A stretch of 64,000 nt of DNA from Sediminicoccus rosea (lineage in GTDB: Bacteria > Pseudomonadota > Alphaproteobacteria > Acetobacterales > Acetobacteraceae), in the NCBI RefSeq assembly GCF_033547095.1, contig NZ_CP137852.1, forward strand, positions 620,001 to 684,000, written 5' to 3'. The notes beneath the pieces are model-generated. The model was not told where the DNA came from and did not search any database. It worked only from the letters and a program-made list of their open reading frames with translations. Both the position numbers and the translations under genes were made by a program. Shown here piece by piece: positions 1 to 64,000 of this stretch (positions within the stretch are counted from its first letter, which is position 1; every line of letters begins with the position of its first letter).

Positions 1-92
1 CCTGAACCGAACGATACCATCCAATCTTTGAATTTTCCAGAAGCATTGCACCCAGTTAACGAGACCCCCGTCTGACTTCGGAGGTTTCCCGC
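1..92 (+). promoter_or_regulatory. leader and RBS of dabB
   Basis: This leader is visibly richer in A/T than the coding DNA that follows. A good Shine-Dalgarno sequence GGAGG lies at 80-84, eight bases before the ATG at 93, and decides the start of dabB. A TTGAAT at 28-33 could be a -35 element but I see no convincing -10 at the right distance, so the promoter may lie left of the window. No gene is visible here. Confidence 0.5.
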
Positions 93-1607
93 ATGCCCTG
101 GATCGCCGCACTGGCGCCCGCCCTGCTTGTCCTCGCCGCAGCCCTGCCCGGTGATTCGCGACGCCGCGTCACCCTCGCGGCCATGGGCGCCTTCGCGGCC
201 GCGCTCATCGTGGCGCTGGGCCTGATGCTGAACGGTGGGGCCAGCGGTTTCCTCCTGCATCTCGATGCCGTCTCGGGCGTGATGCTGCTGCTGGTCGCCT
301 TCATCGGGATGATCGTGACGCTCTACAGCCGCCGCTATCTCGACGGCGATGCGGGCCAGGCGCGCTTCTTCCGCTGGCTGGGCTATACGCTCGCCTCCGT
401 GCTGGCGCTCACCATCTCGGGCAACCTGCTCTTCTTCGCCGCCGCCTGGATCGCGACGAGCTTCTGCCTGCACCGGCTGCTGGTCTTCTACCCCGAGCGG
501 CATGGCGCGCAGCTCGCCGCCCGCAAGAAGTATGTGGCGAGCCGCCTCGGCGATGTCGCGCTGATCGCGGCGCTGCTGCTCATCCTCGGCCGCTTCGGCA
601 CGCTGGAATTCGGCGCGATCTTCGCGGCCACGGCGGCGCTCTCGGGCAGTGATGATCCGGGCATCGCGATTCACCTCGCGGCCGTGCTCCTCGCCTTCGC
701 GGCCATCGTGAAATCGGCGCAGTTCCCGTTGCATGGCTGGCTGCCCGAGGTGATGGAAACGCCGACGCCGGTCTCGGCGCTGCTGCATGCCGGCATCATC
801 AATGCGGGCGGCTTTCTCATCGTGCGCATGGCGGACCTCGTGGCCCTCTCGGCGCAGGCGCTCGACCTGCTGCTCGTGATCGGCGCCGTGACGGCGATCT
901 TCGGTGCGGCGGTGATGCTGACGCAGACCAGCGTGAAGGTGGCGCTCGCCTGGTCCACCGTCGCGCAGATGGGCTTCATGATCCTGCAATGCGGCCTCGG
1001 CGCCTTCGCCGCCGCCATGCTGCACATCGTGGCGCATGCCATGTACAAGGCGCACGCCTTCCTCTCCGCCGGCTCGGTCATCACGGAGCGCAAGCCGGGC
1101 GCGCAGCCGCCGCTGCCGCTGCGCATGCTCATCCCCGCGCTGGCGGTCGCCGTGCTCATGGTGCTGGTGGTGGGTGCGCTCTTCGGCATGCCCTTCCTGG
1201 AGAAGCCCGGCGTGGCCGTTCTGGGTGCCACGCTGATGATGGGGCTGACGCCCATGCTTGCCGGCGCGCTGATGGCGCGCGATGAGGCGCGCTTCGTGGC
1301 GCTCCGCGTCGGCGGCTTCGCGCTCGCCGTCTGCGTCGCCTATTTCGCGCTCCAGGCCGGTGCCGAGTGGCTGCTCGCCGCGGCCCTGCCGGAGCAGACC
1401 GTGCCGCGCGGCCCCTTCGCGCTCTTCTGGGCCGCCTTCACCGTCCTGGCCTTCGCCACGCTGCTGGTGCTGAACGTGCTGCGCCGGCGCGGCCGCGCAG
1501 GCCCCGCGTTGCAGGCCTTCTACGTCCATCTGTTCAACGGGTTCTACGTCAATGCCTGGTGCAACCGCCTGGTGGCGAGGCACTGGCCGCTCAAGGGAGG
1601 CGTGTGA
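93..1607 (+). CDS. dabB: DabB-like proton-conducting membrane subunit (NuoL/MrpA family)
   Basis: This 504-residue polytopic membrane protein belongs to the complex I NuoL/NuoM and Mrp antiporter family and would usually be labelled 'NADH-quinone oxidoreductase subunit L'. The proton-channel core with its conserved lysine and histidine (KSAQFPLHGWLPE) is near residues 206-220. No other nuo genes are present. The next gene, in a TGATG overlap, encodes a DUF2309/DabA protein. That pairing is the hallmark of the DAB inorganic-carbon accumulation complex, in which DabB is thought to couple ion flux to CO2 hydration by DabA. Function is inferred from family and operon structure. Confidence 0.88.
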   Translation: MPWIAALAPALLVLAAALPGDSRRRVTLAAMGAFAAALIVALGLMLNGGASGFLLHLDAVSGVMLLLVAFIGMIVTLYSRRYLDGDAGQARFFRWLGYTLASVLALTISGNLLFFAAAWIATSFCLHRLLVFYPERHGAQLAARKKYVASRLGDVALIAALLLILGRFGTLEFGAIFAATAALSGSDDPGIAIHLAAVLLAFAAIVKSAQFPLHGWLPEVMETPTPVSALLHAGIINAGGFLIVRMADLVALSAQALDLLLVIGAVTAIFGAAVMLTQTSVKVALAWSTVAQMGFMILQCGLGAFAAAMLHIVAHAMYKAHAFLSAGSVITERKPGAQPPLPLRMLIPALAVAVLMVLVVGALFGMPFLEKPGVAVLGATLMMGLTPMLAGALMARDEARFVALRVGGFALAVCVAYFALQAGAEWLLAAALPEQTVPRGPFALFWAAFTVLAFATLLVLNVLRRRGRAGPALQAFYVHLFNGFYVNAWCNRLVARHWPLKGGV

Positions 1608-3988
1608 TGACGATGATGGTGACGACGCTGCGGCAGGCCGCGAACCGCATCGCCCCGGTGTGGCCGCTGGCCGATTTCGTGGCGGTGAACCCCTTCCTCG
1701 GCCTCTCGGAACTGCCCTTCGGCGCGGCCCAGGCCATGCTGGGCCAGGTCAGCGGCCGCCCCGCCTTGCCCGAGCGCGCGGTCTTCGCTGAGGCCCTCGC
1801 GCGCGGCCGGATCACCGAGGCCGACCTCGCCGCTGCCATCGCGGCGGCCAGCGCCAGCCTGACGCCCGATGAATTGCGCGCCGTCGCCCAGCAACCCCGC
1901 CCGCCGGCCCCGCTCTCGCCCGCCGCGATGACGGTGAGCGACGTGCTGGACGCGACCCTCGGCACCGACTGGACGCGCGTCACGACGGAGGAAATCGCGA
2001 AATGGCTCGCCGCCTGGGCCGATGACGGCCAGGCGAGCTGGGGCATGCCCTGGCGTGGCCAGCCGCTCTACGCCGCCTGGCGTGCCGCGGCCCGGCATGA
2101 CCGCGCGCCGGAGGTGGCGGGCCTCACCGGGTTCCGCGCCCTCATCGCCTCGCTTCCGGCAGATGCGACAGAGAGTGCGGCAGCGAGCCTCGCCGCCCTC
2201 GGCATCGCGCAGCCCGCCGCCTATCTGCACCGCGCTCTGCTCGGCCTTGCTGGCTGGGGCGCCGCACTCCGGCAGCGGGGCTGGATGCGTGAGCTGGACG
2301 GCCAGGCGAATGACGGCGTGATCGAGCTGCTCGCCATCCGGCTCGCCTGGGAGCAGGCGCTGCACGCGCATCACACCCAGCCCGCCTTCCGCGCGGCCTG
2401 GCAGGCGCGGCTGAACACGCCCGAACCCGCCGCCCCCGATCTCGCGGCCGACCTCCTGCTGCTCGACGCCTATGAGCGCGGCTACCGGCGGGAGCTCGGC
2501 GGCAAGCTCGCGCAGCGCAAGTCGCGCGCGGCACCCGCCCCGCTGGTGCAGGCCGCCTTCTGCATCGATGTCCGCTCCGAGGTGTATCGCCGCGCGCTGG
2601 AGGAGGTGACCCTGCAGGCCGAGACCATCGGTTTCGCCGGCTTCTTCGGCTTCGCGCTGGAATATGTGCGCCTGGGGGACGCGAAGGGCGCCGAGCAATG
2701 CCCCGTGCTGCTCAAGCCCGGCCTGGTCATCTGCGAGGCGGTGCAGGGCGCCACCCCGGCCGAGGAGGCGGAGCTTGCCGCGCAGCGCGGCCTGAAGCGC
2801 CGCGCGGCCGATCTGTGGAACAGCTTCCGCAACTCCGCGGTCTCGTCCTTCGCCTATGTCGAGACCGCAGGCTTCCTCGCCGCGCCGGAGCTGGTGCGCG
2901 GCACGCTGGGGCGGAGCACGCCCAAGGCCGATGGGCTGGACCCCGCGCTGCTGGCGCGGCTCGGTCCCAGCCTGGAGGCGCGGCCCTGGCAGACGCGCGC
3001 GCATGGCTTCGCCAGTGCCGCCCGGCTGGATGCGGCGGAGGCGGTGCTGCGGGCGCTCTCGCTCACGCATGATTTCGCGCCCCTCGTGCTGCTCGCGGGC
3101 CATGGCAGCAGCACCGTGAACAACCCGCATGCCGCCGGCCTCGATTGCGGCGCCTGCGGCGGCCACACGGGCGAGAGCAATGCCCGCGTGGCGGCGGCCG
3201 TGCTGAACGACCCGGCGGTGCGCGCCGGCCTCGCCCCGCGCGGCATCGTCATCCCGCCCGGAACGCGCTTCCTGGCCGGGCTGCACGACACGACGACCGA
3301 TGAGGTCACGCTCTACGACGCCGACATGACGGACCCCGCCGTCCGGCAATTGCGCGCCTGGCTGGACGAGGCCTCGAAGCGCGCGCGGCGCTTCCGGGCC
3401 GGCAGCCTCGGCATCAGCGGCGCGCCGGATGCGGAGATCGCCCGCCGCAGCACCGACTGGTCCGAGGTGCGGCCGGAATGGGGGTTGGTGAACAACGCCG
3501 CCTTCATCGTCGCGCCGCGCAGCCGCACCCAGGGGCTCGACCTCGAGGGCCGCGCCTTCCTGCACTCCTATGTGTGGCAGGAGGACAAGGGCTTCGGCGT
3601 GCTGGAGCTGATCATGACGGCGCCCATGGTCGTCGCGAACTGGATCAACCTGCAATATTACGGCTCCACCGTGGACAATGCCGCGATGGGGTCGGGCAAC
3701 AAGGTGCTGCACAACATCACCGGCCGCCTGGGCGTGCTCGAGGGCCAGGGCGGCGACCTGCGCGTGGGTCTGCCGATGCAATCCCTGCATGACGGCACGG
3801 CGTGGCGGCATGAGCCGATGCGCCTGCACGTCGTGATCGAGGCGCCGGAGGCGGCGATGGAAGCCATTCTCGGCAAGCATGCGGGCGTGCGGCAACTGGT
3901 CGAGAATGGCTGGCTGCACCTCTTCTCCCTCGGCGAAGATGGCGGCATGCGCCGGTACCATGGTCCGGGGCGCTGGCTGGCGGATTGA
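1607..3988 (+). CDS. dabA: DabA-like inorganic carbon transporter subunit (DUF2309)
   Basis: This 793-residue protein of the DUF2309 family is the cytoplasmic beta-carbonic-anhydrase-like partner of DabB. The expected zinc-site residues are visible: Cys319 and Asp321 in the CIDVRSE motif, His499 in LLAGHGSS and Cys514 in LDCGACGGH. The 15-residue His-to-Cys spacing agrees with characterised DabA. An open frame extends upstream of 1607, but the ATG that overlaps the dabB stop gives the family-like start (MTMMVTTLRQAANRI) and implies translational coupling. The predicted role is energy-coupled conversion of CO2 to bicarbonate. No carboxysome or RuBisCO gene is in this window. Confidence 0.9.
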   Translation: MTMMVTTLRQAANRIAPVWPLADFVAVNPFLGLSELPFGAAQAMLGQVSGRPALPERAVFAEALARGRITEADLAAAIAAASASLTPDELRAVAQQPRPPAPLSPAAMTVSDVLDATLGTDWTRVTTEEIAKWLAAWADDGQASWGMPWRGQPLYAAWRAAARHDRAPEVAGLTGFRALIASLPADATESAAASLAALGIAQPAAYLHRALLGLAGWGAALRQRGWMRELDGQANDGVIELLAIRLAWEQALHAHHTQPAFRAAWQARLNTPEPAAPDLAADLLLLDAYERGYRRELGGKLAQRKSRAAPAPLVQAAFCIDVRSEVYRRALEEVTLQAETIGFAGFFGFALEYVRLGDAKGAEQCPVLLKPGLVICEAVQGATPAEEAELAAQRGLKRRAADLWNSFRNSAVSSFAYVETAGFLAAPELVRGTLGRSTPKADGLDPALLARLGPSLEARPWQTRAHGFASAARLDAAEAVLRALSLTHDFAPLVLLAGHGSSTVNNPHAAGLDCGACGGHTGESNARVAAAVLNDPAVRAGLAPRGIVIPPGTRFLAGLHDTTTDEVTLYDADMTDPAVRQLRAWLDEASKRARRFRAGSLGISGAPDAEIARRSTDWSEVRPEWGLVNNAAFIVAPRSRTQGLDLEGRAFLHSYVWQEDKGFGVLELIMTAPMVVANWINLQYYGSTVDNAAMGSGNKVLHNITGRLGVLEGQGGDLRVGLPMQSLHDGTAWRHEPMRLHVVIEAPEAAMEAILGKHAGVRQLVENGWLHLFSLGEDGGMRRYHGPGRWLAD

Positions 3989-4062
3989 GACGGCAGGGGC
4001 CGGGGGGAACCTCCTGGCCCGCTTGCCGCGGGGGGCGGCGCGGGGCATAGGCTGCCGCATCC

Positions 4063-5118
4063 ATGCCGGCCTCGCTCATCCTCAACCACCTCCTGCTGGT
4101 CCTGCCGCTGGTGGGTCTTTCGGCCCTCGTCGTGATGGCGATGATCCGTTGGCCCATCCTGGACGTGCCCAATGCGCGCAGCGCGCACACGGTGGTCACG
4201 CCGCGTGGCGGTGGCCTCGGCCCTGTGCTAGCCTTCGTGGTCGGCATGGTGGCGCTCTACCAGATGGCGGATTTCGCGCGCATCGCCGAGCGGCAGTTCA
4301 TCGGCGTCATCCTCGCCGCCATCGCCATCGCCGCCGTCGGGCTGCTGGACGACATGCGCGATCTGTCGGCGCGGCTGCGCCTCGTCTGCCAGTTCGGCGC
4401 GGCGATGGTCGCGGTGCTGTCCGGCCTCGTGCTGCACCGGCTCTCCCTGCCCGGCATCGGCGTGGTCGAGCTGGGCTTCCTCGGCACGCTCATCACGCTG
4501 TTCTGGATCATGGGCTGCACCAATGCGGTGAACTTCATGGACGGGCTGGATGGGCTGGTGGCCGGCACGCTGGTCATCGCCTGCGCCGCGCTGGCCGCCA
4601 TCGCACTCAGCCTGGGCGGCGGCTTCATCTATGCGGCCTCGCTCTTCCTCGCCGCCGGCTTCCTGGGTTTCCTGCCCTTCAACCTGCACCGCGCGCGCAT
4701 CTTCATGGGCGATGTGGGCAGCCAGTTCGCGGGCTTCATGCTGGCGGTGCTGGCGGTGGCCGCCGCCGGCTTCGAGCAGAGCCAGGTGAGCTTCCTCATC
4801 GTGCCCCTGCTCGTCTTCGGCCTGCTCTTCGACGCCGGCTTCACCCTGCTGCGCCGCGCCCTGATGGGTGAGCGCGTGGGCGCCGCGCATCGTTCGCATC
4901 TCTACCAGATGGCGCAGCGTGCGGGCGTGCCCGTGCGCGTGGTGGCCGGGATGCATTGGGGCTTCACCCTGTTCCATGCGGCGCTCGCCGTCTGGTTCCT
5001 GAACGTGCCCGCCGAGGTGAAGCCGCTGGTCGGCGCGCCGGCCCTCGCCGTGCAGTTGCTCTGGGCCGGCTATGTTCTGCACCGCATGCGCCGCGCGGGT
5101 CTCGGCTGGCGAAGCTGA
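4063..5118 (+). CDS. Glycosyltransferase family 4 (WecA/MraY-like sugar-1-phosphate transferase)
   Basis: This 351-residue integral membrane protein has about ten hydrophobic segments. It carries the family signatures: Asp96-Asp97 in LLDDMRDL, NFMDGLDGL beginning at Asn157, and MGDVGS at about residue 215. These match polyprenyl-phosphate N-acetylhexosamine-1-phosphate transferases, which load the first sugar of O-antigen, capsule or teichoic-type polymers onto undecaprenyl phosphate at the inner membrane. The substrate cannot be read from sequence. It stands alone, 74 bases after dabA, with no other polysaccharide genes close by. Confidence 0.85.
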   Translation: MPASLILNHLLLVLPLVGLSALVVMAMIRWPILDVPNARSAHTVVTPRGGGLGPVLAFVVGMVALYQMADFARIAERQFIGVILAAIAIAAVGLLDDMRDLSARLRLVCQFGAAMVAVLSGLVLHRLSLPGIGVVELGFLGTLITLFWIMGCTNAVNFMDGLDGLVAGTLVIACAALAAIALSLGGGFIYAASLFLAAGFLGFLPFNLHRARIFMGDVGSQFAGFMLAVLAVAAAGFEQSQVSFLIVPLLVFGLLFDAGFTLLRRALMGERVGAAHRSHLYQMAQRAGVPVRVVAGMHWGFTLFHAALAVWFLNVPAEVKPLVGAPALAVQLLWAGYVLHRMRRAGLGWRS

Positions 5119-5164
5119 GCTTGGTTGATCTAGCCTGGGCGCCCACAGCGCGGAGGGCTCCAGC

Positions 5165-7078
5165 ATGGCACAGGCGGTTTCAGACGAGGCGACCCATCCG
5201 CTCGATCCGCTGACGCCCGACGAATTCCGCAGCGCCGCCGCCGCCGTGCGCGCCGCCCATGACCTGGGCGCGGGCATGATGTTCGAGACCATCACCCTGG
5301 AGGAGCCGGGCAAGGCAGAACTCGCCGCCCCCCGGCCTTGCCCGCGCATCGCCTTCGTCTGCGCCTTCGACCGCACGGATGGCCGCGTCTTCGAGGCGCG
5401 GGTGGATTTGCGTGCCAATCGCGTCCTCGCCTGGACGCCGCGGCCGGGTGTGCGCCCGCGCATCCTCTTCGACGATATCCTGCTGGTGGGCCGCGTCGCC
5501 CGTGCCGATCCGCGCTTCCTGGAAGCCCTGGCCCGCCGCGGCATCACAGATGTGGAGCGGGTGCAGGTGGACCCCTGGTCCGCCGGCAATTACGGCCTGC
5601 CGGACGAGGAAGGCCGCCGCCTCTCGCATACCTTCTGCTGGCTGCGCAGCAGCGCCGATGACAATGCCTATGCCCATCCGATCGAGGGGCTCTGCGCCGT
5701 CATCGACCTCGACCGCGCCGAGGTGCTGCGGGTGGATGACTACGGCGTGGCCCCCGTGCCGATGGGTGACCGCAACTACGCCGCCAAGTTCCGCGACAGC
5801 TTCCGCGCCGACATCAAGGCGCTGGACATCACCCAGCCCGAGGGACCGAGCTTCACCGTCACGGGCCATGAGGTGCGGTGGCAGAAATGGCGCTTCCGCG
5901 TCGGCTTCAACGCGCGCGAGGGGCTGACGCTCCATGCCATCACCTATGAGGACCAGGGCCGCCTCCGCCCCGTCATGCACCGCGCGGCCCTCTCGGAGAT
6001 GGTGGTGCCCTATGCCCATCCCGGCGGTGGCCATTTCCGCAAGAACGCCTTCGACGTGGGCGAGTACGGCTTCGGTGTGCTGGCCAATTCGCTGACACTC
6101 GGCTGCGACTGCCTGGGCGCCATCCGCTACTTCGACGCCTGGCTGAACGACAGCAAGGGCGACCCCTATCGCATCGAGAACGCCATCTGCCTGCACGAGG
6201 AGGATCACGGCATCCTCTGGAAGCACACCGACCTGTTCACCGGGAAGGTGGAGGTGCGGCGCGCGCGTCGGCTCGTCATCTCCTCCATCTCCACCATCGG
6301 CAACTATGAATACGGGCTCTTCTGGTATTTCCACCAGGACGGCTCGATCCATTTCGAAGTGAAGGCGACCGGCATCATGAACACCGCGGCGCTCATGCCG
6401 GGCGAGCAGCCGCGCTTCGGCACCATGGTGGCGCCGGGCGTTTATGCGCAGCTGCATCAGCATGTCTTCAACATGCGCCTCGACCTCGATGTGGACGGCA
6501 CGGCCAACCGCGTGGTGGAGCTGGACACGGTGGCCCTGCCGATGGGCGCGGAAAACCCCCATGGCAATGCCTTCATGGTGCAGGAGCGCGTGCTGGCGCG
6601 CGAAAGCGAGGCCCAGCGCATGGCCGATTTCGCGACCTGCCGCAGCTGGCGCATCGAGAGCATGACGGCGCGCAACGAGATGGGCGCCCCCACCGCCTAT
6701 CGCCTGCTGGCGCGCGACGTGCTGCCCACCTTCTCGCACCCGCAGGCCATGGTGACGCGGCGCGCCGCCTTCATGACGCGCCACCTCTGGGTCACCGCCT
6801 TCGACGCGGAGGAGCTCTTCGCCGCCGGGCGCTATCCGAACCAGAGCGCCGGCGGCGACGGGCTGCCCGCCTATGTCGCGGCGGACCGGCCGCTGGATGG
6901 GCAGGATCTGGTGATCTGGCACAGCTTCGGCCTGCACCACATTCCGCGCCCCGAGGATTTCCCGGTGCAGCCCGTCATCACCTGCGGCTTCACCCTGCAT
7001 CCGGACGGCTTCTTCGACGAGAACCCGGCGCTGGACGTGCCGCCCTCCCGCAGCACGACGAGCTGCTGCGCGGGATGA
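5165..7078 (+). CDS. Copper-containing primary amine oxidase
   Basis: This 637-residue enzyme oxidises primary amines to aldehydes with release of ammonia and hydrogen peroxide. All catalytic elements are present: Tyr381 in TIGNYEYG is the topaquinone precursor, Asp297 in DVGEYGFG is the catalytic base, and His431/His433 (HQH) plus His592 (near PRPEDFP) are copper ligands. The numbering is almost identical to Arthrobacter globiformis amine oxidase. I see no signal peptide, which suggests a cytoplasmic enzyme. An MFS carrier follows after a strong hairpin and may import the amine or export a product. The last dozen residues (SRSTTSCCAG) are unremarkable. Confidence 0.95.
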   Translation: MAQAVSDEATHPLDPLTPDEFRSAAAAVRAAHDLGAGMMFETITLEEPGKAELAAPRPCPRIAFVCAFDRTDGRVFEARVDLRANRVLAWTPRPGVRPRILFDDILLVGRVARADPRFLEALARRGITDVERVQVDPWSAGNYGLPDEEGRRLSHTFCWLRSSADDNAYAHPIEGLCAVIDLDRAEVLRVDDYGVAPVPMGDRNYAAKFRDSFRADIKALDITQPEGPSFTVTGHEVRWQKWRFRVGFNAREGLTLHAITYEDQGRLRPVMHRAALSEMVVPYAHPGGGHFRKNAFDVGEYGFGVLANSLTLGCDCLGAIRYFDAWLNDSKGDPYRIENAICLHEEDHGILWKHTDLFTGKVEVRRARRLVISSISTIGNYEYGLFWYFHQDGSIHFEVKATGIMNTAALMPGEQPRFGTMVAPGVYAQLHQHVFNMRLDLDVDGTANRVVELDTVALPMGAENPHGNAFMVQERVLARESEAQRMADFATCRSWRIESMTARNEMGAPTAYRLLARDVLPTFSHPQAMVTRRAAFMTRHLWVTAFDAEELFAAGRYPNQSAGGDGLPAYVAADRPLDGQDLVIWHSFGLHHIPRPEDFPVQPVITCGFTLHPDGFFDENPALDVPPSRSTTSCCAG

Positions 7079-7092
7079 GTGGTTGCGGTGCT

Positions 7093-7121
7093 TCCCCGGG
7101 CCAGCGAGACTGGCCCGGGGA
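7093..7121 (+). promoter_or_regulatory. Perfect 12-bp hairpin covering the RBS of the MFS gene
   Basis: A perfect inverted repeat has arms 7093-7104 (TCCCCGGGCCAG) and 7110-7121, with a 5-base loop CGAGA. The only purine-rich ribosome-binding sequence before the ATG at 7131 (GGGGAG, 7117-7122) lies in the 3' arm. If the stem forms, translation of the MFS gene would be blocked. The hairpin could instead be a terminator for the amine oxidase gene, but no T tract follows it. Confidence 0.6.
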
Positions 7122-7130
7122 GAAACCTGA

Positions 7131-8342
7131 ATGATCAGCCCGGGCAGTATCGAGACCCGCTATTCCTGGGTGATCGCGGGCGCCACGCTGGCCATGCTCT
7201 CGCTCGCCGCCGGTGGCCCGATGACGGTGGTGATCGGCCTGGTTCCCATTGCCGAGACGCTGGGTTCCGGCCGTTCGCTGCCCTCGCTCGCCACCTCGCT
7301 CGCCTATTTCGGCACGGGGATCGGCGGCGTGCTGTGCGGGCTGCTGGCCGGGCGCTTCGGGCAGCGCTTCGTCGCCATGATGGGCGGCGTGGCCATTTTC
7401 CTGGGCCTGGCCCTCGCCTCTTTGGCGGAAACCTGGTCGCTGCTGCTGGGCATCGGCGTGGGGGTGGGGCTCTTCGGCAATGGCGCGCTGTTCCCGCCGA
7501 TGATGGCCTATGTCTCGCTCTGGTTCGACAAGAGGCGCGGCACGGCGCTGGCCCTCGTCTCCTCCGGCCAATACATCGCGGGCTTCCTCTGGCCGAGCGT
7601 CTTCGAGCGCAGCATCGCGGCCTTTGGCTGGCAATGGACCATGCTGGTCTATGGCGCGCTGGCCTCGGCCGTGATCGTGGCGACCGCGGCGCTGCTGCTG
7701 CGCCCGCCGCCCGTGCAGCCGAGCGGGCCGGGCACGCTGCGCGCCGTGCCGGGGGCGCGCGTGCTGGGCATGTCGCCCAACCTCGCGCTGGGGCTGATCG
7801 CGCTGGGCAGCTTCCTCTGCTGCATCCCGATGGCGATGCCGGCCGCGCATCTCGTGGCCTTCTGCGGCGATCTCGGCATCGCCAGCTCGCGCGGGGCGGC
7901 CATGCTCTCCGTGCTGCTGCTGGCCGCCTTCCTCTCGCGGCAATTCTGGGGCTGGCTCTCCGACAGGCTGGGCGGCCTCTGGACCGTGCTGCTGGGGGGC
8001 CTCGCGCAGACAATCGGCATGATGGGCTTCCTCGTCACGCAGGACGAGGCCGGGCTGTTCTTCGCCGCCGCCGCCTATGGCCTGGGCTTCGCCGGCCTGG
8101 TGCCCGCCTATGTGCTGGCGGTGCGCGAACTGTTCCCGGCGGTGGAGGTGACCTGGCGGGTGCCGGCGCTGCTGCTGTGCAGCCTCTCGGGCATGGCCTT
8201 CGGCGCCTGGCTGGCGGGCGTGATCTATGACGGCGTGGGCTTCTACGCCGCCGCCTGGTGGGCGGGCATCGCCTTCAACATCGCGCAGATCGCGCTGGTG
8301 GGCGCGCTGATCCTGCGGATGCGGCGCGTCGCGGGGGCATGA
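7131..8342 (+). CDS. MFS transporter (oxalate/formate antiporter-like)
   Basis: This 403-residue protein has twelve predicted membrane segments and the typical MFS layout, including a loop 2-3 motif GLLAGRFGQR near residues 65-75 and a repeat of it (WGWLSDRLGG) in the second half. The subfamily resembles monocarboxylate or oxalate:formate carriers. The substrate is unknown. It lies ten bases after a hairpin that buries its ribosome-binding site and directly precedes ktrB. It may serve the amine oxidase upstream, which is inference from position only. Confidence 0.8.
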   Translation: MISPGSIETRYSWVIAGATLAMLSLAAGGPMTVVIGLVPIAETLGSGRSLPSLATSLAYFGTGIGGVLCGLLAGRFGQRFVAMMGGVAIFLGLALASLAETWSLLLGIGVGVGLFGNGALFPPMMAYVSLWFDKRRGTALALVSSGQYIAGFLWPSVFERSIAAFGWQWTMLVYGALASAVIVATAALLLRPPPVQPSGPGTLRAVPGARVLGMSPNLALGLIALGSFLCCIPMAMPAAHLVAFCGDLGIASSRGAAMLSVLLLAAFLSRQFWGWLSDRLGGLWTVLLGGLAQTIGMMGFLVTQDEAGLFFAAAAYGLGFAGLVPAYVLAVRELFPAVEVTWRVPALLLCSLSGMAFGAWLAGVIYDGVGFYAAAWWAGIAFNIAQIALVGALILRMRRVAGA

Positions 8343-8343
8343 C

Positions 8344-9675
8344 GTGCCCTCCGCGCTGACGCATCCCGCCCGGCTGGTGCCCCTGGCCTTCCTGCTCGTC
8401 ATCATGCTCGGCACCGCGCTGCTCATGCTGCCGGTGGCGCGGGCGGACGGGGGCGGGGCGCCCTTCGTCACGGCACTGTTCACCGCCACCTCGGCGCTTT
8501 GCGTCACCGGCCTCATCGTGCAGGACACCGCGACCTACTGGTCCGCCTTCGGGCATGTGGTGATCCTCGCGCTGGTGCAGGTGGGCGGCTTCGGCATCAT
8601 GAGCGCGGCCACGCTGCTCAGCATGTTGGTGACGCGCCGGCTGCGCCTCAGCACGCGGCTCACCGCCCAGGCGGAAAGCCGCGCGCTGGCGCTGGGCGAT
8701 GTCACCGCCGTGCTGCGGCTGGTGGCGGTGGTGGCGCTGGTGGCGCAGGCCTCGCTCGCCACCATGCTCGCGCTGCGGCTGCGCCTCGCCCATGGCGAGG
8801 CCTGGGAGGATGCGCTCTGGAACGGCGCCTTCCACGCGGTCTCGGCCTTCAACAATGCGGGTTTCTCCACCTATTCCGAGGGCATGGCGCGCTTCGCGCT
8901 CGATCCGCTGATCCTGCTCCCGGTCATGCTGGGCGTCCTGCTGGGCGGCATCGGCATGCCGGTGCTGCACGATATCCGCCGCGCCCCGCGCACGCCCGCG
9001 CGCTGGTCGCTCCACACCAAGCTGACGCTGGCGGGCTCGGCGCTGCTGCTGCCGATCGGCTGGGCCGCCACCCTGCTCTATGAATGGGGCAATCCCGCCA
9101 CGCTGGGCGCGCTCGACCCCGCGGCGCGGGTGCTGAACGCCGGCTTCCATGCGGTGATGATGCGCTCGGGCGGGTTCAATGCCGTGGATGTCGGCCAGAT
9201 GACCGACCAGACGCTCGGCGTCACCTCCGCCCTGATGCTGATCGGCGGCGGCAGCGCAGGCACGGCGGGGGGCATCAAGATCACCACCTTCGTCATCATG
9301 CTGCTGCTCATCCTGGCCGAGGTGCGGGGCGAGCCGGACAGCGTCGCCTTCGGCCGCCGCGTCTCGCCCGAGGTGCAGCGCCAGGCCGTGACCGTCGTTC
9401 TGCTGGCGGTCGGCATGGTGGGCCTCGGCACGCTCCTGCTGCTGAGCCTGGCACAGGTCCATCTGCGGGATGCGATGTTCGAGGTGGTCTCCGCCTTCGC
9501 CACCGTGGGCCTCTCCACCGGCATCACGGGGCAGTTGCCGCCCTCGGCGCACTTGTTGCTGGTCGCGTTGATGTTCGTGGGCCGCGTCGGCACCATCACC
9601 GTGGCGACGGCACTGGCCCTGCGCGGCCGCCGCAACCCCTTCCGCTATCCAGAGGAGCGCCCCATCGTTGGCTGA
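8344..9675 (+). CDS. ktrB: Ktr/Trk-type potassium transporter, membrane subunit
   Basis: This 443-residue protein starts at GTG, one base after the stop of the MFS gene. It shows the four-fold P-loop architecture of the TrkH/KtrB superfamily. The filter-like segments are TSALCVTGL, AFNNAGFST, MRSGGFNAV and AFATVGLST, each with the key glycine. The length and the partner encoded next to it, with a single RCK unit, favour Ktr over Trk. It would catalyse Na+-linked or potential-driven K+ uptake at the inner membrane. Confidence 0.9.
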   Translation: MPSALTHPARLVPLAFLLVIMLGTALLMLPVARADGGGAPFVTALFTATSALCVTGLIVQDTATYWSAFGHVVILALVQVGGFGIMSAATLLSMLVTRRLRLSTRLTAQAESRALALGDVTAVLRLVAVVALVAQASLATMLALRLRLAHGEAWEDALWNGAFHAVSAFNNAGFSTYSEGMARFALDPLILLPVMLGVLLGGIGMPVLHDIRRAPRTPARWSLHTKLTLAGSALLLPIGWAATLLYEWGNPATLGALDPAARVLNAGFHAVMMRSGGFNAVDVGQMTDQTLGVTSALMLIGGGSAGTAGGIKITTFVIMLLLILAEVRGEPDSVAFGRRVSPEVQRQAVTVVLLAVGMVGLGTLLLLSLAQVHLRDAMFEVVSAFATVGLSTGITGQLPPSAHLLLVALMFVGRVGTITVATALALRGRRNPFRYPEERPIVG

Positions 9676-10333
9676 GGATCATTCCGACAATGGCGTCGTC
9701 GTCATCGGCCTGGGGCGCTTCGGCGGCGCCGTGGCGGAATCGCTCGTGCGCCTCGGCCATGACGTGCTGGCGATCGACCAGAACGAGGAGCTGGTGCAGT
9801 CCTGGTCGGACCGGCTGACGCATGTGGTGCAGGCCGACACGACGGACAGCGAGACGCTGCGGCGCCTGGGCGTGCAGGAATTCGGCCGCGCCGTGGTCGG
9901 CATCGGCACGGACCTCGAGGCGAGCGTGCTGACCGTGCTGGCCCTGGCCGAACTCGGCGTGGGGGACATCTGGGCCAAGGCGCTGGGGCCCAAGCATGGC
10001 CGCATCCTGGAGCGCACGGGCGCGCATCATGTGGTCTATCCCGAGGCGGAGATGGGCGAGCGCGTGGCGCATCTCGTCACCGGCCGCATGATGGATTTCA
10101 TCGAGTTCGACGACGGCTTCGCCATCGTGAAGACGCGTGCCCCGCGCGAGGCGGTGGGCCGCACGCTGGAGGAATGCCGGCTGCGCTCGAAATACGGGAT
10201 CACCGTCGTCGGCGTGAAAAGCCCACGGACGGATTTCGTGCACGCGCAGCCCGGCACCACCATCGCCCGCGACGATCTGTTGATCGTCTGCGGGCCGACC
10301 AAGCTGGTCGAGGCTTTCGCCGCCCTGACCTGA
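9668..10333 (+). CDS. ktrA: Ktr/TrkA-type potassium uptake regulatory subunit (RCK)
   Basis: This 221-residue cytosolic RCK protein has an N-terminal Rossmann fold with the nucleotide motif VVIGLGRFGGAVAE near residues 10-23, followed by a TrkA-C domain. It gates KtrB in response to ATP/ADP or NAD(H). The only reasonable start is TTG at 9668, inside the last codons of ktrB, giving an 8-base overlap and probable coupling. It has a single RCK unit, half the size of enterobacterial TrkA. Confidence 0.9.
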   Translation: MAEDHSDNGVVVIGLGRFGGAVAESLVRLGHDVLAIDQNEELVQSWSDRLTHVVQADTTDSETLRRLGVQEFGRAVVGIGTDLEASVLTVLALAELGVGDIWAKALGPKHGRILERTGAHHVVYPEAEMGERVAHLVTGRMMDFIEFDDGFAIVKTRAPREAVGRTLEECRLRSKYGITVVGVKSPRTDFVHAQPGTTIARDDLLIVCGPTKLVEAFAALT

Positions 10334-10336
10334 GGG

Positions 10337-11305
10337 CTACAGCGCCTGCAGGCGGTCGTACTGCGCGCGCGTCCAGCCCACATTCTCGTTGTGGAGCGGC
10401 ACGCAGGCGGCGCGGAAGGCCGCGCGGTCGGGCGTCTGCACGGTCTTGCCCTGGGCGCGGAACCAGGCGGCCAGCTCCTGCTCCTGCGTGCGGATCGCCG
10501 CACCGCAGCGGTCGGCCGCCTGGGCCAGCACCTCGCGGAAGATGCCGCGCTCATTCTCGTTCAGGCGCCGCATCAGGCCGCCGCCGATGATGGTCAGCAG
10601 GCTGTCGGTGATGTGGCCGGTGAGCGAGATGTGGCTTTGCACCTCGAAGAACTTCTTGGCCTGGATGGTGGGCAGCGGATTTTCCTGCGCGTCCACCGTG
10701 CCGTTCTGCAGCGCGAGATAGACCTCGGCGAAGGCGATGGGCGTGGCGTTGGCGCCGACCGCGCGCGCGAACATGAGGAAGGAGGGCGCCTGGGGCACGC
10801 GCAGCTTCAGGCCGCGCATGTCGGAGGGCTGCATGATGCTGCGGTTCGCCGTCACCATGCGGTCCCCGTAATAGGTCAGCGCCACGGCATGATGGTTGGT
10901 CTGCCGGTCATAGCCGGCCACCAGCTCGCGGTGCAGGTCGCTGCCGCGGTAGGCCTGGAAATGCGCGTAGTCGCGCAGCGCATAGGGCGCGTGGCTGATG
11001 GCGATGGGGCGGAAGCTGGCGCCGGCGAAGGCCACGCCGGTGTAGATCATGTCCACCGTGCCCAGCGTCAGCGCCTGGTTGATCTGCGGCTCATTCCCGA
11101 GCGCCGAGGCGGCGAAGACCTCGATGTTCCAGCGGCCATTGGTGCGCTGCTGGATCTGCTGCGCGGCCCAGAGCGCCTCGGTATGATAGGGCTCGTTCAC
11201 CTCATAGACATGCGCCCAGCGCAGGCGCGTGCCCTGCGCCAGCGCGGCGTTGGAGACGAAGGGGGCGGCGAGGGCCGAGAGGCCCAGCGAACGACGGCTG
11301 ATCAT
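10337..11305 (-). CDS. TRAP transporter substrate-binding protein (DctP family)
   Basis: This 322-residue periplasmic binding protein of the DctP/SBP_bac_7 family captures an organic or sugar acid. The start at 11305 follows the RBS GAGGAAG and gives a twin-arginine-like signal peptide (MISRRSLGLSALAAP, cleavage near ALAQG). The open frame runs further upstream but loses both features. No dctQ or dctM membrane subunit is nearby, so this is an orphan receptor that must borrow subunits from elsewhere. It is divergent from a UxaA-family dehydratase, which hints at a hexonate-like ligand. It ends 3 bases from the convergent ktrA stop. Confidence 0.88.
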   Translation of the reverse strand: MISRRSLGLSALAAPFVSNAALAQGTRLRWAHVYEVNEPYHTEALWAAQQIQQRTNGRWNIEVFAASALGNEPQINQALTLGTVDMIYTGVAFAGASFRPIAISHAPYALRDYAHFQAYRGSDLHRELVAGYDRQTNHHAVALTYYGDRMVTANRSIMQPSDMRGLKLRVPQAPSFLMFARAVGANATPIAFAEVYLALQNGTVDAQENPLPTIQAKKFFEVQSHISLTGHITDSLLTIIGGGLMRRLNENERGIFREVLAQAADRCGAAIRTQEQELAAWFRAQGKTVQTPDRAAFRAACVPLHNENVGWTRAQYDRLQAL

Positions 11306-11393
11306 GGAAACTTCCTCGGGTTGGTTTTTTCTGGACGAGATGCTGCCGGTTTTCATGCGTCTTTCGCAATGGGGAATCGCAGGGCAGGATGGT

Positions 11394-11406
11394 CCAAAGC
11401 CTTTGG
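11394..11406. promoter_or_regulatory. Palindrome in divergent dctP/uxaA-like promoter region
   Basis: CCAAAG-C-CTTTGG is a perfect 6-bp inverted repeat with a one-base spacer, just upstream of the RBS GGGAGA and the ATG at 11412. It sits in the 106-base divergent region between the TRAP binding protein and the dehydratase. It could be an operator or only a small leader hairpin. No regulator gene is adjacent. Confidence 0.35.
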
Positions 11407-11411
11407 GAGAG

Positions 11412-12941
11412 ATGGCCATGGATGCCCCGGTGATCCGCCTGCATGAGGAAGATGGCGTGGTGATCGCGCGCCGCGCGCTGCCGGAGGGCACGCCGGTCGC
11501 GCCCAATGTGGTGGCGCGTGCGCGCATCCCGGCGGGGCACAAGGTGGCGGTGCGCGGGCATGCGCCGGGGCAGGAGATCCGCCGCTACGGGCAGATCATC
11601 GGCTTCGCGACGCAGCCCATCGCGCCCGGCGAATGGGTGCACACGCAGAACTGCGCGATGGGCGATTTCGCGCGCGACTATGCCTGGGGCGTGGATGCGC
11701 GGCCGACCGAGCCGGTGGCGGTGCCGGAGCATTTCATGGGCATCCGCCGGGCCGATGGGCGCGTGGCCACGCGCAACTACATCGGCATCATCACGAGCGT
11801 GAATTGTTCGGCCCATGTGGCGGACCTGATCGCGCGCAGCTTCACGCGCAATCCCTTCACCGATGGGCCGGACCCGCTGGCCGAATTCGGCGCGGTGGAT
11901 GGCGTGGTGGCGCTGACGCACAAGACCGGCTGCGGCATGACGGAGGGCGAGCCGCTGCGCGTGCTGCGCCGCGTGCTGGCGGGCTTCGCGCGGCATCCGA
12001 ACTTTTCCCATGTCATCGCCATCGGGCTGGGGTGCGAGGTGAACCAGCTGGGCGGGCTCTTGGAGGAACAGCGCCTGGCCGGGCGGCTGCGCACGCTGAA
12101 CATCCAGGAGAGCGGCGGCACGCGGCGCACGGTGGAGGCCGGGATCTCCTTCGTGAAGGAGGTGCTGGGCGAGGCCAATGCCGTGCGGCGCGAGCCGGTG
12201 CCAGCCAGCGCGCTGAAGGTCGCGCTGCAATGCGGCGGCTCGGACGGGTATTCGGGCATCACCGCCAACCCGGCGCTGGGGGCGGCGAGCGATCTGGTGG
12301 TGCGGCATGGGGGCACCGTGATCCTCTCGGAATCGCCCGAGACCTATGGGGCGGAACATCTGCTGACGCGCCGCGCCGTCTCGCCCGAGGTGGGGCAGAA
12401 GCTGGTGGATGTGATGCACTGGTGGGAGGCCTACACCGAGCGCGAGGGGGCGGAGATGAACGCCAACCCCTCGCCCGGGAACAAGGCGGGCGGGCTGACC
12501 ACCATCCTGGAAAAGTCGCTCGGCGCCATGGCCAAGGCGGGGACGACGAACCTGGTGGATGTGGTGCGCTATGCCGAGCCGGTGACCGCACCCGGCTTCG
12601 TCTTCATGGACACGCCGGGCTACGACCCGGTGGGCGCGACGGGCCAGGTAGCCGGTGGGGCGAACCTGATGTGCTTCACCACCGGGCGCGGCAGCGTGTT
12701 TGGCTGCAAGCCCGCGCCCTCCCTCAAGCTCGCCACCAACACCGCCATGTTCCGCCACATGGAGGAGGATATGGACATCAATTGCGGGACGGTGCTGGAC
12801 GGGGGGGAGAGCGTTTTGGAGTGCGGGGAACGTATTTTCCGGCATATGCTGGCGACGGCCAGCGGCGCGCCCACGAAGAGCGAGGCGCTGGGGTTTGGCG
12901 ATGCGGAGTTCGCGCCTTGGGTGTTGGGGGCGACGATGTGA
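11412..12941 (+). CDS. UxaA-family dehydratase (altronate/galactarate dehydratase-like)
   Basis: This 509-residue protein has the full two-part layout of the family: an N-terminal SAF-like domain (about residues 1-80) and a C-terminal UxaA catalytic domain beginning around MGIRRADGRVATRNY. Relatives dehydrate altronate, galactarate or similar sugar acids, using iron. The exact substrate is not deducible. The frame is open further upstream. I chose the ATG at 11412 (MAMDAPVIRLHEED) because it follows GGGAGA and begins the conserved domain; the ATG at 11418 is an alternative. The 3' end uses more A/T-ending codons than the body. Its stop overlaps the next gene's GTG. Confidence 0.85.
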   Translation: MAMDAPVIRLHEEDGVVIARRALPEGTPVAPNVVARARIPAGHKVAVRGHAPGQEIRRYGQIIGFATQPIAPGEWVHTQNCAMGDFARDYAWGVDARPTEPVAVPEHFMGIRRADGRVATRNYIGIITSVNCSAHVADLIARSFTRNPFTDGPDPLAEFGAVDGVVALTHKTGCGMTEGEPLRVLRRVLAGFARHPNFSHVIAIGLGCEVNQLGGLLEEQRLAGRLRTLNIQESGGTRRTVEAGISFVKEVLGEANAVRREPVPASALKVALQCGGSDGYSGITANPALGAASDLVVRHGGTVILSESPETYGAEHLLTRRAVSPEVGQKLVDVMHWWEAYTEREGAEMNANPSPGNKAGGLTTILEKSLGAMAKAGTTNLVDVVRYAEPVTAPGFVFMDTPGYDPVGATGQVAGGANLMCFTTGRGSVFGCKPAPSLKLATNTAMFRHMEEDMDINCGTVLDGGESVLECGERIFRHMLATASGAPTKSEALGFGDAEFAPWVLGATM

Positions 12942-13516
12942 GTGAGGGTTATCGGCCGGAGTATCTCGAAGGCTTGAACCTGCTGGCTCGGGCCTGCACC
13001 CTCCTGGCCGAACGCGGCCTGCCGTTACCGATCCTGGTCGGCGGCGCGGTGGTGGAGTTTGATACGGCGGGGCAGATCCACACGGGCGATTTTGACGTGC
13101 TTTCCTCTCTGGATTCCGAACTGCGCGAGGCCGTTCTGGCCGTCGGCTTCGTCGAGGAGAATCGTCCGGGGCGGCGGCTTGGCGGCTTCTATCATCCAAC
13201 ACTGCCCTTGGGTCTGGAGGTGGTGTCGAAGGCTTATTTCGACGGGCATGGTGACCGGACGCGCATCCGGCTTATCGAGATGCCGGGCGGCAGCGTCCCG
13301 ATGGCCCCGACCGAGGAACTCATCGCCGACCGCCTTGGCCAATGGATTGCCTCGGATCGGCGGGATATGGAGCTGCTCATCCAGGCCAAGACCATGTTCG
13401 CCCTGGCATCGGGCCTGGCGGAGGACTATCTTGACCAGCGTATCCGGCAGGACACGGCCGGGACCATGACCCTGTCGGAGTTCCTCTCCCTTGACCCTGA
13501 AGCGCATCACCCCTGA
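12938..13516 (+). CDS. Nucleotidyltransferase-fold protein of unknown role
   Basis: This 192-residue protein begins at GTG 12938 in a GTGA overlap with the dehydratase stop. It carries a nucleotidyltransferase-type signature: Gly35-Gly36, then the acidic pair Asp51-x-Asp53 (TGDFDVLS). A conserved-looking block with a tyrosine/lysine-rich segment lies in the middle. This resembles the DUF6036-like or AbiEii-like minimal nucleotidyltransferases often linked to small partner genes. A 58-aa basic protein gene overlaps its 3' end. Codon use looks less G/C-biased than that of its neighbours, suggesting transfer. Its function is unknown, and a toxin-antitoxin or antiphage role is speculation. Confidence 0.65.
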   Translation: MSEGYRPEYLEGLNLLARACTLLAERGLPLPILVGGAVVEFDTAGQIHTGDFDVLSSLDSELREAVLAVGFVEENRPGRRLGGFYHPTLPLGLEVVSKAYFDGHGDRTRIRLIEMPGGSVPMAPTEELIADRLGQWIASDRRDMELLIQAKTMFALASGLAEDYLDQRIRQDTAGTMTLSEFLSLDPEAHHP

Positions 13517-13667
13517 GCAGCGCTGGGCGGAAATCTCCGCCAAGCTCGCCGCCGGCGTGCGCCTTCCGCCGCCGGAGGTCATGCGCAACAGCGGCCGTCG
13601 CCGCACGCCCGAGAAGAAGGCGCTGTTGGAGCGCATCGCCAAGAACCGCGAGAACCAGCCCGGCTAG
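13491..13667 (+). CDS. Small basic protein (58 aa) overlapping the nucleotidyltransferase gene
   Basis: A short frame opens at TTG 13491 inside the end of the nucleotidyltransferase gene, in a different phase, and ends at TAG 13665-13667. The product starts MTLKRITPEQRWAEISAKLA. It is strongly basic, has an RRRTPEKKALLERIAKN segment, and is probably helical at both ends. I do not recognise a family. The 26-base overlap and the following closing gap suggest it belongs to a two-gene module. The start codon is uncertain (CTG 13497 is possible). Confidence 0.5.
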   Translation: MTLKRITPEQRWAEISAKLAAGVRLPPPEVMRNSGRRRTPEKKALLERIAKNRENQPG

Positions 13668-13699
13668 GCACCCAGCCCCCCGCTGGCTAGCCTTCCCGT

Positions 13700-14713
13700 A
13701 TGCAAGAAAAACTCACCGTCCTCGAACCCGAATCCCTCTACCCCGACACGCTGCTGGAGCAGCGCGTGATGGGGGACACCGTCCGCATCCTCCAGGGCAA
13801 CGCCAAAAAGGCGCTGATGGAGCTCCCGGATGAGCTCTGCGCCCAGGCCGATGGCCTGATGACGCTGCGCCTCGCCGTCCCCCGGGAGGCACTGGAGAAA
13901 TTCCCCAAGCTCAAGGTCGTGATCCGCATGGGCGTGGGTTATGACCGCGTGGACCGCGCTTATTGCGCCGAGCGCGGCATCACCGTCTGCAACATCCCCG
14001 ATTATGGCACGCAGGAGGTGGCGGATACGGCCGTCACCCTCGCCGCCACGCTGCGCCGGGGCATTCCGCTTTATCACGACGCCATGCGCGGCCCCTCGCC
14101 CTGCGCCTGGGGCGTGATCCAGAACCCCATCGTCCGGCGCTTCGATGTGCAGACCTTCGGCGTGCTGGGCCTGGGGCGTATCGGCACCGCGGCGGCGCTG
14201 CGGGCCAAGGCGCTCGGCTTCCGCGTGGTTTTCTACGATCCGCATCTGCCCAATGGCGCCGACCGCGCGATCGGCGTGACGCGGCTGGAAAGCCTGGAGG
14301 CGCTGATGGAGGCAAGCGACGTGCTCTCCATCCACACGCCGCTCACGCGCAACACGCGCGGCCTGGTGGGCGCGGCGGAGCTGGCGCGGCTGAAGGAGGG
14401 CGCGGTGGTGATCAACACCGCGCGCGGCCCCATCCTGGATCTCGATGCGCTGGAGGCCGGCCTGCGCTCGGGCCGGATCGCGGCGGCGGGGCTGGACGTG
14501 CTGCCGGTGGAGCCGCCGGTGCCGGAGCCGCCCTTGCTGCAGGCCTATCGCGCGGGCGAGGATTGGCTGCGCGGCCGCCTGATCATCCTGCCCCACATCG
14601 CCTTCCACAGCCCCGAGGCCTGGGATGATATTCGTTTGAAGAGTGCCGAGACGATGCGTGACGTCCTGGTCCGCGGCCTCCGCACCAACGTCATCCCGCC
14701 TGATTCGGATTGA
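13700..14713 (+). CDS. C-terminal-binding-protein-like D-2-hydroxyacid dehydrogenase
   Basis: This 337-residue NAD-dependent dehydrogenase belongs to the D-isomer-specific 2-hydroxyacid family. The cofactor motif GVLGLGRIG is near residues 154-162, followed by the INTARGPILD segment and the catalytic-region motif PVEPPVPEPP. The variant resembles bacterial CtBP homologues, whose physiological substrates are mostly unknown. It would reduce a 2-keto acid or oxidise a hydroxy acid. It lies downstream of the sugar-acid dehydratase but is separated from it by the nucleotidyltransferase module. Confidence 0.85.
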   Translation: MQEKLTVLEPESLYPDTLLEQRVMGDTVRILQGNAKKALMELPDELCAQADGLMTLRLAVPREALEKFPKLKVVIRMGVGYDRVDRAYCAERGITVCNIPDYGTQEVADTAVTLAATLRRGIPLYHDAMRGPSPCAWGVIQNPIVRRFDVQTFGVLGLGRIGTAAALRAKALGFRVVFYDPHLPNGADRAIGVTRLESLEALMEASDVLSIHTPLTRNTRGLVGAAELARLKEGAVVINTARGPILDLDALEAGLRSGRIAAAGLDVLPVEPPVPEPPLLQAYRAGEDWLRGRLIILPHIAFHSPEAWDDIRLKSAETMRDVLVRGLRTNVIPPDSD

Positions 14714-14721
14714 ATGAAGGT

Positions 14722-14767
14722 CGAGGAAACTAAGTTTCCTCGTGGGGTTTAAGGGGCAAAGCCCCTT
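14722..14767. terminator. Two consecutive hairpins between convergent genes
   Basis: CGAGGAAAC-TAA-GTTTCCTCG (14722-14742) is a perfect 9-bp stem. AAGGGGC-AAA-GCCCCTT (14751-14767) is a perfect 7-bp stem. They lie between the dehydrogenase (plus strand) and the emrB-like gene (minus strand), whose stop overlaps the second stem. They probably act as a bidirectional terminator. The GGGGCRAAGCCCC core recurs at 27785-27805. Confidence 0.65.
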
Positions 14768-16325
14768 ATTGCCTGTACCCCGGCGGTTTCTGCCGCAGCG
14801 TCAGCCCCGGCAGGATCGCGATCAGGCAGAGGATGCCCACGATCAGGAAGGCGTCCCGGAAGCCCAGCATTTGCGCCTGGGCTTCCACCATGCGCGTCAT
14901 GAAGTCGTGCGCCGCGTCGCGCCGGATCACTTCCGGCAATCCGCCCTGGGCGTAAAGGTTTTCCAGCAATCGGCGCGCTTCCAGCGTGGCGCTGCCGCCA
15001 TCCACCAGCGGCCCGAGGGTTTCGGCATGCAGCTGCGTGCGGCGTTCGAGATAGACGGCGAGGAGGTTGGTGCCGAAGGCGCCGCCCAGCATGCGGAAGA
15101 AGTTGATCGCCCCCGCGCCCTGGCCGAACAGGGCGGGCGGCAGCGCGCGCATGGCGCCCACATTCATGTTCGGCATGGTGAGGCCGAGGCCCACGCGCCC
15201 GATCAGGATCCAGATCGCCAGTTCCCAGAAGGGCGTATCGGTGCCGACCAGGCGCATCAGCCAGCAGGAGAGGGCGAAGATGCCAAGCCCGAGGCAGACC
15301 GGAATCCAGGGCGGCACGAAATCCGCCATGCGCCCGGCCATGAGGAAGACGAAGGCCACGACCAGGCCGCCCGGCATCATGATCAGGCCCGAGCGCGTGG
15401 GCGTGTAGCCCTGCACCACCTGCACCAGCAGCGGCAACAGGTAGGTCGAGCCGAAGATGGCGCCGCCATAGATGAAGGCGACCAAGGCGGCCGCCGCGAA
15501 GCCGCCATGGCGGAAGACGCGCAGGTTCATCAGCGGCGCGGGCGTGATGCCCTGCCAGATCAGGAAGGCGAGGATGGCGACGAGCGCCACGGCGAGCTGG
15601 CCGATCACGCGGTCGGAATTCCAGCCATCATGCTGCCCGTCGGTGAGACCCGAGAGCAGCGTGCCGATGGCGATGGCGAGCAGCGCGCAGCCCAACCAGT
15701 CGAATTGCCGCGCGGCGCCGGTCGCCAGCCGCCCCGGCATGAAGAAGGCGCTCATCAGCAGGCCGAGCGCCGCGGTGGGCAGGCTCAGGAAGAAGACCGC
15801 GTGCCAGGAGAACTCATCCACCAGGAAGCCGCCCAGCGCCGGACCGATGGCGGGCGCCATGACGACGCCGAAGCTGAAGAGGCCCATGGCGGTGCCCCGC
15901 CGCTCGGGCGGGAAGACGAGGAAGATCACCTGCATGGAGAGGGGCTGCAGCAGGCCGGCGGCGGCCCCCTGCGCCACGCGGCAGGCGACCATCACGCCCG
16001 TCGAGGTCGCGATGCCGGCCAGCATCGAGGCGATGATGAAGACGGTGATGGCGAAGCCGTAGGTGCGGCGGAAGCCGAAGCGTTCCACCGCCCAGGCGTT
16101 CAGCAGCATGAAGCCGGTATTCGCGGCCAGGAAGCCGGTCGAGAGAAGCTGCCCCTCCTCATACCCCATGCCCAGCGCGCCCACGATATCGGGCAGGGCG
16201 ACGACGACGATGGTGGAGGAAAGGATGGTGGAGATGGTGCCGGTCAGCGCCGTCAGCGTCACCCACCAGCGGAAATTCGGCCCGTAGCGGGCGAAGAGCT
16301 CCTCGACGGTGGGGCCGTCCTTCAC
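14766..16325 (-). CDS. EmrB/QacA-type drug efflux MFS transporter (DHA2 family)
   Basis: This 519-residue protein has about fourteen membrane segments, the size of the DHA2 subfamily. It has the N-terminal ALPDIVGAL-type motif in TM1 and a GPALGGFLVD antiporter motif. The partner periplasmic adaptor is encoded immediately upstream with an ATGA overlap at 16322-16325, so the pair forms an EmrAB-type exporter. With an outer-membrane channel it would expel hydrophobic toxins. No outer-membrane factor gene is next to it. Confidence 0.88.
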   Translation of the reverse strand: MKDGPTVEELFARYGPNFRWWVTLTALTGTISTILSSTIVVVALPDIVGALGMGYEEGQLLSTGFLAANTGFMLLNAWAVERFGFRRTYGFAITVFIIASMLAGIATSTGVMVACRVAQGAAAGLLQPLSMQVIFLVFPPERRGTAMGLFSFGVVMAPAIGPALGGFLVDEFSWHAVFFLSLPTAALGLLMSAFFMPGRLATGAARQFDWLGCALLAIAIGTLLSGLTDGQHDGWNSDRVIGQLAVALVAILAFLIWQGITPAPLMNLRVFRHGGFAAAALVAFIYGGAIFGSTYLLPLLVQVVQGYTPTRSGLIMMPGGLVVAFVFLMAGRMADFVPPWIPVCLGLGIFALSCWLMRLVGTDTPFWELAIWILIGRVGLGLTMPNMNVGAMRALPPALFGQGAGAINFFRMLGGAFGTNLLAVYLERRTQLHAETLGPLVDGGSATLEARRLLENLYAQGGLPEVIRRDAAHDFMTRMVEAQAQMLGFRDAFLIVGILCLIAILPGLTLRQKPPGYRQ

Positions 16326-17467
16326 CCGCGCGCTTCGCCGGTCACGCGCACCAGCATGCCCGGGCGCAGCAGGCCGGGCGGCGGCGGGGGATCAAGGCGC
16401 ACGCGCAGCGGCAGGCGCTGGGTGATGCGGGTGAAGTTGCCCGAGGGGTTGGCGCTGGGCAGCAGGGCGAATTCGCTGGTCGCGGCCTCCACCATGCGGT
16501 CCACCACGCCGGCGAAGACCTGTCCGGGCCAGGCATCCACGCGGACCGTCACGGGCGAGCCGGGGCGGAAATGCCGCACGTCGGTTTCCTTGACATTGGC
16601 CTCGATGCGGATCTGCGCGGGGCTGTGCACCATGATGATGCGCTGCCCGGCCAGCACATATTCGCCGGGGTCCATGAAGATGCGGTCCACCACGCCGTCG
16701 AAGGGCATGCGGATGGTGCGGTCGGCCACGTCGAGGGCGGCGCGGTCGCGGGCGGCGGTCATCTCGCGCTCCTGGGGCCCGAGCGATTCGAGCTGGCGCG
16801 CGATGACCTGCATCTCCTCCCGGGCGGCCTGGGCCAGGGCCATCAGCGCCTCGGCGTTGCGGATCTCGGCGGCAGCGGCGATGGCGCGCTGGCGGGCGGC
16901 GTGCAGGGCGGCGCTCAGCATCTCGACGCGCTGGCGGGTGCCGGCGCCGGTCTGGATCAGGCGCTCGGCGCGGCCGAGCTCGGCCTCCGCGAAGTCGCGC
17001 TCGGCCTCGGCGGCGGGCAGGGTGGAGCGCGCGGCGTCGAGCTTGGCCAGTGCGGCGGCGTGCTGGCTGGCGGATTGCCGGTCCACCATGGCGAGGCGCG
17101 CCTCCAGCTCGGCACGGCGGGCGGCGATGCCGGCGAGGCGGGCGTTCAGCTCCTCGACGGCCAGCGTGGCTTCGCGGGCATCAATCTGCACGAGCAATTC
17201 GCCCTCGCGCACGGAATCGCCGGCGGTGACGGGCAGGGCCTGCACCCAGCCGGGGACGCGGCTGGCCAGGATGACCATGTCGGAAGCGACACGGGCGTCA
17301 TCGAGGACGACATGGGTGAACTGGAAATGGAGCCAGCGGGCGCCGAAGCCCAGGCCGATGAGCAGGGCGAGCGCGGCACCCGCAAGCCGCACCCGCCGGC
17401 GCAGCGCCATCCCCCTGATCTGCCCGACGCCGCCGCGTGTTGCGCGGTCGGCCGGCCCGATATCCAT
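16322..17467 (-). CDS. EmrA/HlyD-family efflux adaptor protein
   Basis: This 381-residue membrane-fusion protein has one N-terminal membrane segment (residues about 25-45), a biotinyl-lipoyl-like half (GWVQALPVTAGDSVREGE), a long alpha-helical hairpin rich in Ala/Arg/Glu, and a beta-barrel half (FDGVVDRIFMDPGEYV). It connects the inner-membrane EmrB-like pump to an outer-membrane channel. The start at 17467 follows GGAAGG. A promoter and palindrome lie upstream at 17531-17560. Confidence 0.87.
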   Translation of the reverse strand: MDIGPADRATRGGVGQIRGMALRRRVRLAGAALALLIGLGFGARWLHFQFTHVVLDDARVASDMVILASRVPGWVQALPVTAGDSVREGELLVQIDAREATLAVEELNARLAGIAARRAELEARLAMVDRQSASQHAAALAKLDAARSTLPAAEAERDFAEAELGRAERLIQTGAGTRQRVEMLSAALHAARQRAIAAAAEIRNAEALMALAQAAREEMQVIARQLESLGPQEREMTAARDRAALDVADRTIRMPFDGVVDRIFMDPGEYVLAGQRIIMVHSPAQIRIEANVKETDVRHFRPGSPVTVRVDAWPGQVFAGVVDRMVEAATSEFALLPSANPSGNFTRITQRLPLRVRLDPPPPPGLLRPGMLVRVTGEARG

Positions 17468-17530
17468 CGCCGCATCCTTCCTGGCGCGCAGTCGCGCGAC
17501 CCTGGCGCGCGCGGGGCGCGACCATTCGGC

Positions 17531-17560
17531 AGCATAGGCACGCTTTGGTTGTCAGGACAA
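17531..17560 (-). promoter_or_regulatory. Candidate promoter of the emrAB-like operon with palindromic operator
   Basis: Reading the minus strand, TTGTCC (17560-17555) and TATGCT (17536-17531) are separated by 18 bases, a plausible sigma-70 promoter about 65 bases before the emrA-like start. The -35 lies within a perfect inverted repeat TTGTC-AG-GACAA (plus strand 17549-17560). A repressor of TetR or MarR type commonly controls such pumps; none is encoded nearby. A related TGACAA-AG-TTGTCA palindrome precedes degP. Confidence 0.5.
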
Positions 17561-17561
17561 T

Positions 17562-18167
17562 TCAGCGCCGCGCTTTAAACGCGGCCGCCAGCGTGCCGTC
17601 ATCCAGCACATCCAGTGCGCCGCCCATGGGCACGCCCTGCGCGAGCCGCGTCACCGGCACGCCCAGCGGGCGCAGCCGGTCGGCCAGGTAATGCGCGGTG
17701 CTGGCGCCCTCGACCGTCGCGGGCAGGGCCAGGATCACCTCGCGCACGCCGGGCAGGCTCGCGCGTTCCAGCAGCGGCGCGATGGAGAGTTCCTCCGGCC
17801 CGATTCCCGCGAGTGGCGAGAGCGTGCCGCCCAGCACGTGATAGAGGCCGTGATGCGCGTGCGCGCGCTCCAGCGCCCAGAGCTCACCCACACCTTCCAC
17901 GACGCAGATCAGGCCCTGGTCCCGGTCGGGCTCGGTGCAGATGCGGCAGGGGTCGGAGGCGTCGAGGTTGCCGCAGCGCGAGCAGGGCTTCACCGCCTCC
18001 GCCGCCGCGCGCAGCGCATCGGCCAGCGGCAGCATGCGCGTCTCGGGCGCCATGAGCATCCGCAACGCCGCCCGCCGCGCGCTGCGCCGGCCGAGGCCGG
18101 GCAGCTTCGCCAGCAGCTGAATCAGATGCTCAACAGGATCATTCGGCCGCACAGCCCACCATCCCAA
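17562..18167 (-). CDS. recR: Recombination mediator RecR
   Basis: This 201-residue protein has the full RecR layout: an N-terminal helix-hairpin-helix (KLPGLGRRSARRAA), a four-cysteine zinc finger (Cys62, Cys65, Cys74, Cys77), a Toprim domain (LICVVEGVGELWALE) and a C-terminal Walker-B-like part. It acts with RecFO to load RecA at gapped DNA. The order dnaX-ybaB-recR on the minus strand is the classic arrangement. The start at 18167 gives a slightly long N-terminus; the next internal options would truncate it. Confidence 0.95.
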   Translation of the reverse strand: MGWWAVRPNDPVEHLIQLLAKLPGLGRRSARRAALRMLMAPETRMLPLADALRAAAEAVKPCSRCGNLDASDPCRICTEPDRDQGLICVVEGVGELWALERAHAHHGLYHVLGGTLSPLAGIGPEELSIAPLLERASLPGVREVILALPATVEGASTAHYLADRLRPLGVPVTRLAQGVPMGGALDVLDDGTLAAAFKARR

Positions 18168-18196
18168 CCAGCCCCCTCACCGCGGGCGCAGCCTGC

Positions 18197-18305
18197 CTTC
18201 CGCCCCCCGGTGCCCCGAAGCGGCTCCGCCGCGAGGGCGGAACTCAGTCCCCAGGATCAGCGCCAACCCGGGGCCCCCGGAAAATCGCGCAGCGTTTTTT
18301 GGGGA
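18197..18305. repeat. Dispersed intergenic repeat, family 2, copy 1
   Basis: This gap between ybaB and recR contains a roughly 110-base element that recurs, diverged, at 32377-32492. Shared blocks include CTTCCGCCCCCCGG, GGATCA, CCGGGGCCC and, at the right end, AAAA...GCGTTTT.TGGGGAA. In both places the right end abuts the stop codon of a minus-strand gene. The right end here can form an imperfect hairpin (AAAATCGC/GCGTTTT), so it may act as a terminator after ybaB. Confidence 0.6.
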
Positions 18306-18308
18306 ATA

Positions 18309-18632
18309 TCAGAAGGGAAGCTTCAGGCCGGCCGGCAGGCTCATGCCGGCGGTGGCCTTCTGCATCTCCTCCGCCATCATCGCCTCGACCTTCTGCTTGG
18401 CATCGCCATGGGCGGCGACGATCAGGTCCTCCAGCACCTCGCGATCCTCGGCCGTCATCAGCGAGGGATCGATGGAGATGCGGCGTAGTTCGCCCTTGCC
18501 GGTCAGCTTCACCTTCACCATCCCGGCGCCCGCTTGGCCCTCGACCTCGGTGGATTCGAGCTTGGCCTGCATCTCCGCCATGCGGGTCTGCATCTGCTGG
18601 GCCTGCTTCAACATATTGCCGAGATTCTTCAC
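18309..18632 (-). CDS. YbaB/EbfC-family nucleoid-associated protein
   Basis: This 107-residue protein has the typical family start [18 protein letters not shown], a long N-terminal helix, and a central [18 protein letters not shown] segment. Homologues form DNA-binding tweezers-like dimers and associate with the nucleoid. Their gene almost always lies between dnaX and recR, as here. It starts just before the dnaX stop (1-base spacing), implying cotranscription with dnaX. Confidence 0.94.
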
Positions 18633-20540
18633 TCAATCCTCCTCTGGAAGGTCAAACCCCGCGGATTCGGCCTCGGGCGGCGCGAATTCGGGGAAATCGG
18701 GTTCTTCGTCCCGGATGATGGGCTTCAGGCCGTATTCATCCACGGTCTCGTCGCGCACCGCGTCGATCTGCGCGCCGGGAAAGGCCAGCAGGATGGCCTG
18801 GACGATGGGATGGCTCTGCGCTGCCGAACGCCGGTCGGTCTCGGCCGCGCGGGATTGTTCGGCCAGCGTCGGCTCGCCCTCGGCATTGCTCAGCGCGACC
18901 GTCCAGCGGGCGCCGGTGCGCTCCTCCAGCAGGGCCTTGAGCTGGGCACCGAGGTCGCGCGGCGCCTGGGGGCGCACGCGGATCTCGACCTGACCGGGCG
19001 CGACGCGCACCGGGTGCACGTCATGCAGCAGATGCGCGTGCAGCAGCGCCTGGTTGGCGGCCGAGGCGATGGCCGCGATCTCGCGCCATTGCGTCGGCTG
19101 GGGGAGGGCGGCCGGGGCGGGCGCGGCGCTGGCCACGGCCCCGCCGCCCGCCATCATCCGCATGCCGCCGCCGCCACCCGTGGGGGCGGGCGCACCGCCG
19201 CCGGCCGGCACGGCGCCGCCCGATTCGAGTCGCTTCAGGATCTCGCCCGGCGTCGGCTGCTCGGCCGCATGGGCGAGGCGGATCAGCACCATCTCGGCCG
19301 CCGCGCGGCGGTCGGGCGCGGCCAGCACCTCCTCCAGGCCCTTCAGCAGCATCTGCCAGGCGCGGGTCAGCATGGGGACGGAGAGGCGCGCGGCGAGGGC
19401 GGTGCCGCGCACGCGCTCATTCTCCGGCAGGCCCATATCCTCGGCCAGGGCCGGGATGGCGGCGAAGCGCGTGAGCAGGTGCGTCTGCTCGAGCAGGTCC
19501 TGCATGATGGTCAGCGGCTCGGCGCCGCGCTCATGCCCCTCGGCCATGCGCTGCATGGCGAGCGGCAGGTCCGCGTTCATCACCGCTTCCAGGATGTCGA
19601 AGACCAGGGCGCGGTCGGCCAGGCCCAGCATGTCCCGCACGGATTCGGTGGTGACGGCGCCCGAATCGCCCGCCAGCGCGATCGCCTGGTCGAGCAGGGA
19701 GAGGCCATCGCGCACCGAGCCATCGGCGGCGCGGGCCAGCATGGCGACGGCGCCCTCTTCCAGGCTCGCCTGCTCCTTCGCTGCGATGTTGTGGAAATGC
19801 CCGCGCAGGCGCTCTTCCGGCACGCGCTTCAGCGAGAAGGTCTGGCAGCGGCTGCGGATGGTGATGGGCACCTTCCGCAACTCGGTGGTGGCGAGGATGA
19901 AGGTAATGTTGGGCGGCGGTTCCTCGAGCGACTTGAGCAGGGCGTTGAAGGCCTGCTCCGTCAGCATATGGACCTCGTCCAGGATGAAGACCTTCTGGCG
20001 GCCCTGCGCCGGGCGGAAGCGCAGCGCCTCGCGCAGTTCGCGCACATCGTCGATGCCGCGGTTGGAGGCGGCGTCCATCTCCACCACGTCGGGGTGGCGG
20101 TCGGCCAGGATGGCGACGCATTCGGGGCAGACGCCGCAGGGGTCGGCCGTCGGGCCGCCCTTGCCGTCCACGCCCACGCAGTTCAGCGCGCGGGCGATGA
20201 TGCGGGCGGTGGTGGTCTTGCCAACGCCGCGCACGCCGGTCAGCAGGAAGGCGTGGTGCACGCGGCCGCGCGCGAAGGCGTTGCGCAGCGTGCGGACCAG
20301 CGCCTCCTGCCCGATCAGGTCGTCCAGCACCTGCGGGCGGTATTTGCGCGCCAGCACGCGATAGGGCGTGGGCTTGGCGGCGGGCGGTGGTGCGGCGATC
20401 ACCGGCGCTGCGGGCGGCGGCGCGGCGGCGGGCGCGGGCGGTGGATCATCGAAGCCGAAGAGGCCCGGCCCCTCGGGCGGGGGCGGCTCGGGCAGGCCCT
20501 CCTCGGGGCTGGGTTCGCCGTAGAGATCGCTGGGCATCAT
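18633..20540 (-). CDS. dnaX: DNA polymerase III subunit gamma/tau
   Basis: This 635-residue clamp-loader ATPase has Walker A GVRGVGKT at about residues 102-109, a four-Cys zinc module, the DEVHML Walker B and the SRC sensor/arginine-finger motif. A long Pro/Ala-rich linker leads to the C-terminal tau region. The frame is open further upstream, through the SRP RNA gene, so I place the start at the paired ATGs (20540) just downstream of that RNA. About 55 acidic, Pro-rich residues precede the AAA+ domain, which is longer than the usual N-terminus. I saw no obvious slippery heptamer for a gamma frameshift. Confidence 0.93.
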   Translation of the reverse strand: MMPSDLYGEPSPEEGLPEPPPPEGPGLFGFDDPPPAPAAAPPPAAPVIAAPPPAAKPTPYRVLARKYRPQVLDDLIGQEALVRTLRNAFARGRVHHAFLLTGVRGVGKTTTARIIARALNCVGVDGKGGPTADPCGVCPECVAILADRHPDVVEMDAASNRGIDDVRELREALRFRPAQGRQKVFILDEVHMLTEQAFNALLKSLEEPPPNITFILATTELRKVPITIRSRCQTFSLKRVPEERLRGHFHNIAAKEQASLEEGAVAMLARAADGSVRDGLSLLDQAIALAGDSGAVTTESVRDMLGLADRALVFDILEAVMNADLPLAMQRMAEGHERGAEPLTIMQDLLEQTHLLTRFAAIPALAEDMGLPENERVRGTALAARLSVPMLTRAWQMLLKGLEEVLAAPDRRAAAEMVLIRLAHAAEQPTPGEILKRLESGGAVPAGGGAPAPTGGGGGMRMMAGGGAVASAAPAPAALPQPTQWREIAAIASAANQALLHAHLLHDVHPVRVAPGQVEIRVRPQAPRDLGAQLKALLEERTGARWTVALSNAEGEPTLAEQSRAAETDRRSAAQSHPIVQAILLAFPGAQIDAVRDETVDEYGLKPIIRDEEPDFPEFAPPEAESAGFDLPEED

Positions 20541-20566
20541 CCAACCGGGGGTGCGAGAGGGGGTGG

Positions 20567-20658
20567 AAGGCCGGCGGCGACCCGAGCAAGAACCCGTTAC
20601 GGCTGCTTCCTTCCGGACCTGACCGGGTTGGCGAGGAGCCCGTCCGCACCGACCTTCC
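20567..20658 (-). ncRNA. ffs: Bacterial small signal recognition particle RNA (4.5S-type)
   Basis: The plus strand at 20601-20624 is the complement of the near-universal SRP RNA apical domain, including the GGTCAGGTCCGGAAGGAAGC core on the minus strand. The flanks pair with each other with a few wobbles: GGTCGGTG (20654-20647) with CGCCGGCC (20576-20569). The result is a single hairpin of about 90 nt, typical of the Gram-negative form. It binds Ffh to target membrane proteins. Its place directly upstream of dnaX is common in Alphaproteobacteria. The ends are estimated to within several bases. Confidence 0.93.
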
Positions 20659-20665
20659 GGGATGA

Positions 20666-20671
20666 GATATA
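20666..20671 (-). promoter_or_regulatory. Candidate -10 box of the SRP RNA gene
   Basis: On the minus strand TATATC lies about eight bases before the folded 5' end of the SRP RNA, at the right distance for a transcription start near 20658. A weak -35 (ATGCAA) can be drawn about 16 bases further upstream. This AT-rich island stands out in GC-rich surroundings. Confidence 0.5.
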
Positions 20672-20761
20672 GCACGCGCCGCCCGGCTTGCATCCCGGGG
20701 GGCGTAACCTTTGCGGCGCCCCGTCCGTAGTCCGGACATTCCCTTGCGAAGGCTGCCCCCG

Positions 20762-21190
20762 ATGCTCATCCGCCGCGCCCTCTTCGGCCTCCTCCTCGCC
20801 TCCCCCGCCGCCGCGCGCAGCTTCGCCGAGCGCGGGGTGGCGGTGCGGGGCACCGATGTCGTCGCCTATTTCACCGAGGGCCGCGTGGTGCGCGGCCGCG
20901 CCGAGCATGCCGCCGAGTGGGACGGGGTGCGCTGGCTCTTCGCCTCGGCCGCGAATCGCGATCGTTTCCTGGCCGACCCGGCCGCGCATGTCCCGGCCTA
21001 TGGCGGCTTCTGCGCCTGGGCCGTGGCGCAGGGCTACACCGCGCCGACCGACCCCCATGCCTGGCGCATCGTGGAGGGGCGGCTCTTCCTCAATTACGAC
21101 GCCTCGGTGCAGCGGCGTTGGGAGCGGGACATTCCGGGCTTCATCGCCCGCGCCGATCTCAACTGGCCGCGCCTGAACCAGGCCGGGTAG
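20762..21190 (+). CDS. Secreted YHS-domain protein
   Basis: This 142-residue protein starts at ATG 20762, giving a signal peptide (MLIRRALFGLLLASPAAARS). The frame is open 51 bases further upstream, but that extension would spoil the signal. The mature part has the YHS-domain pattern: GTDVVAYFTEGRVVRG, WLFASAANRDRFLADP and YGGFCAWAVAQGY. Family members are periplasmic and often suspected of metal binding, though the proven cysteine pair is not evident here. It faces away from the SRP RNA/dnaX operon. The function is unknown. Confidence 0.8.
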   Translation: MLIRRALFGLLLASPAAARSFAERGVAVRGTDVVAYFTEGRVVRGRAEHAAEWDGVRWLFASAANRDRFLADPAAHVPAYGGFCAWAVAQGYTAPTDPHAWRIVEGRLFLNYDASVQRRWERDIPGFIARADLNWPRLNQAG

Positions 21191-21241
21191 GCAGAAGGCC
21201 AAGCCCGCCGCAGGATGCCCCCGCTTCAGGGAGAGACATCC

Positions 21242-22051
21242 ATGCCGAGCCTCGAGATCGACGGCTATCCCATTTCCTATGCCGAGGCCGGCGACCCGGC
21301 CGCGCCACCGCTGCTCCTGGTGCATGGCACGCTGGGCGACCAGCGCAGCTTCGCGCCGCAGATGGAGGCGCTGGGCGCCGCCTATCATGTGATGTCGCTC
21401 AGCATGCGCCACGCCTGGCCCGGCCGCTGGGAGGAGGGCGGCGACTTCACCATCGACCGCCATGTGGCGGATGTGGCCGGCTTCATCGGGAAGCTCGGGC
21501 GTGGGCCGGTGCGGCTGCTCGGCCATTCGCGCGGCGGGCATATCTCCTTCCGCGTGGCGGAGCGGCACCCGCAGCTCGTGCGCGCGCTCGTCCTGGCCGA
21601 GCCGGGTGGCGAGCTGGATGAGAGCCTCGGCGGCAAGCCCGCGAGCGGCAAGCAGGCCGGCGGCTTCGCGGCCGCCGCCGCCCTGGTCGCGGTTGGCGAC
21701 GAGGAGGGCGGACTGCGGATGGTGGCCGAGCAGACCGGCGGCCCCGGCGCCTGGGAGCGCCGGCCCGAAGTGCGGAAATATCTCGGCCGCGACAATGCCC
21801 GCACCCTGCTGGGCCAGCTGCACGAACGCCGCGCGCCCTATTCCCGCGCCGCCGCGCAATCCATCGCGGCACCCACGCTGCTGCTCGGCGGCGCCGACAG
21901 CCAGCCGCAATTCGGCGTGATCCTCGATGCCCTGGAACAAGCCATGCCCAAGACCCGGCGCGTCACCATCGCGCGCGCCACGCATGGGCTGAACCACGAC
22001 AATCCGGAGGATTTCAACGCGGCGGTGCTGGCCTTCCTCGCGGCGAACTGA
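21242..22051 (+). CDS. Alpha/beta hydrolase
   Basis: This 269-residue hydrolase starts at ATG 21242 after GGGAGAG. The oxyanion-region motif LLLVHGTLGD is at about 25-34. The nucleophile elbow GHSRGG holds Ser96, and a C-terminal histidine sits in ATHGLNHDNPEDF. An acid residue is probably in the GGADSQPQFG loop. It has no signal peptide, so it is cytosolic. The substrate (ester, lactone or C-C bond) cannot be told. It lies 51 bases after the YHS gene. Confidence 0.85.
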   Translation: MPSLEIDGYPISYAEAGDPAAPPLLLVHGTLGDQRSFAPQMEALGAAYHVMSLSMRHAWPGRWEEGGDFTIDRHVADVAGFIGKLGRGPVRLLGHSRGGHISFRVAERHPQLVRALVLAEPGGELDESLGGKPASGKQAGGFAAAAALVAVGDEEGGLRMVAEQTGGPGAWERRPEVRKYLGRDNARTLLGQLHERRAPYSRAAAQSIAAPTLLLGGADSQPQFGVILDALEQAMPKTRRVTIARATHGLNHDNPEDFNAAVLAFLAAN

Positions 22052-22054
22052 AGC

Positions 22055-22969
22055 TCATCCGCCGCGCGTGGCGAGGATGGCGGCCGCCAGGTCCTCGCCC
22101 GCCCAGCCCACCGACTTGAAGAGCGTGATCTGCGCCGCATCCGTCCGGCCGGGATGCGCGCCGCGGCAGAGATCGGCCAGTTCCGCCACGACATGGGCGC
22201 GGGTGACGTGCCCCTCGGCGATGGCCTGCACCAGGTCGCCCGCCTCGGCCAGGCCGCCCGCATAGGTGTCCACCACCACCAGCGCGCGCGCGACGGCGGC
22301 CCCGTCCACCTCGCGCAGGTCAGGCCGGTAGGCGCCCACCAGGTCGAGATGCGTCCCCGGCGAGAGATCGGCGCCCTGGACCAGGGGCGTGGCCGAGAGG
22401 GTGGCGGCGGAGATGATGTCGAAGCCCTGCGGGTCGGGCCGCGCCACGGCATGGGCGGGCAGGCCATGCGCCGCGAGCCGGCGCGCCAGCGCCTCCGCAT
22501 TGGCCGCGCGCGGCGACCAGATGGCGATCTCGCTCAGCGGGAAGCGCGCCGCATAGGCCTCGGCCAGCGCGGTGGCGACGCGGCCGGAGCCCAGCAGCAG
22601 CAGGCGCCGCGAATCAGACCGCGCGAGGTAGCCCGCGGCCAGCACCGAGGTGGCGGCGGTGCGCCGGTCCGTCAGCTCGCCGCCATCGAGCAGCGCCACG
22701 GGCTGGCCGGTGATGGCGTCGGAGAGCAGATAGGCCGCATGCACGGCGGGCAGCCCGCGCGCCCCGTTGCCGGGCGAGACATGCACGATCTTCACGCCCG
22801 AATGGGTGGCGCTGGTGGCGGGCATGAGCAGCAGCGTGCCCGATTCCGGCAGCGGGTGGGCATGGCGGAGCGGTGCCTGGCAGCCGGTGGCGAAGATGTC
22901 CCGGATCGCCTCGATCAATGCGGGCCAGGGCAGGCGAGCGGCGATTTCAGTCTTGTCAAGATGCTGCAC
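22055..22969 (-). CDS. Ornithine cyclodeaminase/mu-crystallin family protein
   Basis: This 304-residue NAD(P)-binding protein has the family's N-terminal catalytic segment (KIVHVSPGNGARGLPAV and ALLDGGELTDRRTAATS) and a Rossmann motif LLLGSGRVATALAE at about residue 131. Relatives include ornithine cyclodeaminase, alanine dehydrogenase and imine reductases. The reaction here is not certain. It is divergent from the amino-acid ABC transporter, which fits amino-acid metabolism. It is convergent with the hydrolase, 3 bases away. Confidence 0.85.
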   Translation of the reverse strand: MQHLDKTEIAARLPWPALIEAIRDIFATGCQAPLRHAHPLPESGTLLLMPATSATHSGVKIVHVSPGNGARGLPAVHAAYLLSDAITGQPVALLDGGELTDRRTAATSVLAAGYLARSDSRRLLLLGSGRVATALAEAYAARFPLSEIAIWSPRAANAEALARRLAAHGLPAHAVARPDPQGFDIISAATLSATPLVQGADLSPGTHLDLVGAYRPDLREVDGAAVARALVVVDTYAGGLAEAGDLVQAIAEGHVTRAHVVAELADLCRGAHPGRTDAAQITLFKSVGWAGEDLAAAILATRGG

Positions 22970-23037
22970 CGCATGGCTCCTGTCGAATGCGCGATTGATC
23001 CCGGACGCTTCCTAGCGCAGCATCCGCCTTGCAACGA

Positions 23038-23056
23038 GCCGCCTAGCGAAGGCGGC
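23038..23056 (+). promoter_or_regulatory. Leader hairpin before aapJ
   Basis: GCCGCCT-AGCGA-AGGCGGC is a perfect 7-bp stem 22 bases before the aapJ start, in the region between the cyclodeaminase-like gene and aapJ. It could stabilise the mRNA 5' end or be part of an operator. The RBS GGGAG (23066-23070) is outside it. Confidence 0.45.
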
Positions 23057-23077
23057 ATGAGGTCTGGGAGTTCCGAA

Positions 23078-24154
23078 ATGATGCCGATGCGGCGCAGCCT
23101 TGCCACCCTGGTCGGTGTGGCCACTACCATCTTCGCGGCGGCCCTGCCGGCCCAGGCCCAGGCGCCCGCCGCCGCGCCGGCCGCCCCCGCCGCCGCCGCG
23201 CCCGCGGCGAGCACGCTGGACGCGATCCGTGCCCGCGGCACGCTCGTCTGCGGCGTCAGCACCGGCCTGGCCGGCTTCTCGCTGCCGGACAGCCAGGGCA
23301 ATTGGCGCGGCTTCGACGTGGATTACTGCCGCGCGCTGGCCATCGCCATCTTCAATGACCCGACGAAGGTGCGCTTCGTGCCCACCACCGCCCAGGTGCG
23401 CTTCACCGCCCTGCAGTCGGGCGAGGTGGACATCCTGAGCCGCAACACGACCTGGACGCTGAGCCGCGACACCTCGCTCGGCTTCGATTTCGCCGGGATC
23501 AACTTCTTCGACGGCCAGGGCTTCATGGTGAAGCGCAGCCTGAACGTGCAGAACGCCCGCCAGCTCGATGGCGCGACGATCTGCGTGCAGCCCGGCACCA
23601 CCACCGAGCAGAATCTGGCCGACTGGGCGCGCGGCGCGCGGGTGAACATCCGCCCCGTCGTCATCGAGCGCCTGGAGGACAACGTGGCCGCCTACAATGC
23701 CGGCCGCTGCGACGCCTACACGACCGACGTCTCGGGCCTCGCCGCCATCCGCGCCACGCAGCAGAACCCCAATGACCACGTCATCCTGCCCGACGTGATC
23801 AGCAAGGAGCCGCTCGGCCCGCTGTATCGCCATGGCGACCAGCGCTTCGGTGACCTGGTGCGCTGGCTGCATTTCGGCCTGATCGGCGCTGAGGAGTTCG
23901 GCATCACGGCGGCGAACGCGCAGCAGATGCTGGCGAGCGACCCGCGCCCCGAGGTGCAGCGCATCCTGGGCCGCACGGGTGAGCTGGGCCGCATGCTGGG
24001 CGTGGACAACGCCTGGATGCTGAACGTCATCCGTGGCGTCGGCAACTACGGCGAGATCTTCGAGCGCAACCTGACGCCGATCGGCCTGCAGCGCGGCCGC
24101 AACGCGCTCTGGACCACGCCGGGCGGCCTGCAATACGCGCCGCCCTTCCGGTGA
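23078..24154 (+). CDS. aapJ: General L-amino acid ABC transporter, periplasmic binding protein
   Basis: This 358-residue binding protein has a signal peptide (MMPMRRSLATLVGVATTIF...ALPAQA) followed by an Ala/Pro low-complexity linker of about 20 residues. The mature domain has family signatures RGTLVCGVSTGLAGFS, FDVDYCRALA and VGNYGEIFERN. It matches the AapJ/BztA branch that captures a broad range of L-amino acids. The start is fixed by GGGAG at 23066-23070. The permeases AapQ and AapM and the ATPase AapP follow. A strong hairpin after the stop may set binding-protein excess. Confidence 0.92.
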   Translation: MMPMRRSLATLVGVATTIFAAALPAQAQAPAAAPAAPAAAAPAASTLDAIRARGTLVCGVSTGLAGFSLPDSQGNWRGFDVDYCRALAIAIFNDPTKVRFVPTTAQVRFTALQSGEVDILSRNTTWTLSRDTSLGFDFAGINFFDGQGFMVKRSLNVQNARQLDGATICVQPGTTTEQNLADWARGARVNIRPVVIERLEDNVAAYNAGRCDAYTTDVSGLAAIRATQQNPNDHVILPDVISKEPLGPLYRHGDQRFGDLVRWLHFGLIGAEEFGITAANAQQMLASDPRPEVQRILGRTGELGRMLGVDNAWMLNVIRGVGNYGEIFERNLTPIGLQRGRNALWTTPGGLQYAPPFR

Positions 24155-24165
24155 CCTGAAACCGG

Positions 24166-24197
24166 CTGCGCCGGAGGCGGAATTGCCTCCGGCGCAG
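24166..24197 (+). terminator. Perfect 13-bp hairpin after aapJ
   Basis: CTGCGCCGGAGGC (24166-24178), loop GGAATT, and the exact complement at 24185-24197. Without a T tract it is more likely a transcript-stabilising or attenuating stem that raises aapJ product over the permeases, as is common in ABC operons. The rest of the 203-base gap to aapQ holds a few further GC-rich short repeats but no gene. Confidence 0.7.
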
Positions 24198-24357
24198 GCA
24201 GATCCGTTGCCATCCGGCCCGGGTGGAGATTCCTTCATGTTTCAGGCGGTGCGTGTTCTGAGACACTTCCCGCCCATGCCCCGGCCCCGGCCGGGGCGCC
24301 TTCCACCCGCAAGGCGGAAGACCGCCACGGGTTTCATTTTTCAGGGATAGGGCAAAC

Positions 24358-25557
24358 ATGTCCGGCGTCACCGATCCACGCCTGCTGCGCAAGGCGCCGC
24401 CCAGGCCGATCCGCCTGTCCTGGGCGGATGAGCGTTTCCGCAACATCATCTGGCAGGTGCTGGTGGTGGGTGGCGTCTTCGGCGTCATCTACTGGCTCTG
24501 GTCCAACACCAGCTACAACCTGGAGGTCCGCCGCATCGCGACGGGCTGGGACTTCCTGTGGCGCGAGGCGGGCCTGCCGATCGGTGAGAGCCTGATCGAA
24601 TACGACCCCTCGATGTCCTATTTCCGCGCGCTCCAGGTGGGCGTGCTGAACACGCTGAAGGTCGCGCTGATCGGCATCGTGCTGGCGACCATCCTGGGCA
24701 CGCTGCTCGGCATCGCCAGGCTTTCAAAGAACTGGATGCTCAACAAGTTCGCCGCTGCCTATGTCGAGATCGTGCGCGACCTGCCGCTGCTGCTGCAGCT
24801 GCTCTTCTGGTACGCGCTGCTGCAGGGCCTGCCGGGCCCGCGCCAGGCCCTGAACCCGGTGGATGGCGTGTTCCTGTCGAACCGCGGCCTGAAGCTGCCC
24901 TTCTTCGTCTGGGAGAGTGCCCATTCCTGGGCGTTGCTGACGATGGTGGCCGGTGTGGTGGCGACGCTGCTCTACCGCCGCTGGGCAAGGGCCGAGCAGG
25001 CGAAGGACGGGCAGGCGCGGGCGGTCTGGCCGGCGGCGGTGGCCTTCACCATCGGCGCGCCGATCGCGGTCTGGGCGGCGATGGGGGCACCCTTCACGCC
25101 GGACGTGCCGGCGCTGCGCGGCTTCAACTTCCGCGGCGGCATCGATGTCAGCCCCGAATTCTTCGCCCTGCTGCTGGGCCTCACGCTCTATACGGCGGGC
25201 TTCATCGCCGAGATCGTGCGCGCCGGCATCCAGGCGGTGAACCAGGGCCAGTGGGAGGCGGCGGAGGCGCTGGGCCTGCCGCGCGGGCGGGTGATGAGCC
25301 TGATCGTGCTGCCGCAGGCGCTGCGCGTGATCATCCCGCCGATGACCAGCCAGTTCCTGAACATCACGAAGAACTCGTCGCTCGCGGTCGCCATCGGCTA
25401 CCAGGACATCGTCAGCATCGCGAACACGACGCTGAACCAGACCGGCCAGGCGATCGAGGGCATCGCCATCATCATGCTGGTCTATCTCACGATCAGCCTG
25501 AGCATCAGCCTTTTCATGAACTGGTACAACAAGCGCATCGCGCTGGTGGAGCGGTGA
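24358..25557 (+). CDS. aapQ: General L-amino acid ABC transporter permease
   Basis: This 399-residue inner-membrane permease of the HisM/AapQ family has about eight membrane segments. The amphipathic EAA loop that docks the ATPase (EAAEALGLPRGRVMSLIVLPQALR) is near residues 300-325. A long periplasmic insertion between early segments, typical of AapQ/BztB, is present. It pairs with AapM. A RBS AGGGATAGGG precedes the ATG. Confidence 0.9.
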   Translation: MSGVTDPRLLRKAPPRPIRLSWADERFRNIIWQVLVVGGVFGVIYWLWSNTSYNLEVRRIATGWDFLWREAGLPIGESLIEYDPSMSYFRALQVGVLNTLKVALIGIVLATILGTLLGIARLSKNWMLNKFAAAYVEIVRDLPLLLQLLFWYALLQGLPGPRQALNPVDGVFLSNRGLKLPFFVWESAHSWALLTMVAGVVATLLYRRWARAEQAKDGQARAVWPAAVAFTIGAPIAVWAAMGAPFTPDVPALRGFNFRGGIDVSPEFFALLLGLTLYTAGFIAEIVRAGIQAVNQGQWEAAEALGLPRGRVMSLIVLPQALRVIIPPMTSQFLNITKNSSLAVAIGYQDIVSIANTTLNQTGQAIEGIAIIMLVYLTISLSISLFMNWYNKRIALVER

Positions 25558-25580
25558 CGAGGATGACAAACCAGCGAGAA

Positions 25581-25690
25581 TCCGGCCGCACAGCGGCCGG
25601 CGCCGCCCACCCGGCCGTCATGCCGGGTGCACCTGCGGCGCGGCGAAGCCAAGCGCGCGGATGCGCGCGCCCGGCGTTTGAGGGCCAAAA
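25581..25690. repeat. Dispersed intergenic repeat, family 1, copy 1 (between aapQ and aapM)
   Basis: This roughly 110-base element recurs at 34137-34244. Shared blocks are TCCGGCCGCA..GCGGCCGG, CGCCGCCCA, GCGCGGCGAAGCCAAG, CGCGCGGA.GCGCGCGCCC and TGAGGGC.AAAA. The first block is a perfect 8-bp stem and the GCGCGC tracts can form a second. Copy 1 splits the aap operon and ends four bases before the aapM ATG. I see no open frame or transposase, so it is a REP/MITE-like element. Confidence 0.75.
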
Positions 25691-25693
25691 GCA

Positions 25694-26836
25694 ATGAGCC
25701 AGATCACGGCGGGCACCACCCTGCATTCCTCGACCACCGCGCGCACCGCGCCGGTGAGCCTCGTCGGTCCCATCGCCTGGATGCGGACCAATCTCTTCGC
25801 CAACTGGTGGTCCACCGCGATCACCCTGGCGCTGGGCTATCTCTTCATCCGCCTCGCGGTCAGCTTCGTGGACTGGGCCTTCATCAACGCCATCTGGTCC
25901 GTCCCGGTCAGCCCGCAGGGGGTGGCCAACACCGAGGCCTGCCGCGAGGCCAAGGGGGTGGGCGCCTGCTGGGCCGTCATCACGGAGAAGCACCGCTTCA
26001 TCCTCTTCGGCACCTATCCCTATGACGAGCACTGGCGGCCCATGCTGGTCTGCGTCCTCTTCGTGGGCCTCTACATCGTCTCCGCCATGCGGCGCTTCTG
26101 GCGCTGGGAGCTGGCGCTGATCTGGGCGGCGGTGCTGACCGTGATCGGCATCCTCATGTGGGGCGGCGTCTTCGGCCTCAGCTACGTGCCGCAGGAGCGC
26201 TGGGGCGGCCTGCCCATCACGCTGATCCTCGCGACATTCGGTCTCGCCTTCGCCTTCCCACTGGCGATCCTGGTCGCCCTCGGGCGGCGTTCCTCGCTGC
26301 CGGCGATCAAGGCGCTCTGCGTGCTCTATGTGGAGCTGATCCGCGGCGTGCCGCTGATCTCGCTGCTCTTCATGGCGAGCGTGATGTTCCCGCTCTTCCT
26401 GCCGGAGGGGATGAACATCGACAAGCTGCTGCGGGCGCAGATCGCCATCATCCTCTTCGCCGGCGCCTACCTGGCCGAGGTGGTGCGCGCCGGCCTCCAG
26501 GCCCTGCCCAAGGGCCAGTACGAGGCGGCGGACGCGCTGGGGCTGAGCTACTGGAAGAAGACTGGGCTGATCATCCTGCCGCAGGCGCTGCGCCTGGTGA
26601 TCCCGCCCTTGGTCAACACCTTCATCGGCTTCTTCAAGGACACCTCGCTGGTGCTGATCATCGGCATCTTCGACCTGCTGACGGCGGGCAAGACGGCGAT
26701 CATCGAACCCTCCTGGCAGGGCTTCGGCGTCGAGGTTTACATTACGCTCGGGCTTATCTACTTCATGTTCTGCTACGCCATGTCCAAGTATAGTGCCGGT
26801 CTCGAAACGGAACTGAACAAAGGACGGCGGAGGTGA
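25694..26836 (+). CDS. aapM: General L-amino acid ABC transporter permease
   Basis: This 380-residue permease of the HisM family is the partner of AapQ. It has about eight membrane segments and an EAA loop [20 protein letters not shown] near residue 280. The ATG at 25694 directly follows the end of the family 1 repeat. The nearest purine-rich sequence (GAGGGCC) belongs to the repeat itself and no better Shine-Dalgarno is seen, so the repeat may influence translation. Confidence 0.9.
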
Positions 26837-26855
26837 GTGACTGCAACGCCCCCCT

Positions 26856-26871
26856 CAGGCCGCAAGGCCTG
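26856..26871 (+). other. Hairpin between aapM and aapP
   Basis: CAGGCC-GCAA-GGCCTG is a 6-bp stem capped by a GCAA tetraloop of the stable GNRA class, in the 108-base gap before aapP. It is likely an mRNA processing or stability element, not a terminator, since aapP must be cotranscribed. Confidence 0.5.
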
Positions 26872-26944
26872 CAAGCCCACCGGCGGCAAGACCGGAACGC
26901 CAAGTGCAAGGCTTTGATTCTTCAAGCTGGGAGACCGGATTTCC

Positions 26945-27727
<783 letters not shown>

Positions 27728-27784
27728 GCGGGGCGGCCACCGAGTGACCGGGGATGCAAGGGCCTGAGGTTCTTGCCCTGGAGG

Positions 27785-27805
27785 TCGAGGGGCGAAGCCC
27801 CTCGA
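27785..27805 (+). terminator. Hairpin downstream of aapP
   Basis: TCGAGGGGC-GAA-GCCCCTCGA is a perfect 9-bp stem, followed by a second GC-rich stem-like stretch (CCGGGGGGCGGAGCCCC) around 27820-27836. The core GGGGCRAAGCCCC is shared with 14751-14767. It lies in the 211-base gap between aapP and kup, where no gene is visible, and probably ends aap transcription in the absence of a T tract. Confidence 0.5.
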
Positions 27806-27938
27806 AGGACTCCCCCCTGTCCGGGGGGCGGAGCCCCGCGATATTGATGCGCCGCAACGCAGCCATGCGGCGCCCATGTTTGATGTGGGACGAGCGCGGG
27901 CCTAACGCTGCGCGCCGTTCCATCACAAGGCCTTCCCC

Positions 27939-29813
27939 GTGAGCGCCCCCAGCAACAAACTCACCGCCGCCACCCTGCTCGGCGTCCTTGGCATCGTCTA
28001 TGGCGACATCGGCACCTCGCCGCTCTACGCCATGCGCGCCGCCCTGCTGCATTTCGACGAGGGCGGCATCGAGCGGTGGGAGATCCTCGGCATCCTCTCG
28101 CTCATCTTCTGGGCGCTGATGCTGACCGTCACGCTGAAATACGTGCTGATCATCCTGCGCGCCGACAACCGGGGCGAGGGCGGCATCATGTCGCTGATGG
28201 CGCTCGCCCAGCGCTCGGCCGAGACGCAGCGCGGGCGGCTCATCATCGCCATGATCGGCATCACCGGCGCCGCGCTGTTCTTCGGCGATGGCATGATCAC
28301 GCCAGCCATCTCCGTGCTCTCGGCGGTGGAGGGGCTGAAGGTCATCAACCCCGCCTTCGAGGAGGGGGTGCTGCCGATCACGCTCGTTGTGCTGGTCGCG
28401 CTCTTCCTCGTGCAGTATCGCGGCACGGGCAGCATTGGCGCCTTCTTCGGCCCGGTCTGCGCGGTGTGGTTCGCCGTGCTCGGCCTGCTCGGTCTGATCG
28501 AGGCGCTGCACAACCCCGAGGTCTTCGCCGCCATCAACCCCTGGTATGCACTGCACTTCGCGGCGCACTACCACCTCGCCGCCTTCATCGCGATGGGCGC
28601 GGTCGTGCTGGCCGTCACGGGCGCCGAGGCGCTCTACGCCGATATGGGGCATTTCGGCCGCCGGCCGATCCAGGTGGCCTGGATCTTCTTCGTGCTGCCG
28701 GCGCTGGCGCTGAATTATTTCGGCCAGGGCGCGCTGCTGCTGCGCGATGCGAGCGCGATCGAGAACCCCTTCTACCTCCTCGCGCCCGACTGGTTCCGCC
28801 CCTTCCTGGTCGTGCTGGCGACGGCGGCGACCATCATCGCCTCCCAGGCGATGATCTCGGGCGCCTATTCCATCGCGCGCCAATGCGTGCAGCTCGGCTT
28901 CGCCCCGCGCCTCGACGTGCGCCACACCAGCGCGACCGAGGAAGGGCAGATCTACATGCCGCAGGTGAACTTCATCCTGCTGATCGGCGTGCTGATCCTG
29001 GTGCTGGAGTTCAAGAACAGCGACAGCCTGGCGGCGGCCTATGGCCTCGCGGTCACCGGCACCTTCCTCTGCACCACCTGCCTCGCGCTGCTGGTCTTCC
29101 GCCGGCAGTTCGGCTGGAACCCCATCCTGGTCGGCCTGGTCTTCCTGCCGCTGCTGCTGCTCGACATGGCGTATTTCTTCGCCACCGCGCTGAAGATCCC
29201 CGAGGGCGGCTATGTGCCGGTCATCATCGGCGGCGTCGCCTTCACGCTGATGTTCACCTGGTATCGCGGGCGGGAGCTGCTCTTCGCCCGGTTCCGGCAG
29301 GACAGCCTGCCGCTGAAATCCTTCCTCGCGCGGCTGCCGCAATCGCGCACCACGCGCGTGCCGGGCATGGCCGTCTTCATGACCGGACAGGCGGACTACC
29401 TGCCCGGCGCACTGCTGCACAACCTCAAGCACAACAAGGTGCTGCATGAGCGCGTGCTGTTCGTGACGGTCATGAATGACGACATCCCGAGCGTCGGTCC
29501 GGACCGCCGCGCGGAGGTGACGGAACTCGGCCCCGACATCCATCGCGTCATCCTGCGCTACGGCTTCCAGGAGAGCCCGAACATCCCGCGCGAGCTGGAA
29601 CGGTTGGCGCAGCAGGGGCTGATCGGCTTCGAGCCGATGCAGACCAGCTATTTCCTGGGCCGCGAGACCATCGTGGCGGCCGCCGTTCCGAAGATGGCGC
29701 GCTGGCAGCAATGGCTCTTCACGCTGCTCAGCCGCAATTCGGTGCCGGCGACCGAGTTCTTCAAGATCCCCTCCGACCGCGTCGTGGAGCTTGGCGTGCG
29801 CGTGGCGATCTGA
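27939..29813 (+). CDS. kup: KUP-family potassium:proton symporter
   Basis: This 624-residue membrane protein starts at GTG 27939 with the family N-terminus [18 protein letters not shown]. About twelve membrane segments are followed by a C-terminal cytosolic domain (from about residue 450). The motif [18 protein letters not shown] is present. It catalyses low-affinity, proton-coupled K+ uptake that works at acidic pH. It is a second K+ system in the window besides KtrAB. It overlaps the acyltransferase gene by one base. Confidence 0.94.
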
Positions 29814-30517
29814 TGGTCCTCTTCCTCCGCTCGCTGGTCTTCAACATCCTGTTCTTCGGCGTGGCCGGCGGCTTCGCCGTGCTGGGCTCGCCGCTGCTGC
29901 TCGGGCCGAAGCGCTTCCAGCGCCGTGCCATGGGATGGCTCGCCCGGCTGCTGGTCCGCATCATGGAAATCACCTGCAACATCGAGGTGCGGGTGACGGG
30001 GCGGGAGCATCTGCCAGCCTCAGGCGCCGCGCTGATCGCCAGCAAGCACCAGTCCGCCTTCGACACGCTGGTCTGGTTCGCGCTCGTGCCGGACGTGACC
30101 TATGTGATGAAGCAGGAGCTGTTCCGCATCCCGCTCTACGGCGCCTTCGCCCGCCGCGCGGGGATGATCGGCGTGGACCGCGAGGGCGGCGCCAAGGCGA
30201 TGCGCCAGATGATGCGCGAGGCCCAGGGCTCGGTGCAGGAGGGGCGGCAGATCGTCATCTTCCCCGAGGGCACGCGCACGACGATCGGCGAGCGCAACGC
30301 CTGGCATCCGGGCATCGTCGCGCTCGCCTCGGCCACCAAGCTGCCGGTCATCCCGGTCGCGACGAATTCGGGGAAGTTCTGGGCGCGGCACCACTTCATC
30401 AAGCGGCCGGGCGTGCTGGCGATCAACATCCTGCCGCCGCTGCTGGACGTGCCCCGCGACCAGCTTCTGACGACGCTGGAAGAAGTGATCGAGGCGGAGC
30501 AGCGAAAGATCGATTGA
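29813..30517 (+). CDS. Lysophosphatidic acid acyltransferase (PlsC family)
   Basis: This 234-residue 1-acyl-glycerol-3-phosphate O-acyltransferase-like enzyme has an N-terminal membrane segment, then the HX4D catalytic motif HQSAFD and the substrate-binding FPEGTR motif. It would acylate lysophosphatidate during phospholipid synthesis. The ATG at 29813 overlaps the kup stop (TGATG); the frame is open further upstream but inside kup. It is convergent with purQ with no gap at all. Confidence 0.88.
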   Translation: MVLFLRSLVFNILFFGVAGGFAVLGSPLLLGPKRFQRRAMGWLARLLVRIMEITCNIEVRVTGREHLPASGAALIASKHQSAFDTLVWFALVPDVTYVMKQELFRIPLYGAFARRAGMIGVDREGGAKAMRQMMREAQGSVQEGRQIVIFPEGTRTTIGERNAWHPGIVALASATKLPVIPVATNSGKFWARHHFIKRPGVLAINILPPLLDVPRDQLLTTLEEVIEAEQRKID

Positions 30518-31192
30518 TCAGGCTGGCGCCAGCGCCTCGGCGATCGAGGTGAACATGGGCAGCCCGTCCGTGCCACCGACCAGCGGGTCCACGCAGTTCT
30601 CGGGGTGGGGCATCAGGCCCATGACGCGCGCGTTGGGTGAGCAGATGCCGGCGATGGCGTTGATGCTGCCGTTGCGGTTCTCGCCCTCATAGCGCAGGAC
30701 GACGCGGTTCTCGCCCTCCAGCTTCGCCAGCGTCTCGGCATCGCAGAAGTAATTGCCGTCGCCATGCGCCATGGTGGCGCGGAAGGTGGCGCCGCGCTGG
30801 AAATGGCGGGTGTAGGGCGTGTCCGCGCGCTCGACGCGCATGACGCAATCCATGGCGAGGAAGCGCAGCGAGGCGTTGCGCAGCAGGGCGCCGGGCAGCA
30901 GCCCCGCCTCGCAGAGCATCTGGAAGCCGTTGCAGACGCCCAGCACATGGCCGCCGCGCTCCGCATGGGCGCGCACCGCCGCCATGATGGGTGATTGCGC
31001 GGCCATGGCGCCGCAGCGCAGGTAGTCGCCATAGGAGAAGCCGCCGGGCAGGACGACGAGGTCCGTGCCCGCGGGCAGTTCCGTGTCGCGGTGCCAGAGC
31101 ATGGCGGGCTTCACCCCCGCCACGCGATGCAGCGCGATGGCCATGTCCCGCTCGCGATTGGTGCCGGGAAACACCACGATGGCTGCCTTCAT
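30518..31192 (-). CDS. purQ: Phosphoribosylformylglycinamidine synthase, glutaminase subunit
   Basis: This 224-residue class I glutamine amidotransferase has nucleophile Cys87 in LGVCNGFQ and a histidine/glutamate pair in MPHPEN near the C-terminus. It supplies ammonia to PurL in the fourth step of purine synthesis, in complex with PurS. PurS is encoded upstream, but three small membrane-protein genes intervene, and purL is not adjacent downstream. Confidence 0.95.
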
Positions 31193-31265
31193 GCCGAACT
31201 CTCCAGACGCGGTCTCATCAGGTGGGGACGCTATACGCCACGCGCGGGCGCGGGGCCATGGCGGC

Positions 31266-31607
31266 TCAATCGGGCTCGGTCGCCAGGCCGCGATTGGGCA
31301 ATAGGTGCCGGAACAGCGCCTGACGCTCGCGCACCTGCTCCAGCGTGGGCTTTTCCATCTCGGGGATCTCGCGCTCGGGGCCGGTCAGCGCCACGCCCAT
31401 CACGCCCGAGAGCAGCAGGATGGGGGCGACCAGCATGCAGGCGGGAAAGACGGTGCGGGGTGTCAGGTCGCGCATCCAGCCAGGGGGCAGCAGCCAATAG
31501 GCGATCCACATGAGGGGCAGGGCGGCGATGGCCATGCCGCAGAGCATGGCCGAGAGCACGGCGGCCGGGATCACGGGGAAGAACAGCAGGATGCTGCCCG
31601 TACTCAT
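31266..31607 (-). CDS. Small membrane protein (113 aa), unknown
   Basis: This protein is predicted to have two to three hydrophobic segments in the first 75 residues ([51 protein letters not shown]). A charged, soluble C-terminal tail ([19 protein letters not shown]) follows. I do not recognise the family. It sits between purS and purQ on the same strand and is probably cotranscribed with them. A role in purine metabolism is not implied by its sequence. Confidence 0.6.
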
Positions 31608-31631
31608 GAGAGCGGGCTCATGAGAGGGGGG

Positions 31632-31859
31632 TCATCCCTGCAGCACCCTCAGCCAATGCAGCCCGCCGAGGATCACGGTGGTGCCGATGGCGGCGATGGC
31701 GGCGGCCGTCACCCAGCGATTGGCCTTGGCCTTCTGCGCCGCGATCCAGCCCTGGCGCGGCTGCGGCTTGCCGAGCGGCAGCCGCTGCTCGCGCCAGCGC
31801 AGACCCATGGCGACCAGAACGGTCAGCACCGCCATGATGACGAGCGAGGCCTTCACCAT
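31632..31859 (-). CDS. Small membrane protein (75 aa), unknown
   Basis: This protein has two predicted membrane helices (MVKASLVIMAVLTVLVAMG and VTAAAIAAIGTTVILGG) joined by a basic cytosolic loop (RWREQRLPLGKPQPRQ). The start at 31859 overlaps the end of the preceding small gene by seven bases; longer upstream starts would run through it in another frame. The family is unrecognised. It is the second of three small membrane genes inside the pur cluster. Confidence 0.55.
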   Translation of the reverse strand: MVKASLVIMAVLTVLVAMGLRWREQRLPLGKPQPRQGWIAAQKAKANRWVTAAAIAAIGTTVILGGLHWLRVLQG

Positions 31860-32092
31860 GGGTAGAAAAGCCAGCCGATGGGGTTGCGCCAGCCATCCAG
31901 CAGCAGGCTGATCGGCCAGAAGAGGCCGCCCAGGAAGCCCTTGGAGAGCAGGAAGAAGACCTCGGTCAGCCAGTAGTTCGAGACGATGGGCGGGCCGAAG
32001 AGCAGATAGGCCGCCGTGGTCAGCACCCGCCACCCGGCGAAGCCGAGGGAGAAGATCACGAACCAGCGCAGCGAGGCCGCGCGGGTTGTCAC
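31853..32092 (-). CDS. Small membrane protein (79 aa), unknown, coupled to purS
   Basis: This protein has two hydrophobic stretches (LRWFVIFSLGFAGWRVLTTA and EVFFLLSKGFLGGLFWPISL) and an aromatic-rich C-terminus (GWLFYPW). The ATG at 32092 overlaps the purS stop in an ATGA arrangement, so translation is probably coupled to purS. The family is unrecognised. Confidence 0.55.
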   Translation of the reverse strand: MTTRAASLRWFVIFSLGFAGWRVLTTAAYLLFGPPIVSNYWLTEVFFLLSKGFLGGLFWPISLLLDGWRNPIGWLFYPW

Positions 32093-32331
32093 ATCACCTC
32101 CACGGTGAAGCTCTCGATCACGGTGTTGGCCAGCAGCTTGCGGGCCATCTCCTCACCCGTCGCCTTGGCGCGGGCGGCATCGGTCTCGGCCAGCTCGACG
32201 ATCATCACCTTGCCGACCCGCACCTCGCCCACGCCGGCGAAGTCGAGGCCCGCGAGCGCGCGCTCGATCGCCTTGCCCTGCGGGTCCAGCACGCCCGTCT
32301 TCGGAAACACCGTCACCTTCAATCGCGTCAT
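32089..32331 (-). CDS. purS: Phosphoribosylformylglycinamidine synthase subunit PurS
   Basis: This 80-residue protein starts at 32331 (MTRLKVTVFPKTGVLDPQG), the characteristic PurS N-terminus. The frame is open further upstream, but that part covers the intergenic repeat. PurS bridges PurQ and PurL in the FGAM synthase complex. It lies downstream of purC with a repeat-derived terminator-like hairpin in between, so it may be partly uncoupled from purC. Confidence 0.93.
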   Translation of the reverse strand: MTRLKVTVFPKTGVLDPQGKAIERALAGLDFAGVGEVRVGKVMIVELAETDAARAKATGEEMARKLLANTVIESFTVEVM

Positions 32332-32376
32332 CAATCCCTCCGGCCGAACGGCCCCAACCCAAACCCCCGCCAGGAG

Positions 32377-32492
32377 CTTCCGCCCCCCGGCGCCCTGGCG
32401 AAGCTTGGCTTCGCCAGGATGAACCCACCCCGCCGGATCAACACCAATCCGGGGCCCTCGGGAAAACGCCGTCTTCGGCGTTTTCTGGGGAA
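32377..32492. repeat. Dispersed intergenic repeat, family 2, copy 2 (between purC and purS)
   Basis: This is the diverged sister of 18197-18305. It contains CTTCCGCCCCCCGG at the left, GGATCA and CCGGGGCCC in the middle, and TTTTCTGGGGAA at the right, abutting the purC stop. The centre has a further stem (TGGCGAAGC-TT-GGCTTCGCCA). It is not coding. The element's right end contains the perfect hairpin listed next. Confidence 0.65.
32462..32485 (-). terminator. Perfect hairpin after purC
   Basis: GAAAACGCCG-TCTT-CGGCGTTTTC is a 10-bp stem about seven bases past the purC stop. In RNA read from the minus strand it ends in a U-rich 3' arm, so it can act as an intrinsic or partial terminator before purS. 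The hairpin belongs to the family 2 repeat. Confidence 0.65.
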
Positions 32493-33257
32493 CTACTGTA
32501 CCGTCTCCGGTCCCTTCATGTCCCGCATGCCGGCCTCGGGCAGGATGCCGAGGCGGCGCGCCACCTCCTGATAGCCTTCCTCGACCTTGCCGAGATCGCG
32601 GCGGAAGCGGTCCTTGTCCATCTTCTCGCCGGTCTTGCTGTCCCAGAGGCGGCAATTGTCGGGGCTGATCTCGTCGGCGACGACGATGCGCATCTCGTCA
32701 TTGTCGTAGAGGCGGCCGAATTCCAGCTTGAAATCCACCAGCGAGATGCCGACGCCGAGGAAGAGCCCGGTCAGGAAGTCGTTCACGCGCAGCGTCAGCT
32801 GCACCATGTCGTCCAGGTCATGCGTGGCGGCCCAGCCGAAGGCGGTGATGTGCTCCTCGCTCACCATCGGGTTCTGCAGGGCGTCGTTCTTGTAATAATA
32901 CTCGATGATGGAGCGCGGCAGGCGCGTGCCCTCGGGGATGCCGAGGCGCGAGGCCAGCGAACCGGCGGCCACGTTCCGCACCACGATCTCGAGCGGGATG
33001 ATCTCCACTTCGCGCACCAGCTGTTCGCGCATGTTCAGGCGACGAATGAAATGCGTGGGGATGCCGATCTCGCCCAGGCGGGTCATCAGGTATTCGCTGA
33101 TGCGGTTGTTCAGCACCCCCTTGCCGGTGATGGTGCCCTTCTTCTGCGCGTGGAAGGCGGAGGCGTCATCCTTGAAATACTGCACAAGGGTGCCGGGCTC
33201 CGGGCCTTCGAACAGGATCTTGGCCTTGCCTTCATAGATCTGGCGGCGGCGAGCCAT
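32493..33257 (-). CDS. purC: Phosphoribosylaminoimidazole-succinocarboxamide synthase
   Basis: This 254-residue SAICAR synthetase has the start [18 protein letters not shown], the ATP-binding glycine-rich loop, the [14 protein letters not shown] segment, and the conserved [12 protein letters not shown] motif. It joins CAIR and aspartate in purine synthesis. The start at 33257 is chosen by family length; the frame continues upstream without conserved residues. It heads the purC-purS-small genes-purQ group. Confidence 0.95.
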
Positions 33258-33286
33258 GTGGCGTGGTCCTTCTGGAATCCTGCAAC

Positions 33287-34063
33287 CTATAGCAGGAACG
33301 ACCCTCCACTGGCACCCGTGCGGGCGCCTTGGCTGGTTGCGCGGGGCGCGGGTGAGAGCGGGACGGGCGCGAATTCCACCCGGTCGGGCGGGCCGGGGGC
33401 GAAGAGCCAATGCCGCGCGCCCTCCGCCCCGAGTGCCAGAAGCGAGGAACAGACCGTGCCGAAGCCGCCGATCGGGGGCACGTTCAACGCCTCGGCCGTG
33501 GCGCCGTCGGAATCGGAGAGCAGCGCGGGCCAGGCGCCCCAGTCCGGCGGGGTGGGCGGCGCGGCGGCCTGGAAGCGCGGCAGATGGCGGGCGGTGCGCG
33601 GGCTGCTCACGTCGTTCGGTGGATGGGCCGTGACCATCGAGACGCCCTCGGGCAGGGCGGTCGGCTGCGCGTGGCCCGCGCCGAGGCCGGCCAGGAACCA
33701 GGCGGTCCCGGCATCGGCCAGCACCAGGTTGAACGGGCGCCAGAGCCCGGCATCCAGCCTCGCGATGCGTTGGGCGGCGGCGGCGGCGCTGGTTTCCTCC
33801 AGCGCGATCAGCGGGAGGTCGCCGCGCGAGCGCTTGGCAGGATCGGGGCCGAGGCTGCCGACACGGTTCAGCACGGCGCAGACCACGCCGTGCCGGTTCA
33901 TCGCCATCCAGGTGCCGCCGGCCAGCGTGTCACGCCCACCGGTGATGCCGGGCCAATGCTCGGCCGGCGGCACCCAGGCCCGGTCCAGCCGCTCATCCCG
34001 GTTGGCGGCCAGCAGCAGCGGCCATGCGGCGCCGGGGCGACGGAGGAGGATCACGGTGCACAT
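33287..34063 (-). CDS. NRDE-family protein (TANGO2-like)
   Basis: This 258-residue protein starts MCTVILLRR, with Cys2 as the potential N-terminal nucleophile of an Ntn-hydrolase-like fold, and has the eponymous [10 protein letters not shown] motif at about residues 20-30. Further family blocks are [19 protein letters not shown] and, later, TVCSSLLAL. Homologues in animals affect haem or lipid handling; the bacterial role is not settled. The start at 34063 keeps Cys2; the longer open frame would bury it. Confidence 0.85.
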
Positions 34064-34136
34064 GGGGGGCGTATAGCAGGGGCGTGGCGCTTCGCCTTCC
34101 GGGGGCGCCCGGCGCCTAAGACCCTTCCCAATCTCA

Positions 34137-34244
34137 TCCGGCCGCAACGCGGCCGGCGCCGCCCAACTGAGCCCACGGCCCAGCGCGCCAGCCGCGCGGC
34201 GAAGCCAAGCGCGCGGAGCGCGCGCCCGGCGCCTGAGGGCAAAA
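34137..34244. repeat. Dispersed intergenic repeat, family 1, copy 2
   Basis: This is the sister of 25581-25690, in the same orientation on the plus strand, with shared stems CCGGCCGC/GCGGCCGG and GCGCGC tracts. It occupies most of the 326-base gap between the NRDE gene and degP. The gap also holds the degP terminator and a stretch to 34389 in which I see no gene. A lone CCGGCCGC-GTT-GCGGCCGG stem at 36028-36046 may be a fragment of the same family. Confidence 0.72.
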
Positions 34245-34274
34245 AAAGAGGCAGGCCGGGGGGGAGCCTGCCTC
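34241..34274 (-). terminator. Intrinsic terminator after degP
   Basis: On the minus strand GAGGCAGGC (34274-34266) pairs with GCCTGCCTC (34256-34248), followed by seven T (34247-34241). This is a textbook Rho-independent terminator closing the degP transcript. Confidence 0.88.
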
Positions 34275-34389
34275 GAAGGGGATGCCCGCGATTGGGGGGT
34301 AGTGTGCGGGTGTCATCCCGGACCAGCCGGCCTTGTTCCCAGGCCTGGCTGGGCTGGCCCCGGCGGCCAGCCCTTCGTTTCCGGCCCGA

Positions 34390-35910
34390 TCAGCCCTGGG
34401 CCGGCATCTCCACCGCGACGAAGGCGCTGCGGCCCTCGCGGAGGATGCGGAGGGCGATGGCCGCCCCCGGGGTGCGCGCCGCCTCGCGGAGCGCGCCCAC
34501 CGTGGCCTGGACATCACCCACATCGCGGCCCGCGACGCCGACGATCACGTCGCCCTCGCGCAGGCCGGCCTCGGCCGCCGGGCTGTCTGGGCGGATGCCC
34601 GCCACGACCGCGCCGCTGGCATGGGCCGGCAGGTTCAGCTGCTGCCGCGCCTGGGGCGTGATGGGGGCCAGCGCCACGCCCACCGGGCCGCCGCGATTCT
34701 CGGCCGCGGCCGCCGGCTTGCCGGAGGCGGCCTGGCCGTCCCGCAGCTCGGCCAGCGTCACGCGCAGCTCCTGCATCGCGCCGTCGCGCTGCACCGAGAG
34801 CTTCACCTCGCTGCCCGGCCGGGCAGCGCCGATGGCGCGGGCCAGGTCACGCGGGTTGGCCACCGCCGTGTCGCCCACCTTGGTCACCACGTCGCCCGGG
34901 CGCAGACCACCCTGGGCGGCGGGGCTGTCCGCCTCGACCTGGCCGACCAGCGCGCCTTCCGGCTTCGTGAGCCGCAGCGAGCGGGCCAGCGCCGGCGTCA
35001 GCGGCTGCGTGGAGGCGCCCAGAAAGCCGCGCTCCACCCGGCCATTGGCCTGGATCTGCGCCACCACCTGGCGGACCATGTTCGACGGGATGGCGAAGCC
35101 GATGCCCACCGAACCGCCGCTGGGCGAGAAGATCGCCGTGTTCACGCCGATCACGCTGCCATCGAGGCCGAAGAGCGGGCCGCCCGAATTGCCGCTGTTG
35201 ATGGGCGCGTCGATCTGGATGAAGTCGTCATAGGGCCCGACGCCGATGTCACGGCCGCGCGCCGAGACGATGCCCGCCGTCACCGTGCCGCCCAGGCCGA
35301 AGGGATTGCCCACGGCCACCACCCAGTCGCCCGGGCGGGCGGCGTTGCTGTCGCCCAGCGCGAGGAAGGGCAGGGGCTGGCCGGCGTCGATCTTCAGCAC
35401 GGCGATGTCCGTGCGATCGTCGCGGCCGACGACGCGGGCGTTCAGCTCGCGGCCGTCATCCAGTTTCACCTTCACGACGCTGGCGTTGCGGACCACATGG
35501 TTGTTGGTCACGACCGTGCCCTCGGCATCCACGATGAAGCCCGAGCCCAGCGCGTTCGCGGGGCGCTGCGGCTGGCCGCGCATGCCGGGCTGCTCGCCGA
35601 AATGGCGGCGGAAGAGCTGGTCCTGCTCGCTGCCCGGCGGGAAGGGCGAGTTGGTGCTGACCTGGGTCGCGCGCTCGGTCGTCGTGATGGTGACGACGGC
35701 GGGGCGGACGCGGGCGGCGAGGTCGGCGAAGCCGGGCAGGGCCACGGCGGGCTGGCTGATGGCGGGCACGCTGATCGCGCCGTTCTGGTTCCCCATCTGG
35801 GCGTTGGCGGGGTGGCCCTGCCAGAGGATCATGCCGCTCAGCGCGGTGCCGGCCATGAGGGCGCCGGCGAGGCCGGCACGCAGGCGGCGGGTGTTGATCG
35901 GGCTCTTCAT
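34390..35910 (-). CDS. DegP/HtrA-family (Do) periplasmic serine protease
   Basis: This 506-residue protease has an N-terminal signal sequence (residues about 1-38, ending HPANA). The trypsin-like triad is His138 (TNNHVV), Asp168 (DRTDIAV) and Ser242 (GNSGGP). Two PDZ domains follow at about residues 290-380 and 410-505. It degrades or refolds misfolded envelope proteins. The start at 35910 follows GGAG; a METT start 12 bases earlier is possible. It lies downstream of an envelope-type two-component system and has its own palindrome-bearing leader, suggesting stress control. Confidence 0.92.
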   Translation of the reverse strand: MKSPINTRRLRAGLAGALMAGTALSGMILWQGHPANAQMGNQNGAISVPAISQPAVALPGFADLAARVRPAVVTITTTERATQVSTNSPFPPGSEQDQLFRRHFGEQPGMRGQPQRPANALGSGFIVDAEGTVVTNNHVVRNASVVKVKLDDGRELNARVVGRDDRTDIAVLKIDAGQPLPFLALGDSNAARPGDWVVAVGNPFGLGGTVTAGIVSARGRDIGVGPYDDFIQIDAPINSGNSGGPLFGLDGSVIGVNTAIFSPSGGSVGIGFAIPSNMVRQVVAQIQANGRVERGFLGASTQPLTPALARSLRLTKPEGALVGQVEADSPAAQGGLRPGDVVTKVGDTAVANPRDLARAIGAARPGSEVKLSVQRDGAMQELRVTLAELRDGQAASGKPAAAAENRGGPVGVALAPITPQARQQLNLPAHASGAVVAGIRPDSPAAEAGLREGDVIVGVAGRDVGDVQATVGALREAARTPGAAIALRILREGRSAFVAVEMPAQG

Positions 35911-35997
35911 GGTGGTCTCCATTTCAGGCGCGGGGCGGAGGCCCCGCTGACGGACGCAACCTGACCCGCCGACGCTGGAGGCATTCGGGAAGCACCA

Positions 35998-36019
35998 TGA
36001 CAAAGTTGTCAGAGTTGTC
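35998..36019 (-). promoter_or_regulatory. Palindrome and direct repeat upstream of degP
   Basis: TGACAA-AG-TTGTCA (35998-36011) is a perfect inverted repeat. AGTTGTC recurs at 36013-36019, nine bases after 36004-36010. The block lies about 90 bases before the degP start in the 153-base gap after the kinase gene. Half-site repetition suits an OmpR-type regulator such as the one encoded upstream, although the period is shorter than the usual 10-11. Confidence 0.45.
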
Positions 36020-36063
36020 GTGGCGTGCCGGCCGCGTTGCGGCCGGACTCTCGGAGGGCCGCG

Positions 36064-37404
36064 CTACTTGCCCGGCCGCAAATCCAGCACCGCGCATAGC
36101 CCCGTGCCGCCCGCGCCCGTCTCCAGCCGCAGCGTGCCGCCATGCGCCTTGGCCGCCGCCGAGACCAGCGCGAGGCCGAGGCCCGTGCCCGGCGTGGAGC
36201 GGCTGCGGTCCAGGCGATGGAAGCGGCGTGTCACGGCCGCGCGCTCGCTCTCCGGAATGCCCGGCCCGTCATCCTCGACCTCGATCACCGGGCCGGGCCT
36301 GAGGCGCAGCGTGATGCGCGGGCCGCCATGGGTGATGGCGTTCTCGATCAGGTTCACCACCGCCTGGCGCAGCAGCCCCGCATCGCCGGCGACGGTGACG
36401 CCCGGCGCGATCTCGCGCCTCAGGCCATGGCCCGATTCCTCGGCCACGGCCTCCATCACCTCGGCGCATTCGCCGAGCAGCGTGGTGAGGTCCACCGGCG
36501 AAAAACTCTCGCGCAGCACGCCGCTTTCGGCGCGCGCGATCCGGAGCAGCGCCGCGAAGCTCGCCAGCACGGAGTCGAGTTCCTCCAGCGCACGCTCCAT
36601 CACCTCGGTATCGCGCAGCGGATCGCGCGGCGAAGCGAGCGCGCCCTCCAGCAATTGCCTGAGGCGCGAGAGCGGGCTGCGAAGGTCATGCGCGATGTCG
36701 TCCGTCACCTGGCGCTGCGCCTGCATCAGCGCCTCGATGCGGCCGAGCAGCGCGTTGAAGGTGGCGGTCAGCCGGTCGAATTCGTCGCCTCGGCCGGAGA
36801 GCGGCAGGCGGCGCGTCAGGTCGCCCTCCATCACGCCGAGCGCCGCGGTGCGCGCGCCGGCGAGCCGCTGCTCCATCCGCCCCGCCGCGATGAAGCCCAG
36901 CAGCAGGGCCAGCACCGCCGCGACGCCGCCCGCGATGGGAGGCGTCCAGGCGAGCGCGGAGGCCGCGCGATCCACCGGCGTCAAATCGGCCGCGACCAGC
37001 AGCGTGGCGCCGCCGGGCAGGTTGCCGCCCAGCACGCGCAGGCTTGGCCGCTCGCCCGTGCCGGGGAGGTTGGCGAAGCCGCGCAGCGCGGGCAGCGCCT
37101 CGGGGATGCGCCCGGCGATAGGGCGGCCATCGGGCGCCAGCAGCGCGACGAAGAGCGGCCCGCGCCGCCGCGTATAGGCCTCGACCGCCAGTGCCAGCCC
37201 GCGCAGGCCGAATTCCTCATATTCGCGCAGGAAGCCATCCGCCTCGGCGGCGATGGCGAGGTCGAGCTGCTGGCGCAGCGCCGCCTCCGCCCGCAGCCAG
37301 CCCCAGCCCGAACCGAGCAGCGAGAGCACCAGCATCACCACGGCCGAGGCGGTGGCGGCGCGCAGCGCGAAGCTGCCCCCTTTGTTGGTGATGGGCCGGA
37401 TCAC
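36064..37404 (-). CDS. Sensor histidine kinase
   Basis: This 446-residue membrane kinase has TM1 at about 14-36, a periplasmic sensor of about 115 residues, TM2 at about 155-175, then HAMP, and an H-box with phospho-accepting His239 (DDIAHDLRSPLSRL). N, G1 and G2 boxes follow (NLIENAITHG, DDGPGIP, GTGLGL). The start is GTG 37404, overlapping the response-regulator stop as GTGA. The frame is open upstream but inside the regulator gene. The regulator-kinase-degP order suggests an envelope-stress circuit like CpxAR in purpose, not by homology. Confidence 0.9.
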   Translation of the reverse strand: MIRPITNKGGSFALRAATASAVVMLVLSLLGSGWGWLRAEAALRQQLDLAIAAEADGFLREYEEFGLRGLALAVEAYTRRRGPLFVALLAPDGRPIAGRIPEALPALRGFANLPGTGERPSLRVLGGNLPGGATLLVAADLTPVDRAASALAWTPPIAGGVAAVLALLLGFIAAGRMEQRLAGARTAALGVMEGDLTRRLPLSGRGDEFDRLTATFNALLGRIEALMQAQRQVTDDIAHDLRSPLSRLRQLLEGALASPRDPLRDTEVMERALEELDSVLASFAALLRIARAESGVLRESFSPVDLTTLLGECAEVMEAVAEESGHGLRREIAPGVTVAGDAGLLRQAVVNLIENAITHGGPRITLRLRPGPVIEVEDDGPGIPESERAAVTRRFHRLDRSRSTPGTGLGLALVSAAAKAHGGTLRLETGAGGTGLCAVLDLRPGK

Positions 37405-38084
37405 GCTTCGGGCGCCTGCAGCGCATAGCCCGCGCCGCGCACGGTGCGGATCATGGGCGGCTCGCCCGGCAGGTCGAGCTTGCGGCGCAGGCGGCTGACA
37501 TGCACGTCCACCACGTTGGTGGTCGGGTCGAAGCTGAAATCCCAGACCTTTTCCAGCAGCATGGTGCGCGTCACCACCTGGCCGGCATGGCGCAGCAGGT
37601 ATTCCAGCAGGCGCCATTCGGTGGGCATGAGGTCCAGCTTGCGCGCGCCGCGGGTCGCCACGCGCGTCAGCAGATCCATCCTGAGATCCCCAAGCGTGAG
37701 CACGGATTGCTCGGCCGGTGGCCCGGCCGGGCGGCGGGCCAGCGCGCGGATGCGCGCGCGCAATTCCGCGAAGGCGAAGGGCTTGGCCAGGTAGTCATCG
37801 GCGCCCGCCTCCAGCCCCTCCACGCGCTTTTCCACCTCGCCCAGCGCGGTCAGCACCAGGATGGGCGTCGTGATCTTCGCCATCCGCAGCGCGCGGATGA
37901 TGGAGAGCCCGTCCGGGCCGGGCAGCATGCGGTCCGTCACGATGATGTCGAAGGGCTCGCCCATCGCGAGGAAGAGGCCGTCGCGGCCATTGGCCGCGTG
38001 GTCCACCACATGCCCCTCCTCGCGCAGGCCCTTGGCGATATAGGCCGCGGTGGTCTCGTCATCCTCGATGAGGAGGATCCGCAC
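37401..38084 (-). CDS. OmpR-family response regulator
   Basis: This 227-residue regulator has a receiver domain with acidic pocket E7-D8-D9, phospho-accepting Asp51 and Lys101, and a winged-helix DNA-binding domain with the recognition helix segment NVVDVHVSRLRRKLD. It is the partner of the kinase that overlaps its 3' end. It may bind the repeat upstream of degP. It begins 19 bases after the SDR stop, so it may be read through from the SDR/TMEM43 genes. Confidence 0.92.
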   Translation of the reverse strand: MRILLIEDDETTAAYIAKGLREEGHVVDHAANGRDGLFLAMGEPFDIIVTDRMLPGPDGLSIIRALRMAKITTPILVLTALGEVEKRVEGLEAGADDYLAKPFAFAELRARIRALARRPAGPPAEQSVLTLGDLRMDLLTRVATRGARKLDLMPTEWRLLEYLLRHAGQVVTRTMLLEKVWDFSFDPTTNVVDVHVSRLRRKLDLPGEPPMIRTVRGAGYALQAPEA

Positions 38085-38103
38085 GTCTTGCGCCCCTCGG
38101 GGC

Positions 38104-38844
38104 TCAGCTCAGCATCTGGCCGCCATCCACCACGATGGTGTGGCCCGTCACCCAGCCCGCCAGCGGCGAGGCGAGGAAGAGGACCACATTCGCCACCTCC
38201 TCCGGCTTGCCCATGCGGCCGAAGAGGATGGAGGCCAGCGTCTTGTTGTAGAGCGCGGGGTTCTCCGTCTTGCGCTTCTCCCAGCTGCCGCCGGGGAATT
38301 CGATGGAGCCCGGCGCCACGCCATTCACGCGGATGCCGTCCGGCGCGTAGGTCGCCGCCTGGGACTGCGTGTAGTTGATCAGCAGCGCCTTCACGGCGGC
38401 ATAGGCCGGCCCGCGCACCGAAGGCCCGAAGCCCGAGATGGAGGAAAGGTTGATGATGTTGCCGCGGCTCTCCTTCAGCGCGGGCAGGGCGGCGGCGGTG
38501 GCGCGGAAGGTGGCCAGCACGTCCACGTTGAGCGCGGCGGCCCAGCCTTCCTCGGTGTCGGTCATGCCGAAGCCGGAGGCGTTGTTCACCAGCACGTCGC
38601 AGCCGCCGAGCGCGGCCACGGCCTCCGCGATGTAGCGCTTCACCGCCGCGCCATCGCCCAGGTCGCAGGTCGCCGCATGCGCCTTCGGGCCCAGCTCGGC
38701 CTTGGTCGCGGCCAGCGCCTCGGCGCCGCGCGCGCAGATGGACACGGCGGCGCCCGCCTGCGCGAAGCCCAGCGCCACGCTGCGGCCGATGCCCTTGCTG
38801 CCGCCACAGACGATGACGCGCTTTCCGGTGAAGTCGAAGCTCAT
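38104..38844 (-). CDS. Short-chain dehydrogenase/reductase
   Basis: This 246-residue classical SDR has the nucleotide motif GGSKGIG at 14-20, NNASG near 87-91, a catalytic serine in NLSSISG (about 134) and the YxxxK pair Tyr148/Lys152. It would oxidise or reduce an alcohol/ketone; the substrate is unknown. Its ATG overlaps the stop of the TMEM43-like gene, so the two are probably cotranslated. Confidence 0.88.
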   Translation of the reverse strand: MSFDFTGKRVIVCGGSKGIGRSVALGFAQAGAAVSICARGAEALAATKAELGPKAHAATCDLGDGAAVKRYIAEAVAALGGCDVLVNNASGFGMTDTEEGWAAALNVDVLATFRATAAALPALKESRGNIINLSSISGFGPSVRGPAYAAVKALLINYTQSQAATYAPDGIRVNGVAPGSIEFPGGSWEKRKTENPALYNKTLASILFGRMGKPEEVANVVLFLASPLAGWVTGHTIVVDGGQMLS

Positions 38845-40052
38845 GCGGGGTTTCCTTGCCCAGTGGTTGAAGCGATGGCCGGCCGGCGCCGGCGGAGGCG
38901 GGTGAGGCCGTAGGCGAGGGCGATGCCGGCCGCGAGGATCGCGATCCCCACCAGCGGCCGGTAGAACAGCCAGCCGATCGCCATGATGGTCGGCGCGATG
39001 ACCAGCGCCAGGACCGCCGCCAGCAGGGCCGTGCCGAAGCCCACGATGCTGCCGATGAAGGGAACCACATCGGCGAGGACGCGGAACGGATTGAAGATGA
39101 CGAGGAAGCCCAGGAACATCAAGACGAGGCCGGCCAGCCGCATCAGCCAGGTGAAAAGGCGGTTCTCGTCATGCGCCTGCTGGAACATCACCGCCGCCGG
39201 CACCCGCCCGGGCTGGATCATGAAGAGCGCGTCGCCGGCACGGGTGGCATAGGGGCCGAAGCCATCGCCCATCTGCGCGCCGATCACCGAGAGCGCGCCG
39301 GGATTGGCCACGCGCCATGTGATCCGCAGGTCGCCCACGCGCGGGTTGCCGGGGTCCTGGCCGATGTAGCGCCCGCCATCCGCATTGCCGCCGGGAATGG
39401 AGAGGGGCGTCTCGGTGGGCACGCCGTTCAGCTGGGTGTCGGAGATCTGGAAGCCGCCCAGCATGACGCGCTCTGCATTGAAGCTGCGCGTCGCGTAGCG
39501 GGCCTGCGGGTTCTGGTGCCCGTCCGGCTGGCGGAAATTGGCCGAATCGAAGCGCCCTTCGGCCCAGACGCGGCGATAGCTGTAGGTGGTGACCGTCTCC
39601 TGCCCACCGCCGAGGCGCGTGCGCGTCTCGCTGCTCGTCTGTTCCTGCCACTGATACATCTCGACCGTGCGGGTCAGGCGCAGCGTGCCCTCGGGCGGCA
39701 CCACCTGCAGGTCCGGATCGCGCGGCGTCCGGGCCACGCGCGTCGGCCCCACCACATGCACCAGCATCCCCTCATGCGCCGGATCGGGCCGGTCGGGCGA
39801 GACGGTGCGGATCACGCCGGCCCCCTCATCCAGAGAGCGCGCGGTCTGGATGGCGCGGCCCTCGTTCCAGAAGAGGAGGAAGCCCGCGACGGGCAGCAGG
39901 ATCAGGCCGAACAGGATCCCGACGAGGGCATTGCCCAGGCGCTGAAACCAGGATTGGTGGGTGACCTCCGTGAAACTGCTTCCGCCGCTGCTGTCGCTGA
40001 AGCTGTCCTGGTAGGACCCTCCCGGGTCATGACTGCCTGAATCGCCGGACAT
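38841..40052 (-). CDS. TMEM43 (LUMA)-family membrane protein
   Basis: This 403-residue protein has a Ser/Gly-rich N-terminal tail (about 30 residues), a TM segment (GILFGLILLPVAGFLLFWNEG) with the family mark FWNEGRAIQTARSL, and a large extracytoplasmic domain of about 250 residues. Three to four C-terminal membrane helices end the protein. The family includes human TMEM43/LUMA; the bacterial function is unknown. The start at 40052 follows AAGGTG. The downstream SDR is translationally coupled. Confidence 0.82.
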   Translation of the reverse strand: MSGDSGSHDPGGSYQDSFSDSSGGSSFTEVTHQSWFQRLGNALVGILFGLILLPVAGFLLFWNEGRAIQTARSLDEGAGVIRTVSPDRPDPAHEGMLVHVVGPTRVARTPRDPDLQVVPPEGTLRLTRTVEMYQWQEQTSSETRTRLGGGQETVTTYSYRRVWAEGRFDSANFRQPDGHQNPQARYATRSFNAERVMLGGFQISDTQLNGVPTETPLSIPGGNADGGRYIGQDPGNPRVGDLRITWRVANPGALSVIGAQMGDGFGPYATRAGDALFMIQPGRVPAAVMFQQAHDENRLFTWLMRLAGLVLMFLGFLVIFNPFRVLADVVPFIGSIVGFGTALLAAVLALVIAPTIMAIGWLFYRPLVGIAILAAGIALAYGLTRLRRRRPAIASTTGQGNPA

Positions 40053-40146
40053 CACCTTTCCCCTCGCGCATTGCCGCGCAGCAAGGCTTGATCCGCCGGC
40101 TTTGTCCAGCCTTGACCTTGCGCCGCGGGCGGGCCATCGCCCCCGC

Positions 40147-41955
40147 ATGGCCGCCCCCCCGCTTCTTCTCCTCGACGCGATCCGATTCACCCTGGGCAAT
40201 GCGCCGATCCTCTCCGGCGCCGCGCTCTCCGTCTCGCCCGGGGAGCGCCTCGCGCTGGTCGGGCGCAACGGCAGCGGCAAGTCCACCCTGCTCCGCATCG
40301 CCGCCGGCGAGCTGGAGCCCGAGGGCGGCACGCGCTTCCTCCAGCCCGGCGCCACGCTGCGCTACCTGCCGCAGGAGCCCGACCTCTCCGGCCATGCGAC
40401 GGTGGAGGACTATGTGATGTCCGGCCTCGGCCCGGCCGATGACCCGCACCGCGCCCGCGCCCTGCTGGAGGGGCTGGGCCTGACGGGGAACGAGGGCACG
40501 GCGCGGCTTTCGGGCGGCGAGGCGCGGCGCGCCGCACTCGCCCGTGCCCTGGCGCCCCAGCCCGACATCCTGCTGCTGGATGAGCCGACCAACCACCTCG
40601 ACCTGCCCGCCATCGAATGGCTGGAGGCGGAGCTGGCCAGCCTGCGCGGCGCGCTGGTGCTGATCAGCCATGACCGGCGCTTCCTCTCGCGCCTCTCGCG
40701 CGCGACGCTCTGGCTGGACCGTGGCGTCACACGGCGGCTCGATCGCGGCTTCGGCGAGTTCGAGGCCTGGCGCGAGGAGCAGCTGGAGCTGGAGGAGCAG
40801 GCGGCGCACAAGCTCGGCCGGCAGATCGCGCGCGAGGAGCATTGGCTGCGGCACGGCGTCTCCGCCCGGCGCAAGCGCAACATGCGCCGCGTGGGGGAGT
40901 TGCACGCGCTGCGCCAGGCCCGGCGGGACCGCATCCGGCCCACCGGCACGGTGCAGATGCAGGCGGCGGAGGCCGCGTCCTCCGGCCAGCTCGTCATCAC
41001 GGCCGAGGGGGTCACCAAATCCTGGGGCGAGCGGCGCGTGGTGCGGGACTTCTCCACGCGCATCCTGAAGGGGGACCGCATCGGCATCGTCGGCGCCAAT
41101 GGCGCGGGCAAGACGACGCTGCTGAACATCCTGATCGGCCAGCTGGCGCCCGATGCCGGGACGGTGAAGCTCGGCAGCAACATCGCCATGGCGACGCTGG
41201 ACCAGCTCCGTGCCGCGCTGGACCCCGACCGCACCCTGGCCGACACGCTGACCGAAGGCCGCGGCGACCAGGTCTGGGTCGGCGGCAAGCCGCGCCACGT
41301 CATCGGCTACATGCAGGACTTCCTCTTCATCCCGGATCAGGCGCGCACCCCCGTGGGCAAGCTCTCGGGCGGCGAGCGCGGGCGGCTGCTGCTGGCGCGC
41401 GCGCTGGCGGCACCCTCCAACCTGCTGGTGCTGGACGAGCCGACCAACGACCTCGACCTCGAAACGCTGGACCTGCTGGAGGAACTGCTGGCCGACTATG
41501 CCGGCACCGTCCTGCTGGTCAGCCATGACCGCGACTTCCTGGACCGCGTCTGCACCGGCATCCTGATGGCCGAGGGCGATGGGCGCTGGCAGGACTATGC
41601 CGGCGGCTACACCGACATGCTCACGCAGCGCGGCGAGGGGGTGACGGCGCGGGTGGTGGCGAGGCCCGCGCGCGAGGCGACGGCGCCGCGCCCGGCCGCC
41701 GCGCCGGCCACGCCCGCCCGGAAGATGAGTTTCAAGGACCAGCACGCGCTGGCCACGCTGCCGGCGACCATGGAGAAGCTCCAGAAGGAAATCGGCGTGC
41801 TGCGGAACTGGCTGGCCGACCCCGGCCTCTATGCGCGCGACCCCAAGGGCTTCACCCAGCGGACCGAGGCGCTGGCCGAGCGCGAGGCGGCGCTGGCCGC
41901 CGCCGAGGAGGAGTGGCTGCGGCTGGAGATGCTGCGGGAGAGCCTGGAGGCCTGA
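40147..41955 (+). CDS. ABC-F family ATPase (Uup-like)
   Basis: This 602-residue protein carries two ABC domains without membrane segments: Walker A GRNGSGKST at about 40-48 and GANGAGKTT at about 318-326. It has two LSGGE signatures, two DEPTNHLD/DEPTNDLD Walker B motifs, and a C-terminal Glu/Ala-rich coiled coil. That layout is typical of Uup, an ABC-F factor that acts on ribosomes or branched DNA intermediates. The start is ATG 40147. It is divergent from the TMEM43 gene. Confidence 0.88.
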   Translation: MAAPPLLLLDAIRFTLGNAPILSGAALSVSPGERLALVGRNGSGKSTLLRIAAGELEPEGGTRFLQPGATLRYLPQEPDLSGHATVEDYVMSGLGPADDPHRARALLEGLGLTGNEGTARLSGGEARRAALARALAPQPDILLLDEPTNHLDLPAIEWLEAELASLRGALVLISHDRRFLSRLSRATLWLDRGVTRRLDRGFGEFEAWREEQLELEEQAAHKLGRQIAREEHWLRHGVSARRKRNMRRVGELHALRQARRDRIRPTGTVQMQAAEAASSGQLVITAEGVTKSWGERRVVRDFSTRILKGDRIGIVGANGAGKTTLLNILIGQLAPDAGTVKLGSNIAMATLDQLRAALDPDRTLADTLTEGRGDQVWVGGKPRHVIGYMQDFLFIPDQARTPVGKLSGGERGRLLLARALAAPSNLLVLDEPTNDLDLETLDLLEELLADYAGTVLLVSHDRDFLDRVCTGILMAEGDGRWQDYAGGYTDMLTQRGEGVTARVVARPAREATAPRPAAAPATPARKMSFKDQHALATLPATMEKLQKEIGVLRNWLADPGLYARDPKGFTQRTEALAEREAALAAAEEEWLRLEMLRESLEA

Positions 41956-41985
41956 ACGGCCCGCCTTCCCGCCGGCCGCGCCGCG

Positions 41986-42291
41986 TCAGGAACGCCCGCC
42001 ACGGCCTGGCGCGCCGCCAGCGTCGCGGCCGCGGCCGCCATGGCTGGCCTCGCCCCCCTTGCGCCCGGCCTCGGCGGCCAGCTCGGGATCCTTCGAGAAG
42101 CTGCGATCCTCGGGCGCGACGGCCTTGCCGCCCTTGCGTCCCGCCTGGGCGGCGAGTTCGGGGTCCTTCGAGAAGCTCCGCCGCTCGGGCGCCACGCTCT
42201 GGCCGCCCTTGGAGGCGATCTCCTGCCGCTTCTTCTCATCCATCGCCGCGAAGCCACGCGCGCTGCGGCCCTGCTTCGGCTTGTCCGACAT
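41986..42291 (-). CDS. KGG-motif stress-induced protein
   Basis: This 101-residue hydrophilic protein has three copies of a GG-containing repeat (ASKGGQSV, GRKGGKAV, GRKGGEAS) separated by a (S)FSKDPELAA linker. This is the pattern of the con-10/GsiB stress family. Such proteins are disordered and accumulate in stationary phase or desiccation. The start at 42291 gives MSDKPKQGRSARGFAA. The Gly/Arg-rich tail (GGRGRDAGGAPGRG) may bind nucleic acid. Direct DNA repeats in the gene simply encode the protein repeat. Confidence 0.82.
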   Translation of the reverse strand: MSDKPKQGRSARGFAAMDEKKRQEIASKGGQSVAPERRSFSKDPELAAQAGRKGGKAVAPEDRSFSKDPELAAEAGRKGGEASHGGRGRDAGGAPGRGGRS

Positions 42292-42478
42292 GTGCCCGGT
42301 TCCCTGATGATTGGGTCGCTCGCCCCACCATGATGGTCGCGAGCCCATGGAACCGCGCCGCAAAGCCAAGGTTACTTGGATGGACTGCTTAATTCGAAGT
42401 CACGGGCCACGGCCATTCTTGCCGCATGTAACCTTTCCCTGGCCTGGGGGTTGTTTTCCCGCATCAGGCAGGAGAGCG

Positions 42479-42697
42479 ATGATGGCGAAATCCCCCAGGC
42501 AGCCCCCGGGCCCGGCGCCGGACGCGCCCGCCGCGCCACCGGGCCCGCACCCCTTGCACCGGCCCGACGAGCGCAAGGAGGGCGGCCCCGATTTCGGGAA
42601 GGCGGAAGGCCAGGCCGAGGCGCAGGAGCGTGCCGCGCGGGATGCGGCCCGCGGCGCCCATCCGAGGCTGCGCCGCAAGCCGGCGCGCGCGCCGTGA
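42479..42697 (+). CDS. Small proline-rich hypothetical protein (72 aa)
   Basis: This frame starts at paired ATGs 42479/42482 just after AGGAGAG. The product is rich in Pro, Ala, Arg and charged residues (RPDERKEGGPDFGKAEGQ) with no hydrophobic segment, probably disordered. I do not recognise a family. The 187-base upstream gap is notably A/T richer than its surroundings, which suits a promoter. It is convergent with ribA, 13 bases away. It could be non-coding, but its RBS and codon bias favour a gene. Confidence 0.5.
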   Translation: MMAKSPRQPPGPAPDAPAAPPGPHPLHRPDERKEGGPDFGKAEGQAEAQERAARDAARGAHPRLRRKPARAP

Positions 42698-42710
42698 CGC
42701 CGCCCGGCCG

Positions 42711-43877
42711 CTACTCCTCGAGCATGTGCCCGAAGCGCTCGGCCTTGGTGGCGAGGTAGCGGTCATTCACGCCATTGCCGGCGAAGGCGTGCTGCTCGCG
42801 CGTCACCACCTCGATCCCGCAGGCGGCGAGGCCGGCGAGCTTGTCCGGGTTGTTCGTCAGCAGCCGCACGCGCGGTGCGTCGAGCAGGCGCAGCATGGTG
42901 GCGGCGACCAGGAAGTTGCGCTCATCCGCGCCATAGCCCAGGGCGCGATTGGCATCGAGCGTGTCGAGCCCCTGGTCCTGCAGCGTATAGGCGCGCAGCT
43001 TGTTGACGAGGCCGATGCCCCGCCCCTCCTGCGCCAGGTAGAGCAGGATGCCCGCGCCATCGGCGGCCATGCGGCGCAGCGCGCCCTTGAGCTGCGGCCC
43101 GCAATCGCAGCGCAGCGAACCCAGCAGGTCCCCCGTGAAGCATTCGGAATGCAGCCGGACCAGCGGCGCGCCGCCTTGCGCCAGCACCGCCTCCGGCTCG
43201 CCCACCAGCATGGCCAGGTGCTCGATGCCGCCATCGGCGGCGCGGAAGGCGATGATGCGGGTCTCGGGCGCATCCTCCAGCGGCACCCGCGCCTCGCCCA
43301 CACGGCGCAGCGAGGTCGCGACGGAGGCCGGATAGGCCTGCACCTCGGCGGCGGAGACGCGCAGCAGCCCGGGCGCCTCGGCGGCGGCCGGCGCCGGGCT
43401 GGCCACCAGCGCGGGCAGGAGGCGGCCGAGCTTGGCCAGCGCCAGCGCCGGCGCGGCCAGCGCGGGCAGGGTGGCGCGCTCCAGCGCCTGGCCATCGCCC
43501 AGCAACAGCTCGGCCGTCGGGTCGGCGAAGGCGCGCAGGCGCTCGGGCGCGGTCAGCCCGGCCGGCAGGCGCAGCGCCACCGCGCCCTCATCCGGGGCGT
43601 TGAGCGGCACCGGCCGCTGCAGCACGGCCGAGGCCCGGACCGGGGAGAGCAGCAGCACCGGGGCGGCGCCGGAGAGCGCGGCCATCTCGGTCAGGCCCTG
43701 GGCGCCGACGGTTTCCGCCGCGGCCACCAGCAGCGCGGCCCCGTCGCCCTCGATGAGGACGGGCGTGCCGCGCCGCAGCTCGGACACCGCGCGGTGCACG
43801 GCGCGCAGCGCGAGCGTCTCGGCCGAGGGCGGCCGCGGGGCCGCAAGGCCGGAAGGGAGAAAGGCGGTGTTTCGCAT
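42711..43877 (-). CDS. ribA: GTP cyclohydrolase II (with degenerate N-terminal DHBP-synthase-like half)
   Basis: This 388-residue protein's C-terminal half is a canonical GTP cyclohydrolase II: zinc ligands Cys246, Cys257 and Cys259 (HSECFTGDLLGSLRCDC), then EGRGIGL and the arginine/tyrosine region. It opens GTP to start riboflavin synthesis. The N-terminal 200 residues look like a RibB domain that has lost its catalytic signature, a form known from Alphaproteobacteria. It stands alone; no other rib gene is adjacent. Confidence 0.9.
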   Translation of the reverse strand: MRNTAFLPSGLAAPRPPSAETLALRAVHRAVSELRRGTPVLIEGDGAALLVAAAETVGAQGLTEMAALSGAAPVLLLSPVRASAVLQRPVPLNAPDEGAVALRLPAGLTAPERLRAFADPTAELLLGDGQALERATLPALAAPALALAKLGRLLPALVASPAPAAAEAPGLLRVSAAEVQAYPASVATSLRRVGEARVPLEDAPETRIIAFRAADGGIEHLAMLVGEPEAVLAQGGAPLVRLHSECFTGDLLGSLRCDCGPQLKGALRRMAADGAGILLYLAQEGRGIGLVNKLRAYTLQDQGLDTLDANRALGYGADERNFLVAATMLRLLDAPRVRLLTNNPDKLAGLAACGIEVVTREQHAFAGNGVNDRYLATKAERFGHMLEE

Positions 43878-44059
43878 TCAGCGGATATCCTGCATCGCGC
43901 AAAGTCTACGCTGGAATGTGGCGATTGGATGCCGGCTGGCAGGGGGGCGCCACGAAACTTTCTTAACCCTCCCACCCGGCCTAAGGTTGCGTGGAGCATT
44001 TCCCCCACCGGACCGGAGGTGCTACTCTGTTCAGGAACCGTTCAAGTGATGGCCCCGCC

Positions 44060-44740
44060 ATGCCTGGCAACCGCCGGATCCTTCTGCTGACCGAGGACGC
44101 CACGCTGGCCGCCTTGCTGCCGCAGCGGCTCGAGCAGGAATCCGCCGCCGGCCGCCGTTTCGAGGTGGAAGCCAGCGCGCCGGAGCCGGGCCTCGCCCAG
44201 CTGGCCGAGGCCGCGGGCCGCATTGACGCCACCCTCCTGGACGCCGCGGCCAGCCCCGGCCCCGCCCATTGGGGGCGCCTGCTGCGCGAGGCCGGGGGCG
44301 GCCGCCCCGTGCTTCTGCTGGGCGGCGAGGCCGAGCCCCTGCCCGAGGGCATCACCGAGCGCATCGCCAAGCCGGTCCGTACGCCCGAGCTTCTGGCCCG
44401 GCTGCACGCCGTGCTCGCGGTCTTCGAGGCCTCGCCCGAGGCGGCCATCCCGCTCGCCGGCTATGCCTTCCACCCCGCCTCGAAGCTGCTGGAGGGCAAG
44501 GGCGGCGCCCGCATCCGGCTGACCGAGAAGGAGGCCGCGATCCTGCTCTACCTGCACCGGGCGGGCGGCCGGCCGGTGCCGCGCGCCGAATTGCTGGGCG
44601 AGGTCTGGGGCTATTCCAGCGCCGTCACCACCCACACGCTGGAGACGCATGTCTATCGCCTGCGCCGCAAGATCGAGCCCGACCCCCAGCAGGCCCGCCT
44701 GCTGCTGACCGATGAGGGCGGCTACCGGCTCGGCACGTGA
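44060..44740 (+). CDS. Orphan response regulator with degenerate receiver
   Basis: This 226-residue protein has a receiver-like N-terminus (acidic Glu12-Asp13, Asp61 in ATLLDAAAS, Lys104 in IAKP) but Gly replaces the switch Ser/Thr. The usual output face is reshaped, so phosphorylation is doubtful. A clear OmpR-type winged helix occupies residues about 140-226 (TEKEAAILLYLHRAGG, THTLETHVYRLRRKIE). The start at 44060 gives MPGNRRILLLTED. No kinase is paired with it; the adjacent kinase and regulator are on the other strand with their own pairing. Confidence 0.75.
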   Translation: MPGNRRILLLTEDATLAALLPQRLEQESAAGRRFEVEASAPEPGLAQLAEAAGRIDATLLDAAASPGPAHWGRLLREAGGGRPVLLLGGEAEPLPEGITERIAKPVRTPELLARLHAVLAVFEASPEAAIPLAGYAFHPASKLLEGKGGARIRLTEKEAAILLYLHRAGGRPVPRAELLGEVWGYSSAVTTHTLETHVYRLRRKIEPDPQQARLLLTDEGGYRLGT

Positions 44741-44749
44741 GGCGCCCGC

Positions 44750-46108
44750 TCAATCCGGCCCGCGATAGGATTCCGTCGCAAGCCGCCCCGGCAGTTCGAG
44801 GCGCGCCGCCAGCCCACCCAGCCGGGCGGAACGGTCCAGGGTGATGTGCCCGTCATAGAGCGCGGCGAGGTCCGCGACGATGGCGAGGCCGAGGCCCGAG
44901 CCGGGCTTCGCCTCGTCCAGCCGCACCCCGCGCAGCAGCGCCGCCCCGTCCTCGCCTTCCGGCAGGCCGGGCCCGTCATCCGCCACCTCGATCGCGATGC
45001 GGCCAGGGCTGGCGGGCGCCACCCGCACCGTCACCTGGCTGTTCCCGTATTTGCAGGCATTCTCCATCAGGTTGCCCAGCATCTCGGTCAGGTCCTGGCT
45101 GTCGGCGCGGATCCGGGCATCGGCGTCGCCCGTCACGCGGATGACGATGCCGCGCGCCGCCGTCAGCCGGCGCAGCGCCGTCGCCAGCGCCTCGGCCAGG
45201 GCCAGCGGCATGCATTCGGCACCCGCACTGCCGGCGAGCGCCCCCGCGCGGGCGCGGCGCAGGTGATGCTGCACGAGGCGCTCCAGCGTGGCCGACTGCG
45301 CCCGCGCCCCCGGAAGATCTCCGGATTCCAACGCATTTCGCAGCACCGCGATCGGCGTCTTCAGCGCATGGGCCAGGTTGCCGACATGGTTCCGGGCGCG
45401 GTCCACCGTCGCGCGGTTCTGCTCGATCAGCGCCTCGATCTCGGCCACCAGCGGCGCGATCTCGGCGGGTGCCACCACGTCCATGTGCTGGCGCCGCCCC
45501 TCGCGCACCTCGGCCAGTTCCTGTTGCGTGCGGCGCAGCGGGCGCAGGCCCCAGAGCACCAGCAGCGCCACCACCGCGACCAGGCCGGTGCCGAGCAGCG
45601 CGAAGGCGAGGATCACGTTCTGCCGGAGCGAGGCGATCTCCTCATCCGTGCCCTCGCGCGCGACGGCGACCTGCACGGTGATGGGCACCAGGCCGAAGCG
45701 GCCCTCCAGCTGCACATCCCGCTCCAGCAGCCGCAGCCGTTCGGAGCGCGGGCCCTCCACGTCGCGCGCGCGCACGCCCTCCGGCTCGCGCAGCGGTGGC
45801 AGCAGGCGGGAATCCCAGAGCGAGCGGGAGGTGGCCTGGCTGCCGCCCGGGCCGGTGATCTGCCAGTAATGGCCCGAGAGCGGGCGTTCGAACTCGGGAT
45901 CGGCCAGGGGGCGGGTCAGGATCGGGCCGGCCGAGGGGTCGAAGGCGGTGGCGGCCACCACCGCGTCGAGCAGGCTGCCCAGCCGCGCATCGGCCGCCGT
46001 CTCGATCTGGCGTTCATCGGTGCGGATCACGAACCAGCCCATCAGGCCGAGGCCCAGCGCGACCCAGAGGGTGGTGAGCAGCAGCAGCCTTTGGGTGAGG
46101 GACTTCAA
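44750..46108 (-). CDS. Sensor histidine kinase (QseC/PhoQ-like)
   Basis: This 452-residue kinase has TM1 (about 7-28), a periplasmic domain to about 160, TM2 (about 166-186), a HAMP-like linker, and an H-box with His247 (NLAHALKTPIAVLRNAL). N and G boxes follow (NLMENACKYG, DDGPGLPEG, SGLGLAI). The NLAHALKTP form is typical of PhoQ-type kinases. It overlaps the regulator gene by four bases. It is the last gene of the PepSY-regulator-kinase operon. Confidence 0.88.
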   Translation of the reverse strand: MKSLTQRLLLLTTLWVALGLGLMGWFVIRTDERQIETAADARLGSLLDAVVAATAFDPSAGPILTRPLADPEFERPLSGHYWQITGPGGSQATSRSLWDSRLLPPLREPEGVRARDVEGPRSERLRLLERDVQLEGRFGLVPITVQVAVAREGTDEEIASLRQNVILAFALLGTGLVAVVALLVLWGLRPLRRTQQELAEVREGRRQHMDVVAPAEIAPLVAEIEALIEQNRATVDRARNHVGNLAHALKTPIAVLRNALESGDLPGARAQSATLERLVQHHLRRARAGALAGSAGAECMPLALAEALATALRRLTAARGIVIRVTGDADARIRADSQDLTEMLGNLMENACKYGNSQVTVRVAPASPGRIAIEVADDGPGLPEGEDGAALLRGVRLDEAKPGSGLGLAIVADLAALYDGHITLDRSARLGGLAARLELPGRLATESYRGPD

Positions 46109-46788
46109 CCTGCGCCGGCACCGGCGGTCGAGGCCGGGATCAGCCGATAGCCCTGGCCGCGCACCGTCTCGATCAGCTGGTCCCCGAGCTTGCGCCGCAG
46201 GCGGGCCACGATGACTTCCAGCGTGTTGGAATCGCGGTCGAAATCCTGGGCGTAGAGGTGCTCGGTCAGCTCGGTCTTGGAGATCGGCCGGCCGGCATGC
46301 AGCGCGAGATAGGCCAGCATGCCGTATTCCAGCGCCGTCAGCCGCACCGCCTGCCCATTGCGCGAGACGGCGCGGGCGGCGGTGTCGAGCCGCACCTCGC
46401 CGAAGACCAGCTCGGTCTTGGCGACGCCGTTGGAGCGGCGGATCAGCGCGTTCAGCCGCGCCACCAGCTCGGCCATGGCGAAGGGTTTGGCAAGATAGTC
46501 GTCGGCGCCGGCATTCAGCCCCTCGACCTTCTCGGTCCAGGAATCGCGGGCGGTGAGGATGAGGACGGGCATGGCGCGCTCGGCCGCGCGCCAGCGGCGC
46601 AGCACGGTGAGCCCATCCACCCGCGGCAGGCCGAGATCGAGCACCACGGCGTCATAGGGCTCAGTCTCGCCGAGGTAGAGGGCTTCCTCGCCATCCATCG
46701 CCCCATCCACCGCGAAGCCGGCCTCGGTGAGGCCCGTGCGCAGTTGCTGGTGCAGTTCGGGGCTGTCTTCGACGATCAGGAGGCGCAT
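46105..46788 (-). CDS. OmpR-family response regulator
   Basis: This 227-residue regulator has a receiver with acidic pair E7-D8 and Asp51, Lys101 in LAKPF, and a winged helix ending SNTLEVIVARLRRKLGD. It partners the kinase that follows with an ATGA overlap. A PepSY protein gene precedes it on the same strand, a typical arrangement for PhoP/QseB-like systems that sense cations or envelope change. Confidence 0.9.
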   Translation of the reverse strand: MRLLIVEDSPELHQQLRTGLTEAGFAVDGAMDGEEALYLGETEPYDAVVLDLGLPRVDGLTVLRRWRAAERAMPVLILTARDSWTEKVEGLNAGADDYLAKPFAMAELVARLNALIRRSNGVAKTELVFGEVRLDTAARAVSRNGQAVRLTALEYGMLAYLALHAGRPISKTELTEHLYAQDFDRDSNTLEVIVARLRRKLGDQLIETVRGQGYRLIPASTAGAGAG

Positions 46789-46843
46789 GGGGCGGAAGAT
46801 GCGCGGCGGTGAGGCCGGCGTCCAGCCTTGTTCCGGCAGCGTG

Positions 46844-47206
46844 TCAGCGCAGGGGCTGGCGGGGCTGGGCCTCGCCCGGCACGCGCTCCTGCACCGGCCC
46901 GCGGGAGCGCACGAGCGCGCCGGTGGAGGCGTCCAGCTCGACGACGAAGATCCGCCCGTTCGGCGGCAGGATCTTCAGCTCATAAAGCCATTGCGTGTCG
47001 TCCCGCTCCAGGTCGGCCTCGATCACGCGGCCGCGGAAGCGGCGCTCCACCTCGGCCAGGAGATCAGAGAGCGGGCGGATCTGGCCCGCCTCAAGCGCCG
47101 CGCGGGCGCGGTCATGATCGCGCCGCTCCTGCGCCGCCGACTGGACCGGGACCGCGAGGAGCAACGGTGCCAGGGCACACAGAAAGACAGGAAGGCGAAG
47201 CCGCAT
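46844..47206 (-). CDS. Periplasmic PepSY-domain protein
   Basis: This 120-residue protein has a signal peptide (MRLRLPVFLCALAPLLLAVP...QSAAQ) and a single PepSY domain: RPLSDLLAEVERRFRGRVIEADLE followed by WLYELKILPPNGRIFVVELD. PepSY proteins often act as inhibitors or sensors next to two-component genes. The start at 47206 follows AAGGGTGG; the upstream frame is open but carries no signal. It probably leads the regulator-kinase operon. Confidence 0.85.
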   Translation of the reverse strand: MRLRLPVFLCALAPLLLAVPVQSAAQERRDHDRARAALEAGQIRPLSDLLAEVERRFRGRVIEADLERDDTQWLYELKILPPNGRIFVVELDASTGALVRSRGPVQERVPGEAQPRQPLR

Positions 47207-47408
47207 GCCCACCCTTGGAATGCAGTGGCTGAACGATGGCTGAATCATGGCATCAGGAGAGGTTCAGGATGAGGGCGGTATAGAATCTCTACCTTGGGTT
47301 GTCGCGGCACCCCGCAAAGCCACCGGAAGACGGTCAGTCTGGCGTTGTCCCGGTCGGCGTGGCCCCGACGGCATTCGCGGGGCGGACGGGACGGGATTGG
47401 AGTCGGTC

Positions 47409-47636
47409 ATGATGTTCAGCAGCTTCGCACATGTCTCGCCGCACCTGCTGGGCCTCTTCATGCTCGCCCTGGCCTGCGTGCCCCTGGTCTTCGTGGTGCA
47501 GGATCGCAAGCGGCGGGCGGCGGAGCAGAAGCGGATGACGCAGCTGCGGCGCGAGGCCCGCGTGGCGGCCGAGCTGCAGGGCCGTGGGCCGCAGCAGCCT
47601 CTGGTGGATGGCTGGGTGAGCCAGGCGCCGCGCTGA
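47409..47636 (+). CDS. Small membrane-anchored protein (75 aa)
   Basis: This frame starts at ATG 47409 after GGAG. One hydrophobic helix (LLGLFMLALACVPLVFVV) is followed by a highly basic, probably cytosolic segment (QDRKRRAAEQKRMTQLRRE) and a short tail. The family is unrecognised. A TATAGAAT-like -10 occurs about 130 bases upstream. It is divergent from the PepSY operon and ends 24 bases before the convergent RutE-like gene. Confidence 0.6.
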   Translation: MMFSSFAHVSPHLLGLFMLALACVPLVFVVQDRKRRAAEQKRMTQLRREARVAAELQGRGPQQPLVDGWVSQAPR

Positions 47637-47660
47637 GGCGCCCGGCTCCGCAGTCAGGCG

Positions 47661-48251
47661 TCAGAGAATCCGGCAGGCCTCGTCGAATTCCAGGCGCGGG
47701 CCGCGCTCAAAGATCCCGGCCGGGTCGCCATGGCCAAGATTGACCAGGAAGTTCGACTTCCATCCGGTATCGGCGAAGAACAGGTCATCCACCTTCATGT
47801 TGTCGAAGCCGCTCATCGGCCCGACATCGAGGCCGAGCGAGCGCGCCGCCAGCATCAGGTAGGCGCCCTGCAGCGTGCCGTTGCGCATCGCCGTCGTATC
47901 CGCCAGCGACCAGTTGCCGGCGAACCAGCTCCGCGCATCCGCATGCGGAAAGAGCTTGGGCAGCTGGTCGTAGAATTTCGGGTCATGCGCGACGATGACC
48001 GTGACCGGCGCCGTCATCGTCTTCTCGATGTTGCCGGGGGAGAGCGCCTCCTTGAGCTTCGCCTTCGCCGCATCGCTCGTCAGGAAGGCGAAGCGCGCGG
48101 GTGAGGCGTTGGCGCTGGTCGGCCCCCATTTCAGCAGGTCATACAGCGCGCGGAGCGTCTCCTCCGCCACCGGCTTGTCCTGCCACTTGTTCTGCGTGCG
48201 GGCCGTGCGGAAGAGCTGGTCCAGCGCGGCGGCGTCGAGGGCGCCCGTCAT
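47661..48251 (-). CDS. Nitroreductase-family malonic semialdehyde reductase (RutE-like)
   Basis: This 196-residue FMN-dependent nitroreductase-fold enzyme has the opening [20 protein letters not shown] and later [13 protein letters not shown] and GPMSGFDN, which match RutE. RutE reduces malonic semialdehyde to 3-hydroxypropionate in the Rut pyrimidine pathway. None of the other rut genes is nearby, so the enzyme may serve a different aldehyde or nitro compound. Its start abuts the stop of the NifU-like gene, and both are on the minus strand. Confidence 0.82.
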
Positions 48252-48812
48252 TTACGCCTCGACCTGCTCGACGCCCATCACCTCGGGCACGTAGTGGCGC
48301 AGCATGTTCTCCACGCCATGCTTCAGCGTGGCGCGCGAGGAGGGGCAGCCCGAGCAGGCGCCTTGCATCTTCAGCTTCACGATGCCGTCGCGGAAGCCGC
48401 GGAACACGATGTCCCCGCCATCGCCGGCCACGGCCGGGCGGACGCGCTGGTCCAGCAGCTCCTTGATCTGAGCGACCGCCTCGGCATCGGCCGGGTCGAA
48501 ATCCTCGGCCGCATCCTCGCCCACGCCCTCGATCACCGGCAGCTCGGCCAGGAAATGCTCCATCACCGCGCCCAGCACCTGCGGCCGCAGCGCCTGCCAC
48601 TCCGTCGTGTCGAACTTCGTGACCGTGATGAAATCGGCGCCGAAGAACACGCGCGCCACACCCTCCAGCGCCAGCAGACGCGTCGCCAGCGGCGAGCGGG
48701 AGGCGTCGTCGCCCACCACGAAATCGGCGGTGCCGGCCTGGCCCATCACGTCGCGGCCGGGCAGGAATTTCAGCGTGGCGGGGTTGGGCGTGCTTTCGGT
48801 CTCGATGAACAT
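48252..48812 (-). CDS. NfuA-type Fe-S cluster carrier (NifU C-terminal domain)
   Basis: This 186-residue protein starts at MFIETESTPNPATLKFLPG. It has an N-terminal Nfu domain (about 1-90) and a C-terminal NifU-type domain with the cluster-binding CxxC, Cys153 and Cys156 (GACSGCPSS). It delivers iron-sulfur clusters to client proteins. The start at 48812 matches family length. Its promoter region contains a palindrome at 48840-48860. Confidence 0.92.
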   Translation of the reverse strand: MFIETESTPNPATLKFLPGRDVMGQAGTADFVVGDDASRSPLATRLLALEGVARVFFGADFITVTKFDTTEWQALRPQVLGAVMEHFLAELPVIEGVGEDAAEDFDPADAEAVAQIKELLDQRVRPAVAGDGGDIVFRGFRDGIVKLKMQGACSGCPSSRATLKHGVENMLRHYVPEVMGVEQVEA

Positions 48813-48836
48813 GGCGTGTTCCTGGCGGGGAAATTT

Positions 48837-48860
48837 TTGACAGGACCTATGTGGTCCTGT
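48837..48860. promoter_or_regulatory. Divergent promoter with ACAGGACC palindrome
   Basis: ACAGGACC-TATGT-GGTCCTGT (48840-48860) is a perfect 8-bp inverted repeat in the 134-base divergent region between the nfuA-like gene and the gene at 48947. A consensus TTGACA (48837-48842) on the plus strand overlaps its left arm, with a weak TTTGCA-type -10 seventeen bases later, so the palindrome would fill the spacer like an operator. An iron or Fe-S regulator is an attractive but unproven reader. Confidence 0.5.
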
Positions 48861-48946
48861 TTGCAGGCCCGTGCAAGCTGGAGCGTGTGGCACGCGCCTT
48901 GCGCTGCCTGCCGGGCCGACCGGCAGAGCCGCCCTGGGAGCCCGCG

Positions 48947-49426
48947 ATGCAAGACCCGATCCGCCTGGCCTTCCGCCCCACCGGAAGCCTCAGCGTCCCG
49001 CCCCCGCCCGACCGCGGGCCCGAACTCGGCCCTGAGGAGGCCATCCCGATCCCGGGGGAGATGACCTTCGACGAAATCGTGGAAGGCCTGAACCCCCTGC
49101 ACCATCTGCCGGGGGTGGGCATGATCTACCGGGCCGTGACCGGCACCGAGATCCATCCCACCATGCGGGCGCTGGGCGCCGGCCTTACCGGCGGCGCCCT
49201 CGGCATGGCACTCGCCGGCGTCATGTCCGCCATCGAGATGACCCAGCCGTTCGAACGCATCCGCGCCGCCTGGAACAACGAACCCGATCCGCTCAACCTG
49301 GCCCGCCAGCCGGCCAACCCCATGGACGTCGCTCAGGCCTACCAACGCTGGAGCACCCTCGCGAACCCCACCCAACTCGCCGCCGCCACCGCCGCCGCCA
49401 CCGCCGCCGCGCGCGCGACGGGGTGA
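48947..49426 (+). CDS. Hypothetical protein with glycine-zipper segment (159 aa)
   Basis: This frame starts at ATG 48947 after GGGAG. Its N-terminus is Pro/Glu-rich (VPPPPDRGPELGPEEAIPIP). A middle Gly/Ala helix pair (MRALGAGLTGGALGMALAGVM) looks like a glycine-zipper membrane hairpin, and the C-terminus is a short Ala-rich repeat. I do not recognise a family. It is divergent from nfuA and shares the palindromic promoter, so coregulation is possible. Confidence 0.6.
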   Translation: MQDPIRLAFRPTGSLSVPPPPDRGPELGPEEAIPIPGEMTFDEIVEGLNPLHHLPGVGMIYRAVTGTEIHPTMRALGAGLTGGALGMALAGVMSAIEMTQPFERIRAAWNNEPDPLNLARQPANPMDVAQAYQRWSTLANPTQLAAATAAATAAARATG

Positions 49427-49436
49427 GGCGCCGCCC

Positions 49437-50105
49437 CTACCCGCGTGCGCCGAAGATGGCGGAGCCGACGCGGACATGGGTGGCGCCGTGGCGGATGGCG
49501 ATCTCGAAATCGCCGCTCATGCCCATCGAGAGGGTCTTGAGGCCGTGGCGGGCGGCGATCTGCGCGAGAAGATCGAAATGGGGGGCGGGGTCCTCCGCCG
49601 CCGGGGGGATGCACATGAGCCCGAGGATGGGCAGGGCGTGAGTGGCGCGGCAGAGGGTGATGAACGCATCGGCCTCGTCCGGCAGGATGCCGGCCTTCTG
49701 CGGCTCGGCGCCGGTATTGACCTGGATGAGCAGGTCCGGCCGGCGGCCTTCCTTCTGCATGGCCTCGGCGAGGGCGAGGGCGAGCTTCGGGCGGTCCAGG
49801 GTTTCGATGACGTCGGCCAGGCGCACGGCGTCGCGCGCCTTGTTGGTCTGCAGCGGGCCGATGATGTGCAGGCGCAGGTCCGGGTGGGCGGCACGCAGCT
49901 GCGGGAATTTCGCGGCGGCCTCCTGCACGCGGTTCTCACCGAAGACACGTTGCCCGGCGGCGAGCGCGGCCTCGACCGCCTCCACCGGATTGGTCTTGGA
50001 GACGGCGACGAGCTGCGCGGCGCCCGGCGGGCGCCCCGCGGCGGCGGCGGCGGCCTCGATTCGGGCGCGGATTCGGGTCAGGTTGGCGGCGATGTCATCG
50101 AACAT
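49437..50105 (-). CDS. YggS-family pyridoxal phosphate homeostasis protein
   Basis: This 222-residue PLP-binding protein has a YggS/PROSC alanine-racemase N-terminal-like fold. Lys37 in LVAVSKTNP holds PLP, followed by FGENRVQEA, HIIGPLQTNK and the C-terminal SMGMSGDFEIAI motif. It stores and delivers PLP. The start at 50105 matches family length, although the frame is open far upstream. It is divergent from the ThiE-like gene with start codons that overlap by two bases. Confidence 0.9.
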   Translation of the reverse strand: MFDDIAANLTRIRARIEAAAAAAGRPPGAAQLVAVSKTNPVEAVEAALAAGQRVFGENRVQEAAAKFPQLRAAHPDLRLHIIGPLQTNKARDAVRLADVIETLDRPKLALALAEAMQKEGRRPDLLIQVNTGAEPQKAGILPDEADAFITLCRATHALPILGLMCIPPAAEDPAPHFDLLAQIAARHGLKTLSMGMSGDFEIAIRHGATHVRVGSAIFGARG

Positions 50106-50778
50106 GCGTCTTAGAATAAGGAGAGGCGGCGCCAGCGCCATCCTGTCCCCTTGCCAGCGCCCTTCTTGCCCGGCGGTCTGGCTGTTGAGCGACCCGGGGC
50201 GCCTGGCGGACCCCTCGCCTCTGCTGCGCGGCTTGCCGCGGGGCGCGGCGGTGCTGCTGCGCGGGGCGCCGCCGGAGGTGGCGGAGCGGGTGGCCCGGCT
50301 GTGCCGGCGCCGGGGGCTCGTGCCGCTGGTCTCGGGTGAGGGGCGGCTTGCGCTGCGAATCGGCGCAGGGCTGCACGTGCCCGACCGGGCGCCGACGCGC
50401 GGCCTGCTGCCCTTCCTGCTGAATCGGCGCGGCGCCTTGCTTTCGGCGGCGGTGCATGGCCGGGCGGGGCTGGCGCGGGCGCGGCGGCTCGGGGCCGATG
50501 CGGTGCTGGTTTCGCCGGTCTTTCCGACGGCGAGCCATCCGGGCGCGCCCGCCTTGGGTCCCTTGCGCTGGGCGGCGCTGGCGCGTGCGGCCGGCCGGCC
50601 GGCGGTGGCGCTGGGGGGCATGTCGGCGCGGGCGATGCGACGGCTGCCAAGGGGGCTGGCGGCCGGCTGGGCCGGAATTGGCGTCTGGAAGGATTGTGTC
50701 CTGCGGGACACAGTGTCTCAGGGAAGTCGCGTTCCGGCGTCAAAGCCGGTTGCCCGGCCGCAATCCACCAACGCATAG
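50104..50778 (+). CDS. ThiE/TenI-like thiamine phosphate synthase-family protein
   Basis: This TIM-barrel protein of up to 224 residues has the family's C-terminal blocks: LGADAVLVSPVFPTASHPG, LGPLRWAAL and VALGGMSARAM. It would join thiazole and pyrimidine moieties in thiamine synthesis, or act like TenI. The first strand (AVWLLSDPGRL) starts about 25 residues after the ATG at 50104. That ATG overlaps the yggS start, and the AGGAGAGG at 50119-50126 lies inside the frame. The true start may therefore be later at a non-ATG codon. No other thi genes are adjacent. Confidence 0.65.
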   Translation: MRLRIRRGGASAILSPCQRPSCPAVWLLSDPGRLADPSPLLRGLPRGAAVLLRGAPPEVAERVARLCRRRGLVPLVSGEGRLALRIGAGLHVPDRAPTRGLLPFLLNRRGALLSAAVHGRAGLARARRLGADAVLVSPVFPTASHPGAPALGPLRWAALARAAGRPAVALGGMSARAMRRLPRGLAAGWAGIGVWKDCVLRDTVSQGSRVPASKPVARPQSTNA

Positions 50779-50930
50779 TCCGCCCCGGACCCAGTGATCA
50801 TTGGGTTGTGGAGTGTTTCCGGCTTGGCCCGGTTCCTTTGCAACCCGGAGGGTTACGGCCTCTTCCAGAGATGGAGGGGGAGGGTCAGGGGAACCAGCCG
50901 GCTCCGGCCGGCACGTGAGGAGAGTATAAC
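50779..50930 (+). promoter_or_regulatory. Long 5' leader of the porin gene
   Basis: This 152-base gap before the porin has alternating GC- and AT-rich tracts. A short stem GCCGGC-TCCG-GCCGGC lies at 50897-50912, just upstream of the RBS GAGGAGAG (50917-50924). A long leader with a stable stem near the start suits a highly expressed outer-membrane protein. I cannot place the promoter with confidence. Confidence 0.45.
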
Positions 50931-52379
50931 ATGCGCAAGATTTTGCTGGGCACGACGGCAGTCGTCTCGGCGGTCGTGGGCGCTGCCGTTATGGCACCCC
51001 AGGCCTCCGCTCAGGAAGCGCCGACCGTTCGTCTCGGTGGCTTCTTCCGGGCCTACTATGGCTATGTGAACCAGACCAGCCAGCAGTCGCAGGTCACGAC
51101 CGGCCAGCTGAACAACGGTTCGTCCTCGGGCCTGCCGACCAACGTCGGCTCCGGCACGCAGAACGTTCCGCCCGATGGCGTGAACAACGCCCGCATCGGC
51201 AAGAACGACATCTCGACCGACGCCGGCATCGACGTGATCGTGAACGGCAAGCTGGCCAACGGCCTGACCTACGGCGCGCAGATCTCGCTGAACAGCAGCG
51301 GTCTCGAGGGTCGTCAGGTGCTCGGTGGCCGTTCGTCCGCCGGCAAGACGACCGTCCAGGTCGACGAGATGTACGCCTTCATCGCCCACCCGCGCTTCGG
51401 TCAGGTTCGCTTCGGTGACGAAGACGGCGTCATGGGCGGCCTGATGAACTCGGGCTGGGTGCAGGGCTTCGGCACGGGTGGCGTGCACGGTTCCTGGGAG
51501 TCCTTCGTGACCCGCCAGGCCGGTGGCCGCACGACGACCGCCCCGGGTGGTCTGGGTGACAACTCCAAGATCATCTACATGACGCCGCAGTGGGCCGGTT
51601 TCGACTTCGGTGCGTCGTACGCCCCGAACGCGAACATCGGTGAGGACGTCGGCTGCCCGAACAACGCCAACTCCGGCTACTGCGACCGCGCCTATGCCTT
51701 CACCGGCGCCCGCAACTTCGGCATCTACGCCGCCGGCCCCGAGCAGGCTGCCCGCCGCAACGAGTTCCAGGTTGCCGCCCGTTGGCGTGGTAACGTGGGT
51801 GGCGTCGGCATCGCCGGCACCGTTGGCTACATCAACGCCAGCGCCGCTCGCGACATGACCACGATGGGTCAGCAGTACCGCGTGTTCAACAACATGAACA
51901 TCTGGCAGGCGGGCCTCCAGGCCAGCTACGCCGGCTTCACGGTTGGTGCGAACTACACCTACGGTGACTACAACTTCTTCTGGGGCAACACCCTGCGTGG
52001 TGACCGTCCCGCGGAGCAGCTGGTCATCGGTGGTCAGTACGTGGTCGGCCCCGTCACCGTGGGTGCGAACTTCGTGACCGGCCTCTTCGAGGGTGGCACG
52101 CGCAACACGATCACGGAAGTGAACGGCGGCACGGCCTTCGCGTTCGGCACGAACGCCAACCCGGCGAACGTGAACACCAGCACCAACGCCGCGACCATGC
52201 GTCGCTGGGGTCTGGGCGCCGGTGCGAACTATCGCCTGGCCCCCGGCATGGATCTGATCGCCGAGTACGTCTACTACTCGGTGCGTGAGCAGGGCCGTGA
52301 CCTCGACCCGAACCGCCAGGGCATCCAGAGCCGCGCGTTCAGCAATGTGTTCCTGACGGGCGTGCGCCTGGCCTTCTGA
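50931..52379 (+). CDS. Major outer-membrane porin (Gram-negative porin family)
   Basis: This 482-residue protein has a clear signal peptide (MRKILLGTTAVVSAVVGAAVMAPQASAQ), then alternating aromatic beta strands (VRLGGFFRAYYGYVNQ to FSNVFLTGVRLAF) ending in the terminal Phe needed for outer-membrane insertion. A central segment matches the Gram-negative porin fold. Codon use differs sharply from neighbours, with many GGT, GTT and CGT codons, a sign of very high expression. It would let small hydrophilic solutes cross the outer membrane. A strong RBS (GAGGAG) and an intrinsic terminator frame it. Confidence 0.92.
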   Translation: MRKILLGTTAVVSAVVGAAVMAPQASAQEAPTVRLGGFFRAYYGYVNQTSQQSQVTTGQLNNGSSSGLPTNVGSGTQNVPPDGVNNARIGKNDISTDAGIDVIVNGKLANGLTYGAQISLNSSGLEGRQVLGGRSSAGKTTVQVDEMYAFIAHPRFGQVRFGDEDGVMGGLMNSGWVQGFGTGGVHGSWESFVTRQAGGRTTTAPGGLGDNSKIIYMTPQWAGFDFGASYAPNANIGEDVGCPNNANSGYCDRAYAFTGARNFGIYAAGPEQAARRNEFQVAARWRGNVGGVGIAGTVGYINASAARDMTTMGQQYRVFNNMNIWQAGLQASYAGFTVGANYTYGDYNFFWGNTLRGDRPAEQLVIGGQYVVGPVTVGANFVTGLFEGGTRNTITEVNGGTAFAFGTNANPANVNTSTNAATMRRWGLGAGANYRLAPGMDLIAEYVYYSVREQGRDLDPNRQGIQSRAFSNVFLTGVRLAF

Positions 52380-52415
52380 GCCAGACTCACCGCGTCACAG
52401 AACGTGACCTGGGAG

Positions 52416-52450
52416 GGGGCGACGGGACATCCCGTCGCCCCTTTTCTTTT
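52416..52450 (+). terminator. Intrinsic terminator of the porin gene
   Basis: GGGGCGACGGG (52416-52426), loop ACAT, and CCCGTCGCCCC (52431-52441), followed at once by TTTTCTTTT. This is a textbook Rho-independent terminator 37 bases after the porin stop. Confidence 0.95.
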
Positions 52451-52478
52451 GGGTTCCGCTCCAGTAAGTCATCCGGCC

Positions 52479-53021
52479 ATGATCCAGATCGCACGCCCGA
52501 TTCTCCCGCTCTGCCTCGGTCTCGCGCTGCTGGCCGGCTGTTCCGGCGGACGCCAGGTTGGCAATGAGGAATATGGCACGGACAACCGGCGCGAACTCGC
52601 GCTGCGCCAGACCGGCGCCGCGACCGATTCCGGCCTCGTCGTCTTCGGCGTGGATCGCTCGCGTCAGGCGCGGGAAGCCGCGGCCGGCGCCGGTGCCGGC
52701 ATGACGGTGAACGCCTTCCTCTGGCGTGCCACGCTCGACACGCTGTCCTTCATGCCGCTCGCCAGCGCCGACCCCTTCGGCGGCGTGATCATCACCGACT
52801 GGTATTCGCCGCCCCAGGCCGAGGGCGAGCGTTTCAAGGCGACGGCCTATGTGATCGGCCGCCAGCTCCGTTCGGACGGCGTGCGCGTGCAGGTGTTCCG
52901 CCAGGTGCAGCGCGGCAACCAGTGGGTGGACGCCCCGGCCTCGACGGCCACGAATTCGGAAATGGAAGACCGGGTGCTGGCCCGTGCGCGTGAGCTGCGC
53001 AGCCAGTCGGCCGGGCGCTAG
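52479..53021 (+). CDS. DUF3576-family lipoprotein
   Basis: This 180-residue protein has a lipoprotein signal peptide ending in the lipobox LLAGC (Cys about 24). The mature domain has DUF3576-like blocks (TLDTLSFMPLASADPFGG, ITDWYSPPQAEGERFK, VRVQVFRQ). The family is largely alphaproteobacterial, with a possible envelope-assembly role that is not established. The start at 52479 preserves the signal; the frame is open upstream into the porin terminator. Confidence 0.85.
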   Translation: MIQIARPILPLCLGLALLAGCSGGRQVGNEEYGTDNRRELALRQTGAATDSGLVVFGVDRSRQAREAAAGAGAGMTVNAFLWRATLDTLSFMPLASADPFGGVIITDWYSPPQAEGERFKATAYVIGRQLRSDGVRVQVFRQVQRGNQWVDAPASTATNSEMEDRVLARARELRSQSAGR

Positions 53022-53094
53022 ACCCTCGCCGGGCCCTGACCGGGCTCGACTGCTGCCGCCTGGGCGGCTCCGGCCCCTTAGCCGGAATGGGAAG

Positions 53095-53132
53095 CGAAAA
53101 CCGCCGCGGTGGGCCCACCGCGGCGGTTCGCA
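53095..53132. terminator. Long hairpin between convergent genes
   Basis: CCGCCGCGGTGGG (53101-53113) pairs with CCCACCGCGGCGG (53114-53126). GCGAA (53094-53098) and TTCGC (53127-53131) extend the stem past a two-base AA bulge. It lies between the DUF3576 lipoprotein and the peroxiredoxin gene and should stop transcription from both sides. Confidence 0.75.
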
Positions 53133-53148
53133 TTTGCGGCTGCTGCGC

Positions 53149-53631
53149 TCAGAGCGCGGCCAGGACCGTCTCGGCCTTGCTCACCTCGAAGGCGCCCGGC
53201 TCTTCGACCGCGACATGCGTCACCACGCCGTTCTTCGCGACCAGCACGAAGCGCTGGCAGCGGATGCCGAGGCCGCGGGCGCTCAGGTCGAACTCGAGGC
53301 CCAGCGCCTGGGTGAAGGCGGCGCTGCCATCGGCCAGCATGGCGACGGTGCCGATCGCGTTCTGGTCCTTGCCCCAGGCGCCCATCACGAAGACGTCGTT
53401 CACCGCCATGCAGGCGATCGCGTCCACGCCCTTCGCCTTGAAATCGGCCGCGTGGTTCACGAAGCCGGGCAGGTGCTTGGCCGAGCAGGTCGGCGTGAAG
53501 GCGCCGGGCACGCCGAAGAGAACGACGGTCTTGCCGCCGAAGAACTCCTCGGTCGTCACCTCCTGCGGGCCATCGGCCGTGGCCTGCATGAGCTTGGCCG
53601 AGGGAATCTTGTCACCGACCTTGATCGTCAT
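53149..53631 (-). CDS. Peroxiredoxin (Prx5/AhpE-type)
   Basis: This 160-residue atypical peroxiredoxin of the Prx5 branch carries peroxidatic Cys49 in VPGAFTPTCSAKHLPG. The C-terminal half includes KGVDAIACMAVNDVFVM and RCQRFVLVAKNG. It reduces hydrogen peroxide and alkyl peroxides using thiol donors. The start at 53631 (MTIKVGDKIP) is the family start. Confidence 0.93.
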   Translation of the reverse strand: MTIKVGDKIPSAKLMQATADGPQEVTTEEFFGGKTVVLFGVPGAFTPTCSAKHLPGFVNHAADFKAKGVDAIACMAVNDVFVMGAWGKDQNAIGTVAMLADGSAAFTQALGLEFDLSARGLGIRCQRFVLVAKNGVVTHVAVEEPGAFEVSKAETVLAAL

Positions 53632-53731
53632 AGGGGGTTGCCTCCAAAGGGGTTTTGCGCGGGAAGGTTTAGGCGGTTCCGGCGGGGGTGTCACGCTTGC
53701 GATGGCGGAGGCCTGGCCCCACATCCACACC

Positions 53732-54346
53732 ATGTCCCCACGTGAAACCACATCGGGGCGGCCGGGGGGCGCGCAAGGTGGCGCACCGAAGGCCAGCCCT
53801 CTCGCCGGGCAGCTGCTCATCGCGATGCCCCATATGCAGGATCCGAATTTCGCCGGAAGCCTGGTCCTGCTCTGTGCCCATTCGCCGGATGGCGCGATGG
53901 GCCTGATCCTCAACCAGCCCATCCCCAAGCTCAGCTTCGAGGGGCTGCTGCGCCAGATCGGCGTGGAGCCCTTGCCGCCCGCGCGCAGCATCCGCCTGGT
54001 GAATGGCGGCCCGGTGGAGGAGGGGCGCGGCTTCGTGCTGCACAGCGCCGATTGGCGCGCCCAGGGCTCGATGGAAGTCACCGGCGAGGTGGCGCTGACC
54101 GCGAGCCTCGACGTGCTGCAGGCCATCGCGAGTGGCGGCGGGCCGCGCCAGGGCCTGCTCGCGCTCGGCTATGCCGGCTGGGGCGCCGGGCAGCTCGAGC
54201 GCGAGATCGCCCGCAATGACTGGCTCCATGTGGACCCTGACGAGGACCTGATCTTCGCCGGCCCGGATGAGACGCGTTGGCGCCGGGCGCTGGCCAAGCT
54301 GAAGGTGGACCCGCTGCTGCTCTCGGGCGCGGCCGGCCGGGCCTGA
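53732..54346 (+). CDS. YqgE/AlgH-family protein (DUF179)
   Basis: This 204-residue protein has the complete AlgH/YqgE fold: LAGQLLIAMPHMQDPNFAGS, AHSPDGAMGLILNQP, VNGGPVEEGRGFVLH and GYAGWGAGQLEREIARNDWL. The family is of uncertain biochemical role, linked to transcription or stress in Pseudomonas. The N-terminus is uncertain: ATG 53732 leaves 27 residues before the domain and ATG 53702 leaves 37. Neither has a strong Shine-Dalgarno. Confidence 0.88.
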   Translation: MSPRETTSGRPGGAQGGAPKASPLAGQLLIAMPHMQDPNFAGSLVLLCAHSPDGAMGLILNQPIPKLSFEGLLRQIGVEPLPPARSIRLVNGGPVEEGRGFVLHSADWRAQGSMEVTGEVALTASLDVLQAIASGGGPRQGLLALGYAGWGAGQLEREIARNDWLHVDPDEDLIFAGPDETRWRRALAKLKVDPLLLSGAAGRA

Positions 54347-54350
54347 CGCC

Positions 54351-54998
54351 TCACCGGTAGAAGCGCGCCAGCCGCTCCGGCGAGACGCCGGCGAAGTAGA
54401 GACCGAGCGTCGTCAGGTTGCGGGCCGAGCGCCGCCACCAGCCATCCCGCTGCCAGCGCGCGGCGGAGGTGATGGCGCAAACCGGCAGATCCGCGAGCCG
54501 GGCGCGGCCGAGGCGGCGGACCAGCTCCACATCCTCCATCAGGGGGATCGGCTGGTAGCCGCCCACGGCGTCGTACAGGGTGCGGGAGATCAGCAGCCCC
54601 TGGTCGCCATAGGGCAGGGCAAGCCACCGGCAGCGCCAGGCGACCGCCGCCTCCAGCCGCCGCGCCTGGGGCGAGGCATCGTCCAGCGCGAAGCGGAAGT
54701 GGTGCGCGGCGCCGGGCTGGTCCGAGGCGGCTGCCACCGCCGCCTCCCATCCTGACTCCAGCCGCGTATCGGCATGCAGGAAGAGCAGCCATTCACCTTG
54801 CGCGGCGGCCGCCCCGGCGGCGAGCTGCGAACCCCTGCCGCGCGGCGCCGTGACGAGGCGCACCCCCGGCAGTTCCGCCACGCCATCCGTGCTGCCGCCA
54901 TCGGCCAGGATCACCTCGCCCAGCGCGCCGAGCTGGCCGAGCAGGGGGGGCAGGAGGTGCGCCGCGTTCAGCGTGGGGATGACCGCCGAAATCCTCAC
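54351..54998 (-). CDS. TIGR04283-type glycosyltransferase (arsenosugar-type family 2)
   Basis: This 215-residue glycosyltransferase starts at GTG 54998 after AAGGGAAA with the family opening VRISAVIPTLNAA. Then come an ADGGSTDG nucleotide-sugar motif, FLHADTRLE and a C-terminal MEDVELVRRLGR catalytic block. This is the TIGR04283 group associated with arsenosugar synthesis and other roles. No arsenic genes lie nearby. It is divergent from the radical-SAM gene. Confidence 0.85.
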   Translation of the reverse strand: MRISAVIPTLNAAHLLPPLLGQLGALGEVILADGGSTDGVAELPGVRLVTAPRGRGSQLAAGAAAAQGEWLLFLHADTRLESGWEAAVAAASDQPGAAHHFRFALDDASPQARRLEAAVAWRCRWLALPYGDQGLLISRTLYDAVGGYQPIPLMEDVELVRRLGRARLADLPVCAITSAARWQRDGWWRRSARNLTTLGLYFAGVSPERLARFYR

Positions 54999-55073
54999 GA
55001 GTTTCCCTTTTTGTTCTTGACACCTCTCCGGCATTTCCGCACCTTCCGCCGTGAACATTAGGGGAACTTGGCC

Positions 55074-56180
55074 ATGCCCGATGGTGGCGGACATTCCTTG
55101 ATCCATAAAGGCCTGGCCCCGCAGCGCGGCCGGGCGGCGCTGTCCAACCACACCCCGCGCTTCGAGCGCCAGGTGGTGGAGGCCTTCGACGATGGCTGGG
55201 GCAGCCTCACCGAGGACATGCCGAGCCTGCGGACCAGCCTGACGCGGGAGGCCGCGAAATCGGCGCTGACCTACAATGACAGCCCCGATCTCGGCTTCGA
55301 CCGCTCGATCAACCCCTATCGCGGCTGCGAGCATGGCTGCGTCTATTGCTACGCCCGGCCGAGCCACGCCTATCTCGGCCTCTCGCCCGGCCTGGATTTC
55401 GAGACGCGGCTCCTCTTCAAGCCCGACCTGCCGGAGATCCTGGAGCGCGAGCTTTCCCGCCCCGGCTATGTGCCGCGCCCCGTGGCGCTCGGCGCCAACA
55501 CGGACCCCTACCAGCCGGTGGAGCGCGAGCAGGGCCTGACGCGCCGTGTGCTGGAGGTGCTGGAGCGCTTCGGCCATCCGGTGACGATCGTCACCAAATC
55601 GGCCGGCGTGCTGCGCGATGCCGACATCCTGGCGCGCATGGCGAAGCGCAACCTGGCGCAGGTCTGCATCTCCATCACCACGCTGGACGCCAAGCTGGCC
55701 CGCGCCATGGAACCGCGCGCGGCCAGCCCGCTGCGCCGGCTGGAGGCGGTGCGCGCGCTGGCGGCGCAGGGCATTCCGGTGGCGGTGCTGGCGGCCCCCA
55801 TGATTCCCGGCATCAACGATGCCGAGCTGGAGCGCATCCTGGAGGCCAGCGCCCGCGCCGGCGCCACCAGCGCCGGCTATGTGCTGCTGCGCCTGCCGTT
55901 GGAGCTGCGCCAGATCTTCGAGGAATGGCTGAACGCCCATTATCCCGAGCGCGCGGCCCGTGTGCTGGCCCTGGTGCGCCAGACCCGCGGCGGCAAGCTC
56001 TATGACGCCCGCTTCGGCCAGCGCCAGACCGGCGAGGGCGCCTATGCCGAGCTGCTGGCCCGCCGCTTCGACGTGGCGCTCCGCCGCCTGGGCCTGGACC
56101 GGCGGGAGGGCGGAACGGGCCGGCTCGATTGCACGCAGTTCAACCCGCATGCGGCGTCACGGCAGCTGGCGCTGCTGTGA
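55074..56180 (+). CDS. PA0069-family radical SAM protein
   Basis: This 368-residue radical SAM enzyme has the cluster-binding CxxxCxxC motif at Cys85-Cys89-Cys92 (GCEHGCVYCYARP) and the family extension SINPYRGCEHGC. Later blocks (GANTDPYQPVER, TIVTKSAGVLRDADIL) match the PA0069/Rv2578c group, whose substrate is unknown. The start at 55074 follows AGGGGAAC. It is divergent from the TIGR04283 glycosyltransferase, which is a genomic neighbour only. Confidence 0.87.
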   Translation: MPDGGGHSLIHKGLAPQRGRAALSNHTPRFERQVVEAFDDGWGSLTEDMPSLRTSLTREAAKSALTYNDSPDLGFDRSINPYRGCEHGCVYCYARPSHAYLGLSPGLDFETRLLFKPDLPEILERELSRPGYVPRPVALGANTDPYQPVEREQGLTRRVLEVLERFGHPVTIVTKSAGVLRDADILARMAKRNLAQVCISITTLDAKLARAMEPRAASPLRRLEAVRALAAQGIPVAVLAAPMIPGINDAELERILEASARAGATSAGYVLLRLPLELRQIFEEWLNAHYPERAARVLALVRQTRGGKLYDARFGQRQTGEGAYAELLARRFDVALRRLGLDRREGGTGRLDCTQFNPHAASRQLALL

Positions 56181-56232
56181 GCGCGATGCGCGGCCCGGCA
56201 CCCGTCTGCGGCCGGGCGGCGGGCCGGTTGCC

Positions 56233-56253
56233 GGGGAGGGGCGCACCCTCCCC
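56233..56253. terminator. Perfect hairpin between convergent genes
   Basis: GGGGAGGG-GCGCA-CCCTCCCC is an 8-bp stem between the radical-SAM gene and the small secreted protein gene. It has no T tract; it probably acts as a bidirectional terminator or a barrier to readthrough. Confidence 0.55.
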
Positions 56254-56282
56254 AGCCTCGCCCGTGGCAGGGCGTGTCGCGG

Positions 56283-56600
56283 TCAGCCCTGGGGGCTGGC
56301 GGGCATCACCCAGGTCACGGTGCGGTCATCCTCACCGCCGAGCATGACCGGCACGCGCCCATCCTTGCGGGTCTGGGCGAAGCCGGCATTGTCATGCGTG
56401 ACCGAGAGGCGGCCCTCCTCCTCGACGGTGATCCGCACCCCGCCGCCACCCAGCACATTGTTGACCGGGCCCGAGCCGTAATCCACGCGGTAGTCATCCG
56501 CGCTGCCGACGATCCGGGGGTAGCTGTCCTGGGCGAAGGCGGGGGTCGCCAGGGCGGCCAGCAGGACGGCGGACAGGATGGCGTTGAGCGAAGTCTTCAC
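56283..56600 (-). CDS. Small secreted protein of unknown function (105 aa)
   Basis: A signal peptide (MKTSLNAILSAVLLAALATPAFA) is followed by about 82 residues of probable beta-rich structure (YRVDYGSGP, LGGGGVRITVEEEGRL, RTVTWVMP). The family is unrecognised. It is divergent from a LysR regulator with a 160-base shared region that holds a palindrome, so it may be its target. Confidence 0.65.
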   Translation of the reverse strand: MKTSLNAILSAVLLAALATPAFAQDSYPRIVGSADDYRVDYGSGPVNNVLGGGGVRITVEEEGRLSVTHDNAGFAQTRKDGRVPVMLGGEDDRTVTWVMPASPQG

Positions 56601-56707
56601 GGTTTCTTCTCTTTCGATGACTGGCGTAGGCCCCTATGGCCTCCGCTTGCCGGACGCAGATGTGTGCGGGTGGGGCCCGGGAGGATTCCGGAAGCTTGTT
56701 CAGGGGG

Positions 56708-56723
56708 CATGCATCCATGCATG
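56708..56723. promoter_or_regulatory. Palindrome in the lysR intergenic region
   Basis: CATGCAT-CC-ATGCATG (56708-56723) is a perfect 7-bp inverted repeat, and further GCATG motifs lie at 56751-56764 up to the lysR start. It could be the autoregulatory site of the LysR protein or control the divergent secreted protein. Confidence 0.4.
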
Positions 56724-56760
56724 TCTTGAACATCGGATCTGGCCACCCAAGCATGGACGC

Positions 56761-57657
56761 ATGCCCGAAACCGACCGCCAGCCCGACTGGGCCCAGCTGC
56801 GCGCGCTTGTCGCGGTGATGCGCCATGGCAGCCTGTCCGCCGCCGCCCGCCAGCTCGGCCAGACCCAACCCACGCTGGGTCGCCAGATCCGCGCCCTGGA
56901 ACGCCGTGTGGGCGAGGCGCTGTTCGACCGGCTGCCGAGTGGCCTGCGCCCCAACCAGCGCGCCCTCGCCCTCTATGAGCCCGCCGCCGCGCTGGATGAC
57001 GCGGCGGCACAGCTCGCCGTCGCCCTGGCCCGGCCGACCGATTCCGCTGCCGGCACGGTGCGCATCACCGCCTCGGAAGGCTTCGCCGCCCGGGTTCTGG
57101 CCCCCATCCTCACTGGCTTGGCCGAGGCCCATCCCGGCATCGAGATCGAGCTCTCCGCCACCAATGAGGTCGAGAACCTCGTCCGGCGGGATGCCGACAT
57201 CGCGGTGCGGCACACCCGGCCGGACCAGGAGGAGCTGATCGCGCAGCGGCTCGGCATGGTGGAGGTGGGGCTCTTCGACGCACGCGGCTATGTCGTCCGG
57301 CACGGCCTGCCGCGCGACGTGCGGGCCCTGGCCGGGCACCGGCTGATCGGCCCCGACAAGGACCCGGTGGGACTGCGCCTGGCCGAGCGCTGGGGCCTGC
57401 CGATGGACTCCCTCCGCTTCGCCCTCCGTACCGACAGCCGCACCGCGCAGGAGGCGGCGGTGCGCGCGGGCTTCGGCATCGGCGTGATGAGCATGGCCGA
57501 GGTCGAGCCCGGCGGGGATCTGCTGCGCGTCTTCCCCGAGACCGCCACGGCGGCCTTTCCCCTCTGGCTGGCCGCGCATGCGGATATGCGGCAATCGCCC
57601 CGGCTCAGGATCGTCTATGACGCCCTTGCCGGCGCGCTGCGGGCGCGTTTCGGCTGA
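56761..57657 (+). CDS. LysR-family transcriptional regulator
   Basis: This 298-residue regulator has an N-terminal winged helix-turn-helix (LRALVAVMRHGSLSAAARQLGQTQPTLGRQIRALE at about 12-47) and a C-terminal effector-binding periplasmic-protein-like fold. The start at 56761 fits the family; the longer open frame covers the intergenic palindrome. Its likely targets are the divergent small secreted protein gene or itself. The inducer is unknown. Confidence 0.9.
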   Translation: MPETDRQPDWAQLRALVAVMRHGSLSAAARQLGQTQPTLGRQIRALERRVGEALFDRLPSGLRPNQRALALYEPAAALDDAAAQLAVALARPTDSAAGTVRITASEGFAARVLAPILTGLAEAHPGIEIELSATNEVENLVRRDADIAVRHTRPDQEELIAQRLGMVEVGLFDARGYVVRHGLPRDVRALAGHRLIGPDKDPVGLRLAERWGLPMDSLRFALRTDSRTAQEAAVRAGFGIGVMSMAEVEPGGDLLRVFPETATAAFPLWLAAHADMRQSPRLRIVYDALAGALRARFG

Positions 57658-57737
57658 CCGCCCCGCCCCGTGTGGGGCGCGGGTGCTTCCGCGTCTGGGC
57701 GATTCCGCCCCGGCGCATCATGCTCTAGGATGTGCCG

Positions 57738-58589
57738 ATGTCCGCCACCCCCCAGGAAGAAGCCCGCGCCGCGCTCGACGCCGCCGGCCAATTGCCCGAT
57801 GCCGAGCTCGACCTCGCATCCGTCGCGCTGCAATTCGCGCGGATTGACGCGCCCGCGGCCGATTGGCGGGCGGCGCAGGCGCTGCTGACGCAGATCGCCC
57901 GCCGCGCGGTGGAACTGGCCGCCGCCGACCCCGCGGCCGATGGGGGCGATTCCGAGCGCCGCCGCGCCCTGCTGGCCGGGCTGATCCATGGGGAATTCGG
58001 CTTCGCCGGTGACGCCGAGACCTATGACGACATGGCGAATGCCAACCTCATCCAGGTGCTGGACCGCCGGCGCGGCCTGCCGGTGGCGCTGGGCGTGCTC
58101 TGGCTGCACGCGGCCGAGGCGGCGGGCTGGAGCGCGCATGGGCTGAACGCGCCCGGCCATTTCCTGCTGGCGCTGCCGCATGCGCGCGGGCAGATCGTGC
58201 TCGACGTCTTCGCCGGCGGGGACCAGCTGCTGGCGCCCGAGCTGCGCGCGCTCATCAAGCGCGTGGCGGGCGAGAATGCCGAGCTGAAGCCCGGCATGCT
58301 GGCACCGATGACCAAGCGCGACGTGCTGCTGCGCCTGCAGAACAACATCAAGCTGCGCCGCCTCCAGGCCAATGACCTGGAGGGGGGCCTGGCCGCCACG
58401 CGCGACATGCTGCGCCTCGCCCCCGACCATGCCGGGCTCTGGCGCGAGATGGGGTTGATCGAGCATCGGCTGGAGCGCATCGGCGCGGCCCTGGCGAGCC
58501 TGGACCGCGCGCTGGAGATCGAGCCGCGCGGCGAGGCGGCGGCGCGCATCCGCGGCCTGGTGGAAGAGCTGCGCAACCGGCTGAACTGA
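57738..58589 (+). CDS. SirB1-family transglutaminase-like/TPR protein
   Basis: This 283-residue protein has a transglutaminase-like N-terminal half (LIQVLDRRRGLPVALGVLWLHAAEAAGWSAHGLNAPGHF) and a C-terminal TPR-like pair of helices (LAATRDMLRLAPDHAGLWREMGLIEHRLERIG). This matches the SirB1/YchA family, whose role is not settled. The start is taken as ATG 57738; a GTG 6 bases earlier is possible. It is convergent with the TVP38 gene across a hairpin. Confidence 0.85.
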   Translation: MSATPQEEARAALDAAGQLPDAELDLASVALQFARIDAPAADWRAAQALLTQIARRAVELAAADPAADGGDSERRRALLAGLIHGEFGFAGDAETYDDMANANLIQVLDRRRGLPVALGVLWLHAAEAAGWSAHGLNAPGHFLLALPHARGQIVLDVFAGGDQLLAPELRALIKRVAGENAELKPGMLAPMTKRDVLLRLQNNIKLRRLQANDLEGGLAATRDMLRLAPDHAGLWREMGLIEHRLERIGAALASLDRALEIEPRGEAAARIRGLVEELRNRLN

Positions 58590-58600
58590 GCGGGATCACC

Positions 58601-58621
58601 CCGCCAGCGCGCGCCTGGCGG
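58601..58621. terminator. Hairpin between convergent genes
   Basis: CCGCCAG-CGCGCGC-CTGGCGG is a perfect 7-bp stem between the SirB1-like gene and the TVP38-like gene, followed on the plus strand by TCATTTT. It is probably a bidirectional terminator. Confidence 0.6.
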
Positions 58622-59347
58622 TCATTTTCCCAACGCGCGTCCCGCGCGATGCCGCCCCATCAGCCAGACCCCCAGCCCGACGCTGAGCGCCAGCAGCACG
58701 CCCGAAAGCCCGAGCTGCCAGAACCCATCCACGCGCACGCCCTTGCCGAGCAGTGCGAAGACCACCGTCTGCGGCAGGTAGCCGAGCGCGGAGGCCAGGA
58801 AGAAGGCGCCCGCCGGCAGCGCCGACATGCCAGCCAGGAAGTTCAGCGCCAGGTTGTTGCCCACGGGAAACAGCCGCAGCGCCAGCGCCGCGCCGAAGGG
58901 GTTCTCGCGCAGCGTCTCCACCACCGGGCGCAGCCGTGGGCCGAAGCGCCCGGCCAGCCGCCGCTCCGCCCAGTCCCGCGCGATGGCGCGCGCCCAGCCA
59001 TAGGCCAGCACGCAGCCCAGCATCTGCGCGGCGAGCGCCACCGCCACGCCGATCACCGTGCCGAAGGCATAGCCCGCCAGGAAGGCCACCACCTGTCGTG
59101 GCACGCCCACCGCGGTGGCCAGCCCGCCGGCCAGCAGGAAGAGGCTTTCGCCCAGCAGCCCCTGGTCGCGGATGTAGAGGTCCACCCATTCGGTACCGGG
59201 TGCGGCGCCCAGCGCCTTCAGCAGCACGCCGCCCAGCGCCAGCCCCGCCACCATGAGCAGCAGCTTGCCAAGGCCGAGCGAGCGCGAGGACCGGGCCGGC
59301 GCGTCCTGCCCGGGCGGGACCGCGCCCAGGCCACCGCCGGCCGTCAC
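58622..59347 (-). CDS. TVP38/TMEM64-family membrane protein
   Basis: This 241-residue DedA/TVP38-type inner-membrane protein has about five membrane segments. The family features are VGVPRQVVAFLAGYAFGTVIG, NPFGAALALRLFPVGNNLALNFLAG and a conserved Arg in the loop. Bacterial members affect membrane lipid handling; the substrate is uncertain. It begins inside the stop of the glycosyltransferase upstream (ATGA overlap), so the two form one transcription unit. Confidence 0.86.
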   Translation of the reverse strand: MTAGGGLGAVPPGQDAPARSSRSLGLGKLLLMVAGLALGGVLLKALGAAPGTEWVDLYIRDQGLLGESLFLLAGGLATAVGVPRQVVAFLAGYAFGTVIGVAVALAAQMLGCVLAYGWARAIARDWAERRLAGRFGPRLRPVVETLRENPFGAALALRLFPVGNNLALNFLAGMSALPAGAFFLASALGYLPQTVVFALLGKGVRVDGFWQLGLSGVLLALSVGLGVWLMGRHRAGRALGK

Positions 59348-60060
59348 GGCGCCTCGATCTCGGGCCGCTTGCCGCGCCGTTGCAGCCAGGCGACGCCGAA
59401 GAGGTCGAAGATGCTCACCGCCAGCCGGTCCAGCGTGCCGTAGTTGGAGGCGCCGCGCAGGCGCGGGCGGTGGTTCACCGGCTCGCTCAGCACCCGCGCC
59501 CCGGCGCGCAGCGCCAGCGCCGGCAGGAAGCGGTGCATGTGGTCGAAATGCGGCATGGCCTGGAAGAGCGTGCGCGGAAACAGCTTCAGCCCGCAGCCCG
59601 TATCGGGCGTCGCATCGCGCAGCAGCGCGGCGCGGATGCCGTTGGCGAGGCGCGAGGAGCGCCGCTTCACCCAGCTGTCCTTCCGGTTCACCCGGTGCCC
59701 GGCCACCATCACCCAGCCGCCCGCCGCGGCGGTCTCGGCCTCGGCGCGGGCCAGCATGTGCGGGATGTCCGCCGGGTCGTTCTGCCCGTCGCCGTCCAGC
59801 GTCGCGATCCAGGTGCCGGTCGCCGCCGCCACGCCGGTCATGATGGCGGCCGATTGCCCGCAGCTTTCGCGGTGGCGCAGCCGGCGCACCGGCAGCCCGG
59901 CCAGGACCTCGGGCGTCGCGTCGGTCGAGCCATCATCCACATAGATGATCTCGTGCGGGGTCGCGGCCAGGGCTGCCTGGATCTCGGCGACCAGGGGGGC
60001 GATGTTCGGGGCCTCGTTCCGCACGGGAATGACGACCGAAACCAGCGGTGCGGCGGACAT
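59344..60060 (-). CDS. Family 2 glycosyltransferase (dolichol-phosphate mannosyltransferase-like)
   Basis: This 238-residue GT2 enzyme has the start MSAAPLVSVVIPVRNEAPNI, the DXD-like TLDGDGQNDP and the QSAAIMTG region. It resembles DPM1/undecaprenyl-phosphate sugar transferases. It would transfer a sugar to a polyprenyl phosphate at the inner membrane. The TVP38-like gene overlaps it by four bases. It is divergent from ctaA by about 106 bases. Confidence 0.87.
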   Translation of the reverse strand: MSAAPLVSVVIPVRNEAPNIAPLVAEIQAALAATPHEIIYVDDGSTDATPEVLAGLPVRRLRHRESCGQSAAIMTGVAAATGTWIATLDGDGQNDPADIPHMLARAEAETAAAGGWVMVAGHRVNRKDSWVKRRSSRLANGIRAALLRDATPDTGCGLKLFPRTLFQAMPHFDHMHRFLPALALRAGARVLSEPVNHRPRLRGASNYGTLDRLAVSIFDLFGVAWLQRRGKRPEIEAP

Positions 60061-60166
60061 GCGCGGGCGTTACCAGCGCGCCTTGCGGGCCACAAGCCCG
60101 AGATCGCTGCAATTCTTGCCGGGGCCATGGGCTGGCGGCATGGTTCTCGGCTATTATGTGGGCGTC

Positions 60167-61258
60167 ATGCCATTCGATGCCCACAGCTTTCCCGCCCATG
60201 CCGCCGCCGCCCCGCGTGGGGGCCGCGCCAATCCCCGCGCCATCGCCTATTGGCTGCTCACCGTCGCCGGGCTGATCTGGCTCATGGTTGCGCTGGGCGG
60301 CGCCACGCGCCTGACCGGCTCGGGCCTCTCGATCATGGAATGGGCGCCGCTCGCCGGCACGCTGCCGCCCCTCAGCCAGGCCGAGTGGCAGCGCCTCTAC
60401 GACCTCTACCGTACCATCCCGCAATACCAGCTGCAGAACGCCGGCTTCGGGATGGAGGGCTTCCAGCGGATCTTCTGGCTGGAATGGGCGCATCGCTTCT
60501 GGGGGCGGCTGATCGGCCTCGCCTATCTCGTCCCGCTGCTCTGGTTCTGGGCGCGCGGCGCCATCCCGCGCGGCCTCGGGCCCCGGCTCGCGCTGCTCTT
60601 CGTGCTGGGCGGCCTGCAGGGGGCGATCGGCTGGTTCATGGTGGCCTCGGGCTTCGATGCGGACCGCACGGCCGTCTCGCCCTATCGCCTCGTGCTGCAC
60701 CTCTCCATGGCCTTCATCCTCTTCGGCCTGATCCTCTGGACCGCGCTCGGCCTGCTGCGGCCCGCGCCGATGGAGATCGTGCCGCAGCAGGGCAAGATCC
60801 GGCGGCAGGTGGTGGCGGCCTTCTGGCTGGCGGCGCTGACCATGCTGGCGGGCGGCTTCGTGGCCGGCATCCGCGCCGGCTTCAGCTACAACACCTTCCC
60901 GCTGATGGACGGCCAGCTCGTCCCCGCCGGCTATCTCGACCTCGAGCCCGTCTGGCGCAACCTGACCGCCAACATCGCCGCCGTGCAGTTCAACCACCGC
61001 CTGCTGGCGACGCTGACGCTGCTGGCCGCCATCGGCGCGGCCGTCGCCGCGCGCCGCCTGCCCGACGGCTTCGCCCGCCGCGCCGTCTGGACCATGGCGG
61101 CCGCGATCGGCGCGCAATACGCGCTCGGCATCGTCACGCTGCTGCATGTGGTGCCGGTCTCGCTCGGCACGCTGCACCAGGCGCTGGCGGTCGGCGTGCT
61201 CGCCGCCGGGCTCTGCGCCTGGCACGCGCTGCGCAAACCACCCGCCTCGGCGCCCTGA
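60167..61258 (+). CDS. ctaA: Haem A synthase (CtaA/COX15)
   Basis: This 363-residue eight-TM protein oxidises the methyl group of haem O to a formyl group, giving haem A for cytochrome oxidase. The haem-ligand histidines of COX15-type enzymes are present in EWAHRFWGR, LVLHLSMAF, QFNHRLLAT and TLHQALAV. The start MPFDAHSFPAHAAAAP at 60167 is chosen; ATG 60140 is possible. A TATTAT at 60152-60157 could be a -10. The PAS-array gene starts two bases after its stop. Confidence 0.93.
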   Translation: MPFDAHSFPAHAAAAPRGGRANPRAIAYWLLTVAGLIWLMVALGGATRLTGSGLSIMEWAPLAGTLPPLSQAEWQRLYDLYRTIPQYQLQNAGFGMEGFQRIFWLEWAHRFWGRLIGLAYLVPLLWFWARGAIPRGLGPRLALLFVLGGLQGAIGWFMVASGFDADRTAVSPYRLVLHLSMAFILFGLILWTALGLLRPAPMEIVPQQGKIRRQVVAAFWLAALTMLAGGFVAGIRAGFSYNTFPLMDGQLVPAGYLDLEPVWRNLTANIAAVQFNHRLLATLTLLAAIGAAVAARRLPDGFARRAVWTMAAAIGAQYALGIVTLLHVVPVSLGTLHQALAVGVLAAGLCAWHALRKPPASAP

Positions 61259-61260
61259 GG

Positions 61261-64000
61261 ATGGACGCCGCCGCCCCCCGACCGCCCGAGATCCTCGCGG
61301 CCCTGCCGCTGGCGGTGATGGGCTTTTCCGGGGCGGGCGGGCTGGTCTTCGCCAATACCGCCATGCATGCGCTGCTGCGGGTGGATCAGGCGGCGCTGAA
61401 GCCCGGTGCGGCCCTGGCCGATGTGCTGCGCCTGCTGGCCTTCCGTGGCGCGCTTGGCCCCGGCGACCCGGCCGAGCGCCTGCGCGAGGTGCTCGCGCTC
61501 GACCTCACCCTGCCGCATCGCCGCCTGCTGCGGGATGTCGAGGGCCGCGGCCTCGAATGGCGCATCGTGCCGCTGGCCGATGGCGGCCACCTGCTGACGC
61601 TGGCCGATGTGAGCGAATTCCTCCAGGCGCGCGAGGTGGCGGAGCGCGAGGCCGGCGCGTTGTCCGGCGTGCTGGCCCGGCTCAACAACGGTGTCGCGCA
61701 GTATGACGCGGCGCGTCGCCTCGCGCGCAGCAACCCCGCCTATGCGCGCCTGCTCGGCCTGCCTCAGCATGCGCTCCAGCCCGGCATGCCGCTCACCGAG
61801 ATCGTCGCGCGCCAGCAGGAGGCTGGCGAGTTCGATGCCGCCCGTGCCGCCGCCGTGGTGGCCGACCTCACGACGCGCTCCGTCGCCCAGCCCTGGCGGC
61901 ATGAGCGGACGCGCCCGGATGGCCGAACCGTCCGCTTCGAGAACCAGCCCATGCCCGATGGCGGCTGGCTGGTCGAGATCATGGACATCACCGACGCGCA
62001 TCAGGCCGCGCAGGATGTCCGCCGCCGGGTGGCCCTGCAGGACGCGCTGATGGAGGCGCTGCCGGTGGGCGTCGCGGTCTATGGCCCCGACCGCGTGCTG
62101 ACGCAGGTGAACCCGGCCTATAACCGCATCATGGCGCACAGCCCCGTGCGCCTCGGCGAGAACCTGCGCGACATCCTGATGCGGCGCGCCATCGCCGGCG
62201 AGTTCGGCCCCTGCGACCCGGAAGTGGAAGTCGCCCGCCGCCTCGCCGCCACCAGCACCTCGCACGGGTTCGAGCGCCGCACGCCGGAGGGCATCGCCAC
62301 CAGCCATCGCAGCGTGCCGCTGCCCGATGGCGGGCATGCCATGGTGGTGGCCGACGTCACCGCGCTGCACGCCGCCCAGGCCGAGGCGCGCGAGCGGGCC
62401 GAGGTGCTGGCCCACATGCTGGAGAGCACGCGCCACGGCATGGCGATGTTCGACGGCGAGGGCACCGTCATCGCCGCCAACCGGCTGGCCGCGCATTTCT
62501 GCGGCCTGCCACCCGAGGCCTTCCGCCGCGGCGCCAATATCCGCGAGCTGCGCGCCCTGCAGATCCAGCTCGGCGTGCATGGCGACAAGCTCTCGACCGA
62601 CCGCTTCCTGGCCGAGCGGATGAACGAGCCGCTGCGGGGCCCCGATCGCTACCGCCGCACCAACCCGGACGGCACGGTGGTGGAGATCATCACCGACCAG
62701 CTGCCCGAGGGCGGCTATGTCCGCTCCTTCACCGACGTGACGGCGCAGGTCCAGGCCGAGGCGGAAGCGACGAGCCGCGCCGCCTCGCTGCAGGCCGTGC
62801 TCGACAACATGCGGCACGGCATCATCCTCTATGATGCCGAGGGCTACGTCCGCACCGGGAATGCGCTGGGCGCCCGCCTGGCGGGCCTGCCGCCCGACAT
62901 GCTGCGCCCCGGCGTGCATTTCGACGACCTGCGCGATGTCCAGGCCGAGCGCGGCGAGCATGGCGTGGGCGAGGCCGGGCAGCGCTGGCGCCAGAACCGC
63001 GTGCGGGAGCCCTGGAAGGGCGAGAGCACCTACACCCGCAAGCGCCCCGACGGCACCATCATCGAGGTCCGCACCGATCTCATCCCCGGCGGCGGCTGCG
63101 TCCGCTCCTTCACCGACATCACGGCGCTGACCGAGGCGCAGGCGGCGGCCACGCAGCGCGCCGCCATGGTGCAGGCGATGCTGGACAACATGCGCCACGG
63201 CATCGCGCTGTTCGACGCGCAGGACCGGCTGCTCACCTTCAACCCGCTCTGCGCCGCGCTGATGGGCCTCGAGGGCTGGCTGCGCCCCGGCGTGGAATAT
63301 GCCGAGCTGCTGGCGCACCAGCTCGAAGCCGGCGAATTCGGCGAGGGCCCGGCGGCGCGCGATCGGGTCGCCGCCTTCCTCGTGCGGGACAAGGGCACGC
63401 CCAACACCATCCGCCGCCGCCGCCCGACCGGCGAGGAGCTGGAGGTGACGTCGAGCCCGGTGCCGCAGGGCGGCTTCGTGCTGACGCTGACCGACATCAC
63501 CGCCCGCGTGGTGGCCGAACGCGAGGTGGAGCGCCGGGCCGAGGTGCTGGCCGCCACGCTGAACGCGGCGCGCCAGGGCATCATCCTGTTCGACGCCGAG
63601 GGCCGCGCGGTGGCCGCGAACGACATCGCCGCGCAGCTCACCACCCGGGCCGGCCCGGCGACGCTCGTCGGCCTCAGCCATTCCGAGATCGTGGGCAACC
63701 AGCACCGCTTCGAGGGCGCGAGCGAGGCGGAGGTGGAGCAGGTGATGCGGCAGGTGGCGACGGTGGACCGCCGCCAGCACCACCGCTACCAGCGCCGCCG
63801 CCGCGATGGCCTGGTGCTCGACATCAGCTCCGACCCGATGCCCGAGGGCGGCTACGTCGTCTGCTTCTCGGACGTGACGGAGCTGGTGCGCGCGCGCGAG
63901 CAGGCGCAGGCCCGCGCGGCGCTGCTCTCCGCCACCCTGAACGCGGCGCGCCAGGGCATCACGCTGTTCGACCGCAACGGCATCGTCCTCGCCGCCAACG
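61261..64000 (+). CDS. Multi-PAS signalling protein, cut by the window end
   Basis: This frame starts at ATG 61261 directly after ctaA and remains open to the edge (more than 910 residues). It is made almost entirely of tandem PAS-like modules of about 110-130 residues. Modules are headed by variants of RHGI(A/I)LFDAEG, at roughly residues 150, 270, 390, 510, 640, 760 and 890, and each is followed by a DGG/EGG-xxx-SFTDIT segment. I count eight, the last incomplete. No catalytic domain is seen yet, but a histidine kinase/ATPase or receiver part is expected beyond the edge. It has no obvious signal or TM segment, so it is cytosolic sensing. Confidence 0.85.
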   Translation, partial: MDAAAPRPPEILAALPLAVMGFSGAGGLVFANTAMHALLRVDQAALKPGAALADVLRLLAFRGALGPGDPAERLREVLALDLTLPHRRLLRDVEGRGLEWRIVPLADGGHLLTLADVSEFLQAREVAEREAGALSGVLARLNNGVAQYDAARRLARSNPAYARLLGLPQHALQPGMPLTEIVARQQEAGEFDAARAAAVVADLTTRSVAQPWRHERTRPDGRTVRFENQPMPDGGWLVEIMDITDAHQAAQDVRRRVALQDALMEALPVGVAVYGPDRVLTQVNPAYNRIMAHSPVRLGENLRDILMRRAIAGEFGPCDPEVEVARRLAATSTSHGFERRTPEGIATSHRSVPLPDGGHAMVVADVTALHAAQAEARERAEVLAHMLESTRHGMAMFDGEGTVIAANRLAAHFCGLPPEAFRRGANIRELRALQIQLGVHGDKLSTDRFLAERMNEPLRGPDRYRRTNPDGTVVEIITDQLPEGGYVRSFTDVTAQVQAEAEATSRAASLQAVLDNMRHGIILYDAEGYVRTGNALGARLAGLPPDMLRPGVHFDDLRDVQAERGEHGVGEAGQRWRQNRVREPWKGESTYTRKRPDGTIIEVRTDLIPGGGCVRSFTDITALTEAQAAATQRAAMVQAMLDNMRHGIALFDAQDRLLTFNPLCAALMGLEGWLRPGVEYAELLAHQLEAGEFGEGPAARDRVAAFLVRDKGTPNTIRRRRPTGEELEVTSSPVPQGGFVLTLTDITARVVAEREVERRAEVLAATLNAARQGIILFDAEGRAVAANDIAAQLTTRAGPATLVGLSHSEIVGNQHRFEGASEAEVEQVMRQVATVDRRQHHRYQRRRRDGLVLDISSDPMPEGGYVVCFSDVTELVRAREQAQARAALLSATLNAARQGITLFDRNGIVLAAN

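Follow-up and report, generated by a model that had tools for sequence, protein, structure and literature searches.

Two-gene DAB complexes pump inorganic carbon, and the closest described relative of the locus reported here is DAB2 (DabA2-DabB2) of Halothiobacillus neapolitanus, whose structure paper (PMC13144422) is the source of the DAB mechanism that we draw on below. An initial annotation of our locus regarded such pumps as best known from chemolithoautotrophs, a view that needs qualification, as DAB or MpsAB systems in non-autotrophs have already been published (PMC13144422, PMC6689103). Since DABs are on record in heterotrophs, the mere presence of dabAB is ordinary, and it is the phototrophic context that is new. 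CO2 uptake without a fixation cycle in aerobic anoxygenic phototrophs, with an effect of light that differs by species, has long called for explanation (PMC2749216, section 13), and Roseococcus is a genus of aerobic phototrophs bearing bacteriochlorophyll (PMC12654162, PMC10715153). In this work we have analysed a dabBA locus of the Roseococcus relative Sediminicoccus rosea, lying in a stretch of 64,000 nucleotides (the window) to which all coordinates refer.

Results

The dabBA locus

The features of the locus are as follows.

TTGAATTTTCCAGAAG, 28..43, no strand assigned: conserved element between the divergent genes lysR and dabB; a candidate operator for LysR
GGAGG, 80..84, forward strand: likely ribosome-binding site of dabB, read from the sequence 8 bases ahead of the ATG at 93
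dabB, 93..1607, forward strand: NuoL-like proton-conducting membrane subunit, 504 aa; PF00361/PF00662; best solved match 9rd0_B (DabB2)
dabA, 1607..3988, forward strand: cytoplasmic subunit resembling beta-carbonic anhydrases (former DUF2309), 793 aa; PF10070; 9rd0_A

dabB starts at ATG 93 and stops at TGA 1605-1607, and dabA runs from ATG 1607-1609 to 3988, the two overlapping in TGATG so that the A of the dabB stop codon doubles as the A of the dabA start. The complete dabAB pair that the initial annotation had proposed in this overlap was borne out, both genes being intact and matching the Halothiobacillus DAB2 complex. A longer open reading frame from GTG 1367 extends dabA upstream, running over dabB. 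DabA scores 869.8 bits against Pfam PF10070 (cut-off 25) and covers 2-747 of 747; among solved chains a single one, 9rd0_A (H. neapolitanus DabA2), matches it at E <=1, with E 2.7e-185. DabB matches PF00361 and PF00662, and 9rd0_B heads its 58 matches to solved chains (E 3.3e-80). The nuo operon context that would mark a NuoL of respiratory complex I is absent around dabB, whose neighbours are a LysR gene, dabA, a family 4 glycosyltransferase and a copper amine oxidase. Among DabA records, the closest comes from an Acetobacteraceae MAG, at 92%, followed by Roseococcus sp. SDR at 89%. In comparisons with its four closest named relatives, dabA has a dN/dS of 0.135-0.201, which places the gene under purifying selection.

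The initial annotation had also named four zinc-site residues of DabA, and these passed the alignment check that might have refuted them: C319, D321, H499 and C514 align with DabA2 C351, D353, H524 and C539, while R323, L627 and E419 agree with R355, L658 and E444. C319, H499 and C514 correspond to the zinc ligands, D321/R323 to the dyad and E419 to the finger-helix glutamate. In an alignment of 118 DabA sequences (109 distinct), columns 319, 321, 323, 499 and 514 are identical in all 114 sequences with a letter there (4 gaps), and column 419 is E in 113 of 114. All 11 proton-path residues checked in DabB are kept: I120, R151, D154, K207, S228 and H232 align with DabB2 I151, R182, D185, K235, S256 and H260, and K282, S288, H311, H315 and K319 with K310, S316, H339, H343 and K347. 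The locus therefore carries what defines a DAB/DAC pump, namely full-length PF10070, Cys-His-Cys zinc ligands with an Asp-Arg dyad, the finger glutamate and an adjacent NuoL/Mrp-type DabB.

Upstream of dabB, 11 of the 16 columns of the TTGAATTTTCCAGAAG element are invariant across all 8 aligned intergenic regions, Paracraurococcus included. Beyond GTTAAC at 55-60, no inverted repeat was found in 1-92, and a search of the dabB promoter for a long inverted repeat found none. TGT-N12-ACA, which we take to be a PpsR-like motif, does not occur within the 102-base promoter region, a result that we count against coupling to light. The best NCBIfam match of the divergent LysR protein is NhaR, at 124 bits, below the cut-off of 219; NhaR is a sodium-responsive regulator.

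Gene content of the host

The RuBisCO large chain (PF00016) gave 0 matches in the genome of S. rosea, which is 98.71% complete, in a search that the initial annotation had suggested; dabAB thus does not belong to a RuBisCO locus here, and the RuBisCO expected of an autotrophic carbon-concentrating mechanism is missing from it. The search for carbonic anhydrase that had been suggested at the same time found one beta-carbonic anhydrase, so DAB does not replace a missing carbonic anhydrase here. An SbtA homologue coexists with DAB in the genome, and there are two matches to the reaction-centre family PF00124. Within the window, codon composition pointed to 51 genes, and no autotrophy or photosynthesis family appears among the Pfam matches of 39 of these and of 2 further open reading frames, a set that covers little of 61,258-64,000. 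The label "heterotrophic" given initially is incomplete in view of the reaction-centre genes and the kinship with Roseococcus: S. rosea is probably an aerobic anoxygenic phototroph. Reaction-centre genes with no RuBisCO match are the gene content expected of a genome with a light-coupled pump of aerobic anoxygenic phototrophs.

Co-distribution with reaction-centre genes

Of the 21 genomes of the genus, 14 have PF00124 and 12 of these carry dabA, which is found in none of the 7 others (Fisher p 3.1e-4); the two phototrophs that lack it are G397 (74% complete) and G400 (88%). No RuBisCO match was obtained in any of the 14 members sampled. In an rpoB tree of 19 of the 21 genomes and 3 others, the seven genomes with neither dabA nor PF00124 make up two supported clades whose sister groups both bear the reaction centre, a pattern that implies parallel loss. 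These losses number two events only, and this limits the weight of the genus pattern. A control gene (window 4063-5118) was matched in 20 of 21 genomes at 64-100% identity; it adjoins dabA only in G000, G301 and G401, judged within the 1.5 kb flank seen, so loss of DAB by clean excision at a single conserved site was rejected. Physical linkage was likewise rejected, dabAB and the reaction-centre genes not being near each other in the single-contig genomes G352 and G216. All nine genomes sampled from the window's DabA clade carry PF00124, and RuBisCO was not found in the five searched (G398, G399, G401 and G403 were outside the search); G044, G124 and G216 have a DabA of a different clade, 47-48% identical. 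In the genus sample, beta-carbonic anhydrase is absent from 3 of 8 dabA genomes (G216, G338, G365) and 1 of 6 others (G278). SbtA does not track the reaction centre in the genus: G248 and G278 have SbtA without PF00124, and G044, G124 and G216 the reverse.

Across 397 genomes of the family, dabA is present in 51 of 123 with PF00124 (G018, below the curated cut-off, is not counted as positive) and in 23 of 274 without; conversely, 72 of the 123 reaction-centre genomes lack dabA and 23 of the 74 dabA genomes lack PF00124. Among the members sampled without form I RuBisCO the counts are 33/82 and 16/260. RuBisCO was scored as positive at PF00016 E <1e-100; of 140 genomes matching PF00016 at any strength, 85 thereby became negatives, and their weaker matches (RuBisCO-like or partial) could include a form II enzyme. 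Stratified by genus, leaving out five genomes of no known genus (G234, G280, G319, G370 and G326, the last assigned only later), the odds ratio of dabA with PF00124 is 4.0 (permutation p 6e-4), as against 1.2 (p 0.43) with form I RuBisCO. Without our genus the PF00124 value is 2.66 (p 0.03), or 3.2 (p 0.12) in genomes without form I RuBisCO; with kinship controlled, the signal outside the genus is weak. Where dabA and form I RuBisCO co-occur, the loci lie 4.4-8.5 kb apart in 6 of 25 genomes. Beta-carbonic anhydrase is found in 346 of the 397 genomes, in 60/74 with dabA and 286/323 without (p 0.12, counted by hand), and DAB as a general substitute for it in the family is unsupported. SbtA, scored in a subset of 328 genomes (taken as G000-G327), is enriched in reaction-centre genomes, with a weak within-genus signal of p 0.098, or 0.074 without form I RuBisCO; it is independent of DAB, not exclusive with it (9/61 dabA genomes, 42/267 others).

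Discussion

What could a CO2 pump do in a probable phototroph whose genome gave no RuBisCO match? We propose that protons enter through DabB, down the proton motive force, and that this flow, acting via the finger helices of DabA, would make the buried zinc site hydrate CO2 to bicarbonate in one direction only. The bicarbonate may feed ordinary carboxylations (PEP and pyruvate carboxylation, acetyl-CoA carboxylase, carbamoyl phosphate) instead of the Calvin cycle, light acting through the reaction centre would be one source of the driving force, and the divergently transcribed LysR regulator may control dabBA, probably by CO2 supply. From the genomic data we infer the activity and direction of the complex, the users of bicarbonate, the coupling to light and the regulation, and we hold this joint reading to be somewhat favoured. 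Anaplerosis is our best guess for the role of the pump, with pH control and growth at low CO2 as alternatives. The co-occurrence in the genus suggests that the supply of bicarbonate to ordinary metabolism may be powered in part by light; were light a source of proton motive force, it would be clear why members of the genus retain the pump only together with the reaction centre. In Acidiphilium rubrum CO2 fixation increases 3-5-fold with light (PMC2749216, section 13), which favours coupling, whereas in Roseobacter denitrificans CO2 incorporation is described as not increased by light (PMC2749216), which speaks against it. The beta-carbonic anhydrase of S. rosea also counts against our reading, as an argument made for Firmicutes holds the coexistence of such an enzyme with DAB to be wasteful (PMC8552792).

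The main rival to light coupling, possible but rather doubtful in our judgement, is a shared habitat: phototrophy and DAB would both suit sunlit surface water stripped of CO2 and raised in pH by cyanobacterial or algal photosynthesis, where the pump would relieve CO2 starvation on respiratory proton motive force. Co-distribution would then need no coupling, and it would fit that the dabAB and reaction-centre loci are separate and that SbtA, too, is enriched where the reaction centre is present; a reaction centre is recorded for Roseococcus microcysteis (PMC10715153), and aerobic phototrophs have been described from Microcystis blooms (PMC11089705). What habitat alone fails to predict is the parallel loss of DAB and reaction centre in one genus, unless each loss was a change of habitat.

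Two further explanations appear far less probable. If the complex did not hydrate CO2 but imported bicarbonate, coupled to sodium or protons, or served pH homeostasis, this would agree with the sub-threshold NhaR match of the regulator and with the description of S. aureus MpsAB as a proposed Na+/HCO3- symporter (PMC13144422); such a role is very unlikely, since the DAB2 residues checked for zinc binding, the dyad and the proton path are all kept and DAB2 itself is reported to have needed no sodium (PMC13144422). Least likely of all, we believe, is a relic of autotrophy, in which DAB would be left over from an ancestor that had it alongside the Calvin cycle and whose descendants lost RuBisCO. 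The family ancestor has been argued to be photosynthetic (PMC10715153), and some genomes of the family still pair dabA closely with form I RuBisCO, but the purifying selection on dabA, its fully conserved catalytic residues, the constant company of PF00124 in the window's DabA clade, with no RuBisCO in its five members searched, and a second DabA lineage inside the same genus all argue against decay.

A pump driven by proton motive force that tracks the reaction centre in one genus offers a single gene to target for the old question of CO2 uptake in these phototrophs. More tentatively, with the balance of probability slightly against it, RuBisCO-free anoxygenic phototrophs may share a light-energised front end that concentrates inorganic carbon for anaplerosis and is lost in step with the reaction centre, being DAB in some genera and SbtA instead in others. 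A DAB annotation alone is no sign of autotrophy, and the common coexistence of DAB with beta-carbonic anhydrase in this family runs contrary to the rule proposed from Firmicutes.

The locus resembles DAB2 (PDB 9rd0/9rd8/9rd9) in its two-gene complex, its full-length homology and all the residues checked, although Halothiobacillus is an autotroph with RuBisCO whereas S. rosea has reaction-centre genes and no RuBisCO match. Like MpsAB of Staphylococcus aureus, which is needed for growth at atmospheric CO2 (PMC6689103), it is a DAB homologue in a non-autotroph; S. aureus, however, is described as having no carbonic anhydrase gene (PMC8567241), while here a beta-carbonic anhydrase and an SbtA homologue coexist with the pump. 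Similarly, Candidatus Phycosocius is a RuBisCO-free aerobic phototroph with an inorganic-carbon transporter, for which anaplerotic CO2 uptake fed by Sbt was proposed (PMC10008586); the transporter there is Sbt, whereas S. rosea has DAB together with an Sbt homologue.

Results

The window opens with a dabB-dabA pair, read divergently from a regulatory gene just outside it:

L002:14621-15490 (genome C1:619121-619990; L002 is the region upstream of the window), minus strand, LysR-type gene, 289 aa, divergent from dabB
80-84, GGAGG upstream of dabB, read from the sequence
93-1607, plus strand, dabB, 504 aa, PF00361/PF00662
1607-3988, plus strand, dabA, 793 aa, PF10070 over its full length, 869.8 bits

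The domain matches and coordinates bear out the initial annotation of a dabAB pair with a NuoL-like partner, in which the dabB stop and the dabA start overlap as TGATG. The zinc-site residues that it had ascribed to DabA likewise align with those of DabA2 of Halothiobacillus neapolitanus, the one distinct solved sequence matched by DabA; the top solved match of DabB is DabB2. The zinc ligands, the Asp-Arg dyad, Leu658 and Glu444 (DAB2 numbering, PMC13144422) are the same residues in the window DabA, as are, in DabB, all eleven residues tested by mutation in DAB2 (PMC13144422). In an alignment of 118 DabA sequences (109 distinct), all 114 that have a letter at the catalytic columns agree there. 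The nearest DabA records come from an Acetobacteraceae MAG (92%), Roseococcus sp. SDR (89%) and a Roseococcus MAG (84%). With dN/dS values of 0.135 to 0.201 against the four nearest named relatives, and 0.456 against a fifth, more distant one (locus L008), dabA is under purifying selection, as judged on the close pairs. The pair may be misnamed by automatic annotation: in NCBIfam, 93-1607 passes the equivalog model for NADH-quinone oxidoreductase subunit L (388 bits against a cut-off of 380), and none of the models matches DabA.

The start codon of the LysR-type gene finishes 11 bases ahead of window base 1, and the promoter region that it shares with dabB measures 102 bases. An element at window 28-43 is common to the eight LysR-dabB intergenic regions aligned (window, Roseococcus, Rubritepida, Paracraurococcus and related MAGs). 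At loci L007, L008 and L010 the LysR/dabB/dabA order is kept without the other flanking genes of the window, so regulator and pump seem to move as a unit. Further upstream, a class III aminotransferase is split into two ORFs in different frames (L002:13573-14624), about 190-200 bases short compared with its relatives at L009 and L004, and looks like a decayed gene.

The initial annotation saw no autotrophy genes around the pump, and in the whole genome (5.14 Mb, 2 contigs, 98.71% complete) the RuBisCO large chain had no match. The carbonic anhydrase search, which covered the beta class, did find one gene (208.7 bits against the NCBIfam carbonate dehydratase model, under the cut-off of 251); it lies at L003:1393-2154, flanked by ORFs that appear hemerythrin-like by eye. 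PF00124, the reaction-centre family, had two matches (best E 9.4e-97). An SbtA homologue (Sbt_1, PF05982; C1:562200-563123; L170:4486-5451, minus strand) would be a second inorganic-carbon transporter in this genome without a RuBisCO match. It overlaps a P-II domain gene (C1:561883-562188; L170:4184-4489, minus strand) that is possibly SbtB-like, with P-II protein 5d4n as its best solved match and SbtB chains reached only at E 0.09 or worse. The window genes scanned are otherwise ordinary (potassium, ABC and MFS transporters, DNA polymerase III tau, two-component proteins); TrkH, TrkA and Kup-type potassium transporters all occur (8344-10333 and 27939-29813).

Among 397 Acetobacteraceae genomes, 74 carry dabA, 123 PF00124 (counted above cut-off) and 55 RuBisCO (E < 1e-100). 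dabA was found in 18/41 genomes with reaction centre and RuBisCO, 33/82 with reaction centre only, 7/14 with RuBisCO only and 16/260 with neither. Fisher tests on such family-wide counts ignore kinship; stratified by genus, dabA goes with the reaction centre (OR 4.0, p 6e-4) and not with RuBisCO (OR 1.2, p 0.43). Without the window's own genus the former falls to OR 2.66 (p 0.03), and to OR 3.2 (p 0.12) among RuBisCO-negatives, so this genus supplies a considerable part of the signal left after stratification. When the count is limited to genomes with completeness of 90% or more and contamination of 5% or less, dabA occurs in 45/99 with a reaction centre versus 16/231 without. In six genomes (G023, G041, G043, G081, G146, G153) the distance between dabA and form I RuBisCO is 4.4-8.5 kb; two of them, G043 and G153, have a second dabA elsewhere, which suggests separate autotrophic and stand-alone copies.

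In the own genus (Roseococcus relatives), PF00124 is present in 14 of 21 genomes and absent from 7; dabA occurs in 12 of the former and none of the latter (p 3.1e-4), and RuBisCO in none of the 14 genomes tested. The two PF00124 genomes lacking dabA are 74% and 88% complete. Assembly gaps explain this pattern poorly, since the control gene adjoining dabA (window 4063-5118) is matched in 20/21. In an rpoB tree of 19 of the 21 genomes (G397 and G399 had no rpoB match; four others entered with incomplete genes), the non-phototrophs split into G389/G248/G278 and G175/G377/G322/G402. Both clades have a support of 1.00, and the sister group of each consists of reaction-centre genomes (supports 0.99 and 1.00). 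Two gains could produce this tree, but two parallel losses of dabA and reaction centre are the simplest account, because PMC10715153 argues for a photosynthetic family ancestor. As G044, G124 and G216 carry a DabA from another clade than the window's, at least two DabA lineages have contributed to the genus. Both are seen there only in reaction-centre genomes; beyond the genus, the other clade also holds genomes without one.

Among those members of a 328-genome subset that lack form I RuBisCO, DAB or SbtA occurs in 40/67 reaction-centre genomes versus 37/212 others (within genus, OR 7.67, p 0.0026; own genus removed, OR 6.25, p 0.012). One pump looks to have been replaced by the other in two genera: in g102, the six reaction-centre genomes of the subset each have exactly one and both are missing from the single remaining genome; in g72, 5/5 reaction-centre genomes have exactly one, and of those without a reaction centre two have neither and one, 69% complete, has SbtA. 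Against a general replacement rule stand the independence of the two over the subset (SbtA in 9/61 dabA genomes and 42/267 others; where a reaction centre is present and form I RuBisCO is not, 8/22 with dabA and 18/45 without), the several genomes with both, the window's included, and 27 reaction-centre genomes without form I RuBisCO that have neither. The latter include 6 of the 7 sampled members of genus g37, all seven with a reaction centre and without form I RuBisCO; g37 is the clearest counter-example and a place to look for another transporter.

Discussion

DAB in heterotrophs was already known (PMC13144422; PMC10880623). Our literature search, which reached few subscription papers and not the original DAB report, found no statement tying DAB to RuBisCO-free phototrophy: 'aerobic anoxygenic' was never paired with 'inorganic carbon transporter', and no work on DabA, DabB and inorganic carbon concerned aerobic anoxygenic phototrophs, by title. 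The main text of PMC10715153 reports Roseococcus, Rubritepida and Paracraurococcus species with a reaction centre and without RuBisCO, and there never mentions bicarbonate, inorganic carbon or DabA.

By analogy, the window pump probably works as DAB2 does, in which, partly as a hypothesis of PMC13144422, CO2 enters a buried zinc site and hydration is turned on by protons passing through DabB and the finger helices, releasing bicarbonate on the cytoplasmic side. As no RuBisCO was found to feed, the likely users of the bicarbonate would be carboxylases of general need to cells. Electron flow powered by light would contribute to the proton motive force, sparing respired carbon.

Acidiphilium rubrum belongs to the same family as the window organism. 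Its light effect, a 3- to 5-fold rise in CO2 fixation (PMC2749216), would fit a light-powered pump; Roseobacter denitrificans would not, since the same paper gives no rise with light there, and 10-15% of its protein carbon still comes from CO2. The partial 3-hydroxypropionate bicycle of bloom phototrophs (PMC11089705) is another possible user of bicarbonate, and for Ca. Phycosocius an Sbt transporter has been proposed to supply CO2 uptake in the way suggested here for the pump (PMC10008586).
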